From: Fimbriimonadaceae bacterium
GTDB lineage: Bacteria > Armatimonadota > Fimbriimonadia > Fimbriimonadales > Fimbriimonadaceae
DNA: 64,000 nucleotides
Assembly (NCBI GenBank): GCA_019638675.1
Contig: JAHBTE010000001.1
Coordinates: forward strand, 2,388,605-2,452,604
Direction of reading: 5' to 3'
Under the pieces are notes generated by a model. The model was not told the DNA's origin, searched no databases, and was given only the letters and a program-made list of their open reading frames with translations. The translations under genes and the position numbers were made by a program. This document shows, piece after piece, positions 1 to 64,000 of this stretch (position 1 is the stretch's first letter; every line of letters begins with the position of its first letter).

Positions 1-1053
1 ATCTGTGTTTCGCCAGAGGTTGCTGCCCTGTCGTTCAAGACCGTTCGCGTTCGGGAAGATCGCCAAAGCGATTTGACCAAGTGCTCGGGTTAGGCCGTTC
101 GTATAAAGCCCAACCACAACCCCGTCTGAGTTAACGGTAAATGAACTCAGCGAACCAGGTTCAAAACCGTTCTGACTGCTTGCCTGAACCTGCATTTCGG
201 TCGCCAACTGCGAGATTGCTGAGAAGTCGAGATCGATTGGGAACGCAGGTACGCCTGAGCCTACTGGCGGGGTAACCGTGATACTTCCTGGGCTACCAGT
301 GAGCATCCGACCATTGGAAGGATCGTAAGTTAGGGTTCCAGAACCAGTAACTGTAGTTCCACCAATACCAGATACTGTCCAGTTCCATTCGTTAGCGGTT
401 GCCGATTCAGTCACGGTGATGGAAAGTTCGTGTGAGCCACCCAACGAGTCGTAGACTCGGACAATGCTCTGGACTGAAGCCAAACCTGGATTATTGAATT
501 CGCGAGAATCCAAGTTTCCGGCCCAAGTTACATTCGTAGTTTCTTGAACCGCAGTTCGAGCACCGATAGGAATGGTGATAGCCGATCCAGGGCCAATAGG
601 CGCGTTGGTGTTAATCGTTCCAGTAACCGGGTCAGCGGTCCAGCCCATCAATCGTTCACCTGTCGCACGGTGAACCAAGTCACCAGCCGCATCAAGGTCA
701 AATGAACCATCTCGGGTGTAAGCAAGACGGTCGCCGTTGCTAACCATGAAGAACCCGTTTCCTTGGATTGCAAAGTCAGTTGGTCGGTTGGTTGCGTTTA
801 GCGATCCTTGCTCCTGATTGATATCCGTACCAGCAACCAAAACCCCCAGACCATATTGAATTGCGTTCGTTCCACCTAAGGCGTTGCTGGGTCGGCTTGC
901 ACCGCGGACGGTTTGAGCAAGCATATCTTGGAACGTAACACGGCTACCTTTGTAGGCAGTGGTGTTGATGTTAGCCAAGTTGTTCCCGATAACATTCATG
1001 CGCGTTTGTTGCGCTTTGATGCTGGCGACGCCAGCGAGCATTGCTTGTAGCAT
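1..1053 (-). CDS. flgE: Flagellar hook protein FlgE (3' end missing)
   Basis: The frame opens with ATG at 1053 and stays open to the window edge (351 codons), so the C-terminus is missing. It begins MLQAMLAGVASIKAQQ and then has the rod/hook N-terminal signature NVIGNNLANINTTAYKGSR. Next come the FlgE-type segments NRPTDFAIQGNGFFMVSNGD and LAYTRDGSFDLDAAGDLV. FlgE polymerises outside the cell into the curved hook joining rod and filament. An AAGGAAA ribosome site lies just upstream. It is the last visible gene of the fliK-flgD-TIGR02530-flgE series, the usual order in many phyla. The D1/D2 domain sequence beyond about residue 120 is poorly conserved, as expected for FlgE, so FlgG or FlgF is less likely given the gene order. 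Confidence 0.93.
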   Translation of the reverse strand, partial: MLQAMLAGVASIKAQQTRMNVIGNNLANINTTAYKGSRVTFQDMLAQTVRGASRPSNALGGTNAIQYGLGVLVAGTDINQEQGSLNATNRPTDFAIQGNGFFMVSNGDRLAYTRDGSFDLDAAGDLVHRATGERLMGWTADPVTGTINTNAPIGPGSAITIPIGARTAVQETTNVTWAGNLDSREFNNPGLASVQSIVRVYDSLGGSHELSITVTESATANEWNWTVSGIGGTTVTGSGTLTYDPSNGRMLTGSPGSITVTPPVGSGVPAFPIDLDFSAISQLATEMQVQASSQNGFEPGSLSSFTVNSDGVVVGLYTNGLTRALGQIALAIFPNANGLERQGSNLWRNTD

Positions 1054-1194
1054 AGTGTTTTCCTTTTGTTTCTTTACTTACTATGCTGGGAGGAAGACTC
1101 GCCACTTCTTGGCTTTGTCAAAGTCCCCAACCTTTTACAGTTGAGACCACTTCTCATAGCTCCCAGTCTTAATGTCATTGTCGGTACTGTTTTA

Positions 1195-1569
1195 TTAAAC
1201 TATTACCGCCGAATCGATATTTGTGAAGACATTTTCTTTAAGATGTTGTTGATCAACTGCGGTAATAACTGTTCGGTTACGAACACTTACAACCAAAGCG
1301 ACATCATCCACCATCACTAAAGATTCTTTGGCTCCTTTTTGAGCGGCTCTTTCCACCCCTTGCAGAACCCTTTCCCATTTCGCAGCATCGAGTTGAATAT
1401 CCCGACTCTGCAAGCGTGTTTGAGCGTGATTGCTCACCTTCAAACGGTCGGCAAGGATTGTACTGAAGTCCGGCCCAGTACCGGGAGTAGAGACTCCTGG
1501 CTTTGGCGCAGTTACCGGCCTATTCTGTAATAGGTCAGCAACCTTGTTATTCTGTATCGGACTACTCAT
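1195..1569 (-). CDS. Flagellar operon protein, TIGR02530 family
   Basis: A 124-residue protein lying between flgD and flgE, the standard place of the TIGR02530 'flagellar operon protein'. The family core is visible at about residues 45-115: VSNHAQTRLQSRDIQL, then a helix, then DDVALVVSVRNRTVITAVD. The first 40 residues are polar and probably disordered. The family's role is not well defined; its constant place among hook genes suggests a job in hook assembly or its control. It starts 8 bases after the flgD stop. The 141 bases after its stop, before flgE, hold no gene that I can see. Confidence 0.85.
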   Translation of the reverse strand: MSSPIQNNKVADLLQNRPVTAPKPGVSTPGTGPDFSTILADRLKVSNHAQTRLQSRDIQLDAAKWERVLQGVERAAQKGAKESLVMVDDVALVVSVRNRTVITAVDQQHLKENVFTNIDSAVIV

Positions 1570-1577
1570 AGTGTTCC

Positions 1578-2003
1578 TTAGTAAGCGATTTCTCGCACAT
1601 TACCAATTTCAACTTCCACAATTCCTCCGTTTGCCTCCTTAAGGCCGAGGATTTGCTTTCCGTCTCTCATGGTAATTCGTGTAACTTGTCCAGTAACTAA
1701 GCTGTTAGTACCGCCTGAATTGATATCGGTCATCGGTCTTACTGCGGTTACTGTTCGACCAATCATGGTTGCTCCGTTTAAGACTTCCATGCTGGTTTTC
1801 AGGCCGTCCATCCCCTCGACTTGTCCGAGTTGTGCCATCTGGGCAAAGAAGTCTCGGTCATTCATCGGTTCGAGTGGATTTTGGTTAGCTAACTGCACAG
1901 TCAGGAGTCGCAGGAATGTGTCGAGGTTGAGTTCACTCTTTGGAGTTGCTTGTCCTCCAAAATTAGTGTAGGTGTAAGCCCCGGTTGGATCAATTGCGTT
2001 CAT
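1578..2003 (-). CDS. flgD: Flagellar hook assembly protein FlgD (short form)
   Basis: The 141-residue product has the FlgD N-terminal scaffold signature: LNLDTFLRLLTVQLANQNPL, then EPMNDRDFFAQMAQLGQVEG. FlgD sits as a cap at the growing hook tip so that FlgE can polymerise. The C-terminal part (about residues 85-141) reads as a small beta domain (GRTVTAVRPM, VTGQVTRITM). The protein is shorter than the enterobacterial form of about 230 residues and lacks the large tudor/Fn3 insert, as in many short FlgD proteins outside the Proteobacteria. It follows fliK by 17 bases, so the two are co-transcribed. Confidence 0.93.
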   Translation of the reverse strand: MNAIDPTGAYTYTNFGGQATPKSELNLDTFLRLLTVQLANQNPLEPMNDRDFFAQMAQLGQVEGMDGLKTSMEVLNGATMIGRTVTAVRPMTDINSGGTNSLVTGQVTRITMRDGKQILGLKEANGGIVEVEIGNVREIAY

Positions 2004-2020
2004 CTTGTTTCCTTTTCCTT

Positions 2021-3940
2021 TTAAGCTGCGTAATCGACTCGTCCGGTGTGCGACGACCGATAAGACGGTTGCACCCTCGATTGAGTCTCAGTGGTCGTAC
2101 CAAATTGGCTGAGATGAGCCGCTTGGTTGAGTGATTCCTTCATTGAGTCGCGATGGCTATGGCCTTGTTGACCAGCTTGATTCCCATCGTGGTGCCCCAC
2201 GTTCAGCGAACCTAGGCTAGTTCCTTTGCTCTCAATGGACTGCACAAGTTCTTGTCGGTGAGCTTGAAGCGATTGTCGAACTCCCTCGTCGCTTGCGCGA
2301 AGGTCTACGTCGGCGCGGTGACCGACTTGGCGAACTGCTACCTCAATCGTCCCTAAATCCTGTGGATTTAGTTCGATTTTGATAGAAGATGGTTTCCGAG
2401 CGGCGATCAAATCGCTCACTGCTTCCGCTACTTCGTTTGCATGGTTCATCACGGCTGAATCGGCACGTTCGAGTTGTTCAGCGGTGATTGCCTTTGCACT
2501 CGAAGTCTTTCCGACAAAGGCGTGGGTTGGGACAGGAGTTTCATCGGCATGTTTGCCGTCAACTGTGCTTTCCTGCTTGAAAACTTCGTCGAACTCAATC
2601 TCTGATTCCGTATCGAATTTTATCGATGTAGTTCCTTTTTTGATAGCCGCATCAACTTTGAATTCTGATTCGGATCTGGCTGGTTCGTTCATAGAAACTT
2701 CTTCAATTTCTATTGCTGCTGTACCTGCCTGAGCCTGAGTTGAAATATCAACCTTCTTCGCACCCTTCATGAGCGGTTTGAATGAATCTGAATCTTGCAG
2801 TTCAGCGGTTATCATCGGCTCGCGAACCGATTGAGATGCTGATAACTGCGTACTTGCGGAAATCTGCCCAGCGACAGCTTCCTCGGCTTCTGCCTTGACG
2901 GATTGATCTTTGAGCGAACTCGCGAATTTTGCTGCAAATGCGTTTAATGAATCTACATCGAGTGCAGAACTCAAGTCAATTTTCTGTGCACTTCCAGCAA
3001 CGCCTTCCAATACTTTGGTTTGACCAAAGAATAAGGAGCGGTCGGAGAAGAACTCTTTGCGACTCATGCCTAACCGATCACTAGGGAACATGAGATCACG
3101 GCGACCGCTTCTCGCTTCGCCCTTTTCGACTTCATAGCCGGAATCTTGCTTCGGAATTGGCTTTGACTGGATACCAAATTGTGCCGCCCTGCTCGTGCCC
3201 TGCTTTCGAGATGCCGCTAACAGTTCTGCCTTTGAGCTTAACTGCATGGTCGGGCGAGGAACTGGTGGGGGAATTACTGTGGCATTTGGATTCTTTGAAT
3301 TCTGTCCTTCAATGTCCTTAGCCGAGGAGTTAGAGTCCGAAAGACCAATCGGCAGCTGAGCACCTGAGTTGATTTTTTGCTTGACAAGCGAAAGCACTTC
3401 TTGGACTAAACGAACCTGATCGTTGCTTCCATCCAACTTGACTTCTTTCAGCGCATTTTGGATTTGCAACAGTTCAGCTCGGCTAGAACCAAGATCACTG
3501 GCTCGTTGAGAAACCACCTGTTTAAGAGCGGCTAAATCTTTTTCTCCAAACGGCAGGCCAAATTGAGCCATGCCTTTAATTACGCCTTCTAGGTCAAGTT
3601 CTCCGGTAGAGGAATTATAGTTTTCTGCCAGGACTTGAGCAACATGAGAGGGGCCAATGCCAACCGTCATCATGGAATTGCTATTGAATCCCAATTTCCC
3701 TATTTCGATCGACTGATCGGGCATGGGGCCAGGGAGAAGGTCCAGCGCGATCAACTGGGCAATCAGCCCGTTTGGATCTACTTCCTTATCCTGACCATCA
3801 GAAATTGCAGTATCCAGTGCTTCCAAGAACTCTGTTCTTGTCGTACCTTTTATCTCTTCCGTTGTATTGGAATCGACTCCGCATTTCCCGAGTTGCTGCC
3901 GACCAACCGATGGATCACCCATCAATTGAATCATTTGCAT
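2021..3940 (-). CDS. fliK: Flagellar hook-length control protein FliK
   Basis: A 639-residue protein with a long low-complexity Ser/Ala/Glu/Lys-rich region and one recognisable C-terminal domain at about residues 505-590. The key stretch is SSIKIELNPQDLGTIEVAVR followed by ADVDLRASDEGVRQSLQAHR, the Flg_hook (FliK C-terminal) signature. FliK is exported and acts as a molecular ruler that switches the flagellar export gate from hook to filament substrates. The disordered N-terminal part fits the ruler segment. It is the first gene of this visible flagellar block. The 265 bases upstream are shared with a divergent gene, so the promoter must lie there, but I could not place a convincing -35/-10 pair. 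Confidence 0.9.
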   Translation of the reverse strand: MQMIQLMGDPSVGRQQLGKCGVDSNTTEEIKGTTRTEFLEALDTAISDGQDKEVDPNGLIAQLIALDLLPGPMPDQSIEIGKLGFNSNSMMTVGIGPSHVAQVLAENYNSSTGELDLEGVIKGMAQFGLPFGEKDLAALKQVVSQRASDLGSSRAELLQIQNALKEVKLDGSNDQVRLVQEVLSLVKQKINSGAQLPIGLSDSNSSAKDIEGQNSKNPNATVIPPPVPRPTMQLSSKAELLAASRKQGTSRAAQFGIQSKPIPKQDSGYEVEKGEARSGRRDLMFPSDRLGMSRKEFFSDRSLFFGQTKVLEGVAGSAQKIDLSSALDVDSLNAFAAKFASSLKDQSVKAEAEEAVAGQISASTQLSASQSVREPMITAELQDSDSFKPLMKGAKKVDISTQAQAGTAAIEIEEVSMNEPARSESEFKVDAAIKKGTTSIKFDTESEIEFDEVFKQESTVDGKHADETPVPTHAFVGKTSSAKAITAEQLERADSAVMNHANEVAEAVSDLIAARKPSSIKIELNPQDLGTIEVAVRQVGHRADVDLRASDEGVRQSLQAHRQELVQSIESKGTSLGSLNVGHHDGNQAGQQGHSHRDSMKESLNQAAHLSQFGTTTETQSRVQPSYRSSHTGRVDYAA

Positions 3941-4205
3941 TTTTCTACTCGCTCTGTGGCTTGTTCTTCATACTCGGATGTTCCTCGTACTTTTTGCAGG
4001 CTCTGCAGAAAAATCTCTTGATTTTCCCGTTCAATTGACCCTAGTCATACAATGCCATCTCTGTCATACTTGCGGAGAGGAATGCTTTAAGGGATTTTAG
4101 TCGTAGTAGCTTGTCGCAATTCCCCTTCACCTGGGTTGCAGGCTCCGATCAAAATCCCGCCACGGAAGGCGAACCTAAACAGATTTTAAACCTGGCGTTG
4201 AACCA

Positions 4206-7200
4206 ATGCCCAAAAAGAAAGAAGAACTCGAAACCGCGACCGAAAAAGGCCGCGTTGCAAAAAGTAATACTGACTCTACCGAGTCCACTACAAAAAAACG
4301 AAAACGGCGAACAGCAGACGATATCTTAGCGGCTGCGGAACCTGCTACACCTACACCAGCCGAAAAGCCGAAGAGGGCTCCTCGCGTCCGCAAAACTGCG
4401 GCAAAGGCAGAGACAAAGGTTGAAAAGCCAGCTGAAAAGGCAGAAACTCCGGTCAAAGCCGCTCCAGCCAAGCGAGCCCCCGGGACTCGAACTACTGCTA
4501 AGCCTAAAGAATCTGCCACACCAGTAGTCCAGCCGGTTGCAGAATCGGCAAGCACTAAAACTCCGCTTTTCAGAAAACCTGTCGCGAAAACTTTAGCCGA
4601 AGAAGTTGCCGAGGAAAAAGCAAACCCTCAGCCAAAGAAGAGTGCTCCCGCACCAGCCGTAGAAGCAGAAAAACCACGTCGAACTCGGCGAGCAAGCAAG
4701 TCTTCAGAGCCAGAAAAAGCATCAGCCGATGAAGTTTCTGACACAGACGGGATTTTTACCCTGCAATGGCGAAGCAGAACCAGTTCTGAAGAAAAAACTG
4801 AGAAGCCTAACCGACGCGACCGCAAGAAGCAAGAACCTCAACCTGTCGCTGAGGAAGAGACTTACACGCCTCCCACCAAACCAGAACGTATAGAAGAATT
4901 GGGGGATTCGGAAGGACGAGTGTTTATCACTGCTTGGCGAACTGCCGGAAAACCGGCGGCTAAATCAGAGCCAAGTAAATCAGAAGATGAAGCCAACTTA
5001 GCTCCGCGACGGTCACGCAACCGACGACGAAAGGATCGCGACGACAACGACGGTTCAACTGACATCGTAACCGCACCGTTCAGCGAAGACGACCTCATTG
5101 AAGAGTCAGTTGCATTCCGTAAACGAGAGGAAGCTGAACCTGAGGTCAAAGCCCCAGTCCAGGCCCCTCGACCGCCGATCCATCGCAGTGAAGAAGCGGC
5201 TCAAGTTGCGCTTCACCGAGGTCACCCGGCGATCATCAAGAATAAGAGCGTCATTTCTCCGATCTTCTTTTATGCCGATGCTCGGCTTCATAGCCAGCGC
5301 GGCATTGTGATGGAAGAACTCAAGGAAGCCGCTGACCAAGGCATTCAAGTTTTCTCATTCCTGGTTGATGTTCAAGTTGATGTTGAAAGCGCATCGAAAT
5401 CAGTCCAGTTCACACTCGATATTCTTGAGCAAGCGGTGGCAGTTGCGCCAAATATCCAAGTCGTTCCTCGCATCTCGTTTAAGCATGCGAGTGACTGGAT
5501 GTCCAAATTCCCTGATTGTGTTTACCAAACCGCCAAGCGAGAAACTGCCGATCCTAGCGTTTGCGATGACGCTTACTGGGGCGAAGCGGAGAACACCCTC
5601 ATTGCGGTCATTCAAGGATTACAGCAATCGAAGCATAAGGATCGAATCCTGGGGGTTCACTTCGACCAAGAAGAATGGTTCCTAGAAGATGGTGACGGTT
5701 ACGACGTCTCCACCGCCGCGGTCAAAAAATTCCAAGAATGGCTTCGTTTCCGCTACCGAAACGACATCGTTTCACTCAGGGCCTCTTGGTTTGATGGTTC
5801 GGCTCAATTTGACTCCATCCAGATTCCTGACTTCCAAGAAGGGTTGGGTGGCGAAGAGTTTGTTCGCACAGATCGACGCGCCCGCCGATGGGTGGATTAC
5901 CACTTGTTCTGCAGTGATGAAATCGTTGACCGTATTGGTCAAATGTGCTACGCGGCGAAAAAAGCCTCTGACGGTGATTACTTAGTCGGCGCAAGCTACG
6001 GATTCACCTTTGAATGGTCTCACCCATACAGTGGTCATCTCAGTCTCGGCAAGCTCCTGCGATGCCCTGAACTGGATTACGCCGCTGGCCCGAGCAGTTA
6101 TCGTGACCGTGAACCAGGTGGAACCGCCGCGTTCCCATTCCCGGTTGATAGCTTTGCGCTGAACGGCAAGCTCTACATGAGCGAGGATGATTTCCGAACC
6201 CCGATCAGCGGGCGAGAAGAACACCAGGCCCACAACCCGATTATGAAAACCCCGCAGGCGTTGGAAGCCGCCCATTGGCGTGGTATCGGTGGTGCGCTTG
6301 CCCACGAAGGCGGTGTAATCTGGATGGATTCCAACGGTGGTGGTTGGTTGAATTCTCCCGGAATCTGGCAACGTGGCAACGACGTTCACGATCTTCTCAC
6401 CCGCAGCCTGGCGGCGTACAAAACTTCACCCGATGTAGCCTTCTTTGTTGACGAACGGTCACTGACTTACCTCACCGATCCCCGCGCATTTGAAGTGCTG
6501 GTTCAGCAATCTCGCGAATCAATGCTTCGCGCTGGTTTGAGTGTTGGTTTCTATTTGCTTAGCGACCTTGCCCACCGAGAAAATTTCCCCGAAAGCAAGC
6601 TGTACGTTTTCGTTAATGCTTGGGATATTCGACCTGAAGTGCGGAGTGCAATCAAATCCCGGCTCCAACGCAACGGTAAGACCCTTCTCTGGCTCTACAC
6701 AGCTGGTCTATTTGAAGCTGGCCGCGACAGCCTAGAGCGAGTGCGTGAAGTCACCGGAATTGCCTTGCGGCCTCAGCCGTTCAACTGCAAATCTGGAACT
6801 ACCCTTCTCAACACACGTGATGAACTGAGTAGTCAGCTTCCGCAAGAAGAACTTGCCGAAGGTGGACAACTTGAGCCGAGTTACTTTGCAATCCCAGAAG
6901 ATGCATCTGTACTCGGAGAATACACAGATACTGGTTTGCCCAGCTTTGTCGTTCGGCACTTTGTCGGCGATCAACCCGACGAAAAATGGACAAGCGTATT
7001 CCTGGGCGAACCAATTGTCAGTCCTGGATTGTTCCGAGCCCTGGCTCATCAAGCGGGTGCCCACGTTTGGAGTTTTGATAACGACCTGGTTCACGCAAAT
7101 GCTCCGTTCGTTACGATTCACTGTTCTGGCACGGGTAGCCGCACGTTGATGCTCCCCGACAATTGGGCCGCGTACCACTTGGATGACAAAGAGTACATGC

Positions 7201-7649
7201 CGGTCGAAAACAGCTCGATCAAATTCCGAGCGGTCGATGGCTCCACTCACACGTTCCTCGTCGGAACAATGGGTGACATTCAATCTATCCTCAAGGCCGA
7301 CAAACAAGAACTCATCACCGTTACTGAGCCGATTGTCCGCGCAGAAAACACCCTTCATTGGGATCGTGTGAACTTTGATGTTCAAGTCATGAAGCTTGAC
7401 GAATGGGTGGAAGATAACTGGTCCGAGGAACATGCGGATGACCTTCTGTTGCGTCCTTCCATGATCGAAAACGACCTCGGCGAAGAACTCACCACCGAAA
7501 TCGAACCAGAGCGCGATGACCGCGGGCGTTCAACTGGTCGCCGACGACAACGCCGACGACGCGGCAACGATAAAGAATCACGCCGTGGCCCGCGAGACCA
7601 AGAGTTTGGAGAAACCGGAGTCAGCATCGTCTTCCGGAAACGAGACTAA
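4206..7649 (+). CDS. Large GH42-like TIM-barrel protein with charged N- and C-terminal tails
   Basis: The 1147-residue protein has three parts. Residues 1 to about 330 are Lys/Ala/Glu/Pro-rich, resembling a histone H1 or RNase E tail, and have no signal peptide. Residues about 335-1060 resemble glycoside hydrolase family 42 beta-galactosidases: a barrel start (IFFYADARLHSQRGIV), GVHFDQEEWF at about 484-493 where family 42 has its acid/base Glu, and a later domain like the GH42 trimerisation domain (VFVNAWDIRPEVRSAIKSRL). The last 60 residues are acidic, then Arg-rich (GRRRQRRRRG). A short motif recurs at about 182-191 (GIFTLQWRSR), 236-246 (GRVFITAWRTA) and the extreme C-terminus (GVSIVFRKRD). 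Substrate and activity are unknown. It lies 3 bases before era, so the two are translationally linked. Confidence 0.65.
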   Translation: MPKKKEELETATEKGRVAKSNTDSTESTTKKRKRRTADDILAAAEPATPTPAEKPKRAPRVRKTAAKAETKVEKPAEKAETPVKAAPAKRAPGTRTTAKPKESATPVVQPVAESASTKTPLFRKPVAKTLAEEVAEEKANPQPKKSAPAPAVEAEKPRRTRRASKSSEPEKASADEVSDTDGIFTLQWRSRTSSEEKTEKPNRRDRKKQEPQPVAEEETYTPPTKPERIEELGDSEGRVFITAWRTAGKPAAKSEPSKSEDEANLAPRRSRNRRRKDRDDNDGSTDIVTAPFSEDDLIEESVAFRKREEAEPEVKAPVQAPRPPIHRSEEAAQVALHRGHPAIIKNKSVISPIFFYADARLHSQRGIVMEELKEAADQGIQVFSFLVDVQVDVESASKSVQFTLDILEQAVAVAPNIQVVPRISFKHASDWMSKFPDCVYQTAKRETADPSVCDDAYWGEAENTLIAVIQGLQQSKHKDRILGVHFDQEEWFLEDGDGYDVSTAAVKKFQEWLRFRYRNDIVSLRASWFDGSAQFDSIQIPDFQEGLGGEEFVRTDRRARRWVDYHLFCSDEIVDRIGQMCYAAKKASDGDYLVGASYGFTFEWSHPYSGHLSLGKLLRCPELDYAAGPSSYRDREPGGTAAFPFPVDSFALNGKLYMSEDDFRTPISGREEHQAHNPIMKTPQALEAAHWRGIGGALAHEGGVIWMDSNGGGWLNSPGIWQRGNDVHDLLTRSLAAYKTSPDVAFFVDERSLTYLTDPRAFEVLVQQSRESMLRAGLSVGFYLLSDLAHRENFPESKLYVFVNAWDIRPEVRSAIKSRLQRNGKTLLWLYTAGLFEAGRDSLERVREVTGIALRPQPFNCKSGTTLLNTRDELSSQLPQEELAEGGQLEPSYFAIPEDASVLGEYTDTGLPSFVVRHFVGDQPDEKWTSVFLGEPIVSPGLFRALAHQAGAHVWSFDNDLVHANAPFVTIHCSGTGSRTLMLPDNWAAYHLDDKEYMPVENSSIKFRAVDGSTHTFLVGTMGDIQSILKADKQELITVTEPIVRAENTLHWDRVNFDVQVMKLDEWVEDNWSEEHADDLLLRPSMIENDLGEELTTEIEPERDDRGRSTGRRRQRRRRGNDKESRRGPRDQEFGETGVSIVFRKRD

Positions 7650-7652
7650 TTC

Positions 7653-8546
7653 ATGAAGGCCGGAGTCGTTGCGGTAATTGGCAAGCCAAATGTTGGCAAA
7701 AGCACTTTGATCAACACGCTTGTTGGTCACAAGGTAAGCATTGTCAGCGACAAGCCCCAAACCACGCGCAAGCGTGTTTTGGGGATAGCCACAACCGATG
7801 AATACCAGATGGTCTTCGTCGATACTCCTGGCATCCACCGTCCCAAACACAAATTAGGGGCGGCCCTCAATGAAACCGCTAAGCAATCGCTCCACGGAAT
7901 TGATGTCTTGCTCATCATGGTGGATTGTTCGCGTATGCCGAGCCAGGAAGATAAAAACGTTGCCCAAATTCTGAGTGAAGCTGGACTTCTGAAATCGGAT
8001 TCAAATGTCATTCTTTGCCTCAACAAAATGGACAAGTTGAAGGCGGAAGATGTTGAACGCAACTACGAAGCCTACACCGAGTTGTTCAAAACTGAAAATA
8101 CAATCATGACCTCTCTCACCAAGAGTCAAAACGTTGATATTCTCAGCGGCAAACTGTTCAACTTGCTTCCTGAAAACCCAACTTTCTATCCCGACGATCT
8201 GTATACCGATCAGCCGATGGCGTTCATGGCGGCGGAAATTGTTCGTGAAAAGGCACTCAACCTAACCCATAAGGAAGTTCCCCATTCACTGGCAACGTTC
8301 TGCGAAGAATGGGAGCAAGAAGAAGGTCGGATTTTTATGCGGATCGTGCTACTTACCGAGCGCGACAGCCAAAAAGCGATTCTGCTTGGTCACAAAGGCG
8401 ACATGATTAAGAAGATTGGCACTGCGGCTCGCCCAGAAATCGAAGAAATGGTTGATCAAAAAATCTATTTGGAACTGTTTGTCAAGGTTCGAGCGGACTG
8501 GCGGCAATCGCCGCGCTGGCTCCGAGAATTGGACTACTTACAATAA
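7653..8546 (+). CDS. era: GTPase Era
   Basis: A 297-residue Era, the usual family length. It has the GTPase motifs GKPNVGKST (about 10-18), the switch region KPQTTRKRVLG, DTPGIHRPKH (about 57-66) and NKMD (about 125-128). A C-terminal KH domain follows, with GHKGDMIKKIGTAAR and the typical ending LELFVKVRADWR. Era binds the 3' end of 16S rRNA and drives 30S subunit maturation. The start ATG lies 3 bases after the stop of the GH42-like gene, so both are probably read from one message. A strong hairpin terminator follows at once. No rRNA-processing neighbour such as ybeY or recO is present here. Confidence 0.97.
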   Translation: MKAGVVAVIGKPNVGKSTLINTLVGHKVSIVSDKPQTTRKRVLGIATTDEYQMVFVDTPGIHRPKHKLGAALNETAKQSLHGIDVLLIMVDCSRMPSQEDKNVAQILSEAGLLKSDSNVILCLNKMDKLKAEDVERNYEAYTELFKTENTIMTSLTKSQNVDILSGKLFNLLPENPTFYPDDLYTDQPMAFMAAEIVREKALNLTHKEVPHSLATFCEEWEQEEGRIFMRIVLLTERDSQKAILLGHKGDMIKKIGTAARPEIEEMVDQKIYLELFVKVRADWRQSPRWLRELDYLQ

Positions 8547-8575
8547 AAAAAGCTCGGAGATTCTCCGAGCTTTTT
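8546..8575. terminator. Bidirectional intrinsic terminator after era
   Basis: An inverted repeat (AGCTCGGAGA and TCTCCGAGCT around one T) is flanked by an A-run on the left and a T-run on the right. It therefore works as a rho-independent terminator in both directions. It separates era (+) from the convergent exported-protein gene (-) that ends at 8594. Confidence 0.9.
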
Positions 8576-8593
8576 GCACTAATACTTGTAGAT

Positions 8594-9127
8594 TTAGTTG
8601 CCGCCAGACTTTCCGCCACCAGCTTTTGCACCGCCGCCGGTTCGACCAGTTGCGCCGCCATTCTTCTTGGCTTCGGCTTCCATGATCTTTTTGAGTTCTT
8701 CCTTCATGCGTGATTCGTACTTGGTGTACTTATCGTTGCCCATAGCCTTCTTGAGTTCTGCGACGTGTGTGTCGTTGATCTTCTTGAACTTGGCTTGCAT
8801 ATCTTGCCGATTGATTTCTTTTTTCGCTTCTCGTGCCTTCACCATTTCATCGCGAAGCTTCTTCATCGCATCTGCTTGCTTTTTGTCAGCGGCCGCAACT
8901 TTCTTAGTTTGATCGGCGGTTAATTTGAGTTCAGCCAGAACCTTCTTCTTAGCTGCTTCAACTTTCTTTTGAACCTCTGGGTTCATGCGCATGCCGCCTT
9001 GTCGTTGGCCTCCGCCTTGTTGACCGCCTTGTGTTCCACCTCGTGGGCCAGCGCTTTGGGCAAAGCTACCTGTTACTAATGCTGCCATCACAACGACGGC
9101 GAAAACTGTGATCAGACTCTTTTTCAT
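8594..9127 (-). CDS. Exported Gly-rich, LTxxQ-like helical protein
   Basis: This 177-residue protein has a clear signal peptide (MKKSLITVFAVVVMAALVTG, cleavage after SFA). A Gly/Gln-rich linker of about 25 residues follows, then a highly charged helical stretch (about 50-155), then a Gly-rich tail ending GGGAKAGGGKSGGN. ELKLTADQTKKVAAADKKQ resembles the LTxxQ repeat of the Spy/CpxP periplasmic chaperone superfamily, so a periplasmic helical or chaperone-like protein is the best guess. No catalytic motif is visible. It is a single-gene unit ending at the shared terminator. Confidence 0.6.
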   Translation of the reverse strand: MKKSLITVFAVVVMAALVTGSFAQSAGPRGGTQGGQQGGGQRQGGMRMNPEVQKKVEAAKKKVLAELKLTADQTKKVAAADKKQADAMKKLRDEMVKAREAKKEINRQDMQAKFKKINDTHVAELKKAMGNDKYTKYESRMKEELKKIMEAEAKKNGGATGRTGGGAKAGGGKSGGN

Positions 9128-9223
9128 CTAAATTCCCTGATTGCGCTTTTTAGAAAGGCACGTACAGTCAAACGCTGCAATTTTCAAACAGTTCACAGGC
9201 ACCAATAAATATGTTCAGATGGC

Positions 9224-9958
9224 CTATTTTCTAGCTAGGCTTTCGGATTTTGCTTTCTGGATCAACTCACCAATCGGGCCTTCTTTTTCGCTTCTGAAAG
9301 CTTCTGGCGACCCGTTGAAAAGCAACTCGCCTTGATGCAGAAATAGAATACGATCCGCCACTCGAAAAATACTACTCACGTCGTGGCTAACGACTACACT
9401 GGTTAATCCTAGGCGGTCTCGAGTATCCACAATCAAACGATCAATGCTATAAGCCGTTACTGGATCAAGTCCACTGGTTGGTTCATCGTAAAGGAGAAGC
9501 TGGGGTTCCATGCAAAGGGCACGGGCCAAGCCAACTCGCTTTCTCATCCCGCCGCTGAGTTCCGAAGGCATCATCCGTTCCACTCCCTCTAATCCCACTT
9601 GATCCAAGAGCTTGGCAAGAACCTCGTCCTCTTCAAATCGACTGAGGTGCTTCTGTCGCCGTATTCCAAATAAGATGTTGTCACGCACGTTGAGCGAGTC
9701 GAACAACGCGGCGTATTGGAACACCAATCCCATCTTTCCCCGCGCTAAATCTGGCTCGGCAACAACGTCAACATCATCCACGGTAATCGATCCGCTCGTT
9801 GGTTTGAGCAATCCTGTAATGCACTTGAGCAGAGTCGTTTTTCCGCCGCCACTACTCCCCATGATTACCGCGATCTCTCGCTCGCCGACTTCAAAAGAAA
9901 TATCCTTGAGGACAAACCGAGTATCGAACTTGTGGGAAACGTCCTCAACTTTGAGCAA
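9224..9958 (-). CDS. ABC transporter ATPase, MlaF/Ttg2A-like
   Basis: A 244-residue cytoplasmic ATPase with Walker A GSSGGGKTT (about 34-42), the Q-loop at VFQYAALFDSL, signature ELSGGMRKRVGLARAL, Walker B LLLYDEPTSGLDP and the switch His in VVSHD. Q-loop YAALFDSLNV and GMRKRVGLARAL are characteristic of MlaF, the ATPase of the phospholipid/MCE transporter. The permease (MlaE) and MCE substrate-binding (MlaD) genes are not next to it and not in this window. It begins 2 bases after the stop of the acyl-ACP reductase homologue, so the two share a transcript. A link to lipid handling is plausible but inferred. Confidence 0.85.
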   Translation of the reverse strand: MLKVEDVSHKFDTRFVLKDISFEVGEREIAVIMGSSGGGKTTLLKCITGLLKPTSGSITVDDVDVVAEPDLARGKMGLVFQYAALFDSLNVRDNILFGIRRQKHLSRFEEDEVLAKLLDQVGLEGVERMMPSELSGGMRKRVGLARALCMEPQLLLYDEPTSGLDPVTAYSIDRLIVDTRDRLGLTSVVVSHDVSSIFRVADRILFLHQGELLFNGSPEAFRSEKEGPIGELIQKAKSESLARK

Positions 9959-9960
9959 GG

Positions 9961-11031
9961 TCAGCTCCCCGCCACGGCAATTGCGGCCTTGCGCGATTCG
10001 CGAACCCTTTCTATCTGGTCATCGGAAACCGCTCGTTCAAAGCTGCGGTATCCCGCTAGTTTGAATCCATGGCGTTTAGCCATCTCCTGCATTTCGCGAA
10101 CCTGATCGGCATATACGTGCTTACCCAAAGTGAACGACTCCTTACGATCCTCAAGAGCAAGCATGAATGTCTCGCTCATGCAAGCGTAAGCAGTCTTCTC
10201 AGGGAATCCGAAATCGAGTCCAAAATCAACAGGGCCAGGGACTTCAATCACGCCTCCTTCGATCACTAATACGTCAGGACGTTCTTTTGCGACCCGCACG
10301 CTAACATCTCGCGGACGCGCTACGTCGCAAATCACCGCCCCTTGCTTCAGGTGTTCGGGCAACAGTACCGGAGCATCGGCGCTCGTTACCGTCACCACCA
10401 CGTCTGCATCAATTACAGAATCAAGTGTTACTGTGGGTACAGCGTTCGGAATATCTTTCGCAACAAGCTCCGTTTTTGCAAAGTCACGACCGACCAGAAT
10501 CGTTTTTCCGAATTCTTTGCCCATCACTTCGGCGCAGCATCGCCCGATTGATCCGGTTGCTCCAATGACGGCTAAAGTAGCGGTTTTCCGGTCGATTCCA
10601 ACTCTGTCACAAGCGTCGAGAGCACCTTCAATGGCGGTAGCAACGGTATAGCTATTCCCAGTTGTGATAGGCATGCCGGTCATTTTGTGGAGAGTTTCGC
10701 CGCCGTCTCCTACCACGCTCGTAAACGCGCCAAGACCGACAATTTCAACTCCTTGTTCTCGGGCTAACTCCACCGCCGCCGCCATCTTTGCGTAGACCTT
10801 TTCCAGCGGATAAGTCATGAACATATGCGGTGTCAGAGGCACAGCAATAAAATAGCCTTCGGTTTCCTGACCTGTGAGAGATTTGATCCCTTTTACATGG
10901 CTCATGATCCTCGGGCTCATTTTTCCGAGTACCCATTCCAAGAATCGCTCCGGGAAAACACCAGCAATTGGCCATTTTCTGGCCAAATCTTTTGCGGCGA
11001 GTGGATGAATCAGGAATGCGAATTTAGTCAA
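9961..11031 (-). CDS. Long-chain acyl-ACP reductase (AAR) homologue
   Basis: The 356-residue protein resembles the cyanobacterial acyl-ACP reductase, which reduces acyl-ACP to fatty aldehyde with NADPH. Matching landmarks are VGLGAFTSVV (about 98-107), ITTGNSYTVATAIEGALDA, the NAD(P)-binding loop AVIGATGSIG (154-163), a conserved GGVIEVPG, and AYACMSETFMLALE. The Cys of the last motif (C284) sits where the cyanobacterial enzyme has the cysteine that carries the acyl thioester. The C-terminus (MAKRHGFKLAGY) also matches. I remember the comparison sequence; it was not aligned by program. The upstream neighbour is a quinate-dehydrogenase-like gene 21 bases away, the downstream one a Mla-type ATPase. 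No aldehyde-deformylating oxygenase is in the window. Such homologues are often labelled shikimate dehydrogenase. Confidence 0.72.
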   Translation of the reverse strand: MTKFAFLIHPLAAKDLARKWPIAGVFPERFLEWVLGKMSPRIMSHVKGIKSLTGQETEGYFIAVPLTPHMFMTYPLEKVYAKMAAAVELAREQGVEIVGLGAFTSVVGDGGETLHKMTGMPITTGNSYTVATAIEGALDACDRVGIDRKTATLAVIGATGSIGRCCAEVMGKEFGKTILVGRDFAKTELVAKDIPNAVPTVTLDSVIDADVVVTVTSADAPVLLPEHLKQGAVICDVARPRDVSVRVAKERPDVLVIEGGVIEVPGPVDFGLDFGFPEKTAYACMSETFMLALEDRKESFTLGKHVYADQVREMQEMAKRHGFKLAGYRSFERAVSDDQIERVRESRKAAIAVAGS

Positions 11032-11052
11032 AGTGTTGCCCGTGGGAAAATC

Positions 11053-11985
11053 TTAGTCTACCGGAGGCGGATTCAATTCCATGACACCGGGAGCCCAATC
11101 TAATTTCTTTAATACGCTCAAGTAATCGTCGTCCGTCATGTCGCTAGGCTTCTTTCCTACCAGTGCGACGATCACACCTTCCATGACGTTGGTGGCAAAG
11201 GTTTCGCCGCCCATTTCTGGGGTTGTTGTAATCAACCGCCACAACCCCGCTGACTTAAGCCATTCTATGTCGGCACTTCGTACGGTTTGAGTCAAGATCG
11301 TTTTGCCCGATAGATCATCCGGCGCGTATCGACGAATGTAGTGCCAGTCTCCGCAGATAAATGTCGATTCTGCGAACACCTTGGGGAAACTCGGCTTACG
11401 CTCCTCTTGTTTGCTCCCGGTTGGATAAAACCATTGGAGCGGCAACTTGGTGATAATCGGCGCAAGAATTCCCGCTAGCACTTCTACCGTTTTGTAACTC
11501 CGAATCGGTACTGGCAACCCCAGGCCGAATAGAAAATCGCCGTAGATCACATGAGGGCAGACTTCATCCAATGCCTGAGCCATTCCAAACCGGTCAACTG
11601 CCGAAACCAGTAAGGCTCGCTCGTTTTTAAAATCAACAATGCCATCACGTTGTAACCGCATGATGGTTTCTCGTTCCAGAGTGTGTTTTAACCCGCTTCC
11701 ATCAACTACCGGGGTCGTTTTGACGCCACTAATTAAGCCAAGGATTTCTCGAAACGCGTACCGTTTTTTACTCGTGGCGATGTAGATGTCGGCTCCGCCT
11801 ACTCCCAATGCCGCAACATTGCCGTCAAGCTCTTCCATCAACAACTTGAACTTCGCCCGGTCACCATCAGTGCCACGGCGCTCAATGACGAATTGCTCCC
11901 CTAGGATTTCTGTCTCGTGCGCTTTATCGCGCTTGCTTGTGCCAAGGCTGACCGAAACAACTCGCTTGGCGGCGCTATCGGACAC
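11053..11985 (-). CDS. 'Quinate 5-dehydrogenase'-type protein of unknown reaction
   Basis: A 310-residue soluble protein opening KRVVSVSLGTSKRDKAHET. It also carries ERRGTDGDRAKF, ALGVGGADIYIAT and TPVVDGSGLKHTLER. I recognise this pattern from proteins that databases call quinate 5-dehydrogenase in Firmicutes and Armatimonadota. The C-terminal MGGETFATNVMEGVIVALVG is also typical. I see no clear classical GxGxxG dinucleotide loop, so the enzymatic name is weakly founded. Its start overlaps the end of the RidA gene by 11 bases, and the acyl-ACP reductase homologue follows by 21 bases. This suggests a coupled pair acting in one process. True function unknown. Confidence 0.55.
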   Translation of the reverse strand: MSDSAAKRVVSVSLGTSKRDKAHETEILGEQFVIERRGTDGDRAKFKLLMEELDGNVAALGVGGADIYIATSKKRYAFREILGLISGVKTTPVVDGSGLKHTLERETIMRLQRDGIVDFKNERALLVSAVDRFGMAQALDEVCPHVIYGDFLFGLGLPVPIRSYKTVEVLAGILAPIITKLPLQWFYPTGSKQEERKPSFPKVFAESTFICGDWHYIRRYAPDDLSGKTILTQTVRSADIEWLKSAGLWRLITTTPEMGGETFATNVMEGVIVALVGKKPSDMTDDDYLSVLKKLDWAPGVMELNPPPVD

Positions 11986-12355
11986 AGATCACTTCTATTT
12001 CAACGTCAACGTTTTTTGGCAATCCTGCGACAGCAACTGTGCTTCGAGCAGGAGGATCGGATTCAAAATAGGAGCCGTAAATCTCGTTTACGGCGGCGAA
12101 ATGATCCATGGAGCTGAGGAAAATCGTTGTCTTGGCGATGTTTCCAAATCCCAACCCCATAGAACCAAGCAAGCCGCTGATATTCTCCATAACCTGCTTG
12201 GTTTGGGCCTGAATATCGCCTTCAATCAACACTCCTTCTGGCGTTAGCGGAATTTGACCAGAACAGAAAACGAACGTGCCCGAAGCTTCAACCGCTTGGC
12301 TGTACGGGCCAATTGCGCCAGGGGCTTTATCTGTGGAGTGAATTTGCTTGCTCAC
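11975..12355 (-). CDS. RidA/YjgF/UK114 family enamine/imine deaminase
   Basis: At 126 residues this is the standard RidA length. Signature residues are present: GPYSQA with Y18 and S19, CSGQIPLTPEG, the substrate-binding Arg R104 in PPARSTVAV, and the Glu E119 in VEIEVICVR. RidA trimers hydrolyse reactive enamines and imines such as 2-aminoacrylate made by PLP enzymes, protecting those enzymes. With Arg and Glu both kept, the protein should be an active deaminase. It overlaps the following quinate-dehydrogenase-like gene by 11 bases and lies 20 bases after the lipoate ligase-like gene. The PLP-dependent glycine decarboxylase is further upstream on the same strand. Confidence 0.93.
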   Translation of the reverse strand: MSKQIHSTDKAPGAIGPYSQAVEASGTFVFCSGQIPLTPEGVLIEGDIQAQTKQVMENISGLLGSMGLGFGNIAKTTIFLSSMDHFAAVNEIYGSYFESDPPARSTVAVAGLPKNVDVEIEVICVR

Positions 12356-12375
12356 AGTTCAGAATTTACCTGCCA

Positions 12376-13035
12376 TTAGGCAAACTTGGCTAACTCGATT
12401 TCCAATGCTTGTGTGAGTTCTGCTCGTGTCGCCGTAAACTTCCGATTTGCCAAGGCAGGATCTCGGAATACGTCTGCTGGATTAACCGAAGGAATTCTGA
12501 CCGGGATTGACGCCTGTACTAGCACTGCTCCACTCACAACCCGCAAGGCGCATCCGCAAACCTTGGTTCCATTGGACGGATCAACAATATCGTTTGCCGA
12601 GACGTGAGCAAAACAATCCGCAACTTTGCCCGCTCCACGAACGAATGGCGTTTCTTCGGCTAGTGCGGCGGGGATTTCCACTTGATTTAATGCCCCCACT
12701 AAGATCGGAACAATCCCGCGATAAATCGCTTTGACTTCCCTCGCGTCAATGCTGACCGGCATAGCAATTCCAACCGTGAGGTCGTGCCCATGTAGAACTG
12801 CCTTTCCCCCGGTCGGACGCATAACATAAGGAACCGGGCAACCAGGAATGAGGCTCAGCTCTGGTACTTGCGAGCGGCCCAGCGAAACCCAAGACTTGTC
12901 CCATTCATAAATACGGCAGGCTCCTTGACCCGCGATGGCTGGCTCAATGAGATTAGCATCGCGGGACATATTGGTGAACCCATCATTCACCCCGTCATCC
13001 CAAACTCGGACTTTAGCGATAACGCCGGTAAACAT
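12376..13035 (-). CDS. Lipoate-protein ligase A/LipM-like protein
   Basis: The 219-residue protein has the biotin/lipoate A/B ligase fold motifs: YEWDKSWVSLGRSQ, then RPTGGKAVLHGHDLTVGIAM in place of the usual RRxSGGGAVxHD. Further on, GTKVCGCALRVVSGAVLVQA carries the conserved Lys. It should attach lipoate or octanoate to a domain such as the glycine cleavage H protein. Ligase and octanoyltransferase (LipM) forms cannot be separated here; the protein is short and lacks the separate C-terminal LplA domain. Its start overlaps the end of the ABM-like gene by 23 bases. The nearby gcvPA and gcvPB genes make the H protein a natural substrate, by inference. Confidence 0.8.
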   Translation of the reverse strand: MFTGVIAKVRVWDDGVNDGFTNMSRDANLIEPAIAGQGACRIYEWDKSWVSLGRSQVPELSLIPGCPVPYVMRPTGGKAVLHGHDLTVGIAMPVSIDAREVKAIYRGIVPILVGALNQVEIPAALAEETPFVRGAGKVADCFAHVSANDIVDPSNGTKVCGCALRVVSGAVLVQASIPVRIPSVNPADVFRDPALANRKFTATRAELTQALEIELAKFA

Positions 13036-13585
13036 GAATTGGATAGTGGATGTGGGGCGGGATTGAGGCTCGGCAAGCTTCTTCTGTTGCCCACGTGGCT
13101 ATGCCGCTGATTTCATCGTCAACCTCGTCCGACCGACCGATCCAACAGCCGTGCATGCCAGGGAGAACTTGCATCTCTGTAAAGTTGTAGCGCATCTTGT
13201 CCGCCCAAGCATCACCTTGGCCAGGCTCCATTGCGCGGACACTCAGAGATAGAACTTCAGATTCGTGCACCTTGGCAAAATCAAAATGGTGCGACCAAAT
13301 TGGAATTTGGCGGCGGACATCCGGCGCAACGCCCCATTTAAGAACCGCACCTTCTAAGAATCCGCTTTCGACCATGTGATCGTAGGATTTGAATAGCGAG
13401 TCGAAGTCTTTAAAGCTGGTCAGACGCAGGAATTCGTCTGGCTTATTCAAATCTTGCCACACGCTAGTGGATTCAAAACCCATATCATCTGCGACTTCAT
13501 CGCCGAACGAACGGAGCATTTCTTCATACTCTCGCTCTTTCCCCGCAGGGATTGAAAATCGGCTAATTGTGACTGCGCCACTCAT
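13013..13585 (-). CDS. Double ABM-like (dimeric alpha+beta barrel) protein
   Basis: A 190-residue soluble protein that appears to be two tandem ferredoxin-like (antibiotic biosynthesis monooxygenase-type) halves. The first starts VTISRFSIPAGKEREYEEML; the second starts about residue 110 (VLSLSVRAMEPGQGDAW). Each begins with a strand and is followed by a helix, as in ABM domains. A His-rich patch (IWSHHFDF) joins the halves. No cofactor-binding motif is clear, so the function is unknown; ABM folds include heme-degrading and quinol monooxygenases and non-enzymes. It overlaps the lipoate ligase-like gene and is probably the promoter-proximal member of the five-gene run down to the Mla ATPase. 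Confidence 0.5.
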   Translation of the reverse strand: MSGAVTISRFSIPAGKEREYEEMLRSFGDEVADDMGFESTSVWQDLNKPDEFLRLTSFKDFDSLFKSYDHMVESGFLEGAVLKWGVAPDVRRQIPIWSHHFDFAKVHESEVLSLSVRAMEPGQGDAWADKMRYNFTEMQVLPGMHGCWIGRSDEVDDEISGIATWATEEACRASIPPHIHYPIHVYRRYR

Positions 13586-13632
13586 AGATTCAATCTTACT
13601 GAAAATTCTGGTCAGTCCCCGAGCTTTCTGAG

Positions 13633-14085
13633 CTATTTCGCGCGGAGTGCCCGCTTAATGAGCGTAAGTTGTCCAATGTGATATGCGGCGTGGGTGGCAA
13701 TTCTAATCAAGATTTCCGCCGCTTCTAAGTCAGTTTTCATAGAATGAGTGAACGGTTCTGCATTGCAGATATCTCTAGCTTCCTTTAATCCGGCAATGAA
13801 CACTTGTTTGATTTCCAGATATTCCTTGGCATCGGCGGTTTGCCAGTCCCCCTGCCAAATCTCCATCGAAGGTCGGCTTGGCGCGCCTTTGAGCCGGTCT
13901 AACCAAATATTCTGCCAATAAACCGTGTGCCAAAGATTATCTGCGAATGTATACGGAATCAGCTCAACCGATTCAACGGCAACCCTGCCCGAGACTTTAA
14001 CCAGAGCCTCGGGTTTAGGGATGTCAAAACCTTCAAGAATATGAGTTAGAAAGTGACCGATGGTTTTTGGGTCAAGTGAATCCAT
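13633..14085 (-). CDS. DinB/YfiT-like four-helix metal protein
   Basis: The 150-residue helical protein has the DinB-superfamily histidine pattern: one His in NLWHTVYWQNIWLDRL (about residue 52) and two near the C-terminus in THAAYHIGQLTLIKR (about 132 and 136). These three residues normally bind one divalent metal. The superfamily includes thiol-dependent transferases (bacillithiol, mycothiol) and many uncharacterised members. Whether this one is an enzyme cannot be told from the sequence. The 85-base gap downstream, before gcvPB, contains a REP-like palindrome. Confidence 0.8.
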   Translation of the reverse strand: MDSLDPKTIGHFLTHILEGFDIPKPEALVKVSGRVAVESVELIPYTFADNLWHTVYWQNIWLDRLKGAPSRPSMEIWQGDWQTADAKEYLEIKQVFIAGLKEARDICNAEPFTHSMKTDLEAAEILIRIATHAAYHIGQLTLIKRALRAK

Positions 14086-14110
14086 AACAGTAGTTTACAA
14101 CTGGCTGTTC

Positions 14111-14147
14111 TCCTCCCCAATTCTGGGGAGGAATGAAAGGAGGGGTT
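14111..14147 (+). repeat. REP-like palindromic element, single copy
   Basis: A 9-bp perfect stem (TCCTCCCCA with TGGGGAGGA, loop ATTC) is followed by a tail ending GGAGGGGTT. Stem and tail match the units at 25881 and 58160-58466. It lies in the gap between the DinB gene and the gcvPB stop codon. On the minus strand it could also act as a transcript-end hairpin for DinB. Confidence 0.75.
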
Positions 14148-14170
14148 AATTGGATCAGAGCGGGGTGAGG

Positions 14171-15661
14171 TTAAACGTTCGCCGTTTCTTGAGTTGGCTT
14201 CCAAGCTACGTCTAGCATCTTGACCGCCTTCGCTTCATCCAAACGCCCGACAACCTGCGTAGTTGGAGCATCGTGAAGAATATCTGGGTTCGAAACCGCT
14301 TCTTCACAAATCTTGATGAGAGCACTACAGAATGAATCCAGAGTCTGCTTCGCTTCCGTTTCGGTTGGTTCGATCATTAAACACTCGGGAACAATCAGCG
14401 GGAAGTAGTTGGTTGGCGGGTGGAACCCGTAGTCAATCAGTCGCTTGCTGATATCCAACGCTCGAACTCCGTGCTCTTTATACTTTTTCGCCGTCAAAAC
14501 GCATTCGTGCATACATGGTCGAGGATGCGCCGCGGGCAAGACATCTTTTAGCAATGCCTGAACGTAGTTCGCGTTCAAAACGCTGTATCGGCTGATGTCA
14601 GCCATGTACTCTTTTCCGTAGGCAAGCAGATAAGTGAGAGCCCGTACCGCCATCAAAAACTGACCGTAGAACGAACTCACGCGTCCGATAGTGTGCGGAC
14701 GGTTGTGATCGAAGTACGCCTTGCCATCTTTGCGTTTGAGGGCAGGAGCCGGTAGATATGGTTCCAGGTGGTTTTGCAATCCGATCGCCCCACATCCTGG
14801 GCCACCGCCACCGTGCGGCGTGCTGAAGGTTTTATGCAAGTTCAAGTGCATGCAGTCGAAACCATGATCGCCCGGTCGAGTTGTGCCGACCATCGCGTTC
14901 ATATTCGCACCATCGCAAAACACTTGCCCGCCGACTGAGTGAACGAGTTCGCAAACCTTAGTGATGTTAGGTTCAAACAAACCGAGCGTGCTCGGGTTGG
15001 TAACCATAAACGCCGCGACGGTATCGTCGAGCGCAGCTTCTAGCGCTGCAAGATCGGTGTTGCCTTCTTTATCGGTCGGAATCGTTTTCACGTCGTAACC
15101 GCATCGCGCGGCACTCGCTGGATTGGTACCGTGGGCGCTGTCGGGGATTAAAACGATCTTGCGCTTGTCGCCTTCTCCGCGTGATTCATGGTACGCCTTG
15201 ATCAACATCAAGCAGGTCATTTCACCGTGGGCACCCGCGACCGGTTGCATTGTGATCTCATCAAACCCTGTGATTGCGCTCAGGATTTCGTAGACGTTCA
15301 TCAGAACTTCCAACGCACCAGGAACCGTATATTCTGGCTGCATCGGGTGGATATTTTTGAATCCGCTCAGACTCGCTGTGACCTCGTTGATTCGAGGGTT
15401 GTATTTCATCGTACAACTGCCGAGCGGATAGAAGCCCGTTTCAATTCCGTATGTGAGGTGGCTGAGATTCACGAAGTGGCGCATCACTTCAAGTTCGCCT
15501 ACCTCTGGTAAATGAAGTTCTTTGCGGGTCGAGCCGAGCACGTCGTTCAGATCAACTTCGGGGGTATCTGCCTTTGGGACATTGCTACCGATTCGCCCAG
15601 GAATCGACTTTTCAAAAATCAGCTTTTGCACCCTTACGGATTTCATTCGTAGATCAGCCAT
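14171..15661 (-). CDS. gcvPB: Glycine dehydrogenase (decarboxylating) subunit 2, P protein
   Basis: At 496 residues it is the usual size of the PLP-bearing subunit of the two-subunit P protein. The cofactor lysine is in HLNLHKTFSTPHGGGGPG; upstream lie DSAHGTNPASAARCG and CDGANMNAMVG. Together with GcvPA it decarboxylates glycine and passes the aminomethyl group to the lipoyl arm of GcvH. The first residues are about 30 longer than the HEVP-like core, as in many GcvPB proteins. It starts 1 base after the gcvPA stop, so the two are translationally coupled. gcvT is about 30 kb away and gcvH is not in the window. Confidence 0.97.
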   Translation of the reverse strand: MADLRMKSVRVQKLIFEKSIPGRIGSNVPKADTPEVDLNDVLGSTRKELHLPEVGELEVMRHFVNLSHLTYGIETGFYPLGSCTMKYNPRINEVTASLSGFKNIHPMQPEYTVPGALEVLMNVYEILSAITGFDEITMQPVAGAHGEMTCLMLIKAYHESRGEGDKRKIVLIPDSAHGTNPASAARCGYDVKTIPTDKEGNTDLAALEAALDDTVAAFMVTNPSTLGLFEPNITKVCELVHSVGGQVFCDGANMNAMVGTTRPGDHGFDCMHLNLHKTFSTPHGGGGPGCGAIGLQNHLEPYLPAPALKRKDGKAYFDHNRPHTIGRVSSFYGQFLMAVRALTYLLAYGKEYMADISRYSVLNANYVQALLKDVLPAAHPRPCMHECVLTAKKYKEHGVRALDISKRLIDYGFHPPTNYFPLIVPECLMIEPTETEAKQTLDSFCSALIKICEEAVSNPDILHDAPTTQVVGRLDEAKAVKMLDVAWKPTQETANV

Positions 15662-15662
15662 C

Positions 15663-16997
15663 TTAGTTCCCCAACTCCTTCTTCAACTTCATCGCAAAAT
15701 CATCTATTTGAGCTTTTGTTCGTACTTCTGTGACTGCTATGAGCAAGCAGTTTTCAAGGGTTGGATCGTAATCTCCCAGCGGCAACCCAGCGAGAATTCC
15801 CTGCTCAAGCAAGGCATCCCGAACCGCGCTTGCTGATTTCGGGAGTTCCAGAACGAACTCGCCGAACACCTTGCCACCGAACCGCAACTGGCCGCCCGCT
15901 TCGGTCAGTTTCTGAATCGCATATTGAGTATTGCGAACGCTTGTCTCGGCAACTTTTCGCAGACCGTTCTTACCAAGCGCGCTCATGTAAACCGTACTCG
16001 CCAGAGCCATCAATGCCTCGTTGGTGCAGATGTTGCTCGTTGCTTTTTCGCGCCGAATATCCTGCTCGCGGGTTCGCAGAGTCATTGTAAATCCGGTTCG
16101 CCCTTCGGCATCCGTGGTTCTTCCTACAATACGACCAGGAATTAAGCGAACGTATTCGGTTTTACAGGCGAACAGTCCAAGCAGTGGCCCGCCGAATCCC
16201 ATTGGAATTCCCAACGGTTGACCCTCGCCAACCACGACGTCGGCTCCGAATTCTCCTGGCGGAGGCAAGATTCCGCAAGCGGTTGGATCGGCTACCACAA
16301 TCAGCATCGCCCCGACTTTATCGGCGGCTTTTCGTGCCGCGGTCAAATCTTCAATGACTCCGTAGAAATTCGGATATTGGACGATCACGCAAGCTGTCTC
16401 TTCAGTGACGTTGCTCCAATCGGTGGTTGCGCCGTCTTCTGTGTGCAGATCGTCCACCTGGACATCCATGCTCCAGCAGTAGGTTCCTAAAACTTTTCGC
16501 GAATTTGGATGAATCGCCCGGCTAGCCGCGACTCGATTACGCTTTTTGATACCGGTTGCCATAATTGCTGCTTCGGCCATGCTGGTTGCGCCATCGTACA
16601 TGCTGGCGTTGGCGATATCCATGCCGTACAGTTCCGCCACCATGCTTTGGAACTCATATATTGTTTGCAGATAACCCTGACTGGCTTCCGGCTGATACGG
16701 TGTGTAGGCAGTTAAAAATTCGCCCCGGCTGAGAACCGCGCCAACCGTACTCGGAATAAATCGGTCATAGATTCCCGCACCAAGATAACAAACTGTGCGG
16801 CTGAGGTCAAGATTCTGCTCGCTTAAACCTTGCATGTAGCCGAGCAAGGTGTGCTCATCCATCTGATTTGGAATATCGAGCTGACCCTTGAGCCGCAGAT
16901 CTTCGGGAATTTCGACAAACAAGTCGTCAATCGAATCCACTCCAATGGTCGCGAGCATTTCGCGCACGTCTTGTTCAGTGTGGGGAATGTATGGCAT
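15663..16997 (-). CDS. gcvPA: Glycine dehydrogenase (decarboxylating) subunit 1, P protein
   Basis: A 444-residue protein with the GcvPA opening MPYIPHTEQDVREMLATIG. Family motifs are FLTAYTPYQPEASQGYLQ, YDGATSMAEAA and GEGQPLGIPMGFGGP. It forms the alpha2beta2 P protein with GcvPB and contributes to the glycine-binding site. It is the first gene of the two-gene unit. The 130 bases upstream, which face a divergent lipoprotein gene, do not show the paired aptamer pattern of a glycine riboswitch. Confidence 0.97.
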   Translation of the reverse strand: MPYIPHTEQDVREMLATIGVDSIDDLFVEIPEDLRLKGQLDIPNQMDEHTLLGYMQGLSEQNLDLSRTVCYLGAGIYDRFIPSTVGAVLSRGEFLTAYTPYQPEASQGYLQTIYEFQSMVAELYGMDIANASMYDGATSMAEAAIMATGIKKRNRVAASRAIHPNSRKVLGTYCWSMDVQVDDLHTEDGATTDWSNVTEETACVIVQYPNFYGVIEDLTAARKAADKVGAMLIVVADPTACGILPPPGEFGADVVVGEGQPLGIPMGFGGPLLGLFACKTEYVRLIPGRIVGRTTDAEGRTGFTMTLRTREQDIRREKATSNICTNEALMALASTVYMSALGKNGLRKVAETSVRNTQYAIQKLTEAGGQLRFGGKVFGEFVLELPKSASAVRDALLEQGILAGLPLGDYDPTLENCLLIAVTEVRTKAQIDDFAMKLKKELGN

Positions 16998-17130
16998 TGC
17001 AGTGAGGGGTTAGTATCAATAATAGCTAAGAAGGGGGCTGAGGCCCGGTGACTTGACGAGCGCAGAGATTTAGTTTAGGACTTTGGATTTTGAACACAGA
17101 AGTACGGAGTGCAACCTGCAACCGTTTAAT

Positions 17131-17559
17131 ATGCTAATACTAATTGTGCGAAACGCTTTTCTTGCCTGTGCTACTGCAAGTTGGTTGGCCATTTCTGGTT
17201 GCCAAATGAAGCCTATTCTGGAAGGTAAATGGGAAGGCGAATTTCCGACGGAAAAGAACTTTGCCTGCACGCTGACCTTTGCAAAAAATACGATGACGAT
17301 GGACACACTTATGGATGGGCTCCATCTCCGTACAACCTCAAATTACACGATGGACGGAGACAAGGGCACGTACCAGATCAACAAAGTAGAACGGGTAGGC
17401 GAGTTGACGCCGAATTGGAAAAAACACGAGGAGTTGGTTGACGCCATGGTTTACTTATATGAAGGCGATCAGCAGCAATTTACGGTGCACTTTATTGACA
17501 GAAATACAATACAGACAGACGGACTGCGGAGCAATGCTAAGTGGAGACGGATAAAGTAG
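17131..17559 (+). CDS. Small lipocalin-like lipoprotein
   Basis: I place the start at ATG 17131, which gives a lipoprotein signal (MLILIVRNAFLACATASWLAISGC, lipobox LAISGC). The longer in-frame start at 17083 would bury this signal. The mature part is about 120 residues with KPILEGKWEGEF at its start, then alternating strands and an ending KWRRIK. This resembles lipocalin-type 'GxW' lipoproteins. It is a diverged paralogue of the next gene, which shares the KPxxxGKWxG motif. No catalytic residues are visible; ligand unknown. Confidence 0.6.
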   Translation: MLILIVRNAFLACATASWLAISGCQMKPILEGKWEGEFPTEKNFACTLTFAKNTMTMDTLMDGLHLRTTSNYTMDGDKGTYQINKVERVGELTPNWKKHEELVDAMVYLYEGDQQQFTVHFIDRNTIQTDGLRSNAKWRRIK

Positions 17560-17613
17560 GATTTGCATATGTCCCCGAACACTTTCCAACATTCCACAGC
17601 ATAATGTGATCTA

Positions 17614-18042
17614 ATGAAAAAAGTCGCCGCCTTATTAGCCGTTACCGCTATTCTCGCTCTTTCCGCCTGCAACACCAAGCCGTCAGTCGTCGGCAAGTGG
17701 ACAGGCGACATGGCAGTTCAAGGAGCAACGGTTCCTGCTACCGTGGAATACAAAGCCGATAAAACATTTGTTGTCATAGTGGGTCAAGCTGGAGTGAACG
17801 TGGAAATCAGTGGCACATACACCACTACCGATACACAAATCACGACAACAGCCCAAAATTTCAAGATTCTAGGCGATATCCCGGCCAATCCAATGTTCAC
17901 AAAAGCATCACTAGAAGCACAAATGGCGAAAGAAGCAGGCAAATCTGAGACTTCAACCTATAAGTTCAAAGATGCGGACACCCTTGAGTACACAGGTTCA
18001 AACGGTGCAAACTTCACGATGACCCGGGTCAAAGACAAATAA
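17614..18042 (+). CDS. Small lipocalin-like lipoprotein, paralogue of the previous gene
   Basis: The 142-residue product has a textbook lipoprotein signal (MKKVAALLAVTAILALSAC). Then come NTKPSVVGKWTGDM, a series of short Thr-rich strands, and TYKFKDADTLEYTGSNG near the end. That is the pattern of small lipocalin-like proteins (strand GxW, eight strands). It shares the KPxxxGKWxG start with the gene 54 bases upstream, so the two are tandem paralogues. It ends 45 bases before the tRNA-Arg gene. Function unknown. Confidence 0.6.
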   Translation: MKKVAALLAVTAILALSACNTKPSVVGKWTGDMAVQGATVPATVEYKADKTFVVIVGQAGVNVEISGTYTTTDTQITTTAQNFKILGDIPANPMFTKASLEAQMAKEAGKSETSTYKFKDADTLEYTGSNGANFTMTRVKDK

Positions 18043-18069
18043 GCCCCGAGTAGGTTTATATGCCCCGGG

Positions 18070-18075
18070 TATAAA
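18070..18075 (+). promoter_or_regulatory. Candidate -10 box of tRNA-Arg
   Basis: TATAAA lies 12 bases before the first base of the tRNA, the normal distance for a -10 hexamer. I found no good -35 box at 16-18 bases upstream, so this is tentative. Confidence 0.35.
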
Positions 18076-18087
18076 TAGAACCCGCGC

Positions 18088-18163
18088 GCGCTCGTAGCTC
18101 AGCGGATAGAGCACCAGCTTGCGGAGCTGGGGGTCGGAGGTTCGAATCCTCTCGAGCGCGCCA
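18088..18163 (+). tRNA. tRNA-Arg(GCG), CCA encoded
   Basis: A complete 76-base cloverleaf. The acceptor stem GCGCTCG pairs with CGAGCGC, and the D stem GCTC pairs with GAGC. The anticodon stem CCAGC/GCTGG encloses loop TTGCGGA, giving anticodon GCG (codon CGC, Arg). The T stem is GGAGG/CCTCT with loop TTCGAAT. The discriminator is G and CCA is encoded. The last 15 bases before the discriminator recur in a degraded form at 19814, see the repeat entries. Confidence 0.97.
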
Positions 18164-18268
18164 TATTCAAACTTCCCTCCTCCAAGTGGCTATTCTTTGT
18201 GGAAGCTGTGGGTCATACGATTTGCATAGCTGTGGGTCACGATTAGTGCTCTCTCAGCAGATCCACGA
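18145..18268 (+). repeat. Direct repeat, proximal copy (includes tRNA-Arg 3' end)
   Basis: Starting inside the tRNA T-arm (AATCCTCTCGAGCGC) and running about 105 bases beyond the tRNA, this segment matches 19814-19937 with few gaps, roughly four in five bases by eye. Shared landmarks are TTCCCTCCTCC, ATTCTTTGTGGAAGC, ATACGATTTGCAT and TTAGTGCTCTC. The two copies bracket the lipoprotein genes at 18299-19702. They may be old attachment sites of an integrated element, or the ends of a segmental duplication. Confidence 0.8.
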
Positions 18269-18298
18269 CACCATCTGGTGACAGGTTCAGCAACTTTA

Positions 18299-18844
18299 TT
18301 ACTCTTCATCTAAATCCGGTTTTACGGGATCCTCAGGATGCTTCTTATTCCATTTTTCTATCTTCTCACGATAGATACTGTTTCGATATACTAACCATTG
18401 GTAGACCTGCCTCTTCCATGAATCGTCAAGTTCCATCTGAACTTCATAATCATCTCTCAAAAAAAATGTAAATCTCTCGCCGTTGAGGCTAGGAATCTTT
18501 GCATTAGACACTGAATACTCATAAGAGCTCTTCCCGGTGCCCATAGAAAAGACGTATACCTTATCACCTCGTATTTCACAATCTGTTCTTTGATAGTATA
18601 CGGGAAACCCTAGCTCGTCAAAAAAATAGAGACGGTGAACATTCTGCCCTGCCAGAGGATAATCTTCGACATAGATTGCCAATGTATCATCAATGCTGAA
18701 CGATTTTGCATTCGATATCCTACCATTAACATACACCCGCATGTTCTTGATCTCATTCCCAATATATATTGGTTTTCGGGAAGTGCAGCCGTAGATTAAC
18801 ACTATGGCCAATACTAATGTCGGATAAATGCTAATCTTTTGCAT
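18299..18844 (-). CDS. Lipoprotein of a local paralogous family (copy 1)
   Basis: A 181-residue lipoprotein with signal and lipobox LVLAIVLIYGC. The mature protein has SRKPIYIGNEIKNM, DDTLAIYVEDYPL, LYFFDELGFPVYY and VYVFSMGTG. The same blocks appear in the neighbour at 19181 (DGTLAVYLPNL, LLILNDSGFPVDF, IYSFGIGT), so they are paralogues. Base composition is clearly more A+T-rich than the surrounding chromosome. The ATG overlaps the stop of the remnant reading frame upstream. No known family recognised. It may be anchored in the periplasm-facing membrane. Confidence 0.75.
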   Translation of the reverse strand: MQKISIYPTLVLAIVLIYGCTSRKPIYIGNEIKNMRVYVNGRISNAKSFSIDDTLAIYVEDYPLAGQNVHRLYFFDELGFPVYYQRTDCEIRGDKVYVFSMGTGKSSYEYSVSNAKIPSLNGERFTFFLRDDYEVQMELDDSWKRQVYQWLVYRNSIYREKIEKWNKKHPEDPVKPDLDEE

Positions 18845-19180
18845 TGCGTACCAATACCTTTTCTTTGTCCTTATAGTGCTCTATTGTACCAAGACGTATA
18901 CCGGTCTCACTGGCGCAAATAACTATATCACCTCCGACATATATTGATGTGTGCCCGCTCCTCTTACGCGGCTCTGGTCCGCTATAGTCAATGCTCCCAT
19001 CGCCGAAGGATACCTTTAACGCTGCAAGATTCAGCTAGCGGGGCACACTACCGTCAATAAGAAACCCTTAATTCCTAGCTCATCTGAGTCCATATTCTTG
19101 TAGCACAAGGCTCCTTGAAACCCAATTAGATCGTGGTAAAAATGCAGATAGTACGGTAAGTACGCAACCGGTGCAGTGGG
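18833..19180 (-). pseudogene. Remnant of a third lipoprotein copy, frameshifted
   Basis: Reading on past the stop of the 19181 gene in the same frame gives APVAYLPYYLHFYHDLIG and CYKNMDSDELGIKGF. These parallel VYLPNLSAYADSEG and LNDSGF of the intact copy. That frame stops near 19030. A second frame then gives ALKVSFGDGSIDYSGPEP and GGDIVICASETGIRLGTIEH, parallel to IYSFGIG and FTFAMTEQRLITIQLDNY. It ends with a stop overlapping the ATG of the next gene. The simplest reading is a tandem copy that lost its 5' half and suffered a frameshift. The alignment was made by eye. Confidence 0.5.
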
Positions 19181-19702
19181 TCACTTGTTGAGAGCATTAT
19201 TAAGCCTTCTCCTTGACTCTTCAATTTTCCGATCTCTCCTTTTTAACAATGTGTCTACATGACTTCTCCAATAGTTGTCGAGTTGAATCGTTATCAAACG
19301 CTGCTCGGTCATTGCAAAAGTAAATTCATTCCCTTTTAAGCTTGGTAAAAGAGCGTTGCCAGCCGTCTTGCTCTGAAGGTTTGTTCCTATTCCAAAGGAG
19401 TATATCTTTATCTCATCCTTATCTATTACATAATCTGCCTTTTCGAAGTCTACGGGGAATCCAGAATCATTAAGAATAAGAAGTGAAGGACCTTCCGAAT
19501 CAGCATATGCAGATAAATTGGGCAAATAGACTGCAAGCGTTCCATCAACCTCATAAAGAGCTGCTTCCGTTTTGCGCCCATTGAGTAATACTTCCGTGCC
19601 TCCAAGCTCTTTGCTAGTCAGAATGGGTTTTTTAGGTGCGCAACCCATGAGAACTAGCCCTATCGTACAGGCCACCACGCCAACAGATTTAATAGGCCCC
19701 AT
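19181..19702 (-). CDS. Lipoprotein of a local paralogous family (copy 2)
   Basis: I choose ATG 19702, which yields a lipoprotein signal (MGPIKSVGVVACTIGLVLMG, then Cys); the longer frame from 19753 adds 17 residues ahead of it. The mature part (about 150 residues) carries PKKPILTSKELGG, GTLAVYLPNL, LLILNDSGFPVDFEKADY and SLKGNEFTFAMTEQRL. It matches copy 1 block by block. The C-terminus is a charged helix (LLKRRDRKIEESRRRLNN). It is A+T-rich. It sits between the two tRNA-end direct repeats. Function unknown. Confidence 0.75.
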   Translation of the reverse strand: MGPIKSVGVVACTIGLVLMGCAPKKPILTSKELGGTEVLLNGRKTEAALYEVDGTLAVYLPNLSAYADSEGPSLLILNDSGFPVDFEKADYVIDKDEIKIYSFGIGTNLQSKTAGNALLPSLKGNEFTFAMTEQRLITIQLDNYWRSHVDTLLKRRDRKIEESRRRLNNALNK

Positions 19703-19813
19703 ATTCACGATTATCTCGCCATATGATTGGATCGTGCGAATCACTTCATACAAAATTGTACCAAACGCATTTTCGCTATAATTCGACTATTCTGAACTGC
19801 CTTTGACGTCAAT

Positions 19814-19937
19814 AATCCTCTCGAGCGCCAAATTCAATCTTCCCTCCTCCTAGTGCCCATTCTTTGTGGAAGCGGCGGGGTATACGATTTGCATTGCTGT
19901 GGGCCACGCTTAGTGCTCTCCCAGCATATCTGCAACC
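19814..19937 (+). repeat. Direct repeat, distal copy with a degraded tRNA-Arg 3' end
   Basis: This copy starts AATCCTCTCGAGCGC, identical to the last T-stem and acceptor bases of tRNA-Arg(GCG). It then drops two bases (CCA instead of GCGCCA spacing) and continues like the sequence downstream of the tRNA. No 5' half of a tRNA precedes it. A 3' tRNA fragment without the 5' half is what an attR-like site would look like. No integrase gene is visible nearby. Confidence 0.75.
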
Positions 19938-19966
19938 CGTAAAGCGGTGATCTTACTGGTAAGAAA

Positions 19967-20473
19967 ATGAAGGCATTTGAATTGGCTCAAGACCTGTTAC
20001 AAATTTGGGACGCTGGAGAATCACCTTTCAGCGACCGGACATCTCCAGCCGCTGATGAAATTTGCCGCCAATTGATTCAAGATACTGAGATTAGGGGATT
20101 AATGAGTGACTTTGCAAACTCAATGAGATTTTCTTCGGGCGAACTCGGTTTTATCTACTGCTCGTTACTTCTGGTTAGTACCGGGTATCCTCCAAAGTAC
20201 AAAGTAGCAACAGACTTTGTCGAAAAACTAAAATCAATTGAATCGAACCCACTTTATCCTTGGGTGATTAGAGAACTTTTCACTGTAATCGACATATTTG
20301 ATCTCCGTATTCCCGAAAGCTTGCTAAATTATATTGCGCAGACTTCAGGGAAATTGCCAAACCTCGGCTCAAACCAGTGGGACGATGTTATTCATAGATG
20401 CAAAATGATTGTTGATCGTGGTCTCGACGAAAGATATGGACTTATTGCAACAAACTTGGAACGAATAAATTAA
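19967..20473 (+). CDS. Hypothetical helical protein
   Basis: A 168-residue soluble protein with no signal or membrane segment. It looks mainly helical, with acidic N-terminal part MKAFELAQDLLQIWDAG and a hydrophobic centre (GELGFIYCSLLLVSTGY). I do not recognise a family. It is A+T-rich like the flanking lipoproteins and begins 30 bases after the distal direct repeat. It is the only plus-strand gene between the repeat and the hut operon. Confidence 0.6.
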   Translation: MKAFELAQDLLQIWDAGESPFSDRTSPAADEICRQLIQDTEIRGLMSDFANSMRFSSGELGFIYCSLLLVSTGYPPKYKVATDFVEKLKSIESNPLYPWVIRELFTVIDIFDLRIPESLLNYIAQTSGKLPNLGSNQWDDVIHRCKMIVDRGLDERYGLIATNLERIN

Positions 20474-20955
20474 ACAACTAGGGCTTGCCAAGTTTTCCGA
20501 CTTGAATTAGGGAATGCACTCAGTAACTCGTTTTCCGATATTGCTATTTTAAGGAGAATAGGCTCTTGATTCTAGCTCTAATGAGCAAGGCTTTTCGAGA
20601 AATTTCATAAATTACCCACAACTTACGAGATTCACTTTTGACACTAGTGGGTCAAAGTGGCAAACTTTGCGAAGAAAACTAAATATTGAGTTCCAATAGA
20701 AGGCTTTTCAGAGAGGTGTAATTGGTAGGCGAATAATTCTGAGGGTAATCCGTGCGAAAACCGCTGCGACAAATTAATCTATCGACATAAGGCGAATTAT
20801 GAAATTACTTGGAAGCGCATTTTGTGTAGGGGCAACGCCGATTTTCTCACTAATCCAGATGTTCCGGTTGAAATGGTCAAGCCTGATCTATCGGTTGCTT
20901 TACAGGCTGTGGAGCAACTGTCTAAGTCAACAAAGTGAATTAATTCAGAGACACT
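20474..20955. other. 482-base A+T-rich gap with decayed coding traces
   Basis: No intact gene is seen. The left half (to about 20725) has frequent stops in all frames. The right half contains an open frame without a start codon, listed separately. The gap has the composition of the accessory stretch. Confidence 0.6.
20729..20938 (+). pseudogene. Start-less open frame, probable gene remnant
   Basis: Between a TAG at 20726 and a TGA at 20936 lies a 69-residue open frame with protein-like composition. Recognisable pieces are YRHKANYEITWKRIL, NADFLTNPDVPVEMV and PDLSVALQAVEQLSK. It lacks an ATG, GTG or TTG start at a sensible place. NYE followed by a NPD-type turn faintly recalls family 19 lysozyme/chitinase domains, but I do not trust this. 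It ends 18 bases before a convergent lipoprotein gene. Confidence 0.3.
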
Positions 20956-21438
20956 TCACTTAACAAATCTACTATTTAATTCATCCACAAGATGCTTATC
21001 TTTCTCTGTATCAAATTCCATCGTTATCGATACGGAATCGTCTAAGGGCAGTTCCAACCGCTTTCCGTCCCATTTTGCCTCAGAAACAATGCCGGATGAC
21101 TGCTTATCTAACGAAGTACAAGAAGGAAATCCCTTCAAAACGAAATTTGAGCGCAATGTTGAGTATGAAACTTTGGGGCAAATAAACTCTCCCCCAGACT
21201 TACCGATCAAATACAGGCCACCCCACGAAGACAGTTGGGAAGGATTACGGCTCTGGAGAACGAATGCCAGATAGTCCTCTAGCTCAAAGATATCAACATT
21301 TACAGTTTGCTTGAAATTTGAAATAGCTTTTACACGTGTAATAAACTCCCCTTTCACAGGGGCTGGCTCCTTCTGTCTATGGCATGCCGAAAGAAGAAGC
21401 ATTGCGGTGCAAAGAAAGAGTGTGTACTTTATGTTCAT
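20956..21438 (-). CDS. Small lipoprotein, distant relative of the 18299/19181 family
   Basis: The start at 21438 gives MNIKYTLFLCTAMLLLSAC, a standard lipoprotein signal; an upstream in-frame ATG at 21450 would add four residues. The mature 140 residues include DIFELEDYLAFVLQS, GGLYLIGKSGGEF, WDGKRLELPLDDSVSITMEF and a charged C-terminal helix. This order (short strand with YLA, then LYLI, then a strand pair before the last helix) parallels the two lipoproteins at 18299 and 19181, so I suspect distant paralogy. Two extra Cys could form a disulfide. Function unknown. Confidence 0.65.
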   Translation of the reverse strand: MNIKYTLFLCTAMLLLSACHRQKEPAPVKGEFITRVKAISNFKQTVNVDIFELEDYLAFVLQSRNPSQLSSWGGLYLIGKSGGEFICPKVSYSTLRSNFVLKGFPSCTSLDKQSSGIVSEAKWDGKRLELPLDDSVSITMEFDTEKDKHLVDELNSRFVK

Positions 21439-21577
21439 CTGAGTGCCCATCTAAATATGGCTCCCATACTTTCTTGAGGTCTGATTCTATATGATTTCGA
21501 CGACAGTATCACTCCATTCTCTTTCGCATCAATTTCCAAATCGCCACCTGGTAGTGGATTAGTTTGGCATAAGAATA

Positions 21578-22156
21578 TTAGAATAAGCTCTGCTGACCAT
21601 TGACTGTTTCGGCGACCAACTCTGGATCGCGGGGGTAAATCAATGCTCTGGCTTCTTCCACTGTTCCATAAAGCCACCTTTCAATTTCATCGGCCTCCAA
21701 AATCAATGGCATTCGATCTTGAAATTGACTCACCCACTCGCTAGGAGCGGTGGTGATGATCGTCGCCGACTTTTCGCCTTGCCACTGATCCCATAGCCCC
21801 GCGAAATACATCTCCGCTCCATCTTCACGGCTGATCAACGTTTTGTGTTTATTGAACCACTCGTAAAAGCCATCAACTAAGATCAGGCATCTATTCGTTT
21901 CGACTAAACCTCGGTAGGCAGGCTTCTCCTCAAGCGTCTCCGACCGAGCGTTTGTCATCAACACTCCGGGGACTTCCTTAGACCAACTAGGGATCAAACT
22001 CCACCTCGCGAGGGTCATTTCGTGCGGTCGGATAATGCAAATCTGATCAGTGGGATTTTTGTCTCCAAAACATTCCGGCCCCAAGTCGAACTCAAGTTTT
22101 AACCTTTTCGCAGCTTGAATGGCACTCTTATGAAGAAGCTTAAAGAAATTGCACAT
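21578..22156 (-). CDS. SRAP/HMCES/YedK-like DNA-crosslink protein with altered active site
   Basis: A 192-residue SRAP-domain protein. The family forms a covalent thiazolidine link between Cys2 and abasic sites in single-stranded DNA. Cys2 is present (MCNFF), as are LARWSLIPSWSKE, N69 and R71 in TNARSETLEEKPAYRG, and E99 in VDGFYEW. The usual catalytic His just before RMPVIL is replaced by Gln: the sequence reads SQFQDRMPLIL (Q146). In YedK this His acts in ring opening and reversal, so crosslink turnover may be altered here. Length is close to the family norm (about 220). Confidence 0.88.
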   Translation of the reverse strand: MCNFFKLLHKSAIQAAKRLKLEFDLGPECFGDKNPTDQICIIRPHEMTLARWSLIPSWSKEVPGVLMTNARSETLEEKPAYRGLVETNRCLILVDGFYEWFNKHKTLISREDGAEMYFAGLWDQWQGEKSATIITTAPSEWVSQFQDRMPLILEADEIERWLYGTVEEARALIYPRDPELVAETVNGQQSLF

Positions 22157-22189
22157 TCGGTAACTGCAATTATGAACTAGCTTTTAGAA

Positions 22190-22447
22190 TTAGGAGCTTC
22201 TTCGGCGACGGTTCGCCCAGCCTTTTTTCGCGGCTTCTGAACGGCGTCGGTGCTCTTCCGACTTACTCATTTCTTGTCCTGAACCGCCAGTGCGTCGCCC
22301 ACCGCCGGTCTCTTTATTCACGGTTGCCCAGGCGCGAGCTTCGGCTTCATCTTTGGAAACTCCTTTTTCCTGATAACTTTCTTTTATGTGTTTCGCCATT
22401 CTTTTTTGCTTATCGGTGTATTTTCGTTTGTTGTCTCTTTCCGGCAT
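22190..22447 (-). CDS. Small basic 'plasmid stabilization'-type protein
   Basis: The start at 22447 (MPERDNKRKYTDKQKRMAKH) is preferred over 22471 because it matches the usual beginning of this family and has AGAGGA nearby. The 85 residues are very hydrophilic: EEAEARAWATVNK-like core (DEAEARAWATVNKETGGGRR) and a C-terminus RRRSEAAKKGWANRRRRS. Similar small proteins in Proteobacteria are named plasmid stabilization protein with little experimental support. It may bind nucleic acid. It lies 33 bases upstream of the SRAP gene on the same strand, so the two may be co-transcribed. Confidence 0.6.
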   Translation of the reverse strand: MPERDNKRKYTDKQKRMAKHIKESYQEKGVSKDEAEARAWATVNKETGGGRRTGGSGQEMSKSEEHRRRSEAAKKGWANRRRRSS

Positions 22448-22629
22448 TTGGTGGAATCCTCTGTCTATCAACTACGACAAATGTGCCCCTAAGAAATTTC
22501 GCTTTACGGAGAGTTCATACAATTCAAACCAGTTCACATATCGATTGAATCTGGCTTCTCCTCGAAGCTCATTGCAACATGAAACTCGCAAGCCATAGGA
22601 TTATCCAAGCGAGAAAGTAAACTGCCACC

Positions 22630-24309
22630 ATGAACACAACCCTCGGCTCGCGAACCATTCGCGCCCCGCGAGGCACAACTCTGACGTGCAAAAACTGGCT
22701 GATTGAAGCCGCCTACCGGATGATTCAGAACAATCTCGACCCTGAGGTTGCGGAGCGTCCCGAAGACCTTGTGGTCTACGGTGGAATTGGAAAAGCGGCG
22801 CGCAACTGGCCCGCGTTTGAGGCAATCCTTAAGGCACTTGAGAACCTGGAGCCGAATCAGACTTTGCTGGTTCAATCGGGCAAACCAGTGGCTGTGTTCC
22901 AAACCCAAACCAATGCGCCTAGAGTCTTGATTGCGAACTCAAACCTCGTGCCGAAATGGGCGACCTGGGAGCACTTCCACGAGCTCGACCGAAAAGGATT
23001 GATGATGTACGGTCAAATGACCGCTGGTTCGTGGATTTACATCGGCAGCCAAGGCATCGTTCAGGGCACGCACGAAACGTTTGTTGAACTCGGTCGACAG
23101 CATTACAACGGCGATTGGACAAATAAGTGGATTCTCACCGCTGGCCTCGGGGGTATGGGTGGTGCTCAGCCCCTCGCCGCTGTACTTGCCGGAGCCCATT
23201 GTGTGGTCATCGAATGCCAAGAATCCCGAATCGATTTCCGGCTCCGCACCAAATACGTTGATCATAAAGCCACGACGATTGAAGAAGTCTTCAGTCTGCT
23301 TGAAAACGCTACTGAGCCAATCAGCATTGGACTCCTTGGAAACGCGGCGGAGCTCATGCCCGAATTCGTTAAGATCGCAAAATCCGGCGGGCCATGCCCT
23401 CATGCCGTCACCGACCAAACTTCCGCCCACGACCTTGTGAACGGCTATCTCCCCGCCGGTTGGGCTCTTGACCAGTGGGAATCAAAACGCAAAGGTTCTG
23501 CTGCCGATCAAAAAGAACTCACTCAAGCGGCGGCAGCATCATGTGCAACCCACGTTCAGGCAATGCTCGATTTTCACGAAATGGGAATCCCAACCATTGA
23601 CTACGGCAATAACATCCGACAAGTCGCGTTAGATGAAGGCGTTTCAAACGCTTTCGATTTCCCTGGGTTTGTTCCCGCTTGCATTCGGGCGCTTTTCTGT
23701 GAAGGCAAAGGCCCGTTCCGATGGGTGGCCCTTAGTGGTGATCCGGAAGATATCTACAAAACTGATGCGAAAATCAAAGAACTCTTCCCGGATAATAAGC
23801 CCCTCCATCGCTGGCTGACTCTCGCTAAAGAACGAATCGCTTTCCAAGGTCTTCCCGCCCGAATCTGCTGGCTCGGGCTCGGGGATCGCCATAAAGCGGC
23901 TCTGGCTTTTAACGAGATGGTTCGCAGTGGTGAGTTATCAGCGCCAATCGTCATCGGGCGTGATCATTTGGATACTGGCTCGGTTGCCAGTCCCAACCGC
24001 GAAACTGAATCTATGAAAGATGGAAGCGATGCGGTCAGCGACTGGCCGTTGCTCAACGCGATGTCAGCCGTCGCGGGTGGAGCGACTTGGGTCAGTCTCC
24101 ACCACGGAGGCGGGGTCGGCATGGGTTATTCCCAACATTCAGGCGTTGTGATTGTTGCCGATGGCTCGGTAGAAACAGATGAGCGTCTTGCCCGGGTTCT
24201 GTTCAATGACCCTGCACTGGGAGTTATCCGCCATGCTGACGCGGGATACGAACTCGCTCAAGGTACAGCGATTGCTCAAGGATTAAATATTCCCATGGGG
24301 CATCGCTAA
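22630..24309 (+). CDS. hutU: Urocanate hydratase
   Basis: At 559 residues it is the normal size. HutU uses NAD+ as an electrophile to hydrate urocanate to imidazolonepropionate. The family motifs are clear: TGKP-like [46 protein letters not shown] (NAD loop), and [35 protein letters not shown], and [15 protein letters not shown]. The start ATG 22630 gives the usual beginning. The next gene, hutH, starts directly after the stop codon. The 158 bases upstream, shared with a divergent gene, must hold the promoter; I see no certain operator. Confidence 0.98.
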
Positions 24310-25836
24310 GTGTTCACTTTAGAACCAGGCCAGCTCTCTCTCACTCAAATACGAGAGATGAGTGAATCGCACACGCCGATACAACTCAGCCAAGAATCAT
24401 GGGGCAAAGTAAAGGCAGGCGCGGAAACGGTAGCGAAGATTGTCGCCAAAGGCGAACCTGCGTACGGGATCAATACTGGATTCGGCAAGCTCGCCAAAGT
24501 TCACATTCCTGATGACCAGCTTGCCCAGTTGCAAGTCAACCTTGTTCGAAGTCATGCAGTTGGCGTTGGCGACTACTTAGATGCCGCCACTACTCGGTTA
24601 ATTGCGCTCCTGAAAATTGCTTCTCTTGCGCAAGGGTTTTCGGGAATTCAACCAGAATCTCTCCAAACTGCGATTGACTGCTATAACGCGGACATTTTGC
24701 CCGCAATCCCGGCTCAAGGCTCAGTTGGTGCTTCGGGCGACCTTGCGCCACTGGCCCATTACACACTTGCCCTAATGGGTGAAGGCGAGGCTTATTACAA
24801 AGGCTCGCTCATGCCAGCCGCAGATGCTCTCAAACAAGCAAGCATCAAGCCGCTTGAACTTCACGCTAAAGAAGGTCTTGCATTTCTCAACGGCACCCAA
24901 GTTAGCACCGCGATTGCTTTGCAAGGGTTATTCAAGACCGAGCAGGTATTCGCCGCCGCTGTTCTTGCGGGAGCGATGTCGGTTGATGCCGCCAAGGGTT
25001 CAGATGCGCCGTTTGATCCCAGAATCCACGAAGTTCGTGGTCATCAAGAACAAATTGAAGTAGCCAAAACTTACCGTGACCTACTCAAAGGTTCTGCAAT
25101 TCGCGCCAGCCATTTAGAAGGTGACGACAAGGTTCAAGACCCTTATTCCCTGCGTTGCCAGCCGCAGGTGATGGGCGCAATTCTCCAACAAATCAACGCC
25201 CAAGCCCGCATTCTTCTTATTGAAGCAAATGGCGTCACAGATAACCCCCTCGTTTTTCCAGAATCAGGCGATGTATTAAGTGGTGGAAATTTCCACGCCG
25301 AGCCAGTTGCGCTTGCCGCCGATGCCCTCGCCAATGCTTGTGCGGAAATCGGTGGCCTCAGCGAACGCCGCATCGCTCTGCTTATTGACAGCACTCTCAG
25401 CGGTTTGCCCGCCTTCCTCACTCCAAATCCAGGTTTAAACAGCGGATTTATGATCGCTCACGTAACCGCCGCCGCCCTGGTTAGTGAAAACAAAACCCTC
25501 GCTCATCCGGCGAGTGTGGATTCCCTGCCCACCAGTGCAAATCAAGAAGATCATGTGAGCATGGCGACGTTTGCCGCTCGCAAACTGAACACGATTGCGG
25601 AAAATGTTTGCCAAGTCATTGCGATCGAGCTTCTAGCCGCCGCACAAGGCATTGAATTTCACCGCCCCCTAAAATCTAGCGACTCGGTAGAACAACTTCA
25701 TTTAATGATTAGAGAATCAGTCTCGCCATACAACGAAGATCGCTACTTCGCTCCAGATATCTTGGCAATCAACGAAATCATTAATCAAGATCGCTTGACG
25801 AGTTACGCTTCGCATTTATTGCCGAGTCTGCACTGA
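24310..25836 (+). CDS. hutH: Histidine ammonia-lyase
   Basis: A 508-residue enzyme converting histidine to urocanate and ammonia, the first step of the pathway. The MIO cofactor forms from Ala141-Ser142-Gly143 in SVGASGDLAPLAH. Other family features are NTGFGKLAKVHIP, NGTQVSTA, QDPYSLRCQPQVMG and GNFHAEPVA. The start is GTG at 24310, immediately after the hutU stop with no gap, so expression depends on coupling. A REP-like palindrome lies between it and hutG. Confidence 0.98.
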   Translation: MFTLEPGQLSLTQIREMSESHTPIQLSQESWGKVKAGAETVAKIVAKGEPAYGINTGFGKLAKVHIPDDQLAQLQVNLVRSHAVGVGDYLDAATTRLIALLKIASLAQGFSGIQPESLQTAIDCYNADILPAIPAQGSVGASGDLAPLAHYTLALMGEGEAYYKGSLMPAADALKQASIKPLELHAKEGLAFLNGTQVSTAIALQGLFKTEQVFAAAVLAGAMSVDAAKGSDAPFDPRIHEVRGHQEQIEVAKTYRDLLKGSAIRASHLEGDDKVQDPYSLRCQPQVMGAILQQINAQARILLIEANGVTDNPLVFPESGDVLSGGNFHAEPVALAADALANACAEIGGLSERRIALLIDSTLSGLPAFLTPNPGLNSGFMIAHVTAAALVSENKTLAHPASVDSLPTSANQEDHVSMATFAARKLNTIAENVCQVIAIELLAAAQGIEFHRPLKSSDSVEQLHLMIRESVSPYNEDRYFAPDILAINEIINQDRLTSYASHLLPSLH

Positions 25837-25880
25837 CCCCGCTTTTCACCCTTTCTTCACATACTCTGCGTTTTCCGTTT

Positions 25881-25916
25881 CCCTCCCCAAGCATGGGGAG
25901 GGTTGGGTGGGGTTGA
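25881..25916 (+). repeat. REP-like palindromic element, single copy
   Basis: A perfect 9-bp stem (CCCTCCCCA with TGGGGAGGG, loop AGCA) is followed by TTGGGTGGGGTTGA, the same tail type as the unit at 58160. It lies 44 bases after the hutH stop and 57 bases before hutG, so it sits inside the presumed hut transcript. Confidence 0.8.
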
Positions 25917-25972
25917 CTGTATAAGAGCCAAAGTATTCTCCGAATTCCAACGTCACCCAGTATCATAAATAT

Positions 25973-26917
25973 ATGATCATCGAACCCACGCCCGCCTCGT
26001 GGAAAGGCCGCACCGATCCGCTAGACGGCATTGATGGCAACCGCATCCATCACATCATCCAACTCGGGCCATCACGGCAGGAAAAATCTGTCAACCTGCT
26101 GGGGTTCGCTTGTGATGAAGGGGTTTTCCGGAACCAGGGCCGGATCGGGGCAAAAAACGGACCGCCCCATATCCGGGCCGCACTTGCTAATCTCGCAGTT
26201 CATCAGCCAATCCAACTGCATGATCTTGGCGACGTTGCCTGCCACGATAAAAACCTGGAATCCGCGCAAGCTGAATACGCAGTTATGGGTGCCCACGTAG
26301 TCAGCCGGGATCAGATTTTAATTGGTATGGGCGGAGGGCATGAAATTGCTTTCGCTAGTTACCTGGCCTTGCGGCAAGCTAAACCAAAAGCTAAAATCGG
26401 CATCCTCAACTTTGATGCTCACTTTGATCTGCGCCGCGATAAATTCCGAACTTCTGGCACCGGGTTCTTAGACGCCCTCGAACACTCTCCGCTTGATACG
26501 AGCTACTTCGCGATGGGAATTTCTGCGCCTAATAACACCCAAGCCCTGTTCCGCACCGCTCAGAAGAACAATGTCCAGTTCCGGCTTGATGACCACATGA
26601 CGGCAAACCATGCCATGGAAGCCGCCGCCGCTCTCACCAATTGGCTCGCTACGATTGAAACACTTTATATGACGATTGATCTGGATTGCTTCCCTAGCCA
26701 CGAAGCCCCGGGAGTCAGTGCGCCTGCTACCCGTGGGGTGAGCTACGAAGTTGTCGAGCCACTTGTTCGATTAGCCGCTTCCAGCGGAAAACTCGCGGTC
26801 GCGGACGTGGCGGAACTTAATCCATCGCAGGATATTGATAACCGCACGGCGAGGCTTGCGGCGAGATTGGTCTACGTGATTGCGAACACAGTAGCCATGC
26901 CGGTGCAGATGAGTTAA
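25973..26917 (+). CDS. hutG: Formimidoylglutamase
   Basis: A 314-residue arginase-family enzyme that hydrolyses formiminoglutamate to glutamate and formamide. The binuclear Mn ligands are visible in GMGGGHEIAFAS, NFDAHFDLR and TIDLDCFPSHEAPG. The context with hutU, hutH and hutI supports formimidoylglutamase rather than arginase or agmatinase. It has its own leader of 136 bases after hutH, with a palindromic repeat, so it may have a separate promoter. Confidence 0.95.
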   Translation: MIIEPTPASWKGRTDPLDGIDGNRIHHIIQLGPSRQEKSVNLLGFACDEGVFRNQGRIGAKNGPPHIRAALANLAVHQPIQLHDLGDVACHDKNLESAQAEYAVMGAHVVSRDQILIGMGGGHEIAFASYLALRQAKPKAKIGILNFDAHFDLRRDKFRTSGTGFLDALEHSPLDTSYFAMGISAPNNTQALFRTAQKNNVQFRLDDHMTANHAMEAAAALTNWLATIETLYMTIDLDCFPSHEAPGVSAPATRGVSYEVVEPLVRLAASSGKLAVADVAELNPSQDIDNRTARLAARLVYVIANTVAMPVQMS

Positions 26918-26926
26918 CTTGTGCTT

Positions 26927-27292
26927 TTAGTGCTTTGCCGACTTATAAACTTTAATCACGTTAGAGCTCTCAACAACCACCGAATACTGCTCCCCGCTTG
27001 GACAAATCGCTGTAAATTCGTATGGCGCACCAGTAATTTGCTGTACTTCATTTGATCTTATGCAATTCTTTCCAAATTCTTTCGGCGGTGGTGTTAATTC
27101 GCCTTCAAACATCACAGTTAATCCTGAGTTCTGCGGGTCGGCAAGAAAGATATCTGCGGCGTAGCGAACTTCAGCGCTTAGTTTTCGCGTTAGAGCAAAC
27201 ACCCAACAACCGTAAATAGTCACGAGGAAAAGGAGTACGCCAATCCACTGAGCACTTCTGGATACATATTTAAATTTCATTTCTGTGCTCAT
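26927..27292 (-). CDS. Small single-pass membrane protein, unknown
   Basis: I prefer the start at 27292 (MSTEMKFKYVSRSAQW) because the sequence before it looks non-coding; the frame itself runs up to 27331. One transmembrane helix (WIGVLLFLVTIYGCWVF) is followed by an extracytoplasmic part of about 85 residues with two Cys that could pair. No family recognised. It is convergent with hutG, 10 bases apart, and lies in the hut gene run on the opposite strand. Confidence 0.5.
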   Translation of the reverse strand: MSTEMKFKYVSRSAQWIGVLLFLVTIYGCWVFALTRKLSAEVRYAADIFLADPQNSGLTVMFEGELTPPPKEFGKNCIRSNEVQQITGAPYEFTAICPSGEQYSVVVESSNVIKVYKSAKH

Positions 27293-27388
27293 TACATTAA
27301 GATTACGACAGAAGCGACACAAACGAATCAAGGCATCTTCTCAGATAGTACAAATTCAATGGCTACTGGTGCACCTTACAACAGCAAG

Positions 27389-27817
27389 TTAATCCCAATA
27401 GATTGATAATGAGATTTCGTTTGAACCGATTACCTTGGCTTCATAAGCCGCGCCATCCTTAACACAAACTAGAGCATTCTCTGAATCAAGTGTTGCACCA
27501 CCCTTTTCAAAAGACTTTAATATCTCACTTTGTTGCTCAGGGGCCATTTTGTAGGTAATGATATGCCAGCTTGAACCTAGCATCCCATCTTCCACAATGA
27601 GTTCGCCCTTTTGAAAGTGATTATCAAGCTGTTGGCACAAGTCGCCGACGTAAGCGCTGCAAACATCAAGTGACTCCTGGCGAGAAATGAGTTGCGAAGT
27701 CGGCTTTCCTTTACCAAAACCTTCCCAAAATTTTGCTGCAACAAAAAATGAGCAAATTCCAATCGCCATCACACCTGCACATATTGCCCCAACCCAAAAG
27801 ACATTTTTTTGCCACAT
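27389..27817 (-). CDS. Small single-pass membrane protein, unknown
   Basis: Start chosen at 27817 (MWQKNVFWVGAICAGVMAIG), which puts a transmembrane helix at residues 6-26. The remaining 115 residues are extracytoplasmic and end in EAKVIGSNEISLSIYWD. Its end resembles that of the neighbour at 26927 (VVVESSNVIKVY), so the pair may be distant paralogues. Several Cys suggest a disulfide. Function unknown. The longer frame (to 27847) would overlap the start region of hutI on the other strand. Confidence 0.5.
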   Translation of the reverse strand: MWQKNVFWVGAICAGVMAIGICSFFVAAKFWEGFGKGKPTSQLISRQESLDVCSAYVGDLCQQLDNHFQKGELIVEDGMLGSSWHIITYKMAPEQQSEILKSFEKGGATLDSENALVCVKDGAAYEAKVIGSNEISLSIYWD

Positions 27818-27889
27818 GCTCTCGTTCCCTATCTCATAAACGGTCAACCAAATACGTTCGTTCCACTACACAAAGTATCATTTATTCCA

Positions 27890-29095
27890 GTGACGCCAAA
27901 CCTTATCATCCGAAATTGCCATATCGCCACAATGACTCGGGGCGGATTGGGCGAAATCTTGGATGGTGCTTTGGTCGTCACTGATGGCAAGATTTCGTGG
28001 ATCGGCTCTGAAATCGACTTGCCTTCAATTCCTTCAGCCGAAGAATACGATGCAGAAGGTGCATGGCTCCTGCCTGGATTGATTGATTGCCACACCCATC
28101 TTGTTTACGCGGGATGCCGCGCGCATGAATACGAAGCCCGGCTTTGCGGCACCACTTACCAAGAAATCTGCAGTGCGGGTGGCGGGATTCTTTCTACCGT
28201 GCAGGCAACCAGGGAAGCAACTGAAGAAGAGCTTTTCGAGGCCAGCTTCCCTCGTCTCATGGACTTCGTTTCACAAGGCGTGACCACTATTGACATCAAA
28301 TCTGGATACGGCCTGACATTAGAATCCGAACTCAAAATGATGCGAGTTGCCCGACGGCTCGGTAGCGACTACACGATGGATGTGAAAGTCGGACTTCTCG
28401 CCGCCCACACGTGCCCGCCCGAATTTGCTGGTCGCGCGGATGACTACATTGATTACATCATCAACGAAATCCTCCCAGTCGTTGCGGAAGAAATCCTAGC
28501 TGACTACGTAGATGCGTTCACTGAAACAGTTGGATTTTCACCGGCGCAAACAAGAAAACAATTCACGGTCGCTCAAACGTATGGTCTTCCTATTCGGCTT
28601 CATGCCGATCAGCTATCTAACTTAGAAGGAGCCGGCCTCGCCGCCGACTTTGGGGCACTTTCGGCTGACCACGTTGAATACACTTCAGCGGAATCAGTTG
28701 CCAAAATGGCGGCTGCCGGAACCGTTGCCGGACTGCTTCCGACCGCGTTCTATTTTTTGCGGGAAACACAACTTCCCCCCATTGATGAGTTCAGAAAACA
28801 CGGCGTGCCAATGGCGGTTTCTACCGACTGCAATCCAGGGACATCGCCCAGCACCAATCTCCTGCTCGCCATGAACATGGCATCCACTTTATTCGGCTTA
28901 ACGCCTGTCGAATCTCTCCTCGGAGTGACAATCAACGCGGCAAAGGCTCTAGGAATTCAGGATAGAGTTGGTTCGTTGGAAGTTGGTAAGCAAGCCGATC
29001 TCTCGCTATGGAACATCGATCATCCTCGTGACTTAGTGGCCAAAATCACTGCCCCTCGTCTAAAGCGAAGCTGGAAAAACGGGCGGTTAGTCTAA
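27890..29095 (+). CDS. hutI: Imidazolonepropionase
   Basis: An amidohydrolase that opens the imidazolone ring to give formiminoglutamate. The metal ligands are in LIDCHTHLVYAG; the family segment YGLTLESELKMMRVARRLG and the substrate loop CNPGTSPSTNLL are clear. The frame is open from ATG 27809, but that start would overlap the divergent gene and add 27 residues with no family match. I prefer GTG 27890 (VTPNLIIRNCHIATM), which matches the normal start of HutI and gives about 401 residues. The stop overlaps the end of the convergent BNR gene by 9 bases. Confidence 0.95.
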   Translation: MTPNLIIRNCHIATMTRGGLGEILDGALVVTDGKISWIGSEIDLPSIPSAEEYDAEGAWLLPGLIDCHTHLVYAGCRAHEYEARLCGTTYQEICSAGGGILSTVQATREATEEELFEASFPRLMDFVSQGVTTIDIKSGYGLTLESELKMMRVARRLGSDYTMDVKVGLLAAHTCPPEFAGRADDYIDYIINEILPVVAEEILADYVDAFTETVGFSPAQTRKQFTVAQTYGLPIRLHADQLSNLEGAGLAADFGALSADHVEYTSAESVAKMAAAGTVAGLLPTAFYFLRETQLPPIDEFRKHGVPMAVSTDCNPGTSPSTNLLLAMNMASTLFGLTPVESLLGVTINAAKALGIQDRVGSLEVGKQADLSLWNIDHPRDLVAKITAPRLKRSWKNGRLV

Positions 29096-30385
29096 ATCAG
29101 ATTGCCGGATTACCGCAGTCCAAACCGACGTTCGACCGTTATCATCCCTCGTCCAAATTGGAGCGATCACGCCATTGCTAGCAGAGATGTTGTTGTAGTC
29201 TCCAAAGAACCCTTTGCCCGAAGTCACAAACGAGGATTCGCTGATTTTGCGTTCCGTAAAGGTTTGCCCGCCATCTTTTGAATAAGCCAAATACACGTCC
29301 GTCTGCATATCAGAATGAGCGCGGCGGTCGTAATAAACCGCGTATAGGTAGCCCGTGGTTTGATCAACCGCTAGCCAAGGAAAGAACTGCTGTTTGCCCG
29401 CACCATCTTTATTAACCCGGAACGGTTGCGACCAAGTTTTGCCATTATCGCGACTATTGATCAAGAAAATGTCCGTGTCATCTGCGCCGTTTCGTTGATC
29501 GGCGAATAAAACGTAAAGCGATCCCGCGTATTTGCCCGAACTATTATCAATCATCAGCACTGGCATGCCGTTGCAACGGCCCACCCCAGGAATTTCCATG
29601 TTCCAACCACCGACCTGCTTCCCGATTACTTGGTCGGTAGCCATCCACGTTTTGCCATTGTCGGTAGACCGATCAAAGTAAAGTTTTTCGTTCAGCCCCC
29701 AAACAACCGAGATAGCCCCATCTTTTCCTATCGCTGGAACCGCTCCTTCGGTCGTTGTATCGTCGTCAACACAATCGCCTGAAATTTCATTAATCGCGAT
29801 TTCCTTGCTAAACGTGGTTCCGCCATCTTCGGAAAGACTAAACATAATGTTGGAGCGCATGGTCGGGTCTTTCACTCCGTACTTGTCGAACTGAGTCCAG
29901 GTAACGGCAACGATTGGCTTGCTCGGATGGGTTGCCGCCCATTGCTTATCCTGCTGTTTCGGCGGATTGTGGCCAATGCTTGCCCCATCCGACCAAGTCT
30001 TGCCGGCATCGGTGGATTTTTGGCAAACGATCCGATCAAGGTGCCCGTTGGGGCCGCGATTTGTCGCCAGGTGCAGATAATAAAAATTGCCTTCGGCATC
30101 CGAGAACACGGCTGGATCGCCAAAGACTCCCATGGAAGATTTGAGCCTATTTTGATCCCAGGTTTTGCCGCCATCACTCGTGGTCATCACGTAATCTAAA
30201 ACTGCGCCAGCAACGATCACATTTGGGTCGCGTTTACTGATTGCTATGCTGGGTTCGCAGGGCGAATAACCACTTCCGGTGAGTTTGCCGATCTCGATAT
30301 TCTTAATCGGAGACAAGTTGTGCTGAACTCTAGAAACCCCTCCCACCCCCAAAATTGCCGCGAAGGCAATAAACGCAAATCGCAT
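29087..30385 (-). CDS. Exported sialidase-like BNR/Asp-box protein
   Basis: The start at 30385 gives a signal peptide (MRFAFIAFAAILGVGGVSRV); the frame extends 8 residues further up. Six Asp-box (BNR) repeats are visible: SDGGKTWD, STDAGKTWSDG, SEDGGTTFSKE, STDNGKTWMA, SRDNGKTWSQ and SKDGGQTFTE. This indicates a six-bladed propeller as in exo-alpha-sialidases, but the family also holds non-catalytic proteins. I cannot confirm the sialidase Arg triad. The protein is exported and could act on complex sugars or simply bind. Confidence 0.75.
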   Translation of the reverse strand: MRFAFIAFAAILGVGGVSRVQHNLSPIKNIEIGKLTGSGYSPCEPSIAISKRDPNVIVAGAVLDYVMTTSDGGKTWDQNRLKSSMGVFGDPAVFSDAEGNFYYLHLATNRGPNGHLDRIVCQKSTDAGKTWSDGASIGHNPPKQQDKQWAATHPSKPIVAVTWTQFDKYGVKDPTMRSNIMFSLSEDGGTTFSKEIAINEISGDCVDDDTTTEGAVPAIGKDGAISVVWGLNEKLYFDRSTDNGKTWMATDQVIGKQVGGWNMEIPGVGRCNGMPVLMIDNSSGKYAGSLYVLFADQRNGADDTDIFLINSRDNGKTWSQPFRVNKDGAGKQQFFPWLAVDQTTGYLYAVYYDRRAHSDMQTDVYLAYSKDGGQTFTERKISESSFVTSGKGFFGDYNNISASNGVIAPIWTRDDNGRTSVWTAVIRQSDLD

Positions 30386-30412
30386 GAGACGAATCGTACC
30401 AAAATGCAACTG

Positions 30413-32320
30413 CTAATCGCGCAATAATCGCAATCCGTTGAGGATGACCAGCACAGTTGAACCTTCGTGACCAATTACCGCTACAGGCAAGGGCAACTTG
30501 ACTAAAAACGAGCTCACCGCCAGCACCACGATTACGCCGCCAGCAAACACCAAATTTGCCCGAATAATCCCTTGTGTGCGGCGCCCGAGTTTGATCAGTT
30601 GCGGAATTCTATCCAGTCGGTCGTGACTCAAAACAACGTCGGCAGCCTCTAAGGCTACATCGCTTCCTAACCCACCCATTGCTACTCCGATACTTGCCGC
30701 CGCTAGGCTCGGAGCATCATTTACGCCATCTCCCACCATCATCACTTGCCCGGTTTTTGAAAGTTCCTGAACAATCCGGGTTTTGTCTTCGGGCATCAAA
30801 GCCGCGTGAACGGCACTCAAACCTACGTGTGACGCGATATTCTTGGCGGTTTCTGGCTTATCGCCAGTGAGCATCATCACCTGCTTCACTCCAAGTTCAC
30901 GAAGTTCATTGATAACTTGCTTTGCTTCGGGCCGAATCTCATCTTCAAACGCAAAAACCGCTCGGAAATCTGATCCACTCGCAAGAACAGTTGTCTTTCC
31001 TTCCACTTTGAGAGAAAGCGAAAACTGCTCCATCTCCGCCGGAACCGAGTGGCTTTCGGCAACCATCAATTTATCGTTACCTACTGCAACCGATTCACCT
31101 GAAACAGTTGCTACCATCCCCATCCCTGGAACAGTGCGGCTGGATTGCGTGCTCGGGATGCTGATGCCGGCTGATTCCACAGCTTTCACAACCGCTTCTG
31201 CGAGTGGGTGCGAACTCGTTTTCTCAACCGCCGCGACAGACTTCAGTGCGGGAATTATTGCCTCAGGAACATCCTGACCTGGAATCCAATCCATTCGGTT
31301 GTCACCCTGCCAAATTGAAACTTCTACCAGGCGAGGTTCTCCTTTGGTAAGGGTTCCTGTTTTATCCATAGTCACAGTATCAATGGTGGCCGCACGCTCT
31401 ATAAACTCCCCGCCGCGCACAAGAGTCCCCTTGCGAGCGGCGTTTGCTAACGCGCTCAAAGTTGCGGCGGGTGTTGAAATCACAAGCGCACAGGGGCTCA
31501 AACCTACGAGCAAGATAAGAGAAGAATAGAAGGCTTCGTTTCCACTTTGACCGACCAACAACCGAACTCCCCAACTAACAAAAAAGGCAAGCAATACGAA
31601 TACGGTGTATCGCTGACCAAACCATAAGCTAATCCGCTCACCACTTGCTTTGTTTTCTTGAGCTTCTTCTACAAGGCGGACAATTTGGTTGAGCATGCTG
31701 TTGCTCACCAGCTTTGTGACTCGTACCAACAGCATGCCTTCCAGATTCTGCGTTCCGCCGGTAACCGCATCACCAATATGTTTGCTGACCGGATTCGCTT
31801 CGCCTGTCAATGCGCTTTCGTTGATTGATGTGCTTCCTTCAACGATTTCTCCATCCGCAGGAACGCCTTCAAATCCGTTGACGCGGATGATGTCACCAAT
31901 TCTCAAATCCTCTACGGCGACGAGTTTCTCGGTTCCATCTTGAACAAGTAACGCTTGCTTTGGCCGTAATTGAACTAAGCTCGCAATCGCAGACTTCGTT
32001 TTTGCCATCGCAAATGATTCCAGCGACGACGACAAACTAAATAGAAACAAGAGCGCGGCCGCATCAACAACTTGACCAACGACAATGGCTCCGATCGCCG
32101 CCAAAATCATCAGCAGATTCACATCGAGTTCACGTTTTGCCAGCGAGTCTCTTGCTGACTTCAAAGCGAACACACTACCCGCCGCGCAGGATATATATCC
32201 CAGCCAATTGAGTTGGGGAAACATCGCGAGCACTAAAGTTGCACCGCAGATAATAGTGAGAAGCGATTGCCAATCAGTCAGAACTGACTTAATCGAATTC
32301 GTTGATTGATTGTCTGACAA
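30413..32320 (-). CDS. P1B-4-type heavy-metal P-type ATPase
   Basis: A 635-residue metal exporter. The phosphorylation motif is DKTGTLTKGEP (D319). The TM4 metal motif is SPC (about 275-277) and the TM6 region has HEGSTVLVILNG, the combination that defines the P1B-4 subgroup (CoaT, CzcP, CtpD, PfeT), which exports Co2+, Fe2+ or Zn2+. GDGVNDAPSLAAA and TGEANPVSK are also present. There is no N-terminal HMA or Cys-rich metal-binding domain, usual for this subgroup. No metal-sensing regulator gene is adjacent. Which metal it moves cannot be told from sequence. Confidence 0.92.
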   Translation of the reverse strand: MSDNQSTNSIKSVLTDWQSLLTIICGATLVLAMFPQLNWLGYISCAAGSVFALKSARDSLAKRELDVNLLMILAAIGAIVVGQVVDAAALLFLFSLSSSLESFAMAKTKSAIASLVQLRPKQALLVQDGTEKLVAVEDLRIGDIIRVNGFEGVPADGEIVEGSTSINESALTGEANPVSKHIGDAVTGGTQNLEGMLLVRVTKLVSNSMLNQIVRLVEEAQENKASGERISLWFGQRYTVFVLLAFFVSWGVRLLVGQSGNEAFYSSLILLVGLSPCALVISTPAATLSALANAARKGTLVRGGEFIERAATIDTVTMDKTGTLTKGEPRLVEVSIWQGDNRMDWIPGQDVPEAIIPALKSVAAVEKTSSHPLAEAVVKAVESAGISIPSTQSSRTVPGMGMVATVSGESVAVGNDKLMVAESHSVPAEMEQFSLSLKVEGKTTVLASGSDFRAVFAFEDEIRPEAKQVINELRELGVKQVMMLTGDKPETAKNIASHVGLSAVHAALMPEDKTRIVQELSKTGQVMMVGDGVNDAPSLAAASIGVAMGGLGSDVALEAADVVLSHDRLDRIPQLIKLGRRTQGIIRANLVFAGGVIVVLAVSSFLVKLPLPVAVIGHEGSTVLVILNGLRLLRD

Positions 32321-32353
32321 CTAGCGACCCTGCCCCATCAATTGATTATAGAC

Positions 32354-32388
32354 ATATAAAAATTCCGGGGCGTTTCAGAGCCCCGGAA
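32354..32388 (-). terminator. Intrinsic terminator after the GYF_2 membrane protein gene
   Basis: Stem TTCCGGGGC pairs with GCCCCGGAA around an 8-base loop. On the minus strand it is followed by a T-run (the AAAAA at 32358-32362 on the plus strand). It ends the transcript of the 32410 gene. Confidence 0.85.
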
Positions 32389-32409
32389 CCAATTCTCAGC
32401 AAACTGAGA

Positions 32410-33321
32410 TTAGCGGCCTAATCCACCACCCATCGCCGCAAGACCGATACCAGCCATGATTCCGAGGCCAAGCCCACAGATACAGCCGACGACGAGTACA
32501 CCTACACCCCACTTAGCCCAGATAACTTGGCATTTGTGCATTTCATCAACCGTTGCAAAGCGACCACTATTCCAAGCGATTTCGTTACCTTTCACACCAA
32601 GCCAGATACAGAATCCTAGTTGACCAAAGCTGATCAACATACTAATGATCGCCATACTTGGATCGCGGAAGAGTGCGCCAACGATTCCGAGTGCTAGTGC
32701 TACTAAAGCGAGAGGGTATTTGTGGTTTAAGCCCCAAATCCAGTTAAGCAAGAATGCACCCCAGTTGAACTTCCGTAGGTCATCGCTCGTTGGCTGATTA
32801 CCGGCAAACCCGGGACGAGGGTAGTTGCTTTCCACGGACGAAGAACTGTATTGCCCAGTTGGAGTTGGCTGCATCGGATTCGCTTGCGCCGCCGCGGCAA
32901 CCGGGAAAATGATTCCGGCAACTTGAGAAGCAACGGTTCTTGCACCAGTTGAAGCACTTTCCAATTCCGAGTTGGGATTCAACCGATTTTCTGCCGCCCA
33001 TTGGGTGAGGGTCGCCGGATCAGCGGGGCCGTATTTGCCTCCGTCTGCGCCAACTACAAAGTACTGTTCGGCTCCACCGCTTGCAGGGGCTGCTTCAACC
33101 GGAGTTGGTTCCGCTGGTGTTGCGGCTGGTTCGGTTGGCGCGGCCGCCATGCCACCAAAATTCAGTCCGGGCAAACTCGCCGCTGAAAGCCGAGTGCCAT
33201 CAACAACTAATTCCAATTCAGTTTCAGGCTTAATACGACCTTCTGCAATCCACTGGTTGAGCATTGCAATGTCAGCCGGGCCGAATTTTTGCCCATCTGA
33301 CCAAATCACCATATATTCCAT
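32410..33321 (-). CDS. Double GYF_2-domain membrane protein
   Basis: A 303-residue protein with two GYF_2 (DUF4339) domains: residues about 2-55 (VIWSDGQKFGPADIAMLNQW) and 86-140 (FVVGADGGKYGPADPATLTQ). Each has the G-x-x-GP core that binds proline-rich peptides. A Pro/Gln-rich linker follows, then a C-terminal membrane part of about three or four helices starting NWGAFLLNWIWGLNHKY, similar to DUF2628/DUF805-type segments. The GYF domains face the cytoplasm. Partner unknown. A single-gene unit with its own terminator. Confidence 0.8.
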   Translation of the reverse strand: MEYMVIWSDGQKFGPADIAMLNQWIAEGRIKPETELELVVDGTRLSAASLPGLNFGGMAAAPTEPAATPAEPTPVEAAPASGGAEQYFVVGADGGKYGPADPATLTQWAAENRLNPNSELESASTGARTVASQVAGIIFPVAAAAQANPMQPTPTGQYSSSSVESNYPRPGFAGNQPTSDDLRKFNWGAFLLNWIWGLNHKYPLALVALALGIVGALFRDPSMAIISMLISFGQLGFCIWLGVKGNEIAWNSGRFATVDEMHKCQVIWAKWGVGVLVVGCICGLGLGIMAGIGLAAMGGGLGR

Positions 33322-33499
33322 TCTTTCTCGTTAACTCCTCAAATTCCGCAGTCTTCAACGGCTGTGTATTCCCTTGCCGCTGAAGCCCCGATAGCGTTGA
33401 GACGATTATCCCCGAAAGTTCGGTGCATTGGTTTACTTTCTTTGTAAGTTCACCCTTGACTCTAACGCACCGCACTTTTACCGGCATAATGTTAAGCGT

Positions 33500-34279
33500 A
33501 TGGCATCCCGATTTGCGTTTTCTCCTCGAAAATCTAGTGCGACTCCGGCAACATTCGGGCTCATCATAGCGTGTACTGTAGGATTTCTCCTTTGTTGGAT
33601 TCCCCAACTTGCGGCTTTCTTAATACCAAACCTCGGCTTATCCTTAGGTTCGTTTAAGATTTGGCAACCCCTGACTTATCCGTTCGTTCACTACGGTATT
33701 GGTGGCTATTTTATTAGCTTCATATTCGATATGCTCTGGCTTTTCTGGTTTGGTGGCATTCTTGAGCGGCGTTTTGGACAGCGACCGCTTATAACCGTTT
33801 TCTTTGCGGCAACTCTTCTGCATGCTGCGTTCCTATTTATTGCTGGCCCAATCGCGGGGGCAGAAGAAGCTCTGCTCTTAACCGCCGAGCTTCCCATTGC
33901 GTTCATTGTTGTCACCGTTTGCGGCAATCAACCGAGAACTGAAATTTGCTTCTGGGGGATTCCCGTCAAGTTCGCCTGGATCGCAATCATCAAGGCGGCT
34001 TGGGTTGTTTTGAGCTTAGGCACAGGTAATCCGCTTTTTGGCCTCATTATAGGAATTCCGCTACTTGGTGCCTGGTTTTACGGAGCCAATAAAATTCCTG
34101 GCCTCACGTTTGGAGTATCGCCCGTTGAAACTAGGAAGCAGAAGAAGAAAGAAAACCGCGAATTCGATGAATTCATGAGCAAAGTTCGCTCCAAAGAAAA
34201 AGACCGCGCCGAGCAAGAACGACTCAGAAAATTGTTTGAAGGGAGCATCGCCGACGACGACACTCCCGAATCCAAGTAA
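33500..34279 (+). CDS. Rhomboid-like membrane protein lacking the catalytic serine motif
   Basis: I start at ATG 33500 (MASRFAFSPR); the upstream frame to 33428 adds 24 residues without homology. The protein (about 259 residues) has five or six membrane helices with a rhomboid-like arrangement: PLTYPFVHYGIGGYF at the place of the L1/TM2 His segment and FWFGGILERRFGQRPL matching the fG..lE...G signature. Where active rhomboids have GxSG the sequence reads GAEEALLLTAELP, so no serine nucleophile is present. A long charged C-terminal tail follows (RKQKKKENREFDEFMSK). Probably a pseudoprotease or chaperone-like member. Confidence 0.65.
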   Translation: MASRFAFSPRKSSATPATFGLIIACTVGFLLCWIPQLAAFLIPNLGLSLGSFKIWQPLTYPFVHYGIGGYFISFIFDMLWLFWFGGILERRFGQRPLITVFFAATLLHAAFLFIAGPIAGAEEALLLTAELPIAFIVVTVCGNQPRTEICFWGIPVKFAWIAIIKAAWVVLSLGTGNPLFGLIIGIPLLGAWFYGANKIPGLTFGVSPVETRKQKKKENREFDEFMSKVRSKEKDRAEQERLRKLFEGSIADDDTPESK

Positions 34280-34285
34280 GCGGAT

Positions 34286-34867
34286 TTATTCGGCCAGTGC
34301 CTTTTCAATCACAGAAACAACGCTCGCATCATCTGGCTTGGTTTTGCTGGCAAAGCGTTGAACCTTCGAACCATCGCGACTCACGATGAACTTAGCGAAG
34401 TTCCATTCAATATCGGCCTTGTTCTCAGTTGCCCCAACTAGCCATTTGTAGAGTGGATGAGCGTTTTCGCCTTTCACTTCAACCTTGCTGAACATCGGGA
34501 AGGTCACGTTGTACTTATTAGTGCAGAAAGTGAGGATTTCTTCTTCCGTGCCAGGTTCCTGACCCATGAATTGGTTGCACGGAAATCCTAGAATCACCAA
34601 CCCTTGATCTTTGTACTTTTCGTACAAGGCTTCAAGTTGTTCATACTGCGGAGTCAATCCACATTTACTCGCCACGTTGACGACCATGACGACCTTGCCT
34701 TCGTAGTCTTTGAGCGACTTCTTATTGCCTTTGATGTCAACAACCGTGTAATCGTGAAGATTATGCGGCTTGGTGTCTAACGGTGTGGTCTGGCGGTTTC
34801 TCATTGCCAGAGCCATTGCCGCGGCGACCGAAATCAATCCCAGAACGACAAGAATAATCTTTGCCAT
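34286..34867 (-). CDS. Glutathione-peroxidase family thiol peroxidase, membrane-anchored
   Basis: A 193-residue GPx-family protein with an N-terminal hydrophobic segment (IILVVLGLISVAAAMALAM) that acts as anchor or signal. The catalytic Cys is C69 in NVASKCGLTPQYEQLE. The Gln and Trp/Asn partners are in LGFPCNQFMGQE and IEWNFAKFIVSRDG. Bacterial members of this type usually use thioredoxin rather than glutathione and reduce lipid hydroperoxides outside the cytoplasm. Convergent with the rhomboid-like gene, 7 bases apart. Confidence 0.93.
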   Translation of the reverse strand: MAKIILVVLGLISVAAAMALAMRNRQTTPLDTKPHNLHDYTVVDIKGNKKSLKDYEGKVVMVVNVASKCGLTPQYEQLEALYEKYKDQGLVILGFPCNQFMGQEPGTEEEILTFCTNKYNVTFPMFSKVEVKGENAHPLYKWLVGATENKADIEWNFAKFIVSRDGSKVQRFASKTKPDDASVVSVIEKALAE

Positions 34868-34939
34868 ATTTCAAGATTACGCTAAAACTATCCGGTTCAG
34901 CCCGTATTCATCGTAAAATAAGCAAAGACCTTTTTCCGC

Positions 34940-37282
34940 ATGGCCTTTTCTCCCACCCGATCTCTCTTTCCGGTCGCAGCGCTTTTTGTGTTTGGCGTTG
35001 CGTTTTTTGCCCAACCTGCAAATGCTGGATCAGTAGAAAGATCTCCTCAGGATGCGAATAAGCAACTCAACGAAGAATTCGACAAATCTATTTATCCGAT
35101 TCTTGAGATCAACTGCATCGGCTGCCATTCGGGTTCTTCCCCCAGTGCTGGGCTTGATTTGGGGGCCCTAGAATCAACGGCTCAAGTTGCGGCAGAACCA
35201 AAGAAGTACGAAAAGGTCATTCAAATGCTTCGTTCGCAGGTGATGCCTCCCCCAGATTCCGGAGCACCTACACTTGCCGAGCGAGAAAAAGTCGTCTCGT
35301 GGATTCAGAGGGCACTCAGCCAAAACTGTGTGCTTGATGGTCCCGGCAAAGTCACCATCCGTCGGCTGAACCGAAACGAATACAACAACACGGTTAACGA
35401 TTTGCTCGGTATCGATATGGATCTGAGCAAAGACTTTCCTTCTGATGACGTGGGCTATGGATTTGACAACATCGGCGACGTTCTTACCCTTACTCCTCTC
35501 CACTTAGAGATGTATCTGAAAGCTGCAAGAAACGCAGTTGATCGAGCCATTTACGTAGCAAAGCCAAAGCTCAGAGAAGCCAATCTCGAAAAAGTAAGAA
35601 TTCCTGATAGCGCGCGCGTAACTAATGAAGGAGGAATTTTCTTTTTTGCCAACGGTAAGTTTACAACCGACTTCAAAAATCTTGATCCGGGTGAATATGA
35701 GATCACAATTTCCGCCGCAGAAACTTACGCAGGATTTGTTCACGCCCAATTAGAACTCACGCTCAATGGCACTCGGTTCCAAACATTCGAAATCTCTAAA
35801 ACCACGCTGAGCAATTACAAACTGCCTTTTACTTCCAAAGGCGGCGATCTCACAGTTGGAATCGCCTTTATCAACGATTACTACGAGCCAAATAATCCTG
35901 ACCCCGCCAAACGAGATCGAAATCTCCTGGTTTCTGCGATCTCAATAGAGGGCCCGCAGGGCGGAGCCGTTACTCTGCCAGATTCTCACCGAAAGCTGTT
36001 GACCGCAGTTCCAACAACCACTTTAAGCCACCAAGCGGCGGCCAGACAGGTTCTTGAGAGTTTCGTCGGAAAGGCATATCGTCGTCCTGCCACGTCTGAT
36101 GAGATCAACCGGCTCATGAGCATTTACAACATGGTGCGAGAGAATAAAGACAGCTACGAAGATGCAATCAAAGTCTGTGTTCAGGCAGTATTAGTGAATC
36201 CAAATTTCTTGTTCCGGGTGGAGCTAGATAACCGGGCGACCGCCAAGGCCCGTGATCTGAACGGTTACGAACTTGCTTCGCGTCTTTCTTACTTCCTCTG
36301 GAATTCTCTGCCCGACCAAACACTCCTTGATCTGGCTGCAAAAGGCGAACTCACAAAACCATCCGTTCTTGAAGCTCAGGTCACCCGTATGCTGAAAGAT
36401 GCAAAATCTGCCCGATTCACGGCGGACTTTTCTACCCAGTGGCTCCAAACCCGGAGACTGATTGATGCATCACCTGACAGTAAGCTTTTCCCAGGTTTCA
36501 CTCCTGATCTTCGCAATGATATGGAGCAGGAGATAGAAGAGTATTTCCGCGATATGCTGGCTAATAACCGTCCTTTGTCTGAGTTCATTGACAGCAAGTT
36601 CACCTTCCTCAACGCGCGACTGGCAAGGCACTACGGAATTCCCGGCGACTTTGGTACTCAATTTCGCAGAGTAGATGTCTCCAGCCACAATCGCGGCGGC
36701 ATTTTAGGAATGGCTGCCATTCTCACAGTAACCAGTAATCCTAACCGAACTTCTCCCGTCAAACGCGGAAAATTCATCATGGAAGAAATTCTTGGTTCTC
36801 CGCCACCTCCACCGCCGCCCAACGTTGGCGTTCTTGATGAAGATACAAGTGCTATCGCAGTAAAAACCATGCGCGAGCGTCTAGAAAAGCACCGTAGTGA
36901 TCCTAACTGTGCCTCGTGCCATCAACCGCTTGACGCGTTTGGTTTTAGCCTAGAAAACTACAATCCGGTCGGACAATGGCGCACTCAAGACGGCAACTTC
37001 CCCGTTGATAACAAAGGAGAACTTCCTGGCAACCAAACCATCAACGGAGTGAACGAACTCAAAATCTATCTGCTCAAACGTGAGAATGATTTCACTCGGA
37101 GCCTCACAGAAAAACTTCTCACTTACGCACTTGGGCGAGGATTAACTTCCACTGACTCGTGCATGATCGAAGCAATCATCCCCAAAGTCAAAAAACGAGG
37201 CAACCACCTTTCCGCTTTGATTACCGAAATCGTTCTGAGTGATTCGTTTAGAAAAAGAACAGTTACGGGAACAACGCAATAA
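34940..37282 (+). CDS. Exported DUF1587/DUF1595/DUF1592/DUF1588/DUF1585 c-type cytochrome protein
   Basis: A 780-residue protein with an N-terminal signal (VAALFVFGVAFFAQPANA). It has a heme c motif CIGCH at residues 59-63, then DUF1587 (RRLNRNEYNNTVNDLLG), DUF1595 (LESFVGKAYRRPATSDEINR), DUF1592 (LASRLSYFLWNSLPDQTLLD), DUF1588 (RGGILGMAAILTVTSNPNRT) and DUF1585 (LTEKLLTYALGRGL). A second CASCH lies at about 657. The set is the Planctomycete-type secreted architecture of unknown reaction, always paired with a DUF1552 gene. That gene follows 18 bases downstream. Confidence 0.92.
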   Translation: MAFSPTRSLFPVAALFVFGVAFFAQPANAGSVERSPQDANKQLNEEFDKSIYPILEINCIGCHSGSSPSAGLDLGALESTAQVAAEPKKYEKVIQMLRSQVMPPPDSGAPTLAEREKVVSWIQRALSQNCVLDGPGKVTIRRLNRNEYNNTVNDLLGIDMDLSKDFPSDDVGYGFDNIGDVLTLTPLHLEMYLKAARNAVDRAIYVAKPKLREANLEKVRIPDSARVTNEGGIFFFANGKFTTDFKNLDPGEYEITISAAETYAGFVHAQLELTLNGTRFQTFEISKTTLSNYKLPFTSKGGDLTVGIAFINDYYEPNNPDPAKRDRNLLVSAISIEGPQGGAVTLPDSHRKLLTAVPTTTLSHQAAARQVLESFVGKAYRRPATSDEINRLMSIYNMVRENKDSYEDAIKVCVQAVLVNPNFLFRVELDNRATAKARDLNGYELASRLSYFLWNSLPDQTLLDLAAKGELTKPSVLEAQVTRMLKDAKSARFTADFSTQWLQTRRLIDASPDSKLFPGFTPDLRNDMEQEIEEYFRDMLANNRPLSEFIDSKFTFLNARLARHYGIPGDFGTQFRRVDVSSHNRGGILGMAAILTVTSNPNRTSPVKRGKFIMEEILGSPPPPPPPNVGVLDEDTSAIAVKTMRERLEKHRSDPNCASCHQPLDAFGFSLENYNPVGQWRTQDGNFPVDNKGELPGNQTINGVNELKIYLLKRENDFTRSLTEKLLTYALGRGLTSTDSCMIEAIIPKVKKRGNHLSALITEIVLSDSFRKRTVTGTTQ

Positions 37283-37300
37283 ACTAAACAAGAGCCAATC

Positions 37301-38641
37301 ATGAGTCAAAAAGTAAGTCGTCGCAATGTTCTACGAGGAGCTGGTGCACTTGTCACTCTGCCCTTCCTAGAAACACTTGCCCCAAGGATGGCAGTCGCGC
37401 AAACCACGGTTGCCCGGCCCGTGCGCATGGCTTATTTGTTTGTTCCAAACGGAATCAACATGGCTCACTGGCGTCCGACAACCACGGGCGCGGCTTACAA
37501 TCTTCCCGGCACCCTTGCTCCGTTAGAATCTGTCCGTAAAGAACTCAGTGTGATCAGTGGCCTTTCGCAAATGAAGGCATTTGCAAACGGCGATGGCCCG
37601 GGCGACCACGCCCGCTCTTCGGCAAGCTGGCTAACTGGTGTTCAGGCTCGAAAGACAGCTGGCTCGGATATCAAAGTAGGGGTTTCAGCCGACCAGATCG
37701 CCGCTCAGGCTATCGGTCACCTGACTAAGTTCCCGAGCCTCGAAATTGGATGTGAACGCGGTGCCCTCGGCGGTAACTGCGATTCTGGCTATTCCTGTGC
37801 TTATTCATCTTCAATCTCATGGCGAGGTGAATCTACACCTAACTCAAAAGAAGTCAATCCGCGACTTCTTTTTGAGCGCTTATTCGGCACGATGGATGAT
37901 GTGGAATCAGCGGAATCCGCCGCCAAGCGCCGCAAGTACGAGCTTTCTATTCTGGATTTCGTTAGTGAAGATGCAGAGCGACTCCAGAACCGATTAGGTG
38001 TCCGTGATCAACAGAAAATCGAGGAGTACTTCACTTCTATTCGCGAAATTGAACTTAGACTCTCGAAATACGAACAGGACAACAAGCAGATTCTATTAAA
38101 TGGAATGCAGGCTCCACGCGGGGTTCCTGGTGATCGAGGCGAACACATTCGCCTGATGGGCGACATGATGATCCTCGCTTTGCAAAGCGATCTCACCCGA
38201 GTTTGTACGTTTATGTTCGCCAACGAAGGCAGTAACCGTCCGTACAACGAAATCCAGATCAACGATGGTCATCACGATATTAGCCACCACGGTCGCGACC
38301 CGGCCAAGCTAGAAAAGAAGCGACAGATTGACCTTTATCATGTCGAGCAACTTGCTTACATTCTCAAAAAGATGGCGAGTATTGATGATGGCAACGGAAC
38401 CCTACTCGATAACTCCATGATTCTGTATGGCGGTGGAATTTCCGACGGCGACCGGCATAACCACGACGATCTTCCGCTACTGCTCGCTGGTCGTGCTGGG
38501 GGCAAGATTCCAACTGGTCAGCACTTTGCCTATCGGAATGGAACCCCACTCACCAACCTGTTCCTGACCATGTTGGATCAGGTTGGTGTGAAGGTGGAAG
38601 AATTGGGAGATTCAACTGGGCGGCTACAGGGAATTTTCTAA
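37301..38641 (+). CDS. DUF1552 protein with Tat signal
   Basis: A 446-residue DUF1552 protein. The twin-arginine signal is VSRRNVLRGAGALVTLPFLE. Family stretches are FVPNGINMAHWRP, SGLSQMKAF and DGPGDHARSSASWLTG, and later DGHHDISHHGRD, YGGGISDGDRHNHDDLPLLL and NGTPLTNLFLTMLDQVGV. DUF1552 resembles sulfatase/alkaline-phosphatase-like DUF1501 proteins. It is folded in the cytoplasm and exported by Tat, presumably with a cofactor or metal. It forms a two-gene operon with the DUF1592 cytochrome upstream. The reaction is unknown. Confidence 0.93.
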   Translation: MSQKVSRRNVLRGAGALVTLPFLETLAPRMAVAQTTVARPVRMAYLFVPNGINMAHWRPTTTGAAYNLPGTLAPLESVRKELSVISGLSQMKAFANGDGPGDHARSSASWLTGVQARKTAGSDIKVGVSADQIAAQAIGHLTKFPSLEIGCERGALGGNCDSGYSCAYSSSISWRGESTPNSKEVNPRLLFERLFGTMDDVESAESAAKRRKYELSILDFVSEDAERLQNRLGVRDQQKIEEYFTSIREIELRLSKYEQDNKQILLNGMQAPRGVPGDRGEHIRLMGDMMILALQSDLTRVCTFMFANEGSNRPYNEIQINDGHHDISHHGRDPAKLEKKRQIDLYHVEQLAYILKKMASIDDGNGTLLDNSMILYGGGISDGDRHNHDDLPLLLAGRAGGKIPTGQHFAYRNGTPLTNLFLTMLDQVGVKVEELGDSTGRLQGIF

Positions 38642-38644
38642 CCC

Positions 38645-39544
38645 CTATTGCATCATCCGCTCAGATTTCTCGGCAACGTCGGCAATGGAAATCACCGCTC
38701 GTTCGCGTTGCTTATTGCGGTACATCTTCTCATCTGCCACAGCCATGAGCTGGTCTAGAGACCGGGCATCTTCGCCGAAGTAAGCAATCCCCGCTGAAAC
38801 TGAGAGGTCGAACGGCAAATCTGATGATGATCGGCTTAAGATTCCACGCAATCGGTTCAAGAACATATTTGCGCCAATTGAATCTGTGTCCGCAAGTAGA
38901 ACCACGAACTCGTCTCCACCAAGGCGTCCAACCACGTCATCCCGTTGACCAGCATCGTGAAGAGCCTGCGCAACGATCTTCAAAGCTTCGTCACCCGATG
39001 CGTGACCGTGCAGGTCGTTGATCTGCTTAAACTTGTTGCAGTCGAGAAGAACCAAACTTGCCGATGAATATTCTCGTACCGTGCGCACAAGTGCTCGTTT
39101 CGCTTCGGTAACAAACGCTCGGCGGTTCAGTAATCCGGTCAAACTATCGGTTCGAGCCGCTTCGTTGACGCTCGCGATTCGCTGTTCAAAATGAACGAAT
39201 ACCATCATGACTGCGCTGAGAAGAACTACGTTCGCAAGCCATGCCATAAAAGGCCAACTTGCATCGGCACCAAGGCTCATGCTTGTAGAGGTCGCTACAC
39301 AGGTTAAGAATCCTGCGATCCGACCACCTTGTCGAGCCGCAAACCAGATCGGGACAAAGTACAGATAACTCAGGCCTATCCCTTTGAATAGCATCGGGCC
39401 AAAAACACGCGCCAGCAGGCCAATACCAATTAATATTAGCAACGAATATCCTACGGTTTTGGCAAGCTCGGCATTAAAGATTTCGCCTCGCATTGCTGCG
39501 TGCCAAGTCTTTTTTGCCATTCGCTGAATTCCACGGATTGTCAT
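38645..39544 (-). CDS. Membrane-bound diguanylate cyclase (GGDEF)
   Basis: A 299-residue protein with about four or five N-terminal membrane helices (residues 25-125), a short linker and one GGDEF domain (about 130-290). The active site reads GRLGGDEFVVLLAD. The domain carries DSLTGLLNRRAF at its start and AGIAYFGEDARSLDQLM near its end, so cyclic di-GMP synthesis is expected. The inhibitory I-site RxxD position reads QRDD (Gln in place of Arg), so product feedback at that site is probably absent. The membrane part resembles no sensory family I can name. Confidence 0.9.
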   Translation of the reverse strand: MTIRGIQRMAKKTWHAAMRGEIFNAELAKTVGYSLLILIGIGLLARVFGPMLFKGIGLSYLYFVPIWFAARQGGRIAGFLTCVATSTSMSLGADASWPFMAWLANVVLLSAVMMVFVHFEQRIASVNEAARTDSLTGLLNRRAFVTEAKRALVRTVREYSSASLVLLDCNKFKQINDLHGHASGDEALKIVAQALHDAGQRDDVVGRLGGDEFVVLLADTDSIGANMFLNRLRGILSRSSSDLPFDLSVSAGIAYFGEDARSLDQLMAVADEKMYRNKQRERAVISIADVAEKSERMMQ

Positions 39545-39709
39545 TGCTGTTTCTCCTTATTTGGATATTCGGGCGATCCAGGCGAAATTACAGGCGTTTG
39601 AGTATAAAGATTATGTGAAGAAATGAGCAAATTAGCACAATAGGACTGTGAATCAAAAAGTGCCCCGACGAAGTCGCCAGGGCAAATACAAATCAGAGAG
39701 GAATTTTGG

Positions 39710-41023
39710 TCATGTACCGGATTGGCATTTTCGTTTTGCAGATTCAATTCTCTGTGCGTGCTTCATCAATATGATGTCTTTGCAACCTGTCGCCATCGCT
39801 TTCTTCATTGCCGCTTTCGCTTCTACAAGCAATCCATCACCCTCAGGATTTTGCTCTGGTGTTGCCATCTCCCAGTAACGAAAAGTTGCCCATGCAAAGC
39901 AGTCGTAAGCATAGATGTCTTTCCGTGAATCTAAATCGCCCTCTGCAACGTGGTGGGCTATCGCCAAATTGCGGCCAGCATCTGCCATAACCGAGGCATA
40001 AAGGCGGTTGTGAGTATGCCTGGCTTCCACAACCTGATGAGAACCATCCGCAGCATGAGTGTGATTCACGAAATTTGATGGGTCAATATCATTTTCTCGA
40101 TCCATCTCCTTGAAGAGTTCTTCTGCTTTGGAGTTGTTTCCAAGTTCAGTGTAAGCCATGGCAACTAAGCCAGTGACGTCGGTGAGTTTGGCCAAATCTC
40201 GACACTTTTCACCCCATTTGATAACATCATTTGGCCTGTTAATCTGTGCGAGTGTTCGCGTCATGCCCGCCATCGCCCTGTAATCCATCGGATTCAAATT
40301 GTAAGCAGATTCAAATGCTTCCAGCGCCTCTTTGTAGTTGCCATGTTTCATTAGAGTCGTTCCGAGACTCGTTTCAAAACTTGCAACCACATTTGGACTC
40401 GATTTACGCAATCCTTCAACTCGCTTGACTGCCTTCTTGGCAAAACCAATGGCTTGATCTGGGTGACCAGAAATCTCTGCCCATCTGGATAGCACTGAAA
40501 GTGTGGATGGATCATCTACATGGTCGTTCAACAGAGGTAAATGTCTTTGAAATTCTTCATATTTCCCAAGTTCTAAGTAGACTTCGGCTTGCAATCGTAC
40601 AGCCCCAAAATCGTTTGGATCGATGGATCGTGAATCAGCGGCACTCAAATATGCATCCGCAAATCTGTGCTGAGCAAGCAAACTCTTAGTGAGCAAGTTT
40701 GAAGCACGAGTATTATTTTTTCTCCGAACTTCAAGCGACTTCCGAGCCGCTCTTTCTGCTTCTATTGCCGCTTGGTCATCATCAAATGTCCTTGCCTTGT
40801 CTAAGTATGTTTCCGCCAACAGAGCAAAACCAATTGCACCTTTTGGATCGCGCTGAACCCGGCCTTTGTGGAACTCAATTGATTGTTCCAAGCGCTGATG
40901 TTCTCGCTGAATTCTCTGTTCTATCGGGAGAGGTTGTTTTGCTGAAGCAGTTATCGTTGTGGGTGCAGTGCAAGCTGCTAAAGCCGATCCGCTAAGTAAT
41001 GCGATCCAAATTGATTTCTTCAT
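39710..41023 (-). CDS. TPR-repeat lipoprotein
   Basis: I start at 41023 (MKKSIWIALLSGSALAAC), a clean lipoprotein signal; the frame extends 38 residues upstream without support. The mature protein (about 420 residues) has degenerate TPR helices through residues 110-330, e.g. YKEALEAFESAYNLNPMDYR and GKYEEFQRHLPLLNDH. It is the last of three genes whose first two encode a split DUF4331 protein. A hairpin terminator lies between it and the second, so it may receive only part of that transcript. DUF4331 genes often have a TPR neighbour. Confidence 0.8.
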   Translation of the reverse strand: MKKSIWIALLSGSALAACTAPTTITASAKQPLPIEQRIQREHQRLEQSIEFHKGRVQRDPKGAIGFALLAETYLDKARTFDDDQAAIEAERAARKSLEVRRKNNTRASNLLTKSLLAQHRFADAYLSAADSRSIDPNDFGAVRLQAEVYLELGKYEEFQRHLPLLNDHVDDPSTLSVLSRWAEISGHPDQAIGFAKKAVKRVEGLRKSSPNVVASFETSLGTTLMKHGNYKEALEAFESAYNLNPMDYRAMAGMTRTLAQINRPNDVIKWGEKCRDLAKLTDVTGLVAMAYTELGNNSKAEELFKEMDRENDIDPSNFVNHTHAADGSHQVVEARHTHNRLYASVMADAGRNLAIAHHVAEGDLDSRKDIYAYDCFAWATFRYWEMATPEQNPEGDGLLVEAKAAMKKAMATGCKDIILMKHAQRIESAKRKCQSGT

Positions 41024-41041
41024 GATAGACGCTTCTTGATC

Positions 41042-41075
41042 AATTAAAATGGAGGGCCAAGGCTGACCCTCCATT
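41042..41075 (-). terminator. Hairpin with T-run between the DUF4331 part and the TPR gene
   Basis: The stem AATGGAGGG/CCCTCCATT has an 10-base loop. On the minus strand it is followed by TTTTAATTG, so it is a credible rho-independent terminator. It lies 6 bases after the 41082 gene and 19 bases before the TPR gene, so it may attenuate the latter. Confidence 0.7.
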
Positions 41076-41081
41076 AGCTTC

Positions 41082-41702
41082 TTAACGAGGACTGCCCAGG
41101 TAAGGGAAAGTCGAAGTGAAGTGTTTTCCGCTCGCATCCACGTTGTCCGATGTCAGTGTCGGAATTTCGTTTCCATCCGCCGGAGCAAGTCCAAGATCGG
41201 AAACGGTTGTTCCGAAAACTACTCCTAACGAAATATCAACTACATCGTCCCCAAGCGCTCTACCACCAAAAGTGCTTCCGGTCGCGCCACCAGTTTGAGT
41301 TCCAAGATATGCCGCAGTTGAAGAATTCACCGAAAGATCGGCAATCATCATGTCTTTGTTGAAAACAGACTTCACCACATCGGTGATTCCTTGAGATCGT
41401 CCGGCAACCCCCGTCATAAAGCTTTGGATGTCGTTGCCCAAGCTGCCTGCATCTTGATCTGGGCCGATCATATTATTCGCCGCATGGCGGCCATTGGCAA
41501 ATGTTGCGAACACTTCATTTACTACGGGGTTTGCTAGGCGATCCTCTTGAACAAATGTGTTTGCACCATTGCGCAAACTCGTTGTAGTCCACACGCCAAT
41601 TACTCCGTTGGAAGTTACAACCGGGGTGTTAGAAGAGCCACCGCATCCAACAAGGATGATACTGGCAGCAATTGCGGCAAGGCTAAAGACTTTTGTTTTC
41701 AT
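41082..41702 (-). CDS. DUF4331 C-terminal half, separate lipoprotein
   Basis: A 206-residue lipoprotein (signal MKTKVFSLAAIAASIILVGC). The mature part has VIGVWTTTSL, QEDRLANPVVNEVFATFANG and AAYLGTQTGG, which match the second half of DUF4331 proteins, normally one chain of about 450-550 residues. The first half is encoded by the gene just upstream. The two overlap in a TAATG stop/start, so they are translated together. The separate lipoprotein signal means both halves are exported on their own. This is a split arrangement rather than a frameshift. Confidence 0.78.
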   Translation of the reverse strand: MKTKVFSLAAIAASIILVGCGGSSNTPVVTSNGVIGVWTTTSLRNGANTFVQEDRLANPVVNEVFATFANGRHAANNMIGPDQDAGSLGNDIQSFMTGVAGRSQGITDVVKSVFNKDMMIADLSVNSSTAAYLGTQTGGATGSTFGGRALGDDVVDISLGVVFGTTVSDLGLAPADGNEIPTLTSDNVDASGKHFTSTFPYLGSPR

Positions 41703-42388
41703 TATAGGTTCACCAACTTGGATTTGGGCATCTCTACCACGATCGAAAGCACGTTAAAACCGCCATTAGAAAGGAAATCAACAGCATCACCTGGATCGCG
41801 CCATGAAGTCGCCATCGGTTGATTAGGATCCATTGGAGGAGAGGTCAGACCAGATGGAACGCCTCGATCTGGAAGAATTGTAAAGAACTGTTCAAGGTCA
41901 AAGAAGAACGGATCTTCTCGGGGACCGGCGAAAACATGGATTTGGTTAGATGACCAAAATGCTTCGCCTGTAATCCCGGTTACTGGATCCATCGCAAGTG
42001 CGTTGTTAACCGTTCCAACCGAGCCCGGCACCTTAGGGCCGGCAACCTTTACTACTTGGTTGGGGCCGCTGCCTTCAAACATAACCTGAATGACTCGGTC
42101 TTCTTTACCATCTTGGTTCAGGTCAATTTTGAACTGGTAAAGAACATCGGTATCAAATTCAACTGAAGCGCTTTGACCTTGGCCAATCAACGGTCGCACG
42201 TTCATGACAAAAACCACGTTGTCTGGGTTCTCTGGGCTTGGGAAAACGAAGACGTCGGAAATATCCGAACCAGGTCGGTTGACGACTTCTTGAGTGTCTG
42301 CGTGATCAGAAGCTCTCGCCTTTACGGTAGCTAACCCAACGATGCCAATAATCGCGGTCAGCCCCATTACTGTTGTTACTGCTTTCAT
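41702..42388 (-). CDS. DUF4331 N-terminal half, exported
   Basis: I start at 42388 (MKAVTTVMGLTAIIGIVGLA), which gives a signal peptide; the upstream frame to 42460 is unsupported. Right after cleavage comes SDHADTQEVVNRPGSDISDV, then FPSPENPDNVVFVMNVRPL, the characteristic start of DUF4331. The chain stops at about 229 residues, where full-length family members continue with the segment carried by the next gene. Exported, function unknown. It shares one base with the start of its partner. Confidence 0.8.
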   Translation of the reverse strand: MKAVTTVMGLTAIIGIVGLATVKARASDHADTQEVVNRPGSDISDVFVFPSPENPDNVVFVMNVRPLIGQGQSASVEFDTDVLYQFKIDLNQDGKEDRVIQVMFEGSGPNQVVKVAGPKVPGSVGTVNNALAMDPVTGITGEAFWSSNQIHVFAGPREDPFFFDLEQFFTILPDRGVPSGLTSPPMDPNQPMATSWRDPGDAVDFLSNGGFNVLSIVVEMPKSKLVNL

Positions 42389-42652
42389 AGTGTTTTTCAC
42401 CCGCGTTTGCTGGTGTCTCAATAGGAATATATGTAGCGAGACTGAACATCGCCTGACCATTAGATAGCTACTTTATGGAATCTGAATCGATGATAAGCGA
42501 TGGTTAAATATAAGTTTTCGGGCCCATTAAGCCTATAAGAACCAACTTTCAGGAAGCGCAAAGCAGAAAAATGCGTTTATACAATTAGGACGCGAATCCT
42601 CCTCAAAATCAAAACGCGAGAGGCGGTATTCCCAGAACCGTCTCGTTCCAAA

Positions 42653-42682
42653 TAAAAGGCCCCGTATTTCCCAGGCGGGGCC
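42653..42682 (-). terminator. Intrinsic terminator after the PilZ gene
   Basis: A stem GGCCCCG/CGGGGCC is followed on the minus strand by TTTTATT (plus-strand AATAAAA at 42651-42657). It lies 10 bases beyond the PilZ stop and ends the three-gene overlapping operon. A second, weaker inverted repeat (CGAGA..TCTCG) is at about 42616-42645. Confidence 0.85.
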
Positions 42683-42692
42683 AATTTATTGG

Positions 42693-43367
42693 TTAACGAC
42701 CCAAATAATGGTGCCGACGCTGAATACCCGCTAATCCAGAAAGAGGTTCTTCAAATCGAACGCGTAGTTCGCTCGCCATTCCGGTGCCATACGCAGTGGG
42801 AATCGCTTCCAAGGCCCAGCCGTAGATTACGCCGTAGTCGCCGGGAAGTTCGACCTTGACAGTATCGCCTGGGCGGACGAGTGCATTTGAGATCACCTTT
42901 GCTCCGCCTGCACTTAAATCCTTAAGACTAGCGGGTTCATCGTTTAATCGGATGATCGAACCACTCAGGGACGAATCTCGTTTTTCTGATCGGCGATCAA
43001 CGTGGCGGACTCGTTCAGGGGTTGCCAGCGTAAATTCGTGAGTATCAACGTCACGGTCAACTACTGATGTTCTAAAAGTGAGGATGCTGTCGGACAATGG
43101 AGCTTGCACCATCATGGATTCGCCGATGCGTACAGGAACATAGTGATCGCGCTGAATCGGGGCACTAAATACTAACCCATGTTTGTTGCGCCGAAGATAA
43201 AAGCACCGATACGAACCGCCTGGACCAACCATGCGGACACGGGCATTTTCTGGGAGAGGAACCAGCTGAACGCTTTTGCGTTTGCTGCGGGTAATGAAAT
43301 AGGAAATTCCTAGAGAGGCAGCGAAGACGACTGCCAGGAAACCAACCATTTGCAAGAATTCAACCAT
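42693..43367 (-). CDS. Membrane-anchored YcgR-like PilZ c-di-GMP receptor
   Basis: A 224-residue protein with an N-terminal transmembrane helix (MVGFLAVVFAASLGISYFI), a YcgR-N-like beta domain (about 40-115) and a PilZ domain (about 120-215). The c-di-GMP-binding motifs are visible: RRSEKR just after the linker (Rxxx R type) and DLSAGGAKV for the DxSxxG loop. It should bind c-di-GMP and act as a motility or surface-switch effector, as YcgR-type proteins do with the flagellum. Its first 58 bases lie inside the TPR gene upstream. Confidence 0.85.
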   Translation of the reverse strand: MVEFLQMVGFLAVVFAASLGISYFITRSKRKSVQLVPLPENARVRMVGPGGSYRCFYLRRNKHGLVFSAPIQRDHYVPVRIGESMMVQAPLSDSILTFRTSVVDRDVDTHEFTLATPERVRHVDRRSEKRDSSLSGSIIRLNDEPASLKDLSAGGAKVISNALVRPGDTVKVELPGDYGVIYGWALEAIPTAYGTGMASELRVRFEEPLSGLAGIQRRHHYLGR

Positions 43368-45022
43368 TTTGTTTCACCAACTAGAGACTGAGCAGCAGCC
43401 TGCCCGGATTGCTCTGATCGGTATTGCTCGCGAATTGCAGGCAACATGCGTAAGGCCTCGCCTAAACTCATGGTTCCTTCGTTAGCGGTTTCTGCTTTAC
43501 CGGTCTTTGCAAACTCAAAGACCTCCGTTGTTGATTGAATCATCAATTTGTGTGCCAATTGGCGCAGTTGATGCGAACGTGCGTAGATTGGTGGAACTGG
43601 GCCAATTTCAATAAGAGTTCCCATTCCTTGAGCAAACAATAAATTCCGTGCCGCCAATGCCGTTAGATCAGGAGTGACCCTGAGCCTAAGTTGCGGAATC
43701 AGGTCTCTGGTACGAGTTCCGGTTCTCTCAAACAGAGTTTCAATAAGAGCCATGACTTCCATGTAGGCATCAGCGATTCCGCTCGCATCAACATCAACCA
43801 GACTGGCTAAATCCTGCCGACAAGAATCAGGGTCACCTGCAAGCGCATGGCTAGCGGCTCGGAAATAAACCATTTCTGGAGTGGGGCCAAGCTGGATTGC
43901 CTGAGAAAATGATTCAGCCGCCTGCGAGTAATCGCCTGAACTCAAATAAACTCTGCCGAGCAAAGCATAAGTCGTTCTTCCCTGCCCGCCGCGAACCAAA
44001 ACTTCATTCAAGCTTTTCCGGGCTTTATCTACGTTTCCACAACGTAGCCAGCATTCGGTTGCCTGGAGATAAAAAGTAACAGGATTTTGAGCCATCGGCG
44101 CCGCGCGATCAGCTTCTAAAGCTGCCTCATTATAGAGCCGACTATCCATCAAAACATCAACTAACTTGGTGCGATAAATCTCTTCAAATGGGTGCAAATC
44201 AATCAGATCACGTAGTTGAACGATCGCAAGTTCACGATTTCCTATTGCAAGCAAGTCTTCCACGGCCTTCATGGCGTTGCCGCTTGTCTCCAAGGTAACT
44301 CCAGGAGGCTTGACCACGGTTAGGCCAGGATCAGGAGGGGGTAGATCATTCTTCGGTCGCACGGGCAGACTCTTGAACGGATCCTGCCGCAACAACCAAG
44401 CCCAGGTTTGAGCAATCGTTCGGGATGTGGAATCCCAATCGTATTCTCGCCCCACTTGAATAGCAGAGAACTCTCGCTGAACACCTTTGTATTGATCGGT
44501 AGTTTCTTGAATGGATTGTTCGTTAAGCATTCGAACATCTCCATTGAAGAAGGGAGTCAATCGACGCTCCCAATCGCCGTAATTCCAGATTTTTCGAGAA
44601 GCTGCTCCACGGTACAGAGTGGCAACTGGACGCACAATCGAACCGTTGCGATAGCTCCAAACAACCAAGGTGTACTCCGCTCCTACTTGACGTGCCACTG
44701 AGACGATATCCCTTTGGTTAGGAGACTCCCACGAAGTCGGAAATTCCTTTTCTGCTGCGATTTTTCTGAACACCGGATCAGCCATTGACCAAACCAGAGG
44801 CGACACCTGACCAATGTCGTCGAGGGCCTGCGCTACGTAAGAATCAAGAATTAGGCTTTCATAGCCATTCACAAGCGAAGGGTCTTCCTGTAACTGAAGG
44901 ATAAATATACGAGGAACACTAGCTCTCGCTGAGAGAGCTAGTGCGAATATGGGGATTATCAGAGTTGCGAGACGCCAATTCCGCAGAATCAGCCTCCCAG
45001 AGCCGCGATTGCTTTTTCGCAA
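43310..45022 (-). CDS. Exported TPR-repeat protein
   Basis: A 570-residue protein with an N-terminal basic stretch and hydrophobic signal or anchor (ATLIIPIFALALSARASVP). The next 150 residues show an alternating pattern (VPRIFILQLQEDPSLVNGY) without a known family. From about residue 270 there are TPR-like repeats, e.g. NRELAIVQLRDLIDLHPFEE and GDYSQAAESFSQAIQLGPTP. It probably serves as a protein-interaction scaffold. It overlaps the zinc-ribbon gene upstream by 34 bases and the PilZ gene downstream by 58, so all three must be made together. Confidence 0.75.
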   Translation of the reverse strand: MRKSNRGSGRLILRNWRLATLIIPIFALALSARASVPRIFILQLQEDPSLVNGYESLILDSYVAQALDDIGQVSPLVWSMADPVFRKIAAEKEFPTSWESPNQRDIVSVARQVGAEYTLVVWSYRNGSIVRPVATLYRGAASRKIWNYGDWERRLTPFFNGDVRMLNEQSIQETTDQYKGVQREFSAIQVGREYDWDSTSRTIAQTWAWLLRQDPFKSLPVRPKNDLPPPDPGLTVVKPPGVTLETSGNAMKAVEDLLAIGNRELAIVQLRDLIDLHPFEEIYRTKLVDVLMDSRLYNEAALEADRAAPMAQNPVTFYLQATECWLRCGNVDKARKSLNEVLVRGGQGRTTYALLGRVYLSSGDYSQAAESFSQAIQLGPTPEMVYFRAASHALAGDPDSCRQDLASLVDVDASGIADAYMEVMALIETLFERTGTRTRDLIPQLRLRVTPDLTALAARNLLFAQGMGTLIEIGPVPPIYARSHQLRQLAHKLMIQSTTEVFEFAKTGKAETANEGTMSLGEALRMLPAIREQYRSEQSGQAAAQSLVGETKWLNSCKWLVSWQSSSLPL

Positions 45023-46209
45023 GACTCTTTTGCCGCTCTGACTGAAGACGATGCGTTTCCACGAGCGATCTGGCTATCGAAAGCAGAAATCGCTTGCCGA
45101 TAAGCTTGAATCGCATTGGATCGCTTACCTAGCTTTTCGTAGCATTGAGCAAGCCGTTGGTAAGTTGCACCAGTGTTGGCTCCAGCTTTGATCGCTTGTT
45201 CGTAAGCGGCGGCTGCGCCAGCATAATTTTCCTGAACGTACAAATTGCGCGCTTTTTGAATCAGCTGTTCAGCCGAAAGGTTATCGACTGCCGTTCCACC
45301 GCTAGAATTGTTAGAAGACCCTGGGTTCACCTTCATTTCGATAATGCCTGGATCATCCTCCTCTTTTGCAACCGGATCTTTGGGGGGTTCGTCATCAGGC
45401 TTTGCCGTTGACGGCTGGTTATTGTTCGGATTATTTGTTGAAACGCTTGGATTTTGTTGAGTCAAATTGACGGGCCAGTCAGAAAGGTTTGGTTGATATG
45501 GGCGATTATCTTCTGGATTGCCTGTTCTAGTTGGAGTCGAAGTAGTATAGGGGACGTATTCAGGTCTAGGGTTAACCCCAACTATTCCTGCCGTACCATT
45601 AGTTGAACTGTCAACCTCCGCCTTGATATCTTTCGGCGGAACATTAGGAACGAGGGTTGGGCTGAGTCCCGCAAATCCCGCGATATTAGAGTCATTTTTC
45701 GCGACAAGATTCTTATCAACTGTGGGTTGACCAGTACTCGCAAAGAAGAATGCGGCCCCGACTGAAGTCAAAAGAACACCAGCCGCCGCAACGAGGAGCA
45801 AACTGCGTTTGCGCTCGGAAGGAACGTCAACAGCAAATTCTTCTGCTGCGACTAGCTTGCGCAGGTGAGCGGCTCGGATTCGGTCAATTGCAGAATCTGG
45901 GCGAAGTTCGCAAACTTTTTCGTAGGTTTCAAGTGCCTCAGAAAGTTGACCGTCACGTTCGTAGATATCGCCAAGTAAAGCTAAGGCGTCGGCATCGGTT
46001 GGGTTGACTTCTAAAACAGATTCGGCAACCATTACCGCTTCGTGAGTTCGACCGTCGTTCAGTAATTGACGACCGTCAATTAGTAATTTTGCTGCTTCCT
46101 CTCTCATTTCTTCCCGTGCAGATTCAGATAACTGCGCCCCACACTGACGGCAAAATGCTCCGTCAATAGTGTTTTTTGCTTGGCACTGACTACAAGTGAT
46201 GGTGTGCAT
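44989..46209 (-). CDS. Zinc-ribbon, TPR and transmembrane protein
   Basis: A 406-residue protein. Residues 5-26 form a zinc ribbon (CSQCQ..., CRQCG). A cytoplasmic TPR pair follows (about 40-120, ADALALLGDIYERDGQLSEA). One transmembrane helix (about 135-157, SLLLVAAAGVLLTSVGAAFF) separates it from an extracytoplasmic low-complexity Pro/Asn/Thr-rich linker and a second TPR block (about 310-400, ENYAGAAAAYEQAIKAGA). TPRs on both sides of the membrane suggest a scaffold linking inside and outside. It is the first gene of the three-gene overlapping operon. Confidence 0.8.
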   Translation of the reverse strand: MHTITCSQCQAKNTIDGAFCRQCGAQLSESAREEMREEAAKLLIDGRQLLNDGRTHEAVMVAESVLEVNPTDADALALLGDIYERDGQLSEALETYEKVCELRPDSAIDRIRAAHLRKLVAAEEFAVDVPSERKRSLLLVAAAGVLLTSVGAAFFFASTGQPTVDKNLVAKNDSNIAGFAGLSPTLVPNVPPKDIKAEVDSSTNGTAGIVGVNPRPEYVPYTTSTPTRTGNPEDNRPYQPNLSDWPVNLTQQNPSVSTNNPNNNQPSTAKPDDEPPKDPVAKEEDDPGIIEMKVNPGSSNNSSGGTAVDNLSAEQLIQKARNLYVQENYAGAAAAYEQAIKAGANTGATYQRLAQCYEKLGKRSNAIQAYRQAISAFDSQIARGNASSSVRAAKESCEKAIAALGG

Positions 46210-46386
46210 ATTTTCCCAAAAGTTCCGAAAGCAGTAATTCCCGTACTGAATTCAGGCTCCACGCCATCTTGTAGTTTACCAGGCGTACAGCTAAGACGGG
46301 GAAGAATATTGGCTTCGTTCAACATTCAAGCCAAACAGGACTAAAACAATAAACTTACTGAACTTCTCAGAATATACTCCGTTTCC

Positions 46387-47466
46387 GTGAGCAACGCCGC
46401 TGTTACCCCTCTTCATGCTAACCATCTTCAAGCCAACGGGCGAATGGTTGAATTCGCTGGCTACGAAATGCCAGTCCAATATAAATCGGTTATTGCCGAA
46501 GCTAAAGCGGTTCGAGAAGGTGCAGGGATGTTCGATGTATCACACATGGCTCGCCTAACTTTTAGCGGTGATGGCGTGCTTGAGTTTCTTGAAAAAGTGA
46601 CAACGAATGACGTCGCTCAGCTCACTCCCAACCGGGGGCACTATTCGATGCTCCCTAATCCACAAGGGGGAGTTGTGGATGACATTATTGTCTACAAAGA
46701 GTCCGACGACGTTTATAAGATGGTCGTCAATGCTGCAAATCACGCTAAAGATGTGGCTCATCTCAAATCCCAAATACCAAGCAGCGTGACGATGGTAGAT
46801 ACAACCGCCGAAACCGCAATGATCGCAGTTCAAGGTCCGAAAGCAGGAGCTATAGTCGCACAACTCAGCGATAATGCGGAAGCACTCAACAACTTAGATT
46901 TCTTCGGCACGGCTGATTGCAATGTTGGTGGAGTTCCTTGCTTCGCCGCCCGATCTGGTTACACTGGCGAAGACGGTTTTGAACTCGTATGCCCCGCCGA
47001 TCAAGCAGGCAAACTTTGGGATGCCTTGGTTGCCGCTGGAGTCGAACCTTGCGGGCTTGGATCACGCGATACTCTTCGGGTTGAAGCTGGACTGCCGCTG
47101 TACGGCCACGAATTGAATGACGAGCTTTCTCCCATCGCTGCCGGGTTGGGTTGGGTAATCAGCAAAACTAAGTCTTTCCTCGGTTCTGAAATCATCAACG
47201 CCGCGCGAGATAACGGCACTCCTCAAAAACTTCAAGGAATTCGCATGGAAGGCCGCCGAATACCAACACCAGGCATGAAAGTTTCGGTAGACGGCAAAGA
47301 AGTAGGTGAGGTTACAAGCGGCGTATATTCCCCACTTCTCGAATGTGGAATCGCCTTTGCTCTGATCAACAGCGATATTCCGCTTAAGACCGCCTGCACG
47401 GTGGACATTCGCGGTTCACAAGAAGCTGGAACAATCGTGAGCAAGCGATTTTATAAACGAGCTTAG
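46387..47466 (+). CDS. gcvT: Aminomethyltransferase (glycine cleavage T protein)
   Basis: A 359-residue GcvT, the tetrahydrofolate-dependent step of glycine cleavage. Family features are VEFAGYEMPVQYKSVIAEAK, GMFDVSHMARL, ARSGYTGEDGFELVCPAD, GLGSRDTLRVEAGLPLYGHE and the C-terminal beta domain with GKEVGEVTSGVYSPLL. The start is GTG 46387. It stands about 30 kb from gcvPA and gcvPB; gcvH is not seen. Confidence 0.97.
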   Translation: MSNAAVTPLHANHLQANGRMVEFAGYEMPVQYKSVIAEAKAVREGAGMFDVSHMARLTFSGDGVLEFLEKVTTNDVAQLTPNRGHYSMLPNPQGGVVDDIIVYKESDDVYKMVVNAANHAKDVAHLKSQIPSSVTMVDTTAETAMIAVQGPKAGAIVAQLSDNAEALNNLDFFGTADCNVGGVPCFAARSGYTGEDGFELVCPADQAGKLWDALVAAGVEPCGLGSRDTLRVEAGLPLYGHELNDELSPIAAGLGWVISKTKSFLGSEIINAARDNGTPQKLQGIRMEGRRIPTPGMKVSVDGKEVGEVTSGVYSPLLECGIAFALINSDIPLKTACTVDIRGSQEAGTIVSKRFYKRA

Positions 47467-47491
47467 ACCACCGACCGTAAAAGTTTAAGAG

Positions 47492-48436
47492 ATGGAAGAC
47501 TCAACTCCGGAACAGATACCGCCTTCGTTTCTGCCGGACTTTGAGGACGAGAACCAACTTTACAAAATCTGGCTGGCGGCCACTAAATCTGAGCAAGAGA
47601 AATTAGAGTTTCAGACTCCGCCAGATGAGTATTACGAAACAGCTCACTATCGCATTGGTGTGATACTTGAGGCTTTTCTTCGGGCAACTATCATTACTCT
47701 TCCTATCTATTTGCTGAACTATCTACTATGGAGTTCTTTCCCAAATCCGATCCCGTTTTTATTACTCGGATTGCTGATTACACTTGGCTCGATACTACGT
47801 ATTCGATATCCAAAAAACTTCCGCCTACGGTTCATTTCGAGATGGTTTTACAAGGCTTATCGTAATCGAAACCGAAAAAATTCTATCAAAACGACCTCAC
47901 AATCCGACCTCAACTTTCAGTCGCTAGAAGTTCTCGTTCCTATTGCCAAATACGTCCTCACACCGACGATTGAGACATTAAACAAATCGAACGTTGACCT
48001 TTACCATCAAACGAAATATCTCCAGAGTAAGCGAGAGCAACTGGAAAAACTCGCCCGGCGACTTACCGATGAGATCGCCCAATCTAGCGACGAGGCATGG
48101 AAAAGCGTTTTGCGTCCCAAGCTAACACATATCGGAACATTGATCAATAAAACCACCCAAGATATCGCTCAAATCGATAGTCAAGCCGCAGAAATAAGGA
48201 TTCAGCAAGTTGGGCTCGAAAATCAACTCGCAGAACTTGTTAGGCGCAAGAGGCTGATGGATGAGTTCAAGCAACTTGACAGTGTAAGCGAGCATGATTC
48301 TGATTTCGATATTCGTGCATCCCTCACCGCAATGGTTGAAAACGCCCGAACTCAGTTAGAAACGATTGAGAGAAATACTCTGGCTTACGAATCGGCAAAG
48401 CAAGAAATCAACGAGCTACTTGATAACTCAAGCTAA
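47492..48436 (+). CDS. Membrane protein with long C-terminal coiled coil
   Basis: A 314-residue protein: an acidic N-terminal cytoplasmic part (about 1-65), two membrane helices (about 66-110, IITLPIYLLNYLLWSSF and FLLLGLLITLGSILRI), a basic segment (FYKAYRNRNRKN) and a long coiled coil (about 165-310, e.g. KREQLEKLARRLTDEIAQ). It could be a membrane-attached structural or adaptor protein. No known family recognised. It follows gcvT by 26 bases. Confidence 0.6.
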   Translation: MEDSTPEQIPPSFLPDFEDENQLYKIWLAATKSEQEKLEFQTPPDEYYETAHYRIGVILEAFLRATIITLPIYLLNYLLWSSFPNPIPFLLLGLLITLGSILRIRYPKNFRLRFISRWFYKAYRNRNRKNSIKTTSQSDLNFQSLEVLVPIAKYVLTPTIETLNKSNVDLYHQTKYLQSKREQLEKLARRLTDEIAQSSDEAWKSVLRPKLTHIGTLINKTTQDIAQIDSQAAEIRIQQVGLENQLAELVRRKRLMDEFKQLDSVSEHDSDFDIRASLTAMVENARTQLETIERNTLAYESAKQEINELLDNSS

Positions 48437-48494
48437 TTATTAGCGCCCCCTCTTAAGAACCGATAAATCTACCGATACATACGGTAAGAAAACT

Positions 48495-48803
48495 ATGAGT
48501 CAGGTTCTTGATTGTCCGGTACTGGGGTTAGATACCGAGTTCCCTGAACGATTGTTCATCGTTCGGCACTTGCCCTCAAATAAATACGGCTGTTATTGCT
48601 TCGATGGCACTCATGGACTCGCTTGCTTTAGCGATGAAGCCGGAGCAAACGGATTCGCCAGCTGGATTGACATCGGCGGCATGATGGCTGAAGAAGTCAG
48701 CTTCGACGAAGCTCGTGAAATCGCCAAAGACCGACCCATGCCAATCGTGAGCCTGATGCTCCTTGACAACATGGAAGACCCTGAAATCCATTTCATACGC
48801 TAA
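48495..48803 (+). CDS. Small acidic protein, unknown
   Basis: A 102-residue acidic soluble protein beginning MSQVLDCPVLGLDTEFPERL and ending LLDNMEDPEIHFIR. No domain recognised. The middle (GTHGLACFSDEAGANGFASW) looks globular, and the DEA/WI pattern gives it a mixed alpha/beta look. It ends 25 bases before a strong hairpin. Confidence 0.55.
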   Translation: MSQVLDCPVLGLDTEFPERLFIVRHLPSNKYGCYCFDGTHGLACFSDEAGANGFASWIDIGGMMAEEVSFDEAREIAKDRPMPIVSLMLLDNMEDPEIHFIR

Positions 48804-48827
48804 AAAGCCATTTTTTGAATTTGAAAC

Positions 48828-48861
48828 AATAGAATCAAATGCACCAGCATTTGATTCTATT
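48828..48861. terminator. Strong A+T-rich hairpin, terminator or attenuator
   Basis: A perfect 15-bp inverted repeat (AATAGAATCAAATGC with its reverse complement) around loop ACCA. The right flank is only TCTTTAAC, so the T-run is weak. It lies between the small acidic gene and the thioredoxin-like gene. Confidence 0.65.
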
Positions 48862-48920
48862 TCTTTAACTGATCACATAATTTGGAACCATAAACCAACC
48901 AAAAATTGTATTATCACAAT

Positions 48921-50003
48921 ATGAAGAAGCTCTCGCTCTCCATTCTTCTTGTCAGCATGGTCGGAATGGCCTTCGCTCAAGAAGTAAAACCTCTCACCAT
49001 TGGTGACCCTGCTCCTGCATTCAAAGTCGACGGATTCATCAAAGGTGAAAAGGTCGGCGAACTGAAGAAGGGCAAGGCTTACATTATCGAATTCTGGGCA
49101 ACCTGGTGCGGCCCTTGCATCGCGGTCTTCCCTCACCTCAGCGAACTAACCAAGAAGTACGAAGGTCAAATCACTACCGTCAGCGTGAACACCTGGGACT
49201 ATCCACGCGGTCAAAATGAAGGCAAAGACGCCCATGTCAAGCGCGTTTCCAAGTTTGTTGGAGAGCAGGGCGATAAGATGGCGTACAACATCGTGCTCGA
49301 TGACGCAAACGACACCATCGCCAAAACTTGGATGACCGCCGCTGGTCGTAACGGCATTCCATGCGCGTTCATTGTTAACGAAGAAGGCATCATCGCTTGG
49401 ATCGGTCACCCGGCCGTAATGGACAAACCGCTTGAGCAAATCGTCAACAAAACCTGGGACGTAGCAGCATTTAAGGTTCAGTTCGAAGCTGAAGCAGCTA
49501 AAGCCAAGGCAGCAGCTGAAAAGGCCGCAAAGGATCAAGCTAAAATTGCCGAATTAGCAAAGAACAACGATCTGGAAGGATTCGATGCATTTGCTAAAGA
49601 AATTGGCCTTCGTACCGCCTTTCTAGCCGCGATCAATGGTGATGGAAACTTTGGAACACTCGTGTTAGAAAAGTATGCGGGCAAAGTAGAAGGATTTTCT
49701 ACCAGTGATTTCTGCAATATTGCGGCTTTCATTTCAGAGCAAAAAAAGCCATCTGCGGAAAGCAGAGAGACCTTAGCTAAGGTCTCTGAAGCTTGCTTCA
49801 AACAACTGGATGAGGATAAATCAGCTGGTGCCGCCGCAGACCATGCTCGAGTTCTGCTTGCCAAAGGCGATAAGAAAGGTGCAGAGGAATGGATTGCCAA
49901 GGCCGACATCCTTCTCGCTAAGTTCATGCCTGAAAGTGGTCGAAGCCGCGTGAAATCTCAAATCGAAGCGGTTAAGAAGCAAATCGAAGCTGCTAACGAT
50001 TAA
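48921..50003 (+). CDS. Exported TlpA-like thioredoxin with Ala-rich helical tail
   Basis: The start at 48921 (MKKLSLSILLVSMVGMAFAQ) gives a signal peptide; the frame extends 5 residues upstream. The thioredoxin fold spans about residues 22-175 with the redox motif FWATWCGPC (about 60) and the cis-Pro in NGIPCAFIVNEEGIIAWIG. It is a TlpA/ResA-like periplasmic thiol oxidoreductase. After that comes an Ala/Lys-rich helical stretch (AEAAKAKAAAEKAAKDQAK) and a C-terminal helical part of about 150 residues with TPR-like character. Substrate unknown. Confidence 0.85.
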   Translation: MKKLSLSILLVSMVGMAFAQEVKPLTIGDPAPAFKVDGFIKGEKVGELKKGKAYIIEFWATWCGPCIAVFPHLSELTKKYEGQITTVSVNTWDYPRGQNEGKDAHVKRVSKFVGEQGDKMAYNIVLDDANDTIAKTWMTAAGRNGIPCAFIVNEEGIIAWIGHPAVMDKPLEQIVNKTWDVAAFKVQFEAEAAKAKAAAEKAAKDQAKIAELAKNNDLEGFDAFAKEIGLRTAFLAAINGDGNFGTLVLEKYAGKVEGFSTSDFCNIAAFISEQKKPSAESRETLAKVSEACFKQLDEDKSAGAAADHARVLLAKGDKKGAEEWIAKADILLAKFMPESGRSRVKSQIEAVKKQIEAAND

Positions 50004-50023
50004 AACAAATCATCAGAACTACA

Positions 50024-50063
50024 GCCCTTGCTCTCGGCGAAAATCCGAATGCAAGGGCATTTT
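50024..50063 (+). terminator. Hairpin after the TlpA-like gene
   Basis: GCCCTTGC at 50024 pairs with GCAAGGGC at 50051, with a 19-base loop and a short T-run (ATTTTAG). It is a reasonable but weak rho-independent terminator. Confidence 0.6.
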
Positions 50064-50065
50064 AG

Positions 50066-50551
50066 TTGGAGGTCATTATTTCCAATAAATCCGTAGAATT
50101 TCCAACCAAGTTTCATCAAGCTATCGGAATGTCAGAGCGCGATCTCCGACTCTGGATTTATGCATCACCTTTTGTTGGACTGGCACTCTACTTAGCTTCT
50201 ATCCATCCCCATGAGGCTGGCTGGATTTATGCAAACAATCTTGATGCATTTGTCTTTATATTTCTTTTTGTCGTGCCTGTTCTTTTGCCAATACGAAGAT
50301 TTCAAATCCTACCTTTCGGTTTTGTCTTTTTCATTGCCAGCACATTTGCTTGGCAACCAATTGTTCTGGCCGCGAGTGATCATATTTCTATCGGTGAGAG
50401 TATTCGCTTGAGCTTTAGAGGCGGAAAATTCATTCAGCTTTTTGGCGATGCCCTAATTCAGTTGACTATTCCTTTTATCCTTATCGTTATCAAAATTCTG
50501 TTCCGAGAATGGCTTTATTCTCGGTACGAAGAGTCTATTTCAAAGGGCTAA
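50066..50551 (+). CDS. Multi-pass membrane protein, unknown
   Basis: The frame is open from a TTG at 50066 (161 codons); the first ATG is at 50129 (MSERDLRLWIYASPFVG). GGAGGT at 50068-50073 may be the ribosome site for a start shortly after it, so the true start is unsure. About four transmembrane helices are visible (WIYASPFVGLALYLAS, AFVFIFLFVVPVLLP, FVFFIASTFAWQPIVL, LTIPFILIVIKILF). No family recognised. It converges with the alpha-glucan phosphorylase gene. Confidence 0.5.
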   Translation: MEVIISNKSVEFPTKFHQAIGMSERDLRLWIYASPFVGLALYLASIHPHEAGWIYANNLDAFVFIFLFVVPVLLPIRRFQILPFGFVFFIASTFAWQPIVLAASDHISIGESIRLSFRGGKFIQLFGDALIQLTIPFILIVIKILFREWLYSRYEESISKG

Positions 50552-50566
50552 GATAGACAGACGAAC

Positions 50567-53137
50567 TTAGCTCTGTTCCCAACTCATCAAGCTGAGCTCT
50601 GTCGCGACTTTCACATCTTCGTTGTGCGGAATCACGCGCACTATATAACCCTTGTGTCCGGGGTAGTCACAGCGAGCCTTACCTTGGAATACGTGCACCA
50701 TTCCCTGCTCACCAACTGGCTCCAGATCGTAAAGGTCAAGATTGATGAGCTCGCGGTTCGAAGTCACTTGCCCTACCAACACTTGTACCCGCACATCGCT
50801 TGGCGAGAGATCACCGAGCTCGACTTCGGCATGGACTTCAAATTCACTGCCAAGCACCGCAGTAGCCCCTGCATCGTCGTGAACATGCGCAACCCGGACC
50901 TTATCCCAAGCACTCGCCACCTTGTCTCGCCAGATCAAAGCGTTCTTAGCCCGCTCTAATTTGTCGGAGCTGAGGTTGTTGAACGCTCGCGAAGCTGGCA
51001 CGTAAAACCGACTCGTATATTCACGAACCATCCGCAAAGTGCTGAATGTCGGCGCGAGATCCGCCATCGACTGCCGCATCATTTCTATCCAGCGAGTTGG
51101 CAAACCGTTGTCTGTTCGGTAGTAGAACGTCGGCGCAATCTCATGCTCAATCAAGTCATAAAGAGCTTTGCTATCCAGCCAGTCCTGATGATTTTCGTTT
51201 TCATCCTGATTGCCATCGCCAATCGCCCAACCGACACCGCGCTTGAAACCTTCCGCCCACCATCCGTCAAGAATCGAGCAATTCAAACCTCCATTAGGAA
51301 CGACCTTCATTCCGCTGGTTCCGCTTGCTTCCATTGGTCGGCGGGGATTGTTCAGCCAGAGGTCAACACCCTGCACCATCTGCCGCGCTACGTTCATGTC
51401 GTAGTCTTCAAGGAACACCATGCGATGCCCCTGCCCTTCCGTGCGGATGAAGTTCACGATATCCTGAATCAGCTTCTTGCCGCCGTCATCGCGTGGGTGG
51501 GATTTTCCGGCGAATACAAACTGAACCGGGCGCTCGGCGTGATTCAAAATCGATTTCAAGCGATCTACGTCGTTGAATAGCAGAGTCGCGCGTTTATAAG
51601 TCGCGAACCGACGGGCGAAACCGATTGTCAGAATCCGCGGGTCAAGAACTCCGTTTACGCTTTGTAGATCAACTGGACTCGCCGTATTCTTTTGCATCCG
51701 CTTTCGCAAATGTCGCCGGCAGAACCGCACGAAATCGCCGCGCTGGTTATCGCGCATTTCCCATAGGTCAAGGTCAGAAATTCCGCCCACTCTGCCCCAA
51801 ACCGAGCGATCACCCATATCCTCTCGCCAGCCGCTTCCAAAATGGCGTTCAAATAGTTCAATCACCCGGCGACCCATGAACGTTTCTGTATGGATTCCGT
51901 TAGTAATCGCGGCAATGGGAACTTCTACGAGCGGGAAGTTTGGCCAGCGATCGTGGAACATCTCCCGCGTGACTTCTGCGTGCAATTTGCTCACGCCGTT
52001 CACATAGTTGCTATTCTCCATCGCAAGAATAGCCATGTTGAACGGCTCAGTTACGTCATCTTTTTTGATGCGTCCGAATCGCAAAAACTGCTCAAACGGC
52101 AAGCCAAGATCACTCACCGCTTTGCTCACATAACTCTCAATGAGAGGTCGTGGGAACAAGTCGAATCCCGCCGGAACCGGGGTGTGGGTGGTGAAGACAT
52201 TTCCGCTCACAACGCACTGACGTGCGGTTCTGAAATCGCATCCATGATCCAGCATGAACTGGCGTAAACGCTCTAGCGAGAGGAACGCCGCGTGCCCTTC
52301 ATTCATGTGGCAAACGCTGGGTTTGATTCCCATTTGAACCAACGCGCGATAACCGCCAATGCCCAGAATGCTCTCTTGGCGAATCCGCATTTCTTCGTTA
52401 CCGCCGTAGAGCGTATCGGTAATGGATTGGTCATCTGGGGCGTTATCCAATACGTTTGAATCAAGTAAGAAAAGCTCAATCCGCCCAACTTGCGCTTTCC
52501 AGATTTGGCAAGTCACCAATCGATCTGGAAAATCAACCTTAACACGAACGGGTTTGCCTTCCGCATCCCGAACCAATGCCAGCGGCAATCGGTGAAAATC
52601 GTATTGTGGATACCGCTCGGTTTGCCAAGCATCACTGTTTAAAAACTGGCGGAAATACCCTCGCGCGTAAAGCAATCCGACACCGACCAGAGGAATCCCT
52701 AAATCGCTTGCTGCTTTCAGGTGGTCGCCCGCGAGAATCCCAAGCCCGCCGGAATAGATTGGCAAACATTCATGAATTCCAAACTCAGCACAGAAATAGG
52801 CGATCTTCGCTGAATCTCGCTCTTGAGGAAACTGGCGGTCAAACCAATTGTCCCCCGCCATATATTCGTTCAAATCTTTAATCTGGAACTGAAGCTTCGC
52901 AACATAGAGTTCATCCGAAGCGAGTTGGTTCAACCGATCATCGGAGAGTTGGTTGATGAGTTCAATCGGGTTATGCTCAACTTCTTCCCAAAGCTCACGA
53001 TCTGCCTCAACAAAGAGGTCTTGCGTTTCGGCATGCCAAGTCCACCGCAGGTTCATCGCCAGGGTGCGGAGGTCACGCAGAGGTTCGGGCAATTCACGGA
53101 CAACCTCAAACGAGTGGGCGTATTTCAAGCTCCTCAT
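50567..53137 (-). CDS. glgP: Alpha-glucan phosphorylase (GT35)
   Basis: An 856-residue enzyme releasing glucose-1-phosphate from alpha-1,4-glucans. The PLP-lysine region is EASGTSGMKVVPNGGLN; the active-site stretch IAYFCAEFGIHECLPIYSGG and the glucan segment GFARRFATYKRATLLF are typical. It is of the long GlgP/alpha-glucan phosphorylase type with the DUF3417 N-terminal domain (LPEPLRDLRTLAMNLRWTWH). It is close to a GH65-like lipoprotein gene, upstream on the same strand, which suggests glucan or disaccharide use. Confidence 0.95.
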   Translation of the reverse strand: MRSLKYAHSFEVVRELPEPLRDLRTLAMNLRWTWHAETQDLFVEADRELWEEVEHNPIELINQLSDDRLNQLASDELYVAKLQFQIKDLNEYMAGDNWFDRQFPQERDSAKIAYFCAEFGIHECLPIYSGGLGILAGDHLKAASDLGIPLVGVGLLYARGYFRQFLNSDAWQTERYPQYDFHRLPLALVRDAEGKPVRVKVDFPDRLVTCQIWKAQVGRIELFLLDSNVLDNAPDDQSITDTLYGGNEEMRIRQESILGIGGYRALVQMGIKPSVCHMNEGHAAFLSLERLRQFMLDHGCDFRTARQCVVSGNVFTTHTPVPAGFDLFPRPLIESYVSKAVSDLGLPFEQFLRFGRIKKDDVTEPFNMAILAMENSNYVNGVSKLHAEVTREMFHDRWPNFPLVEVPIAAITNGIHTETFMGRRVIELFERHFGSGWREDMGDRSVWGRVGGISDLDLWEMRDNQRGDFVRFCRRHLRKRMQKNTASPVDLQSVNGVLDPRILTIGFARRFATYKRATLLFNDVDRLKSILNHAERPVQFVFAGKSHPRDDGGKKLIQDIVNFIRTEGQGHRMVFLEDYDMNVARQMVQGVDLWLNNPRRPMEASGTSGMKVVPNGGLNCSILDGWWAEGFKRGVGWAIGDGNQDENENHQDWLDSKALYDLIEHEIAPTFYYRTDNGLPTRWIEMMRQSMADLAPTFSTLRMVREYTSRFYVPASRAFNNLSSDKLERAKNALIWRDKVASAWDKVRVAHVHDDAGATAVLGSEFEVHAEVELGDLSPSDVRVQVLVGQVTSNRELINLDLYDLEPVGEQGMVHVFQGKARCDYPGHKGYIVRVIPHNEDVKVATELSLMSWEQS

Positions 53138-53202
53138 AAAGACAGTTTAATTATTGACCCTTTTTGCCCGTGTAATTACCGGGCCGGGCCGATTCTGCCA
53201 CT

Positions 53203-55002
53203 TTATTCCGGTTTCTTTGAGTTAAAAAACGGTTTATTGTCTACTTCCACCCAAAAACTATTGGTTTGGGCGATCACTTTGATCCATCTATGACCAACTA
53301 GCGATCTGTATGTGACAGATTCCCACTCGTTTGGGATGCAGGGTGAAATCGAAAGGTACGCGCCAGTTTCAAGAGGAACTACACAGTCGTAATCAACTGG
53401 TTTTTCATCGTGTAGACGATAGCCCAAAAAGCCGTAAAAGAATGCACTCAAACTAGCGGCCGCGCCCGTCACAAAATAGCTTTGCCCGCCGACTGCTTTT
53501 TCCCTAAACTCTGCCGTTGGGTCTTGAGTGTACGGTTGCCAGCTATTCAACCAATCCATGTAAGCATCGTCACGCCGTCCTAGCCTTGCCGCGACAATCG
53601 CGCTAATCGCCGTAGACATCGCCGGGCCGTCGAGTGATGCCTTGTTGCGGTAGAAGCCATACATTTTCTGGGCTTCTGCTTCAACTTCTGGCACTTCAAG
53701 TGGGAATAACGTAAGGATCGCCGCGGCCTGTTGATACTCCTCATAAGTATCGTTGTCGAACGTAGCGAATGTGTTGCCTCTGCGTGGAAGTCTGATTTGC
53801 CCCCGAGGCCAGACTTCTTCGCCAAATGCTCTCCTAATCGTCCAATCTGCCATTGCGTTCGTATAGAGGTCGTTATTGACCGTATGCCATTCATCTGGGG
53901 AAACTACGTTTTGCAACCCGTACGTTCCATCAGGATTCCGGTTCAAACGATGAAGATAAAAGGAGGCGCATCCCTGGATGATTTTTTCAGCTTTGGCTCT
54001 CTCGACTCCACCCAATTTGATTGCCCGATCAAGCATGAGGGCTACGTCCCCATTGATGTGATGCTCGTAGACTGTATCGCTTGGGCTAGCTTCACGACCA
54101 TTAATATCGGCTTCCCATGGATACATGAGAGGTTCGATTCCGTTAGCCAAAGCAACTAACTCAGGCAGCGGCGTATGCCTTTGCTTGTTTGCAACTGGAT
54201 ATCCGTTGGCCTTCCATTTTCGAAAGTTCTCGGCAGCTGCAGGAGCCTGTGCGATTCGAGTATCTGGTTGACGAGCCGACCAAAATGGGTTCACCAAAGC
54301 GGCAGTTGGATACAGCCAGACATCGGAATCCCAGAAGCGGTGCCCGTTAAACCGAGGGTTTGAACCACCAAATGGATCCTTTCTAGAAGCGCAATAATTG
54401 ACTAAATCTAAGAAGTGAGCGATTACTTTTTCGTCTCGCTTTGCCATTGCAGAATTTGAACTAATCGAGAATTCGTAATAGCCCAGTTCTCCGGTCGGGC
54501 AATCCATCAGGTACTTCGCGCAATAGACGCGAATTTCTTCCTTCGATCCATAGACGCCCCATTCCGGCAACTCTTTGCGACTGTGGCTAGCCACGGTAAT
54601 CGGCTTACCATCCAGTCTTATATCAGTCTGAATATTTGGATTAATCTTTATTGAATCTGCGCCGACGGATATACCAACTGTTTCAAAAGTCACCGACTTT
54701 TCGCCAAAAACAATTTTGCCTTCTTGCCCCGCAATCACTTCGCGCCAAGGCTTCCCGCCTACCAATAGTTCTGGATCGCTGATCGGCTCTTCTATGAAGT
54801 TTCCTTTTGAATCCCAACGCCGGTAAACCCTTTCCAACGTAGCAACATCCAAAACAAATGCGCCAGCAGTATCAAATTTAGTAATCGTTTTAACTGGTGG
54901 GTTACGGTCGGCTTTCGCGCTAATCGGTGCATCGTGCGATTCCCCCGCTGAACACCCAACCAGCAATAAACTAGCTAAGAGGAATTGTCCGAACCACTTC
55001 AT
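53203..55002 (-). CDS. GH65-like glycoside hydrolase/phosphorylase, lipoprotein
   Basis: A 599-residue protein with signal and lipobox MKWFGQFLLASLLLVGC. The (alpha/alpha)6 barrel of GH65 is recognisable from RFNGHRFWDSDVWLYPTA, PWEADINGREASPSD, EHHINGDVALMLDRAI and VVSPDEWHTVNNDLYTNAMA. The last contains the catalytic-acid Glu of the family. GH65 includes trehalose, maltose and kojibiose phosphorylases and acid trehalase or glucosylgalactosyl-hydroxylysine glucosidase. The lipoprotein location favours a hydrolase, but the substrate cannot be assigned. Its first 32 bases overlap the thpR gene. Confidence 0.78.
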   Translation of the reverse strand: MKWFGQFLLASLLLVGCSAGESHDAPISAKADRNPPVKTITKFDTAGAFVLDVATLERVYRRWDSKGNFIEEPISDPELLVGGKPWREVIAGQEGKIVFGEKSVTFETVGISVGADSIKINPNIQTDIRLDGKPITVASHSRKELPEWGVYGSKEEIRVYCAKYLMDCPTGELGYYEFSISSNSAMAKRDEKVIAHFLDLVNYCASRKDPFGGSNPRFNGHRFWDSDVWLYPTAALVNPFWSARQPDTRIAQAPAAAENFRKWKANGYPVANKQRHTPLPELVALANGIEPLMYPWEADINGREASPSDTVYEHHINGDVALMLDRAIKLGGVERAKAEKIIQGCASFYLHRLNRNPDGTYGLQNVVSPDEWHTVNNDLYTNAMADWTIRRAFGEEVWPRGQIRLPRRGNTFATFDNDTYEEYQQAAAILTLFPLEVPEVEAEAQKMYGFYRNKASLDGPAMSTAISAIVAARLGRRDDAYMDWLNSWQPYTQDPTAEFREKAVGGQSYFVTGAAASLSAFFYGFLGYRLHDEKPVDYDCVVPLETGAYLSISPCIPNEWESVTYRSLVGHRWIKVIAQTNSFWVEVDNKPFFNSKKPE

Positions 55003-55549
55003 ACTTTGGCCCCTGTTTGGTCAGTTCGCTCGAATAAACCCCGATCTCATCTACATTCCAGCGAATTTCTGCTAATTCCGGCAAACCCGCAATAGCTCGC
55101 TTCACAGGTTTTGCACTCGGTGGAACCCCGTGCGCCAACCGAGCAAATGTGATATGCGGCGCAAACGGGCGCATCTCCTTATTTTCAGCCAGCGCGAAGC
55201 ACAAATCATGAACCCGTTGCTGCAACGCCGCCAATTCGCGACCGTGGCTGCTAACCCCCGCGGAAAGAATCTTTGGCACATCGTTGCTCGGCAATCGCTT
55301 GAGTCCATCAATTTGCAATTCGAGCTGAATCAAATTCATCTCCACCAGCCCGTTGCCAATGCGAACCATCGTCTCTTCGTCCGTATTTCCACAAAAGTAG
55401 AGTGTCAGATGAAGGTTATTGAGTTCAGTCATTTTGTAAATTTCTGGGCTGATACGTTGCAAACATTCCTGCTGAGTCCGCAGTTCCTGTTTCACAGCTT
55501 CCGGGATCGCAAGCCCAATAAAAAACCGATTCCCTTCGCTCACCCCCAA
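54971..55549 (-). CDS. thpR: RNA 2',3'-cyclic phosphodiesterase (2H family)
   Basis: A 192-residue protein, the usual ThpR/LigT length, carrying two HxT/S-x motifs: HLTLYFCG (about 46-53) and HITFARLAH (about 143-151). It starts with RFFIGLAIPEAVKQEL, the typical opening. The family hydrolyses 2',3'-cyclic phosphates to 2'-phosphates, linked to tRNA-fragment end repair. It overlaps the GH65-like gene downstream by 32 bases; the functional tie between them is unclear. Confidence 0.92.
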   Translation of the reverse strand: MGVSEGNRFFIGLAIPEAVKQELRTQQECLQRISPEIYKMTELNNLHLTLYFCGNTDEETMVRIGNGLVEMNLIQLELQIDGLKRLPSNDVPKILSAGVSSHGRELAALQQRVHDLCFALAENKEMRPFAPHITFARLAHGVPPSAKPVKRAIAGLPELAEIRWNVDEIGVYSSELTKQGPKYEVVRTIPLS

Positions 55550-55582
55550 AGTATAGTCCTCGGCTCAAGCTAAACTAGAACC

Positions 55583-56257
55583 ATGGGCGAAATGATTTCA
55601 TTTGCCGCCAACGGCGAGACTTTTTCCGGGTACTTAGCTCCTGCAAGTTCCCCTTCCCCGGGAGTCATCGTGATTCAAGAATGGTGGGGATTGGTTGGGC
55701 ACATCAAAGACGTGGCCGACCAATTCGCGGCGGCGGGATACACCGCGCTCGCGCCCGATTTCTACCACGGAGTCACTACCACCGAGCCAGATGAAGCCGG
55801 TTCATTGTTCATGGCACTCGATATCGCCAATGCCGCCAAAGTCATCGAATCCGCAGTCTCCGCCCTCATAACCAACCCAAATACGAACACCGAAAAAGTC
55901 GCAGTCGTAGGATTTTGTATGGGTGGACAACTCGCGTTGTTCGCCGCAGGTCTCGATCCACGAATAGCGGCCTGCGTGAACTTCTACGGAGTCCACCCTA
56001 ACGTGAAGCCAGATTACGAAGCTATGAAGGCTCCGGTTCTTGGAATTTTTGCCGAACACGATGAATATGCTTCTCCTGAAGCGGTTGTCGAACTTGACCG
56101 CACTATGACGGCTAACGAAGTCGCTCACGAATTCCATACTTACGTCGGATGCCACCATGCGTTCTTCAACTCAGATCGGCCGGAAGTTCACGATGCCACC
56201 GCCAGCCAAGATGCTTGGGATAAAACCATTCTGTTCCTGAACAAGCACCTGCGATGA
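55583..56257 (+). CDS. Dienelactone hydrolase family protein
   Basis: A 224-residue alpha/beta hydrolase. The Cys nucleophile sits in VGFCMGGQLALFAAG, the acid in APVLGIFAEHDEYASPE, and the His in GCHHAFFNSDRPEVHD. The oxyanion region WGLVGHIKDVADQFAAAGY is typical of carboxymethylenebutenolidase-like proteins. No chlorocatechol pathway genes are near, so a general lactone or ester hydrolase is more likely. It overlaps the next gene by 4 bases (ATGA), so the two are co-translated. Confidence 0.9.
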   Translation: MGEMISFAANGETFSGYLAPASSPSPGVIVIQEWWGLVGHIKDVADQFAAAGYTALAPDFYHGVTTTEPDEAGSLFMALDIANAAKVIESAVSALITNPNTNTEKVAVVGFCMGGQLALFAAGLDPRIAACVNFYGVHPNVKPDYEAMKAPVLGIFAEHDEYASPEAVVELDRTMTANEVAHEFHTYVGCHHAFFNSDRPEVHDATASQDAWDKTILFLNKHLR

Positions 56258-56862
56258 CCACCATCAACTTTGCCGATGAACCGTTCGGTCGTATCTACGA
56301 CCTCATGTCGAACCTGGTCGTGCCGCGACCGATTGCGTTTGTCAGCACCCTCAGCGAGTCGGGTATTCCCAATCTTGCCCCCTTTAGTTTCTTCAACATC
56401 GGCGGAATCAATCCTCCATCCCTCACCATCTGCACGGTTCTGGATGGCAAAGGCGAACAAAAAGACACTTGCACCAATATTGAAGCGACCGGAGAATTCG
56501 TCGTCAACCTGCTCACGCGCGCAATGGCGATTGGCATGAACGAAACATCGCCCAACTTCCCCGACCACATCAACGAATGGGCTTATTCGGGGTTCACGAT
56601 GCTTGAATCAGAACTCGTCAAACCTGCCCGAGTGGCAGAATCGCCAGTACAAATGGAATGCACGCTTTACCAAATAGTCCCGCACGGTGATGGCCCAGGC
56701 GCATCGCGGTACATCATCGGCCAGATTCACCGGATGCATATACAGTCCGATCTTCTCAACGGATCACTCATCACACCCGCCGATCTTATCGCCCGGCTTG
56801 GCGGCCCGCAGTACCTTGATCTCGCTAACCACGAGCGATTTGAACTCAAAAGACCAGAATAA
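56254..56862 (+). CDS. Flavin-reductase-like/flavoredoxin FMN-binding protein
   Basis: A 202-residue flavin reductase domain protein of the split-barrel FMN type. Visible are VVPRPIAFVSTLSESGIPNL, NLAPFSFFNIGGINPPS and KDTCTNIEATGEFVVNLLT. The family reduces or binds FMN and works with partner oxygenases or electron carriers. The 4-base overlap with the dienelactone hydrolase gene suggests a shared pathway. Confidence 0.88.
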   Translation: MTTINFADEPFGRIYDLMSNLVVPRPIAFVSTLSESGIPNLAPFSFFNIGGINPPSLTICTVLDGKGEQKDTCTNIEATGEFVVNLLTRAMAIGMNETSPNFPDHINEWAYSGFTMLESELVKPARVAESPVQMECTLYQIVPHGDGPGASRYIIGQIHRMHIQSDLLNGSLITPADLIARLGGPQYLDLANHERFELKRPE

Positions 56863-56868
56863 AAGAGA

Positions 56869-56889
56869 GCCGCATTTTTGAGGTGCGGC
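56869..56889 (+). terminator. Short hairpin after the flavin-reductase-like gene
   Basis: GCCGCA and TGCGGC form a 6-bp stem with a 9-base loop. No T-run follows, so this is only a weak terminator candidate. Confidence 0.35.
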
Positions 56890-57066
56890 CCATCTTGCAA
56901 CACGGCGAACAGACTTCGCCAACTGTTAGGAAGTACGTCAGAGCGGAAAATTGCTTCTTTGAAATTGGCTCTTGGTACTTGATTACTACACCTGCTCAAA
57001 TGATGCCAAAAACGCTTCATTTAACAATCCCAGTAACAAAACTTTTCCCCAGGTACAACCTCATTG

Positions 57067-57498
57067 ATGACACGTTGCTGGATGGCAGTCTTGGTTCTGG
57101 TGGTTCTCGGTGGATGCACAATCTCCACTCCGCCAAAGCCCGAACCAGCTTCTGACGTGCAAGCCGCACCCGCTCCGGTGGAGCTAGACAAATCCAACAC
57201 TTTCATCGCCGAAATCACCGTGCCAATGGCTCAACTCGGGGCCAAACTCCGCGCTCTCGCTACTTTCGATAAGCATAACAAGTGGTCGGATGCTTACATC
57301 AAAGAAACTCTTACCGCCGCTTCCCTGCTTTCCAAAAACGACCGCCTTCAGGGGGAAATGCTCGCCACCATGGATAACGAATCCGCGCTGATTGAGGTCA
57401 ACATCATCCGGTTGGAAGAAGACCGCTACGCAGTGCGGGTTGTTTCGAGCTTTAAGAAGCTTTCGGATGCGATTGATACTGAGTTGATGAAGAAGTAG
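57067..57498 (+). CDS. Small lipoprotein, unknown
   Basis: Start at ATG 57067 (a TTG at 57064 is also in frame). The signal MTRCWMAVLVLVVLGGC is a good lipobox. A Pro/Ala-rich linker (PPKPEPASDVQAAPAPV) leads to a helical mature domain of about 95 residues with EITVPMAQLGAKLRALATF and RYAVRVVSSFKKLSDAID. No family recognised. DUF3568-like lipoproteins have a similar size, but the match is not firm. Confidence 0.6.
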   Translation: MTRCWMAVLVLVVLGGCTISTPPKPEPASDVQAAPAPVELDKSNTFIAEITVPMAQLGAKLRALATFDKHNKWSDAYIKETLTAASLLSKNDRLQGEMLATMDNESALIEVNIIRLEEDRYAVRVVSSFKKLSDAIDTELMKK

Positions 57499-57509
57499 TC
57501 AACTCAAAA

Positions 57510-58073
57510 TTATTCGGCGATTGATTCTCGGTATTCACGAGTGTACATTTCCGGCAAATTTGGTTCGCTAGTAGAAAAATAAATGGTAGTCCATGATTCT
57601 TCTGTACCCGGCAACGCCTTTTCTAGCTGATCTTGAGCATACTTACCCGGCAATATTTGAATTGTCTTAGTAGCACCTAATTTCAAACCGAGCATCCACG
57701 GTGAACCTGATGTCGGTATGTAACATGTAGCCTTCCACAAATTTGCTGTTTTTTCTCGACTCCAATCAGGCTCAGGACAATAGCTTTCAAATTTAGAAAT
57801 GACATGTGTAAGCGGAGCTTTCACTTGATATTGATGTGTCCATCTCCCGTAATTAACGCGCCCCATAGGATGATTTATGTAGCCGCTATCGACGAAACTG
57901 TAGCCAGCATCAACCCACTGATAACTGTTGTGTTCTACGAAATATGTTTTGGGGGGTTCAAATACTGGTGGATTCGCTTTAACCCAAAAATGCACGCAAA
58001 CACCACATATTGTGAGAGCAATCAACAATATCATCGTAATTTTTAACCACTTCACGAGTGAATTATCGCACAA
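57510..58073 (-). CDS. Single-pass membrane protein, unknown
   Basis: A 187-residue protein with an N-terminal transmembrane helix (ITMILLIALTICGVCVHFW). The remaining 150 residues are extracytoplasmic, Tyr/Trp/Pro-rich, with two Cys that could pair (FESYCPEPDWSRE and KATCYIPTSG). No family recognised. It is convergent with the 57067 lipoprotein gene, 12 bases apart, and its far side faces the REP-like array. Confidence 0.55.
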   Translation of the reverse strand: MCDNSLVKWLKITMILLIALTICGVCVHFWVKANPPVFEPPKTYFVEHNSYQWVDAGYSFVDSGYINHPMGRVNYGRWTHQYQVKAPLTHVISKFESYCPEPDWSREKTANLWKATCYIPTSGSPWMLGLKLGATKTIQILPGKYAQDQLEKALPGTEESWTTIYFSTSEPNLPEMYTREYRESIAE

Positions 58074-58159
58074 GTTCGGTGTTTTGAAACGTTCTCATTT
58101 TGGATTCCAATGAGGATAAATTGAGTTTAGTGTTAGGGTCAAACTTGATGGTTAGAATT

Positions 58160-58196
58160 CCCTCCCCAAGTCTGGGGAGGGCAGGGCGGGGTTGAC
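58160..58196 (+). repeat. REP-like palindrome, array unit 1 (+)
   Basis: A 9-bp perfect stem (CCCTCCCCA with TGGGGAGGG, loop AGTC) is followed by the tail GCAGGGCGGGGTTGA. Same structure as 25881. Confidence 0.85.
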
Positions 58197-58216
58197 CTGC
58201 GAGTTTTCTTGGTTAA

Positions 58217-58256
58217 ACAACCCACCTCTTAATCTCCTCCCAAACTTGGGAGGAGA
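58217..58256 (-). repeat. REP-like palindrome, array unit 2 (-)
   Basis: An 11-bp stem (TCTCCTCCCAA with TTGGGAGGAGA, loop AC). Read on the minus strand, the stem is followed by TTAAGAGGTGGGTTG, the same kind of tail as unit 1 but inverted. Units 1 and 2 face each other. Confidence 0.8.
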
Positions 58257-58304
58257 ACTCAATTCCAACACTATCCGGTAACAGCAAATTAGCTAATCAA
58301 AATT

Positions 58305-58340
58305 CCCTCCCCAAGCCTGGGGAGGGTTAGGGCGGGTTGA
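58305..58340 (+). repeat. REP-like palindrome, array unit 3 (+)
   Basis: A 9-bp stem (CCCTCCCCA/TGGGGAGGG, loop AGCC) with tail TTAGGGCGGGTTGA, very like unit 1. Confidence 0.85.
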
Positions 58341-58365
58341 TGCACCTCACGAAGCTCGACAATGG

Positions 58366-58404
58366 AACCCCTCTCTCAATCTCCCCCCAGAGCTTGGGGG
58401 GAGA
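58366..58404 (-). repeat. REP-like palindrome, array unit 4 (-)
   Basis: A 10-bp stem (TCTCCCCCCA with TGGGGGGAGA, loop GAGCT). On the minus strand the tail reads TTGAGAGAGGGGTTCC. It is inverted relative to unit 3, repeating the arrangement of units 1 and 2. Confidence 0.8.
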
Positions 58405-58428
58405 TGCCAAACCAATAGTCTCGTACTC

Positions 58429-58466
58429 TCCTCCCCAACTCTGGGGAGGAATAAAAGGAGGGGGTT
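58429..58466 (+). repeat. REP-like palindrome, array unit 5 (+)
   Basis: A 9-bp stem (TCCTCCCCA/TGGGGAGGA, loop ACTC) with tail ATAAAAGGAGGGGGTT. It is closest in sequence to the single copy at 14111. It lies just before the rpoC terminator. Confidence 0.85.
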
Positions 58467-58472
58467 AAAACA

Positions 58473-58508
58473 AAAATACTCCCCGCTGAAAATCAGCGAG
58501 GAGTATTT
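58473..58508 (-). terminator. Intrinsic terminator of rpoC
   Basis: An inverted repeat (AAATACTCC, CGCTGA and TCAGCG, GGAGTATTT) with a loop of about 3-4 bases and one bulged base. On the minus strand it is followed by TTTTG. It lies 17 bases after the rpoC stop. Confidence 0.85.
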
Positions 58509-58524
58509 CACGAGCAAAGAACGC

Positions 58525-61500
58525 TTATTCTTCGCTTGGAGCGTCGTCGTCTTGAGCCGCGAGGTCAGCAAGACTCAAGCCGCCGAAGACATCGCCTTCG
58601 GACTGCATATCGCCTTCTTCTGCTTCCACCAACGCGGTGAGGGACTGCTGTGCCCAGCTTGGTTGCGAGCGATCGACGTCGACCGCGAGTTCGCGGTGAG
58701 CTTTCACACCCGTACCAGCCGGAATCAAGCGACCAATGATGACGTTTTCCTTGAGTCCAAGCAGCGGATCGGTTTTTCCTCGAACGGCGGCTTCGGTGAG
58801 AACCCGGGTCGTCTTTTGGAACGATGCGGCTGAGAGGTAGCTCTCGGTTGCCAACGATGCTTCGGTGATTCCAAGCAGAATCCAGTTCGCGGTTGATTCG
58901 CGCGGGTCGCGTTCCATCGATTCGCCGGTTTCAGGATTCGTGTACTTGACCTTCTTCCCTTCGGCGATGCGAGCGCGGACTCGTTCGTTTTCGCGGTTGA
59001 ACCGGTTTCGGTCAACAATCTGCCCCGGAAGGAACGGAGTGTCGCCCGGATCTTTCACCTGTCGTTTGCGCAGCATTTGCCGAACAATGACTTCCAGGTG
59101 CTTGTCGTTGATGTCAACGCCTTGATCTTTGTAAACGCTTTGCAGGTTTTCGATGAAGTATTCGTGAACTGCCTTTGAACCAGCAAGCTCAAGAACTTCG
59201 TGCGGATCGAGAGGCCCTTCGGTCAGCGGGTCACCCTTGATGATCTTCTGACCCTTTTCAACCGGCAAGTTACCAAGCGGTGGAACAAGGACCGGGAACA
59301 GCACGTTGATCTTGCCGATTTCGTGCTTGCGCAACGTGTGCAGAGCTTGAGTGCTGAGCTTTTGGCCAATCAACCGTTCAACCGGTGCCGGAACCTTATC
59401 GCCCCAGTTTTGGCTGTCGGTGATGTAAGCATCCTTGAGCGGAGTACCTACTTCGACGGTTGCTTCGATAACCACCCAGCGGCCGAAGCTACTGCGTTGG
59501 ATGTCGGCAACAATCCCGGTGACCGGGCAGATAATTGCTTTACCGCGTGGCTGCTTTCGGGCTTCGAAGATTTCTTCAACCCGAACGATACCGCTCGATT
59601 CACCGGTCCAAGAGTAGAAGAATGTTTTTCGGCTTCGTTCCCAAAGCTTTCGGCTGTCGCCTTCCATCTTCTCTTGTGCCTTCTTGGTGGTCTTTTCGGT
59701 TTTCTTGCTTTCTACCGGGCTTACGAAGTTTGAACTGTCGCCGAACAGGCTCTTGATCGCATCTTCTTGGCTTTCCAGCAACTTGGTCGGATCAAACTCG
59801 TTTGCCGTGGTTTGGGTTGCCGATTGGAAGTCTTCTTGGAACTGGCGGATGAACTTACCAGTCTTGTACTGGTTGGTTCGTGCAATGGTTTTAGAACCAG
59901 CAACACCACCCGTGTGGAACGTACGCATCGTGAGCTGTGTTCCAGGTTCACCAATGGACTGCGCGGCGATAATACCAACCGCAACGCCGTTTTCAACTGC
60001 CTTCTTGGTGCTGAGGTCAACGCCGTAGCACTTGGCACAGATTCCAACGTCGAGCGAACAGGTGATCGGCGAGCGAACCTTGGCGCCAAGGCGACCGTGG
60101 TCGTCGAACTCGAATCCAGCCGAAACATATTTTTCGTTATGCTTCAACGTTTCTTCTTCGCTCATGCCTTCGATTTCGTTGTAATAAGTGCTTTCTATCT
60201 TGTCGAGGTGGTCGCACTTGGCTTGAGTCATCAAGTCGCCGAGTTCGTAAACCGATTCGCCGGTCGCTGGGTCGCTAATTGCGCTTTGGGAGATACGGCC
60301 GAAAGCTCGTTCACCCATTGATTCAATCACCTTGCCATCTAGCAAGAGTCGGAACGCAAGCACACCGTCGGTGGTTTCGCAGTCGTCGGCTCGGATGATG
60401 ACATCCTGAGCAACGTCTACGAGACGTCGGGTGAGGTAACCAGCGTCAGCCGTTCGGAGCGCCGTATCGGCTAGACCTTTACGGGCACCGTGCGTAGTTA
60501 CAAAGAACTCCAGCATGCTCAATCCCTTTTGGAATGAGTTCTTAACCGGAAGTTCGTAAATAACTTCGTTGAACTGGTTGAACATGAGTCCGCGCATACC
60601 GCTCAGCTGAGCAAGCTGCTTGATCGAACCCCGAGCACCACTGACGGTGATAATCGAGAGTGGGTTCTCTTGGTTCATGTTCGCAACAATTGCGTTACCA
60701 ATTTCGTCGTATGTGCTCGTCCAAAGTCGAACGAGGTTTTCTTGCATTTCGCGGAACGAAATCAAACCACGTCGGTAGTTTTCAAGAACCTTGTTCGCCT
60801 TAGAATCTGCTTCGTCGAGCATTTCTTCTCGTCGAGCTGGCGGGTCCATGTCGGTGAGCGCGATTGAGATTCCGTACTTGGATGCGTATTTGAATCCAAG
60901 GTCTTTGATGTCATCTAGGAATCGGATGGTTGACTCAGCGCCGACCGCGTTGTAAACCGCAACGATGGATTCTGGAATTGCCTTCTTGCCCATTTCCATA
61001 TCCAGATACTTTTCGCTGTATCTGAGCGGATAAGGCAGAACTTCGTTGAAGATCAATCGGCCTGGAGTGGTGGTCACGATGCGTGACTCCATTTCCATTT
61101 CCAGTTCTTCGAGATTCTTGACGTCTTCATCCAGTTCGTTTTTGGTGATGACGTACTTGAATTCTTGTCCAGTCGCAGGATCGCGGTAGTCGATTTCGGA
61201 ATCTGGTCGCAAGACCGGAGTGCGCAATCGAACTCGGATTGGAGCGTTCAAGTGCAACGTGCCTTGGTGATCGCCAGGCGCATCAAGCAGATACATCACC
61301 TCTTCTGGAGAACCGTAAACGGTTGAAGCAGTGACGTTTTCTCGGTCGGCTGCGTGCTCTTTTGCTCGCTGTTCCAATCGCTCGGCGGCAGCTTTGTTCG
61401 TAAAGGTAAGCGCGTACAAACCAAGAACTGGGTCTTGAACTGGTGCGTTGACCGGACGACCGTCGGCTGGCGAGAACAAGTTCTGCGTACTGAGCATCAA

Positions 61501-63201
61501 AACTCGAGCTTCGGCTTGAGCTTGCAAACTCAGCGGTACGTGAACCGCCATTTGGTCACCGTCAAAGTCAGCATTGTAGGCGTGACAGACGAGTGGGTGA
61601 AGCTGAATCGCTTTACCTTCAACCAGAATTGGCTCGAATGCAAGGATTCCGAGTCGGTGCAGGGTTGGAGCGCGGTTGAGAAGAACCGGATGCTCCTTAA
61701 TTACATCTTCCAAGCCATCCCAAACTGCAGGATGCATTCTTTCGATCATGCGCTTGGCGGTTTTGATGTTTTGAGTGACCTTGCGCTCAACCAAGACCTT
61801 CATAACGAACGGCTTGAAGAGTTCAAGAGCCATTTCCTTTGGCAAACCGCATTGGTGAAGCTTGAGGTGAGGGCCAACAACGATAACGGAACGACCGGAG
61901 TAGTCAACCCGCTTACCAAGCAGGTTCTTTCGGAACCGACCTTCCTTACCCTTGAGCATGTCGCTCAAAGATTTCAGCGGTCGTTGGTTGCTACCTACAA
62001 CTGGGCGGCTTCGGCGACCGTTATCGATCAACGCGTCAACGGATTCTTGCAACAGCCGCTTTTCGTGGTTGATGATTGATTCCGGAGCTTGGATTTCGAT
62101 AATCCGCTTCAACCGGTTGTTTCGGTTGATGATTCGGCGATAGAGGTCGTTGAGGTCACTGGTTGCAAAGCGTCCACCATCCAGCTGAACCATTGGACGC
62201 AGTTCAGGAGAGATGACAGGCACGACTTCCAACACCATCCATTCCGGCTTGGATTTGGATTGAGTAAGGGCTTCAACGAGTTCGAGTCGCTTGATTGCGC
62301 GCAACCGGCGTTGACTGGTGGTCACGCGGATTTCAGCGCGAAGATCCTTGACTTGCTGTTCAAGGTCAACTCGCTTGAGAAGTTCTTTACAGGCATCGGC
62401 ACCGATATTTGCGTGAACCAATTCGCTGATGTCGCGCTTCATGCGGCGACCAACTGAATCGAGCATTTTGCTGATGGCGCGCCACTTGTCTTCTTCGATC
62501 AACTGATAAAGCTCAAGCTGAGAAAGGATGCTTGCCGCGATATCGAGGTCTTTCACTCGCTCATCCGCATCTCGGTACTCCGCCCGGATTCGGTCGTAGT
62601 TCGCCTTCATCCGTTCCTTGACGTAGCTTTCATCGAAGTACTCGTCTGGGTTGTTGATCATCTCGGTGGCAAGTCGCTGCAGACTTTCCATTTCGAGCTC
62701 GCGCATTTGAGTTTGAATCGCGATTTTTTCTTGCTCAACGTGACCCAAGATTTCTGGCATCAGCTCATCGATGGTTTCCTTTTCGATGTCGATGATGATG
62801 AAGCTGGCAAAGTAGATAACCTTTTCAAGCTGGCGAGGGCTGATATCGAGGATCAAAGCCAGCGGGGATGGAACACCCTTGAGGTACCAGATGTGGCAGA
62901 CAGGTGCCGCGAGTTCAACGTGGCCCATGCGCTCACGTCGGACTTTGCTTCGGGTGACTTCAACGCCACATCGTTCGCAAATAATGCCCTTGTACTTGAT
63001 TTTCTTATACCGGCCACAAGCACATTCGTAATCTTTAACTGGCCCAAAAATCTTTTCGCAGAAAAGACCATCCCGTTCGGGCTTGAATGTGCGGTAGTTA
63101 ATGGTTTCCGGCTTCTTGACCTCTCCATGAGACCAACTTCGGATATCTTCGGGAGCGGCGATTCCAATACGAATCTTGTCAAACAGGTTGCTATCAGCCA
63201 T
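58525..63201 (-). CDS. rpoC: DNA-directed RNA polymerase subunit beta'
   Basis: The largest subunit of RNA polymerase. It carries the zinc ribbon CACGRY...CERCG near the N-terminus, the catalytic loop [17 protein letters not shown] (three Asp for Mg2+) at about residue 540, the second zinc site [13 protein letters not shown], and the trigger-loop motif [13 protein letters not shown]. After GGVAGS there is an extra stretch of about 93 residues before [13 protein letters not shown], the place of lineage-specific insertion SI3 in E. coli. I start at ATG 63201 ([13 protein letters not shown]); a TTG at 63243 adds 14 residues with three Cys. The total is 1558 residues. rpoB is not adjacent: the next gene upstream is DUF1328. 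Confidence 0.97.
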
Positions 63202-63523
63202 GGTGTCCAATGTGCTCTGACCACATGAACAATCCCCACACAATCATCGCTGGAGTCTAGAACAGTCGAGAAAAGGGGGTTGGTGAGGTCGGAGCGAACA
63301 AAAATTATAGCTTGAAATGCACCCAATTACCGGGTCTAACAGGCACAAACAACCACCTTTCCGCCAAAGGTCCCAAAGCGGGCTTTTGCGGGTTCACAGG
63401 CGGCGTACTTTTGCCTGCCCTCATACTACTCAAAAAGTTACGTTTTTGTTGGTGATTTAATCGAAATTATTGGGAATGTGCGGGGCGCATTCGACCGGAT
63501 GAACACGCCCCTCCATTTCTCTC
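63202..63523. other. 322-base leader region upstream of rpoC
   Basis: No gene is seen. Two small inverted repeats are present: ACCTTT/AAAGGT around CCGCC at 63355-63371, and CAGGC/GCCTG near 63391-63411. Both lie where an rpoC leader transcript would be. No known riboswitch class recognised. Confidence 0.45.
63304..63309 (-). promoter_or_regulatory. Candidate -10 box for rpoC
   Basis: On the minus strand the sequence reads TATAAT, a perfect -10 hexamer, about 100 bases upstream of the rpoC ATG. No good -35 hexamer is seen at 16-18 bases, so the call is tentative. Confidence 0.35.
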
Positions 63524-63694
63524 CTAGACGCCGGAAGAGGCGCTGCGACCAGTGATCAAGCTGATCACGAACAAGATCAGGAAGATCACGAACAGCACAT
63601 AGGCAATTGTCGTGGCAACCCCTGCGATTCCGCTCAAACCGAGCAGACCAGCAACGATTGCGATGGCGAGGAATATCAGTGAGTTTCTCAGCAT
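63524..63694 (-). CDS. DUF1328 (YtjA-like) small membrane protein
   Basis: A 56-residue protein too short for many gene finders. It reads [19 protein letters not shown], then [15 protein letters not shown] and [14 protein letters not shown], the DUF1328 pattern of two hydrophobic helices with a central Gly-rich turn. An AAGGAC ribosome site lies 9 bases before the ATG. It is a common membrane protein, possibly stress-related in proteobacteria, of unknown role. It stands where rpoB would be expected upstream of rpoC. Confidence 0.88.
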
Positions 63695-63819
63695 AGTTTT
63701 GTCCTTACAGTTGTCACTTTACGAGTTCGGATATGTTGATTCCTAACGACTCCCGGCGTGATTTCATAAGGAAAACATAAAGTCCGTTCAATGCATGATG
63801 TGAAGGTAAAACCGTAGCC

Positions 63820-64000
63820 GTGAAGCTGAACACATGGCAGGTATCTGTGCTCCTCGCGATTCTTGCCGCCATTGTGTGTATCGCGGCGCAAGGAATTTCT
63901 CCTTTGCTCGCTGGTCAGCCGATTCTCCTCTTCCCCACTGACCTCTACAACCAAATCGAATTCATTGGCTTCGTTTCAGGCGTGGTTGGCGTTTATCTGA
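63820..64000 (+). CDS. Membrane protein, N-terminal part only
   Basis: The frame opens with GTG 63820 and runs off the window edge (60 codons visible). GAAGGT at 63802 could be the ribosome site. The visible part is a transmembrane helix (VSVLLAILAAIVCIAAQGI), a short loop (LLAGQPILLFPTDLYNQIEF) and the start of a second helix (IGFVSGVVGVYL). Family unknown; incomplete. Confidence 0.55.
   Translation, partial: MKLNTWQVSVLLAILAAIVCIAAQGISPLLAGQPILLFPTDLYNQIEFIGFVSGVVGVYL

Follow-up and report, generated by a model that had tools for sequence, protein, structure and literature searches.

The gene at 4206-7649 on the plus strand of the window (the whole 64,000-nucleotide stretch of DNA that was analysed) encodes a protein with the core of a sugar hydrolase, two long charged tails and the gene era immediately behind it, which raises the question of whether such a protein is an intracellular enzyme or something built upon one. 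The reading favoured here, to which a probability of about 0.45 may be given, is that of a cytoplasmic protein derived from a glycosidase, with charged disordered tails, serving mainly as a platform for binding or assembly. The evidence comes from the fold of the core, the composition of the tails, their conservation across the phylum and the fate of the probable catalytic residues.

Gene layout and fold of the core

The open reading frame, supported by orthologues, gives a protein of 1147 amino acids, in which no signal peptide was seen by inspection. It belongs to a genome of 2.85 Mb, and its core is 98% identical to that of Fimbriimonadaceae bacterium ACE_ARM8. The protein is made up of an N-terminal tail of 338 residues, a core of about 727 residues with three domains and a C-terminal tail of 82 residues, all the features given below being on the plus strand unless otherwise stated. 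A gap of 3 bases separates the gene from era (7653-8546, recognised by Pfam matches to MMR_HSR1 and KH_2), which is probably cotranscribed with it as the following gene. The sequence-only reading of this locus had described the frame, the lack of a signal peptide, the 3-base gap, an N-terminal region of some 330 residues and an Arg-rich C-terminal tail, and all of these were confirmed. No family model for the protein was found in NCBIfam, and literature searches returned nothing on it.

The core begins with a TIM-barrel-like domain (residues ~352-736, 5259-6413), followed by a domain B which, according to the model and to hhalign, is like the GH42 trimerisation domain (residues 740-883, 6423-6854), and by a C-terminal domain of mostly beta secondary structure (6855-7289). 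The match to the Pfam GH42 family (PF02449) is weak, 17.8 bits with the whole protein and 18.3 with the core alone, below the cut-off of 21, although some orthologues exceed it (40.4 bits in G166 and 22.0 in G154). When an alignment of 39 orthologues was compared by hhalign with genuine GH42 proteins of the phylum, barrel and domain B were matched with a probability of 96.6 and an E-value of 6e-10. The full-core AlphaFold model, built from nine sequences, was poor (pLDDT 52), and the top Foldseek match was GH42 (E 1.5e-13); a barrel-only model was better (pTM 0.64) and again ranked GH42 first, with Z scores of 14-16 that are common to GH42, GH35 and beta-amylase barrels. The GH42-like barrel proposed from the sequence is a probable fold, while its Pfam support stayed under the threshold. 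The core is called GH42-like and not filed as GH42, since the canonical Asn-Glu pair of residues is missing. Within the home class, that is, the class of the source genome (Fimbriimonadia in GTDB), the mean identity of domain B (0.56) is higher than that of the barrel (0.46), which suggests an important surface there.

Composition and motifs of the tails

The N-terminal tail (residues 1-338, 4206-5219, its boundary taken from the core profile) is of low complexity, with mixed blocks of K/R and D/E whose segregation gives a z of 2.3. It contains 39 K, 48 A, 34 R, 36 P and 45 E, the acidic residues roughly balancing the basic ones. The C-terminal tail (residues 1066-1147, 7401-7646, delimited by profile and composition) holds 16 R among its 82 residues, including the cluster GRRRQRRRRG at 7536-7565. 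To judge by composition, both tails would be disordered.

A short aromatic-Arg motif recurs along these tails. Two copies with Trp, GIFTLQWRSR (residues 182-191, 4749-4778) and GRVFITAWRTA (residues 237-247, 4914-4946), had been placed in the C-terminal tail by the sequence-only reading; the repetition is real, but both copies lie in the N-terminal tail, while the related GVSIVFRKRD was correctly located at the very end (residues 1138-1147, 7617-7646). Moreover, that inventory was incomplete, having overlooked two weaker copies with Phe, both in the N-terminal tail: PLFRKP (residues ~120-125, 4563-4580), also present in the closest relative, L003, and ESVAFRKRE (residues 300-308, 5103-5129).

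The statistics of the tails were determined on 79 tailed orthologues, 59 from the home class and 20 from other classes, by shuffling each tail. The pattern hydrophobic-x-hydrophobic-x-[WF]R occurred 117 times in the 59 home-class tail sets against 3.7 after shuffling (maximum 10 in 200 shuffles), counts which are not independent, since the proteins are related, although the position and flanks of the motif differ widely among genera. A [WF]R pair was found within the last 14 residues of 58 of these 59 proteins, the remaining one ending at a contig edge. In the 20 other-class proteins, the same pattern was met once against 0.6 expected, the [WF]R motif being absent and blocks of the RRRRRGGRGRG type standing in its place. 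All 79 proteins, however, have 7 or more K/R somewhere within 15 consecutive residues. When patterns were counted with no prior choice, the RRRR type ranked first across the phylum and V.FR.R/FRKR in the home class. The charges are also segregated into blocks more than in shuffled tails, with median z values of 2.7 (N-tail) and 4.7 (C-tail) in the home class, and of 7.1 and 6.5, respectively, in the other classes.

A profile of the motif run over 10 genomes gave clear matches in the tailed protein only, although slightly different forms could escape such a search, and the DNA pattern of the C-terminal motif showed no excess over the reversed control in 4 genomes. The notion that this motif is a by-product of the ribosome-binding site of era is unlikely, because members from families f2 and f4, which have no era downstream, keep it. 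A further stretch, D.L..PS, found just after the core (here ADDLLLRPS, window ~7437-7460), was observed in 26 of the 59 home-class members with none expected.

Distribution, secreted homologues and neighbouring genes

Tailed orthologues, which the sequence-only reading had suggested searching for, were readily found: in 107 of 113 home-class genomes, 87 of the 88 good ones, and essentially as one copy. Relatives of the GH42-like protein occur in 167 of 205 Armatimonadota genomes, full-length tailed forms being present in families f1-f5, f9-f13 and f17. The claim that the layout is unlike that of ordinary GH42 enzymes has been borne out, and the layout is conserved throughout Armatimonadota. 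A further group of relatives (L197-L212) is tail-less, with mostly signal-like N-termini. In a tree of the cores, 39 from tailed and 16 from secreted proteins, the two groups are separated with 100/99 support, the tailed part roughly following taxonomy. Since tail-less secreted forms are a clade apart and no tailed orthologue was seen to be secreted, the sequence-only reading stands unrefuted on this count.

As regards the neighbourhood, 82 of the 83 genomes from families f1, f3 and f5 have era as the next gene downstream, in the same orientation. The only exception is L019 (G020:C384), where era is downstream but inverted. It was not directly downstream in any of the 12 f2/f4 genomes that could be assessed, nor in any of the 20 other-class genomes, which rules out a universal linkage. 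Within f1, f3 and f5 the coupling is old, yet it is lineage-specific and not a constant feature of the tailed protein. Consequently, the adjacency from which a role near the ribosome had been surmised is real, but its value as evidence is weak. No sugar-transport or other sugar gene was noticed as a constant neighbour in this comparison, in which a minority of the adjacent genes were identified.

Other observations were made on nearby and related genes. In many Fimbriimonadaceae, a fliK-like gene (window 2021-3940, minus strand) is found divergently upstream and has related neighbours at its side. Two ftsZ genes scoring over the cut-off (L213-L242) were found in each of the 12 f1/f3/f5 genomes tested, those of the source genome being at G000:C1:2492715 and 237191, against one in family f2 and in five other-class genomes; the set of families with two ftsZ genes coincides with the era-linked set.

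The probable catalytic pair and its loss

In the GH42 beta-galactosidase BiBga42A, the catalytic residues are Glu160 and Glu318 (PMC10688820). Glu490 (5673-5675), the probable acid/base, and Glu660 (6183-6185), the probable nucleophile within LYMSEDD, probably correspond to these two, an assignment based on alignment and on moderate-confidence models (pLDDT 52 and 59). By hhalign, the canonical Glu column is aligned with about residue 489 rather than 490. The canonical Asn-Glu of the acid/base is replaced by (R/Q)(G/E)EW, Asn being found in the expected column in 1 of the 79 tailed orthologues. Whether the barrel keeps both GH42 residues had been left to structure prediction by the sequence-only reading; by alignment, the source protein does have the probable nucleophile, Glu660, whereas the canonical Asn-Glu is missing and Glu490 stands in (R)GEW, and the active-site geometry is not readable in the barrel model, where the pLDDT is below 50 from core residue 291 on.

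Both residues are kept in the 20 other-class orthologues and in the 16 secreted homologues, without exception. Within the home class, Glu490 is kept in 85 of 98 members and missing in 13, and Glu660 is kept in 87 and missing in 11. Nine members lack both and group with L095, which lacks Glu490 only, in a ten-genome clade with a support of 97, although fast evolution could group its members artificially. Single losses outside this clade were found in L014, in L009 and L010, and in L256/L260. On a FastTree tree built with columns 490 and 660 masked, parsimony requires at least four changes at 490 and at least three at 660. All ten members of the clade retain the tails, the C-terminal motif and the downstream era, and the otherwise invariant R635, K655, D662, R692 and D708 are unchanged in them. 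Since the pair was lost while tails, motif and era persisted, the probable catalytic residues would be dispensable in part of the home class, unlike the tails. Nevertheless, an enzyme role is likely to be selected in most lineages, because both residues are present in most home-class orthologues and in every other-class one read.

Interpretation

The retention of the arms while the probable cutting residues were lost in several lineages means that the protein is probably a platform and not only a digestive enzyme. On this basis, the protein would be a cytoplasmic branch of a glycosidase-like family, with a GH42-like three-domain fold and, in Armatimonadota, long disordered charged tails. The core may form a trimer, by analogy with GH42, and RNA or some other polyanion might be bound by the Arg blocks. 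The repeated aromatic-Arg motif would dock either a partner protein or the core, and such docking could lead to multivalent assemblies, much as the C-terminal tail of RNase E does. The conserved pocket of the barrel may bind a sugar ligand, and in most lineages the barrel may still be an active enzyme. A stronger version, in which the former glycosidase is the multivalent scaffold of an Armatimonadota RNA-protein assembly, taking the structural role of the RNase E tail, and in which catalysis could be dispensed with and was lost on several occasions, is considered unlikely.

The main rival to the platform is an active intracellular glycosidase acting on imported oligosaccharides or glycoconjugates, the tails only localising or solubilising it and the Glu-less clade being a side branch. 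The GH42-like fold, the strong conservation of the pocket-like residues and the presence of the Glu pair in most tailed and all secreted proteins argue for it; however, no steady association with sugar genes was noticed in the neighbourhoods compared, where a minority of the genes were identified, the pair was repeatedly lost with no loss of gene, tails or motif, and a selected docking motif is more than solubility needs. This explanation is judged rather unlikely. The invariance of the pocket-like residues in the Glu-less clade, together with the tight era coupling in three families, would also suit a sensor or regulator whose barrel binds sugar uncut and whose tails and motif signal to a partner linked to RNA or to the ribosome, for instance Era. 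Against such a role stand the Glu pair kept by most members and the absence of the era linkage outside f1, f3 and f5, and it is quite improbable. Finally, the Lys/Ala/Pro-rich N-terminal tail of the source species recalls a histone H1-type tail and hence a nucleoid protein binding DNA, but the element conserved phylum-wide is the Arg clusters (GGRG-like blocks in many other-class members) and not Lys/Ala repeats, and sequence cannot tell DNA binding from RNA binding; this role of the protein is very improbable.

With the platform as the preferred reading, a widely conserved Armatimonadota gene with no NCBIfam model and a sub-threshold Pfam match is seen to combine a glycosidase fold with long tails carrying a selected motif. 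Secreted enzyme, tailed enzyme and tailed protein lacking the Glu pair represent a natural series for studying the passage from enzyme to scaffold, and the conserved motif could be used as bait to find a new assembly in a phylum that has been little studied.

Comparison with known systems

A close comparison is with the secreted tail-less homologues, which share with the tailed proteins the core, the GEW and EDD sites and invariant R, K, D and R residues. They differ in their mostly signal-like N-termini, their lack of tails and the constant presence of both Glu residues, while Trp458 and Gln857 are invariant in the tailed clade only. The GH42 beta-galactosidases of clan GH-A (4uzs, 8ibr BiBga42A, 1kwg) would have their barrel, their flavodoxin-like domain B and their beta domain in the same order, and share the position of the probable nucleophile at the end of strand 7. 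In contrast to these, the tailed protein falls below the Pfam cut-off, has (R)GE for Asn-Glu at the end of strand 4, bears two long tails and has lost the Glu pair in some lineages.

The C-terminal conserved peptide of FtsZ also has an acidic-aliphatic-Pro-aromatic-Arg flavour, which DLPIPTFRSR resembles. In the genomes examined, FtsZ ends in a DIPAFLR type of sequence, where Phe and Arg are separated by one residue, whereas the C-terminal motif of the tailed protein has no Pro. Mimicry of the FtsZ tail ([DE]-hydrophobic-P-x-F-L-R) was thus set aside as a resemblance only, the tailed protein having a direct [WF]R.

The RNase E/G of the genomes examined is a separate protein without a long tail, which rules it out there as the carrier of such tails; in one congener, it is read in two frames with an in-frame TGA (L134/L135, G006:C1:2739232-2740475), through either a sequencing error or a pseudogene. 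The tailed protein itself gave no Pfam match to the RNase E/G catalytic domain, nor did an RNA-binding domain come to light in it. In Caulobacter, RNase E carries charge blocks rich in Arg, and its C-terminal EKPRRGWWRR recruits PNPase into condensates, the BR-bodies (PMC10412687). The RNase E-like character ascribed to the tails by the sequence-only reading is upheld to the extent that both proteins have charge blocks rich in Arg and, at the C-terminus, an aromatic-Arg motif. The tailed protein differs in having no ribonuclease domain and in a motif which is repeated and of another sequence. It is an analogy and not a homology: in each case, an enzyme or enzyme-like domain would be extended by disordered, Arg-rich charge blocks ending in an aromatic-Arg motif.
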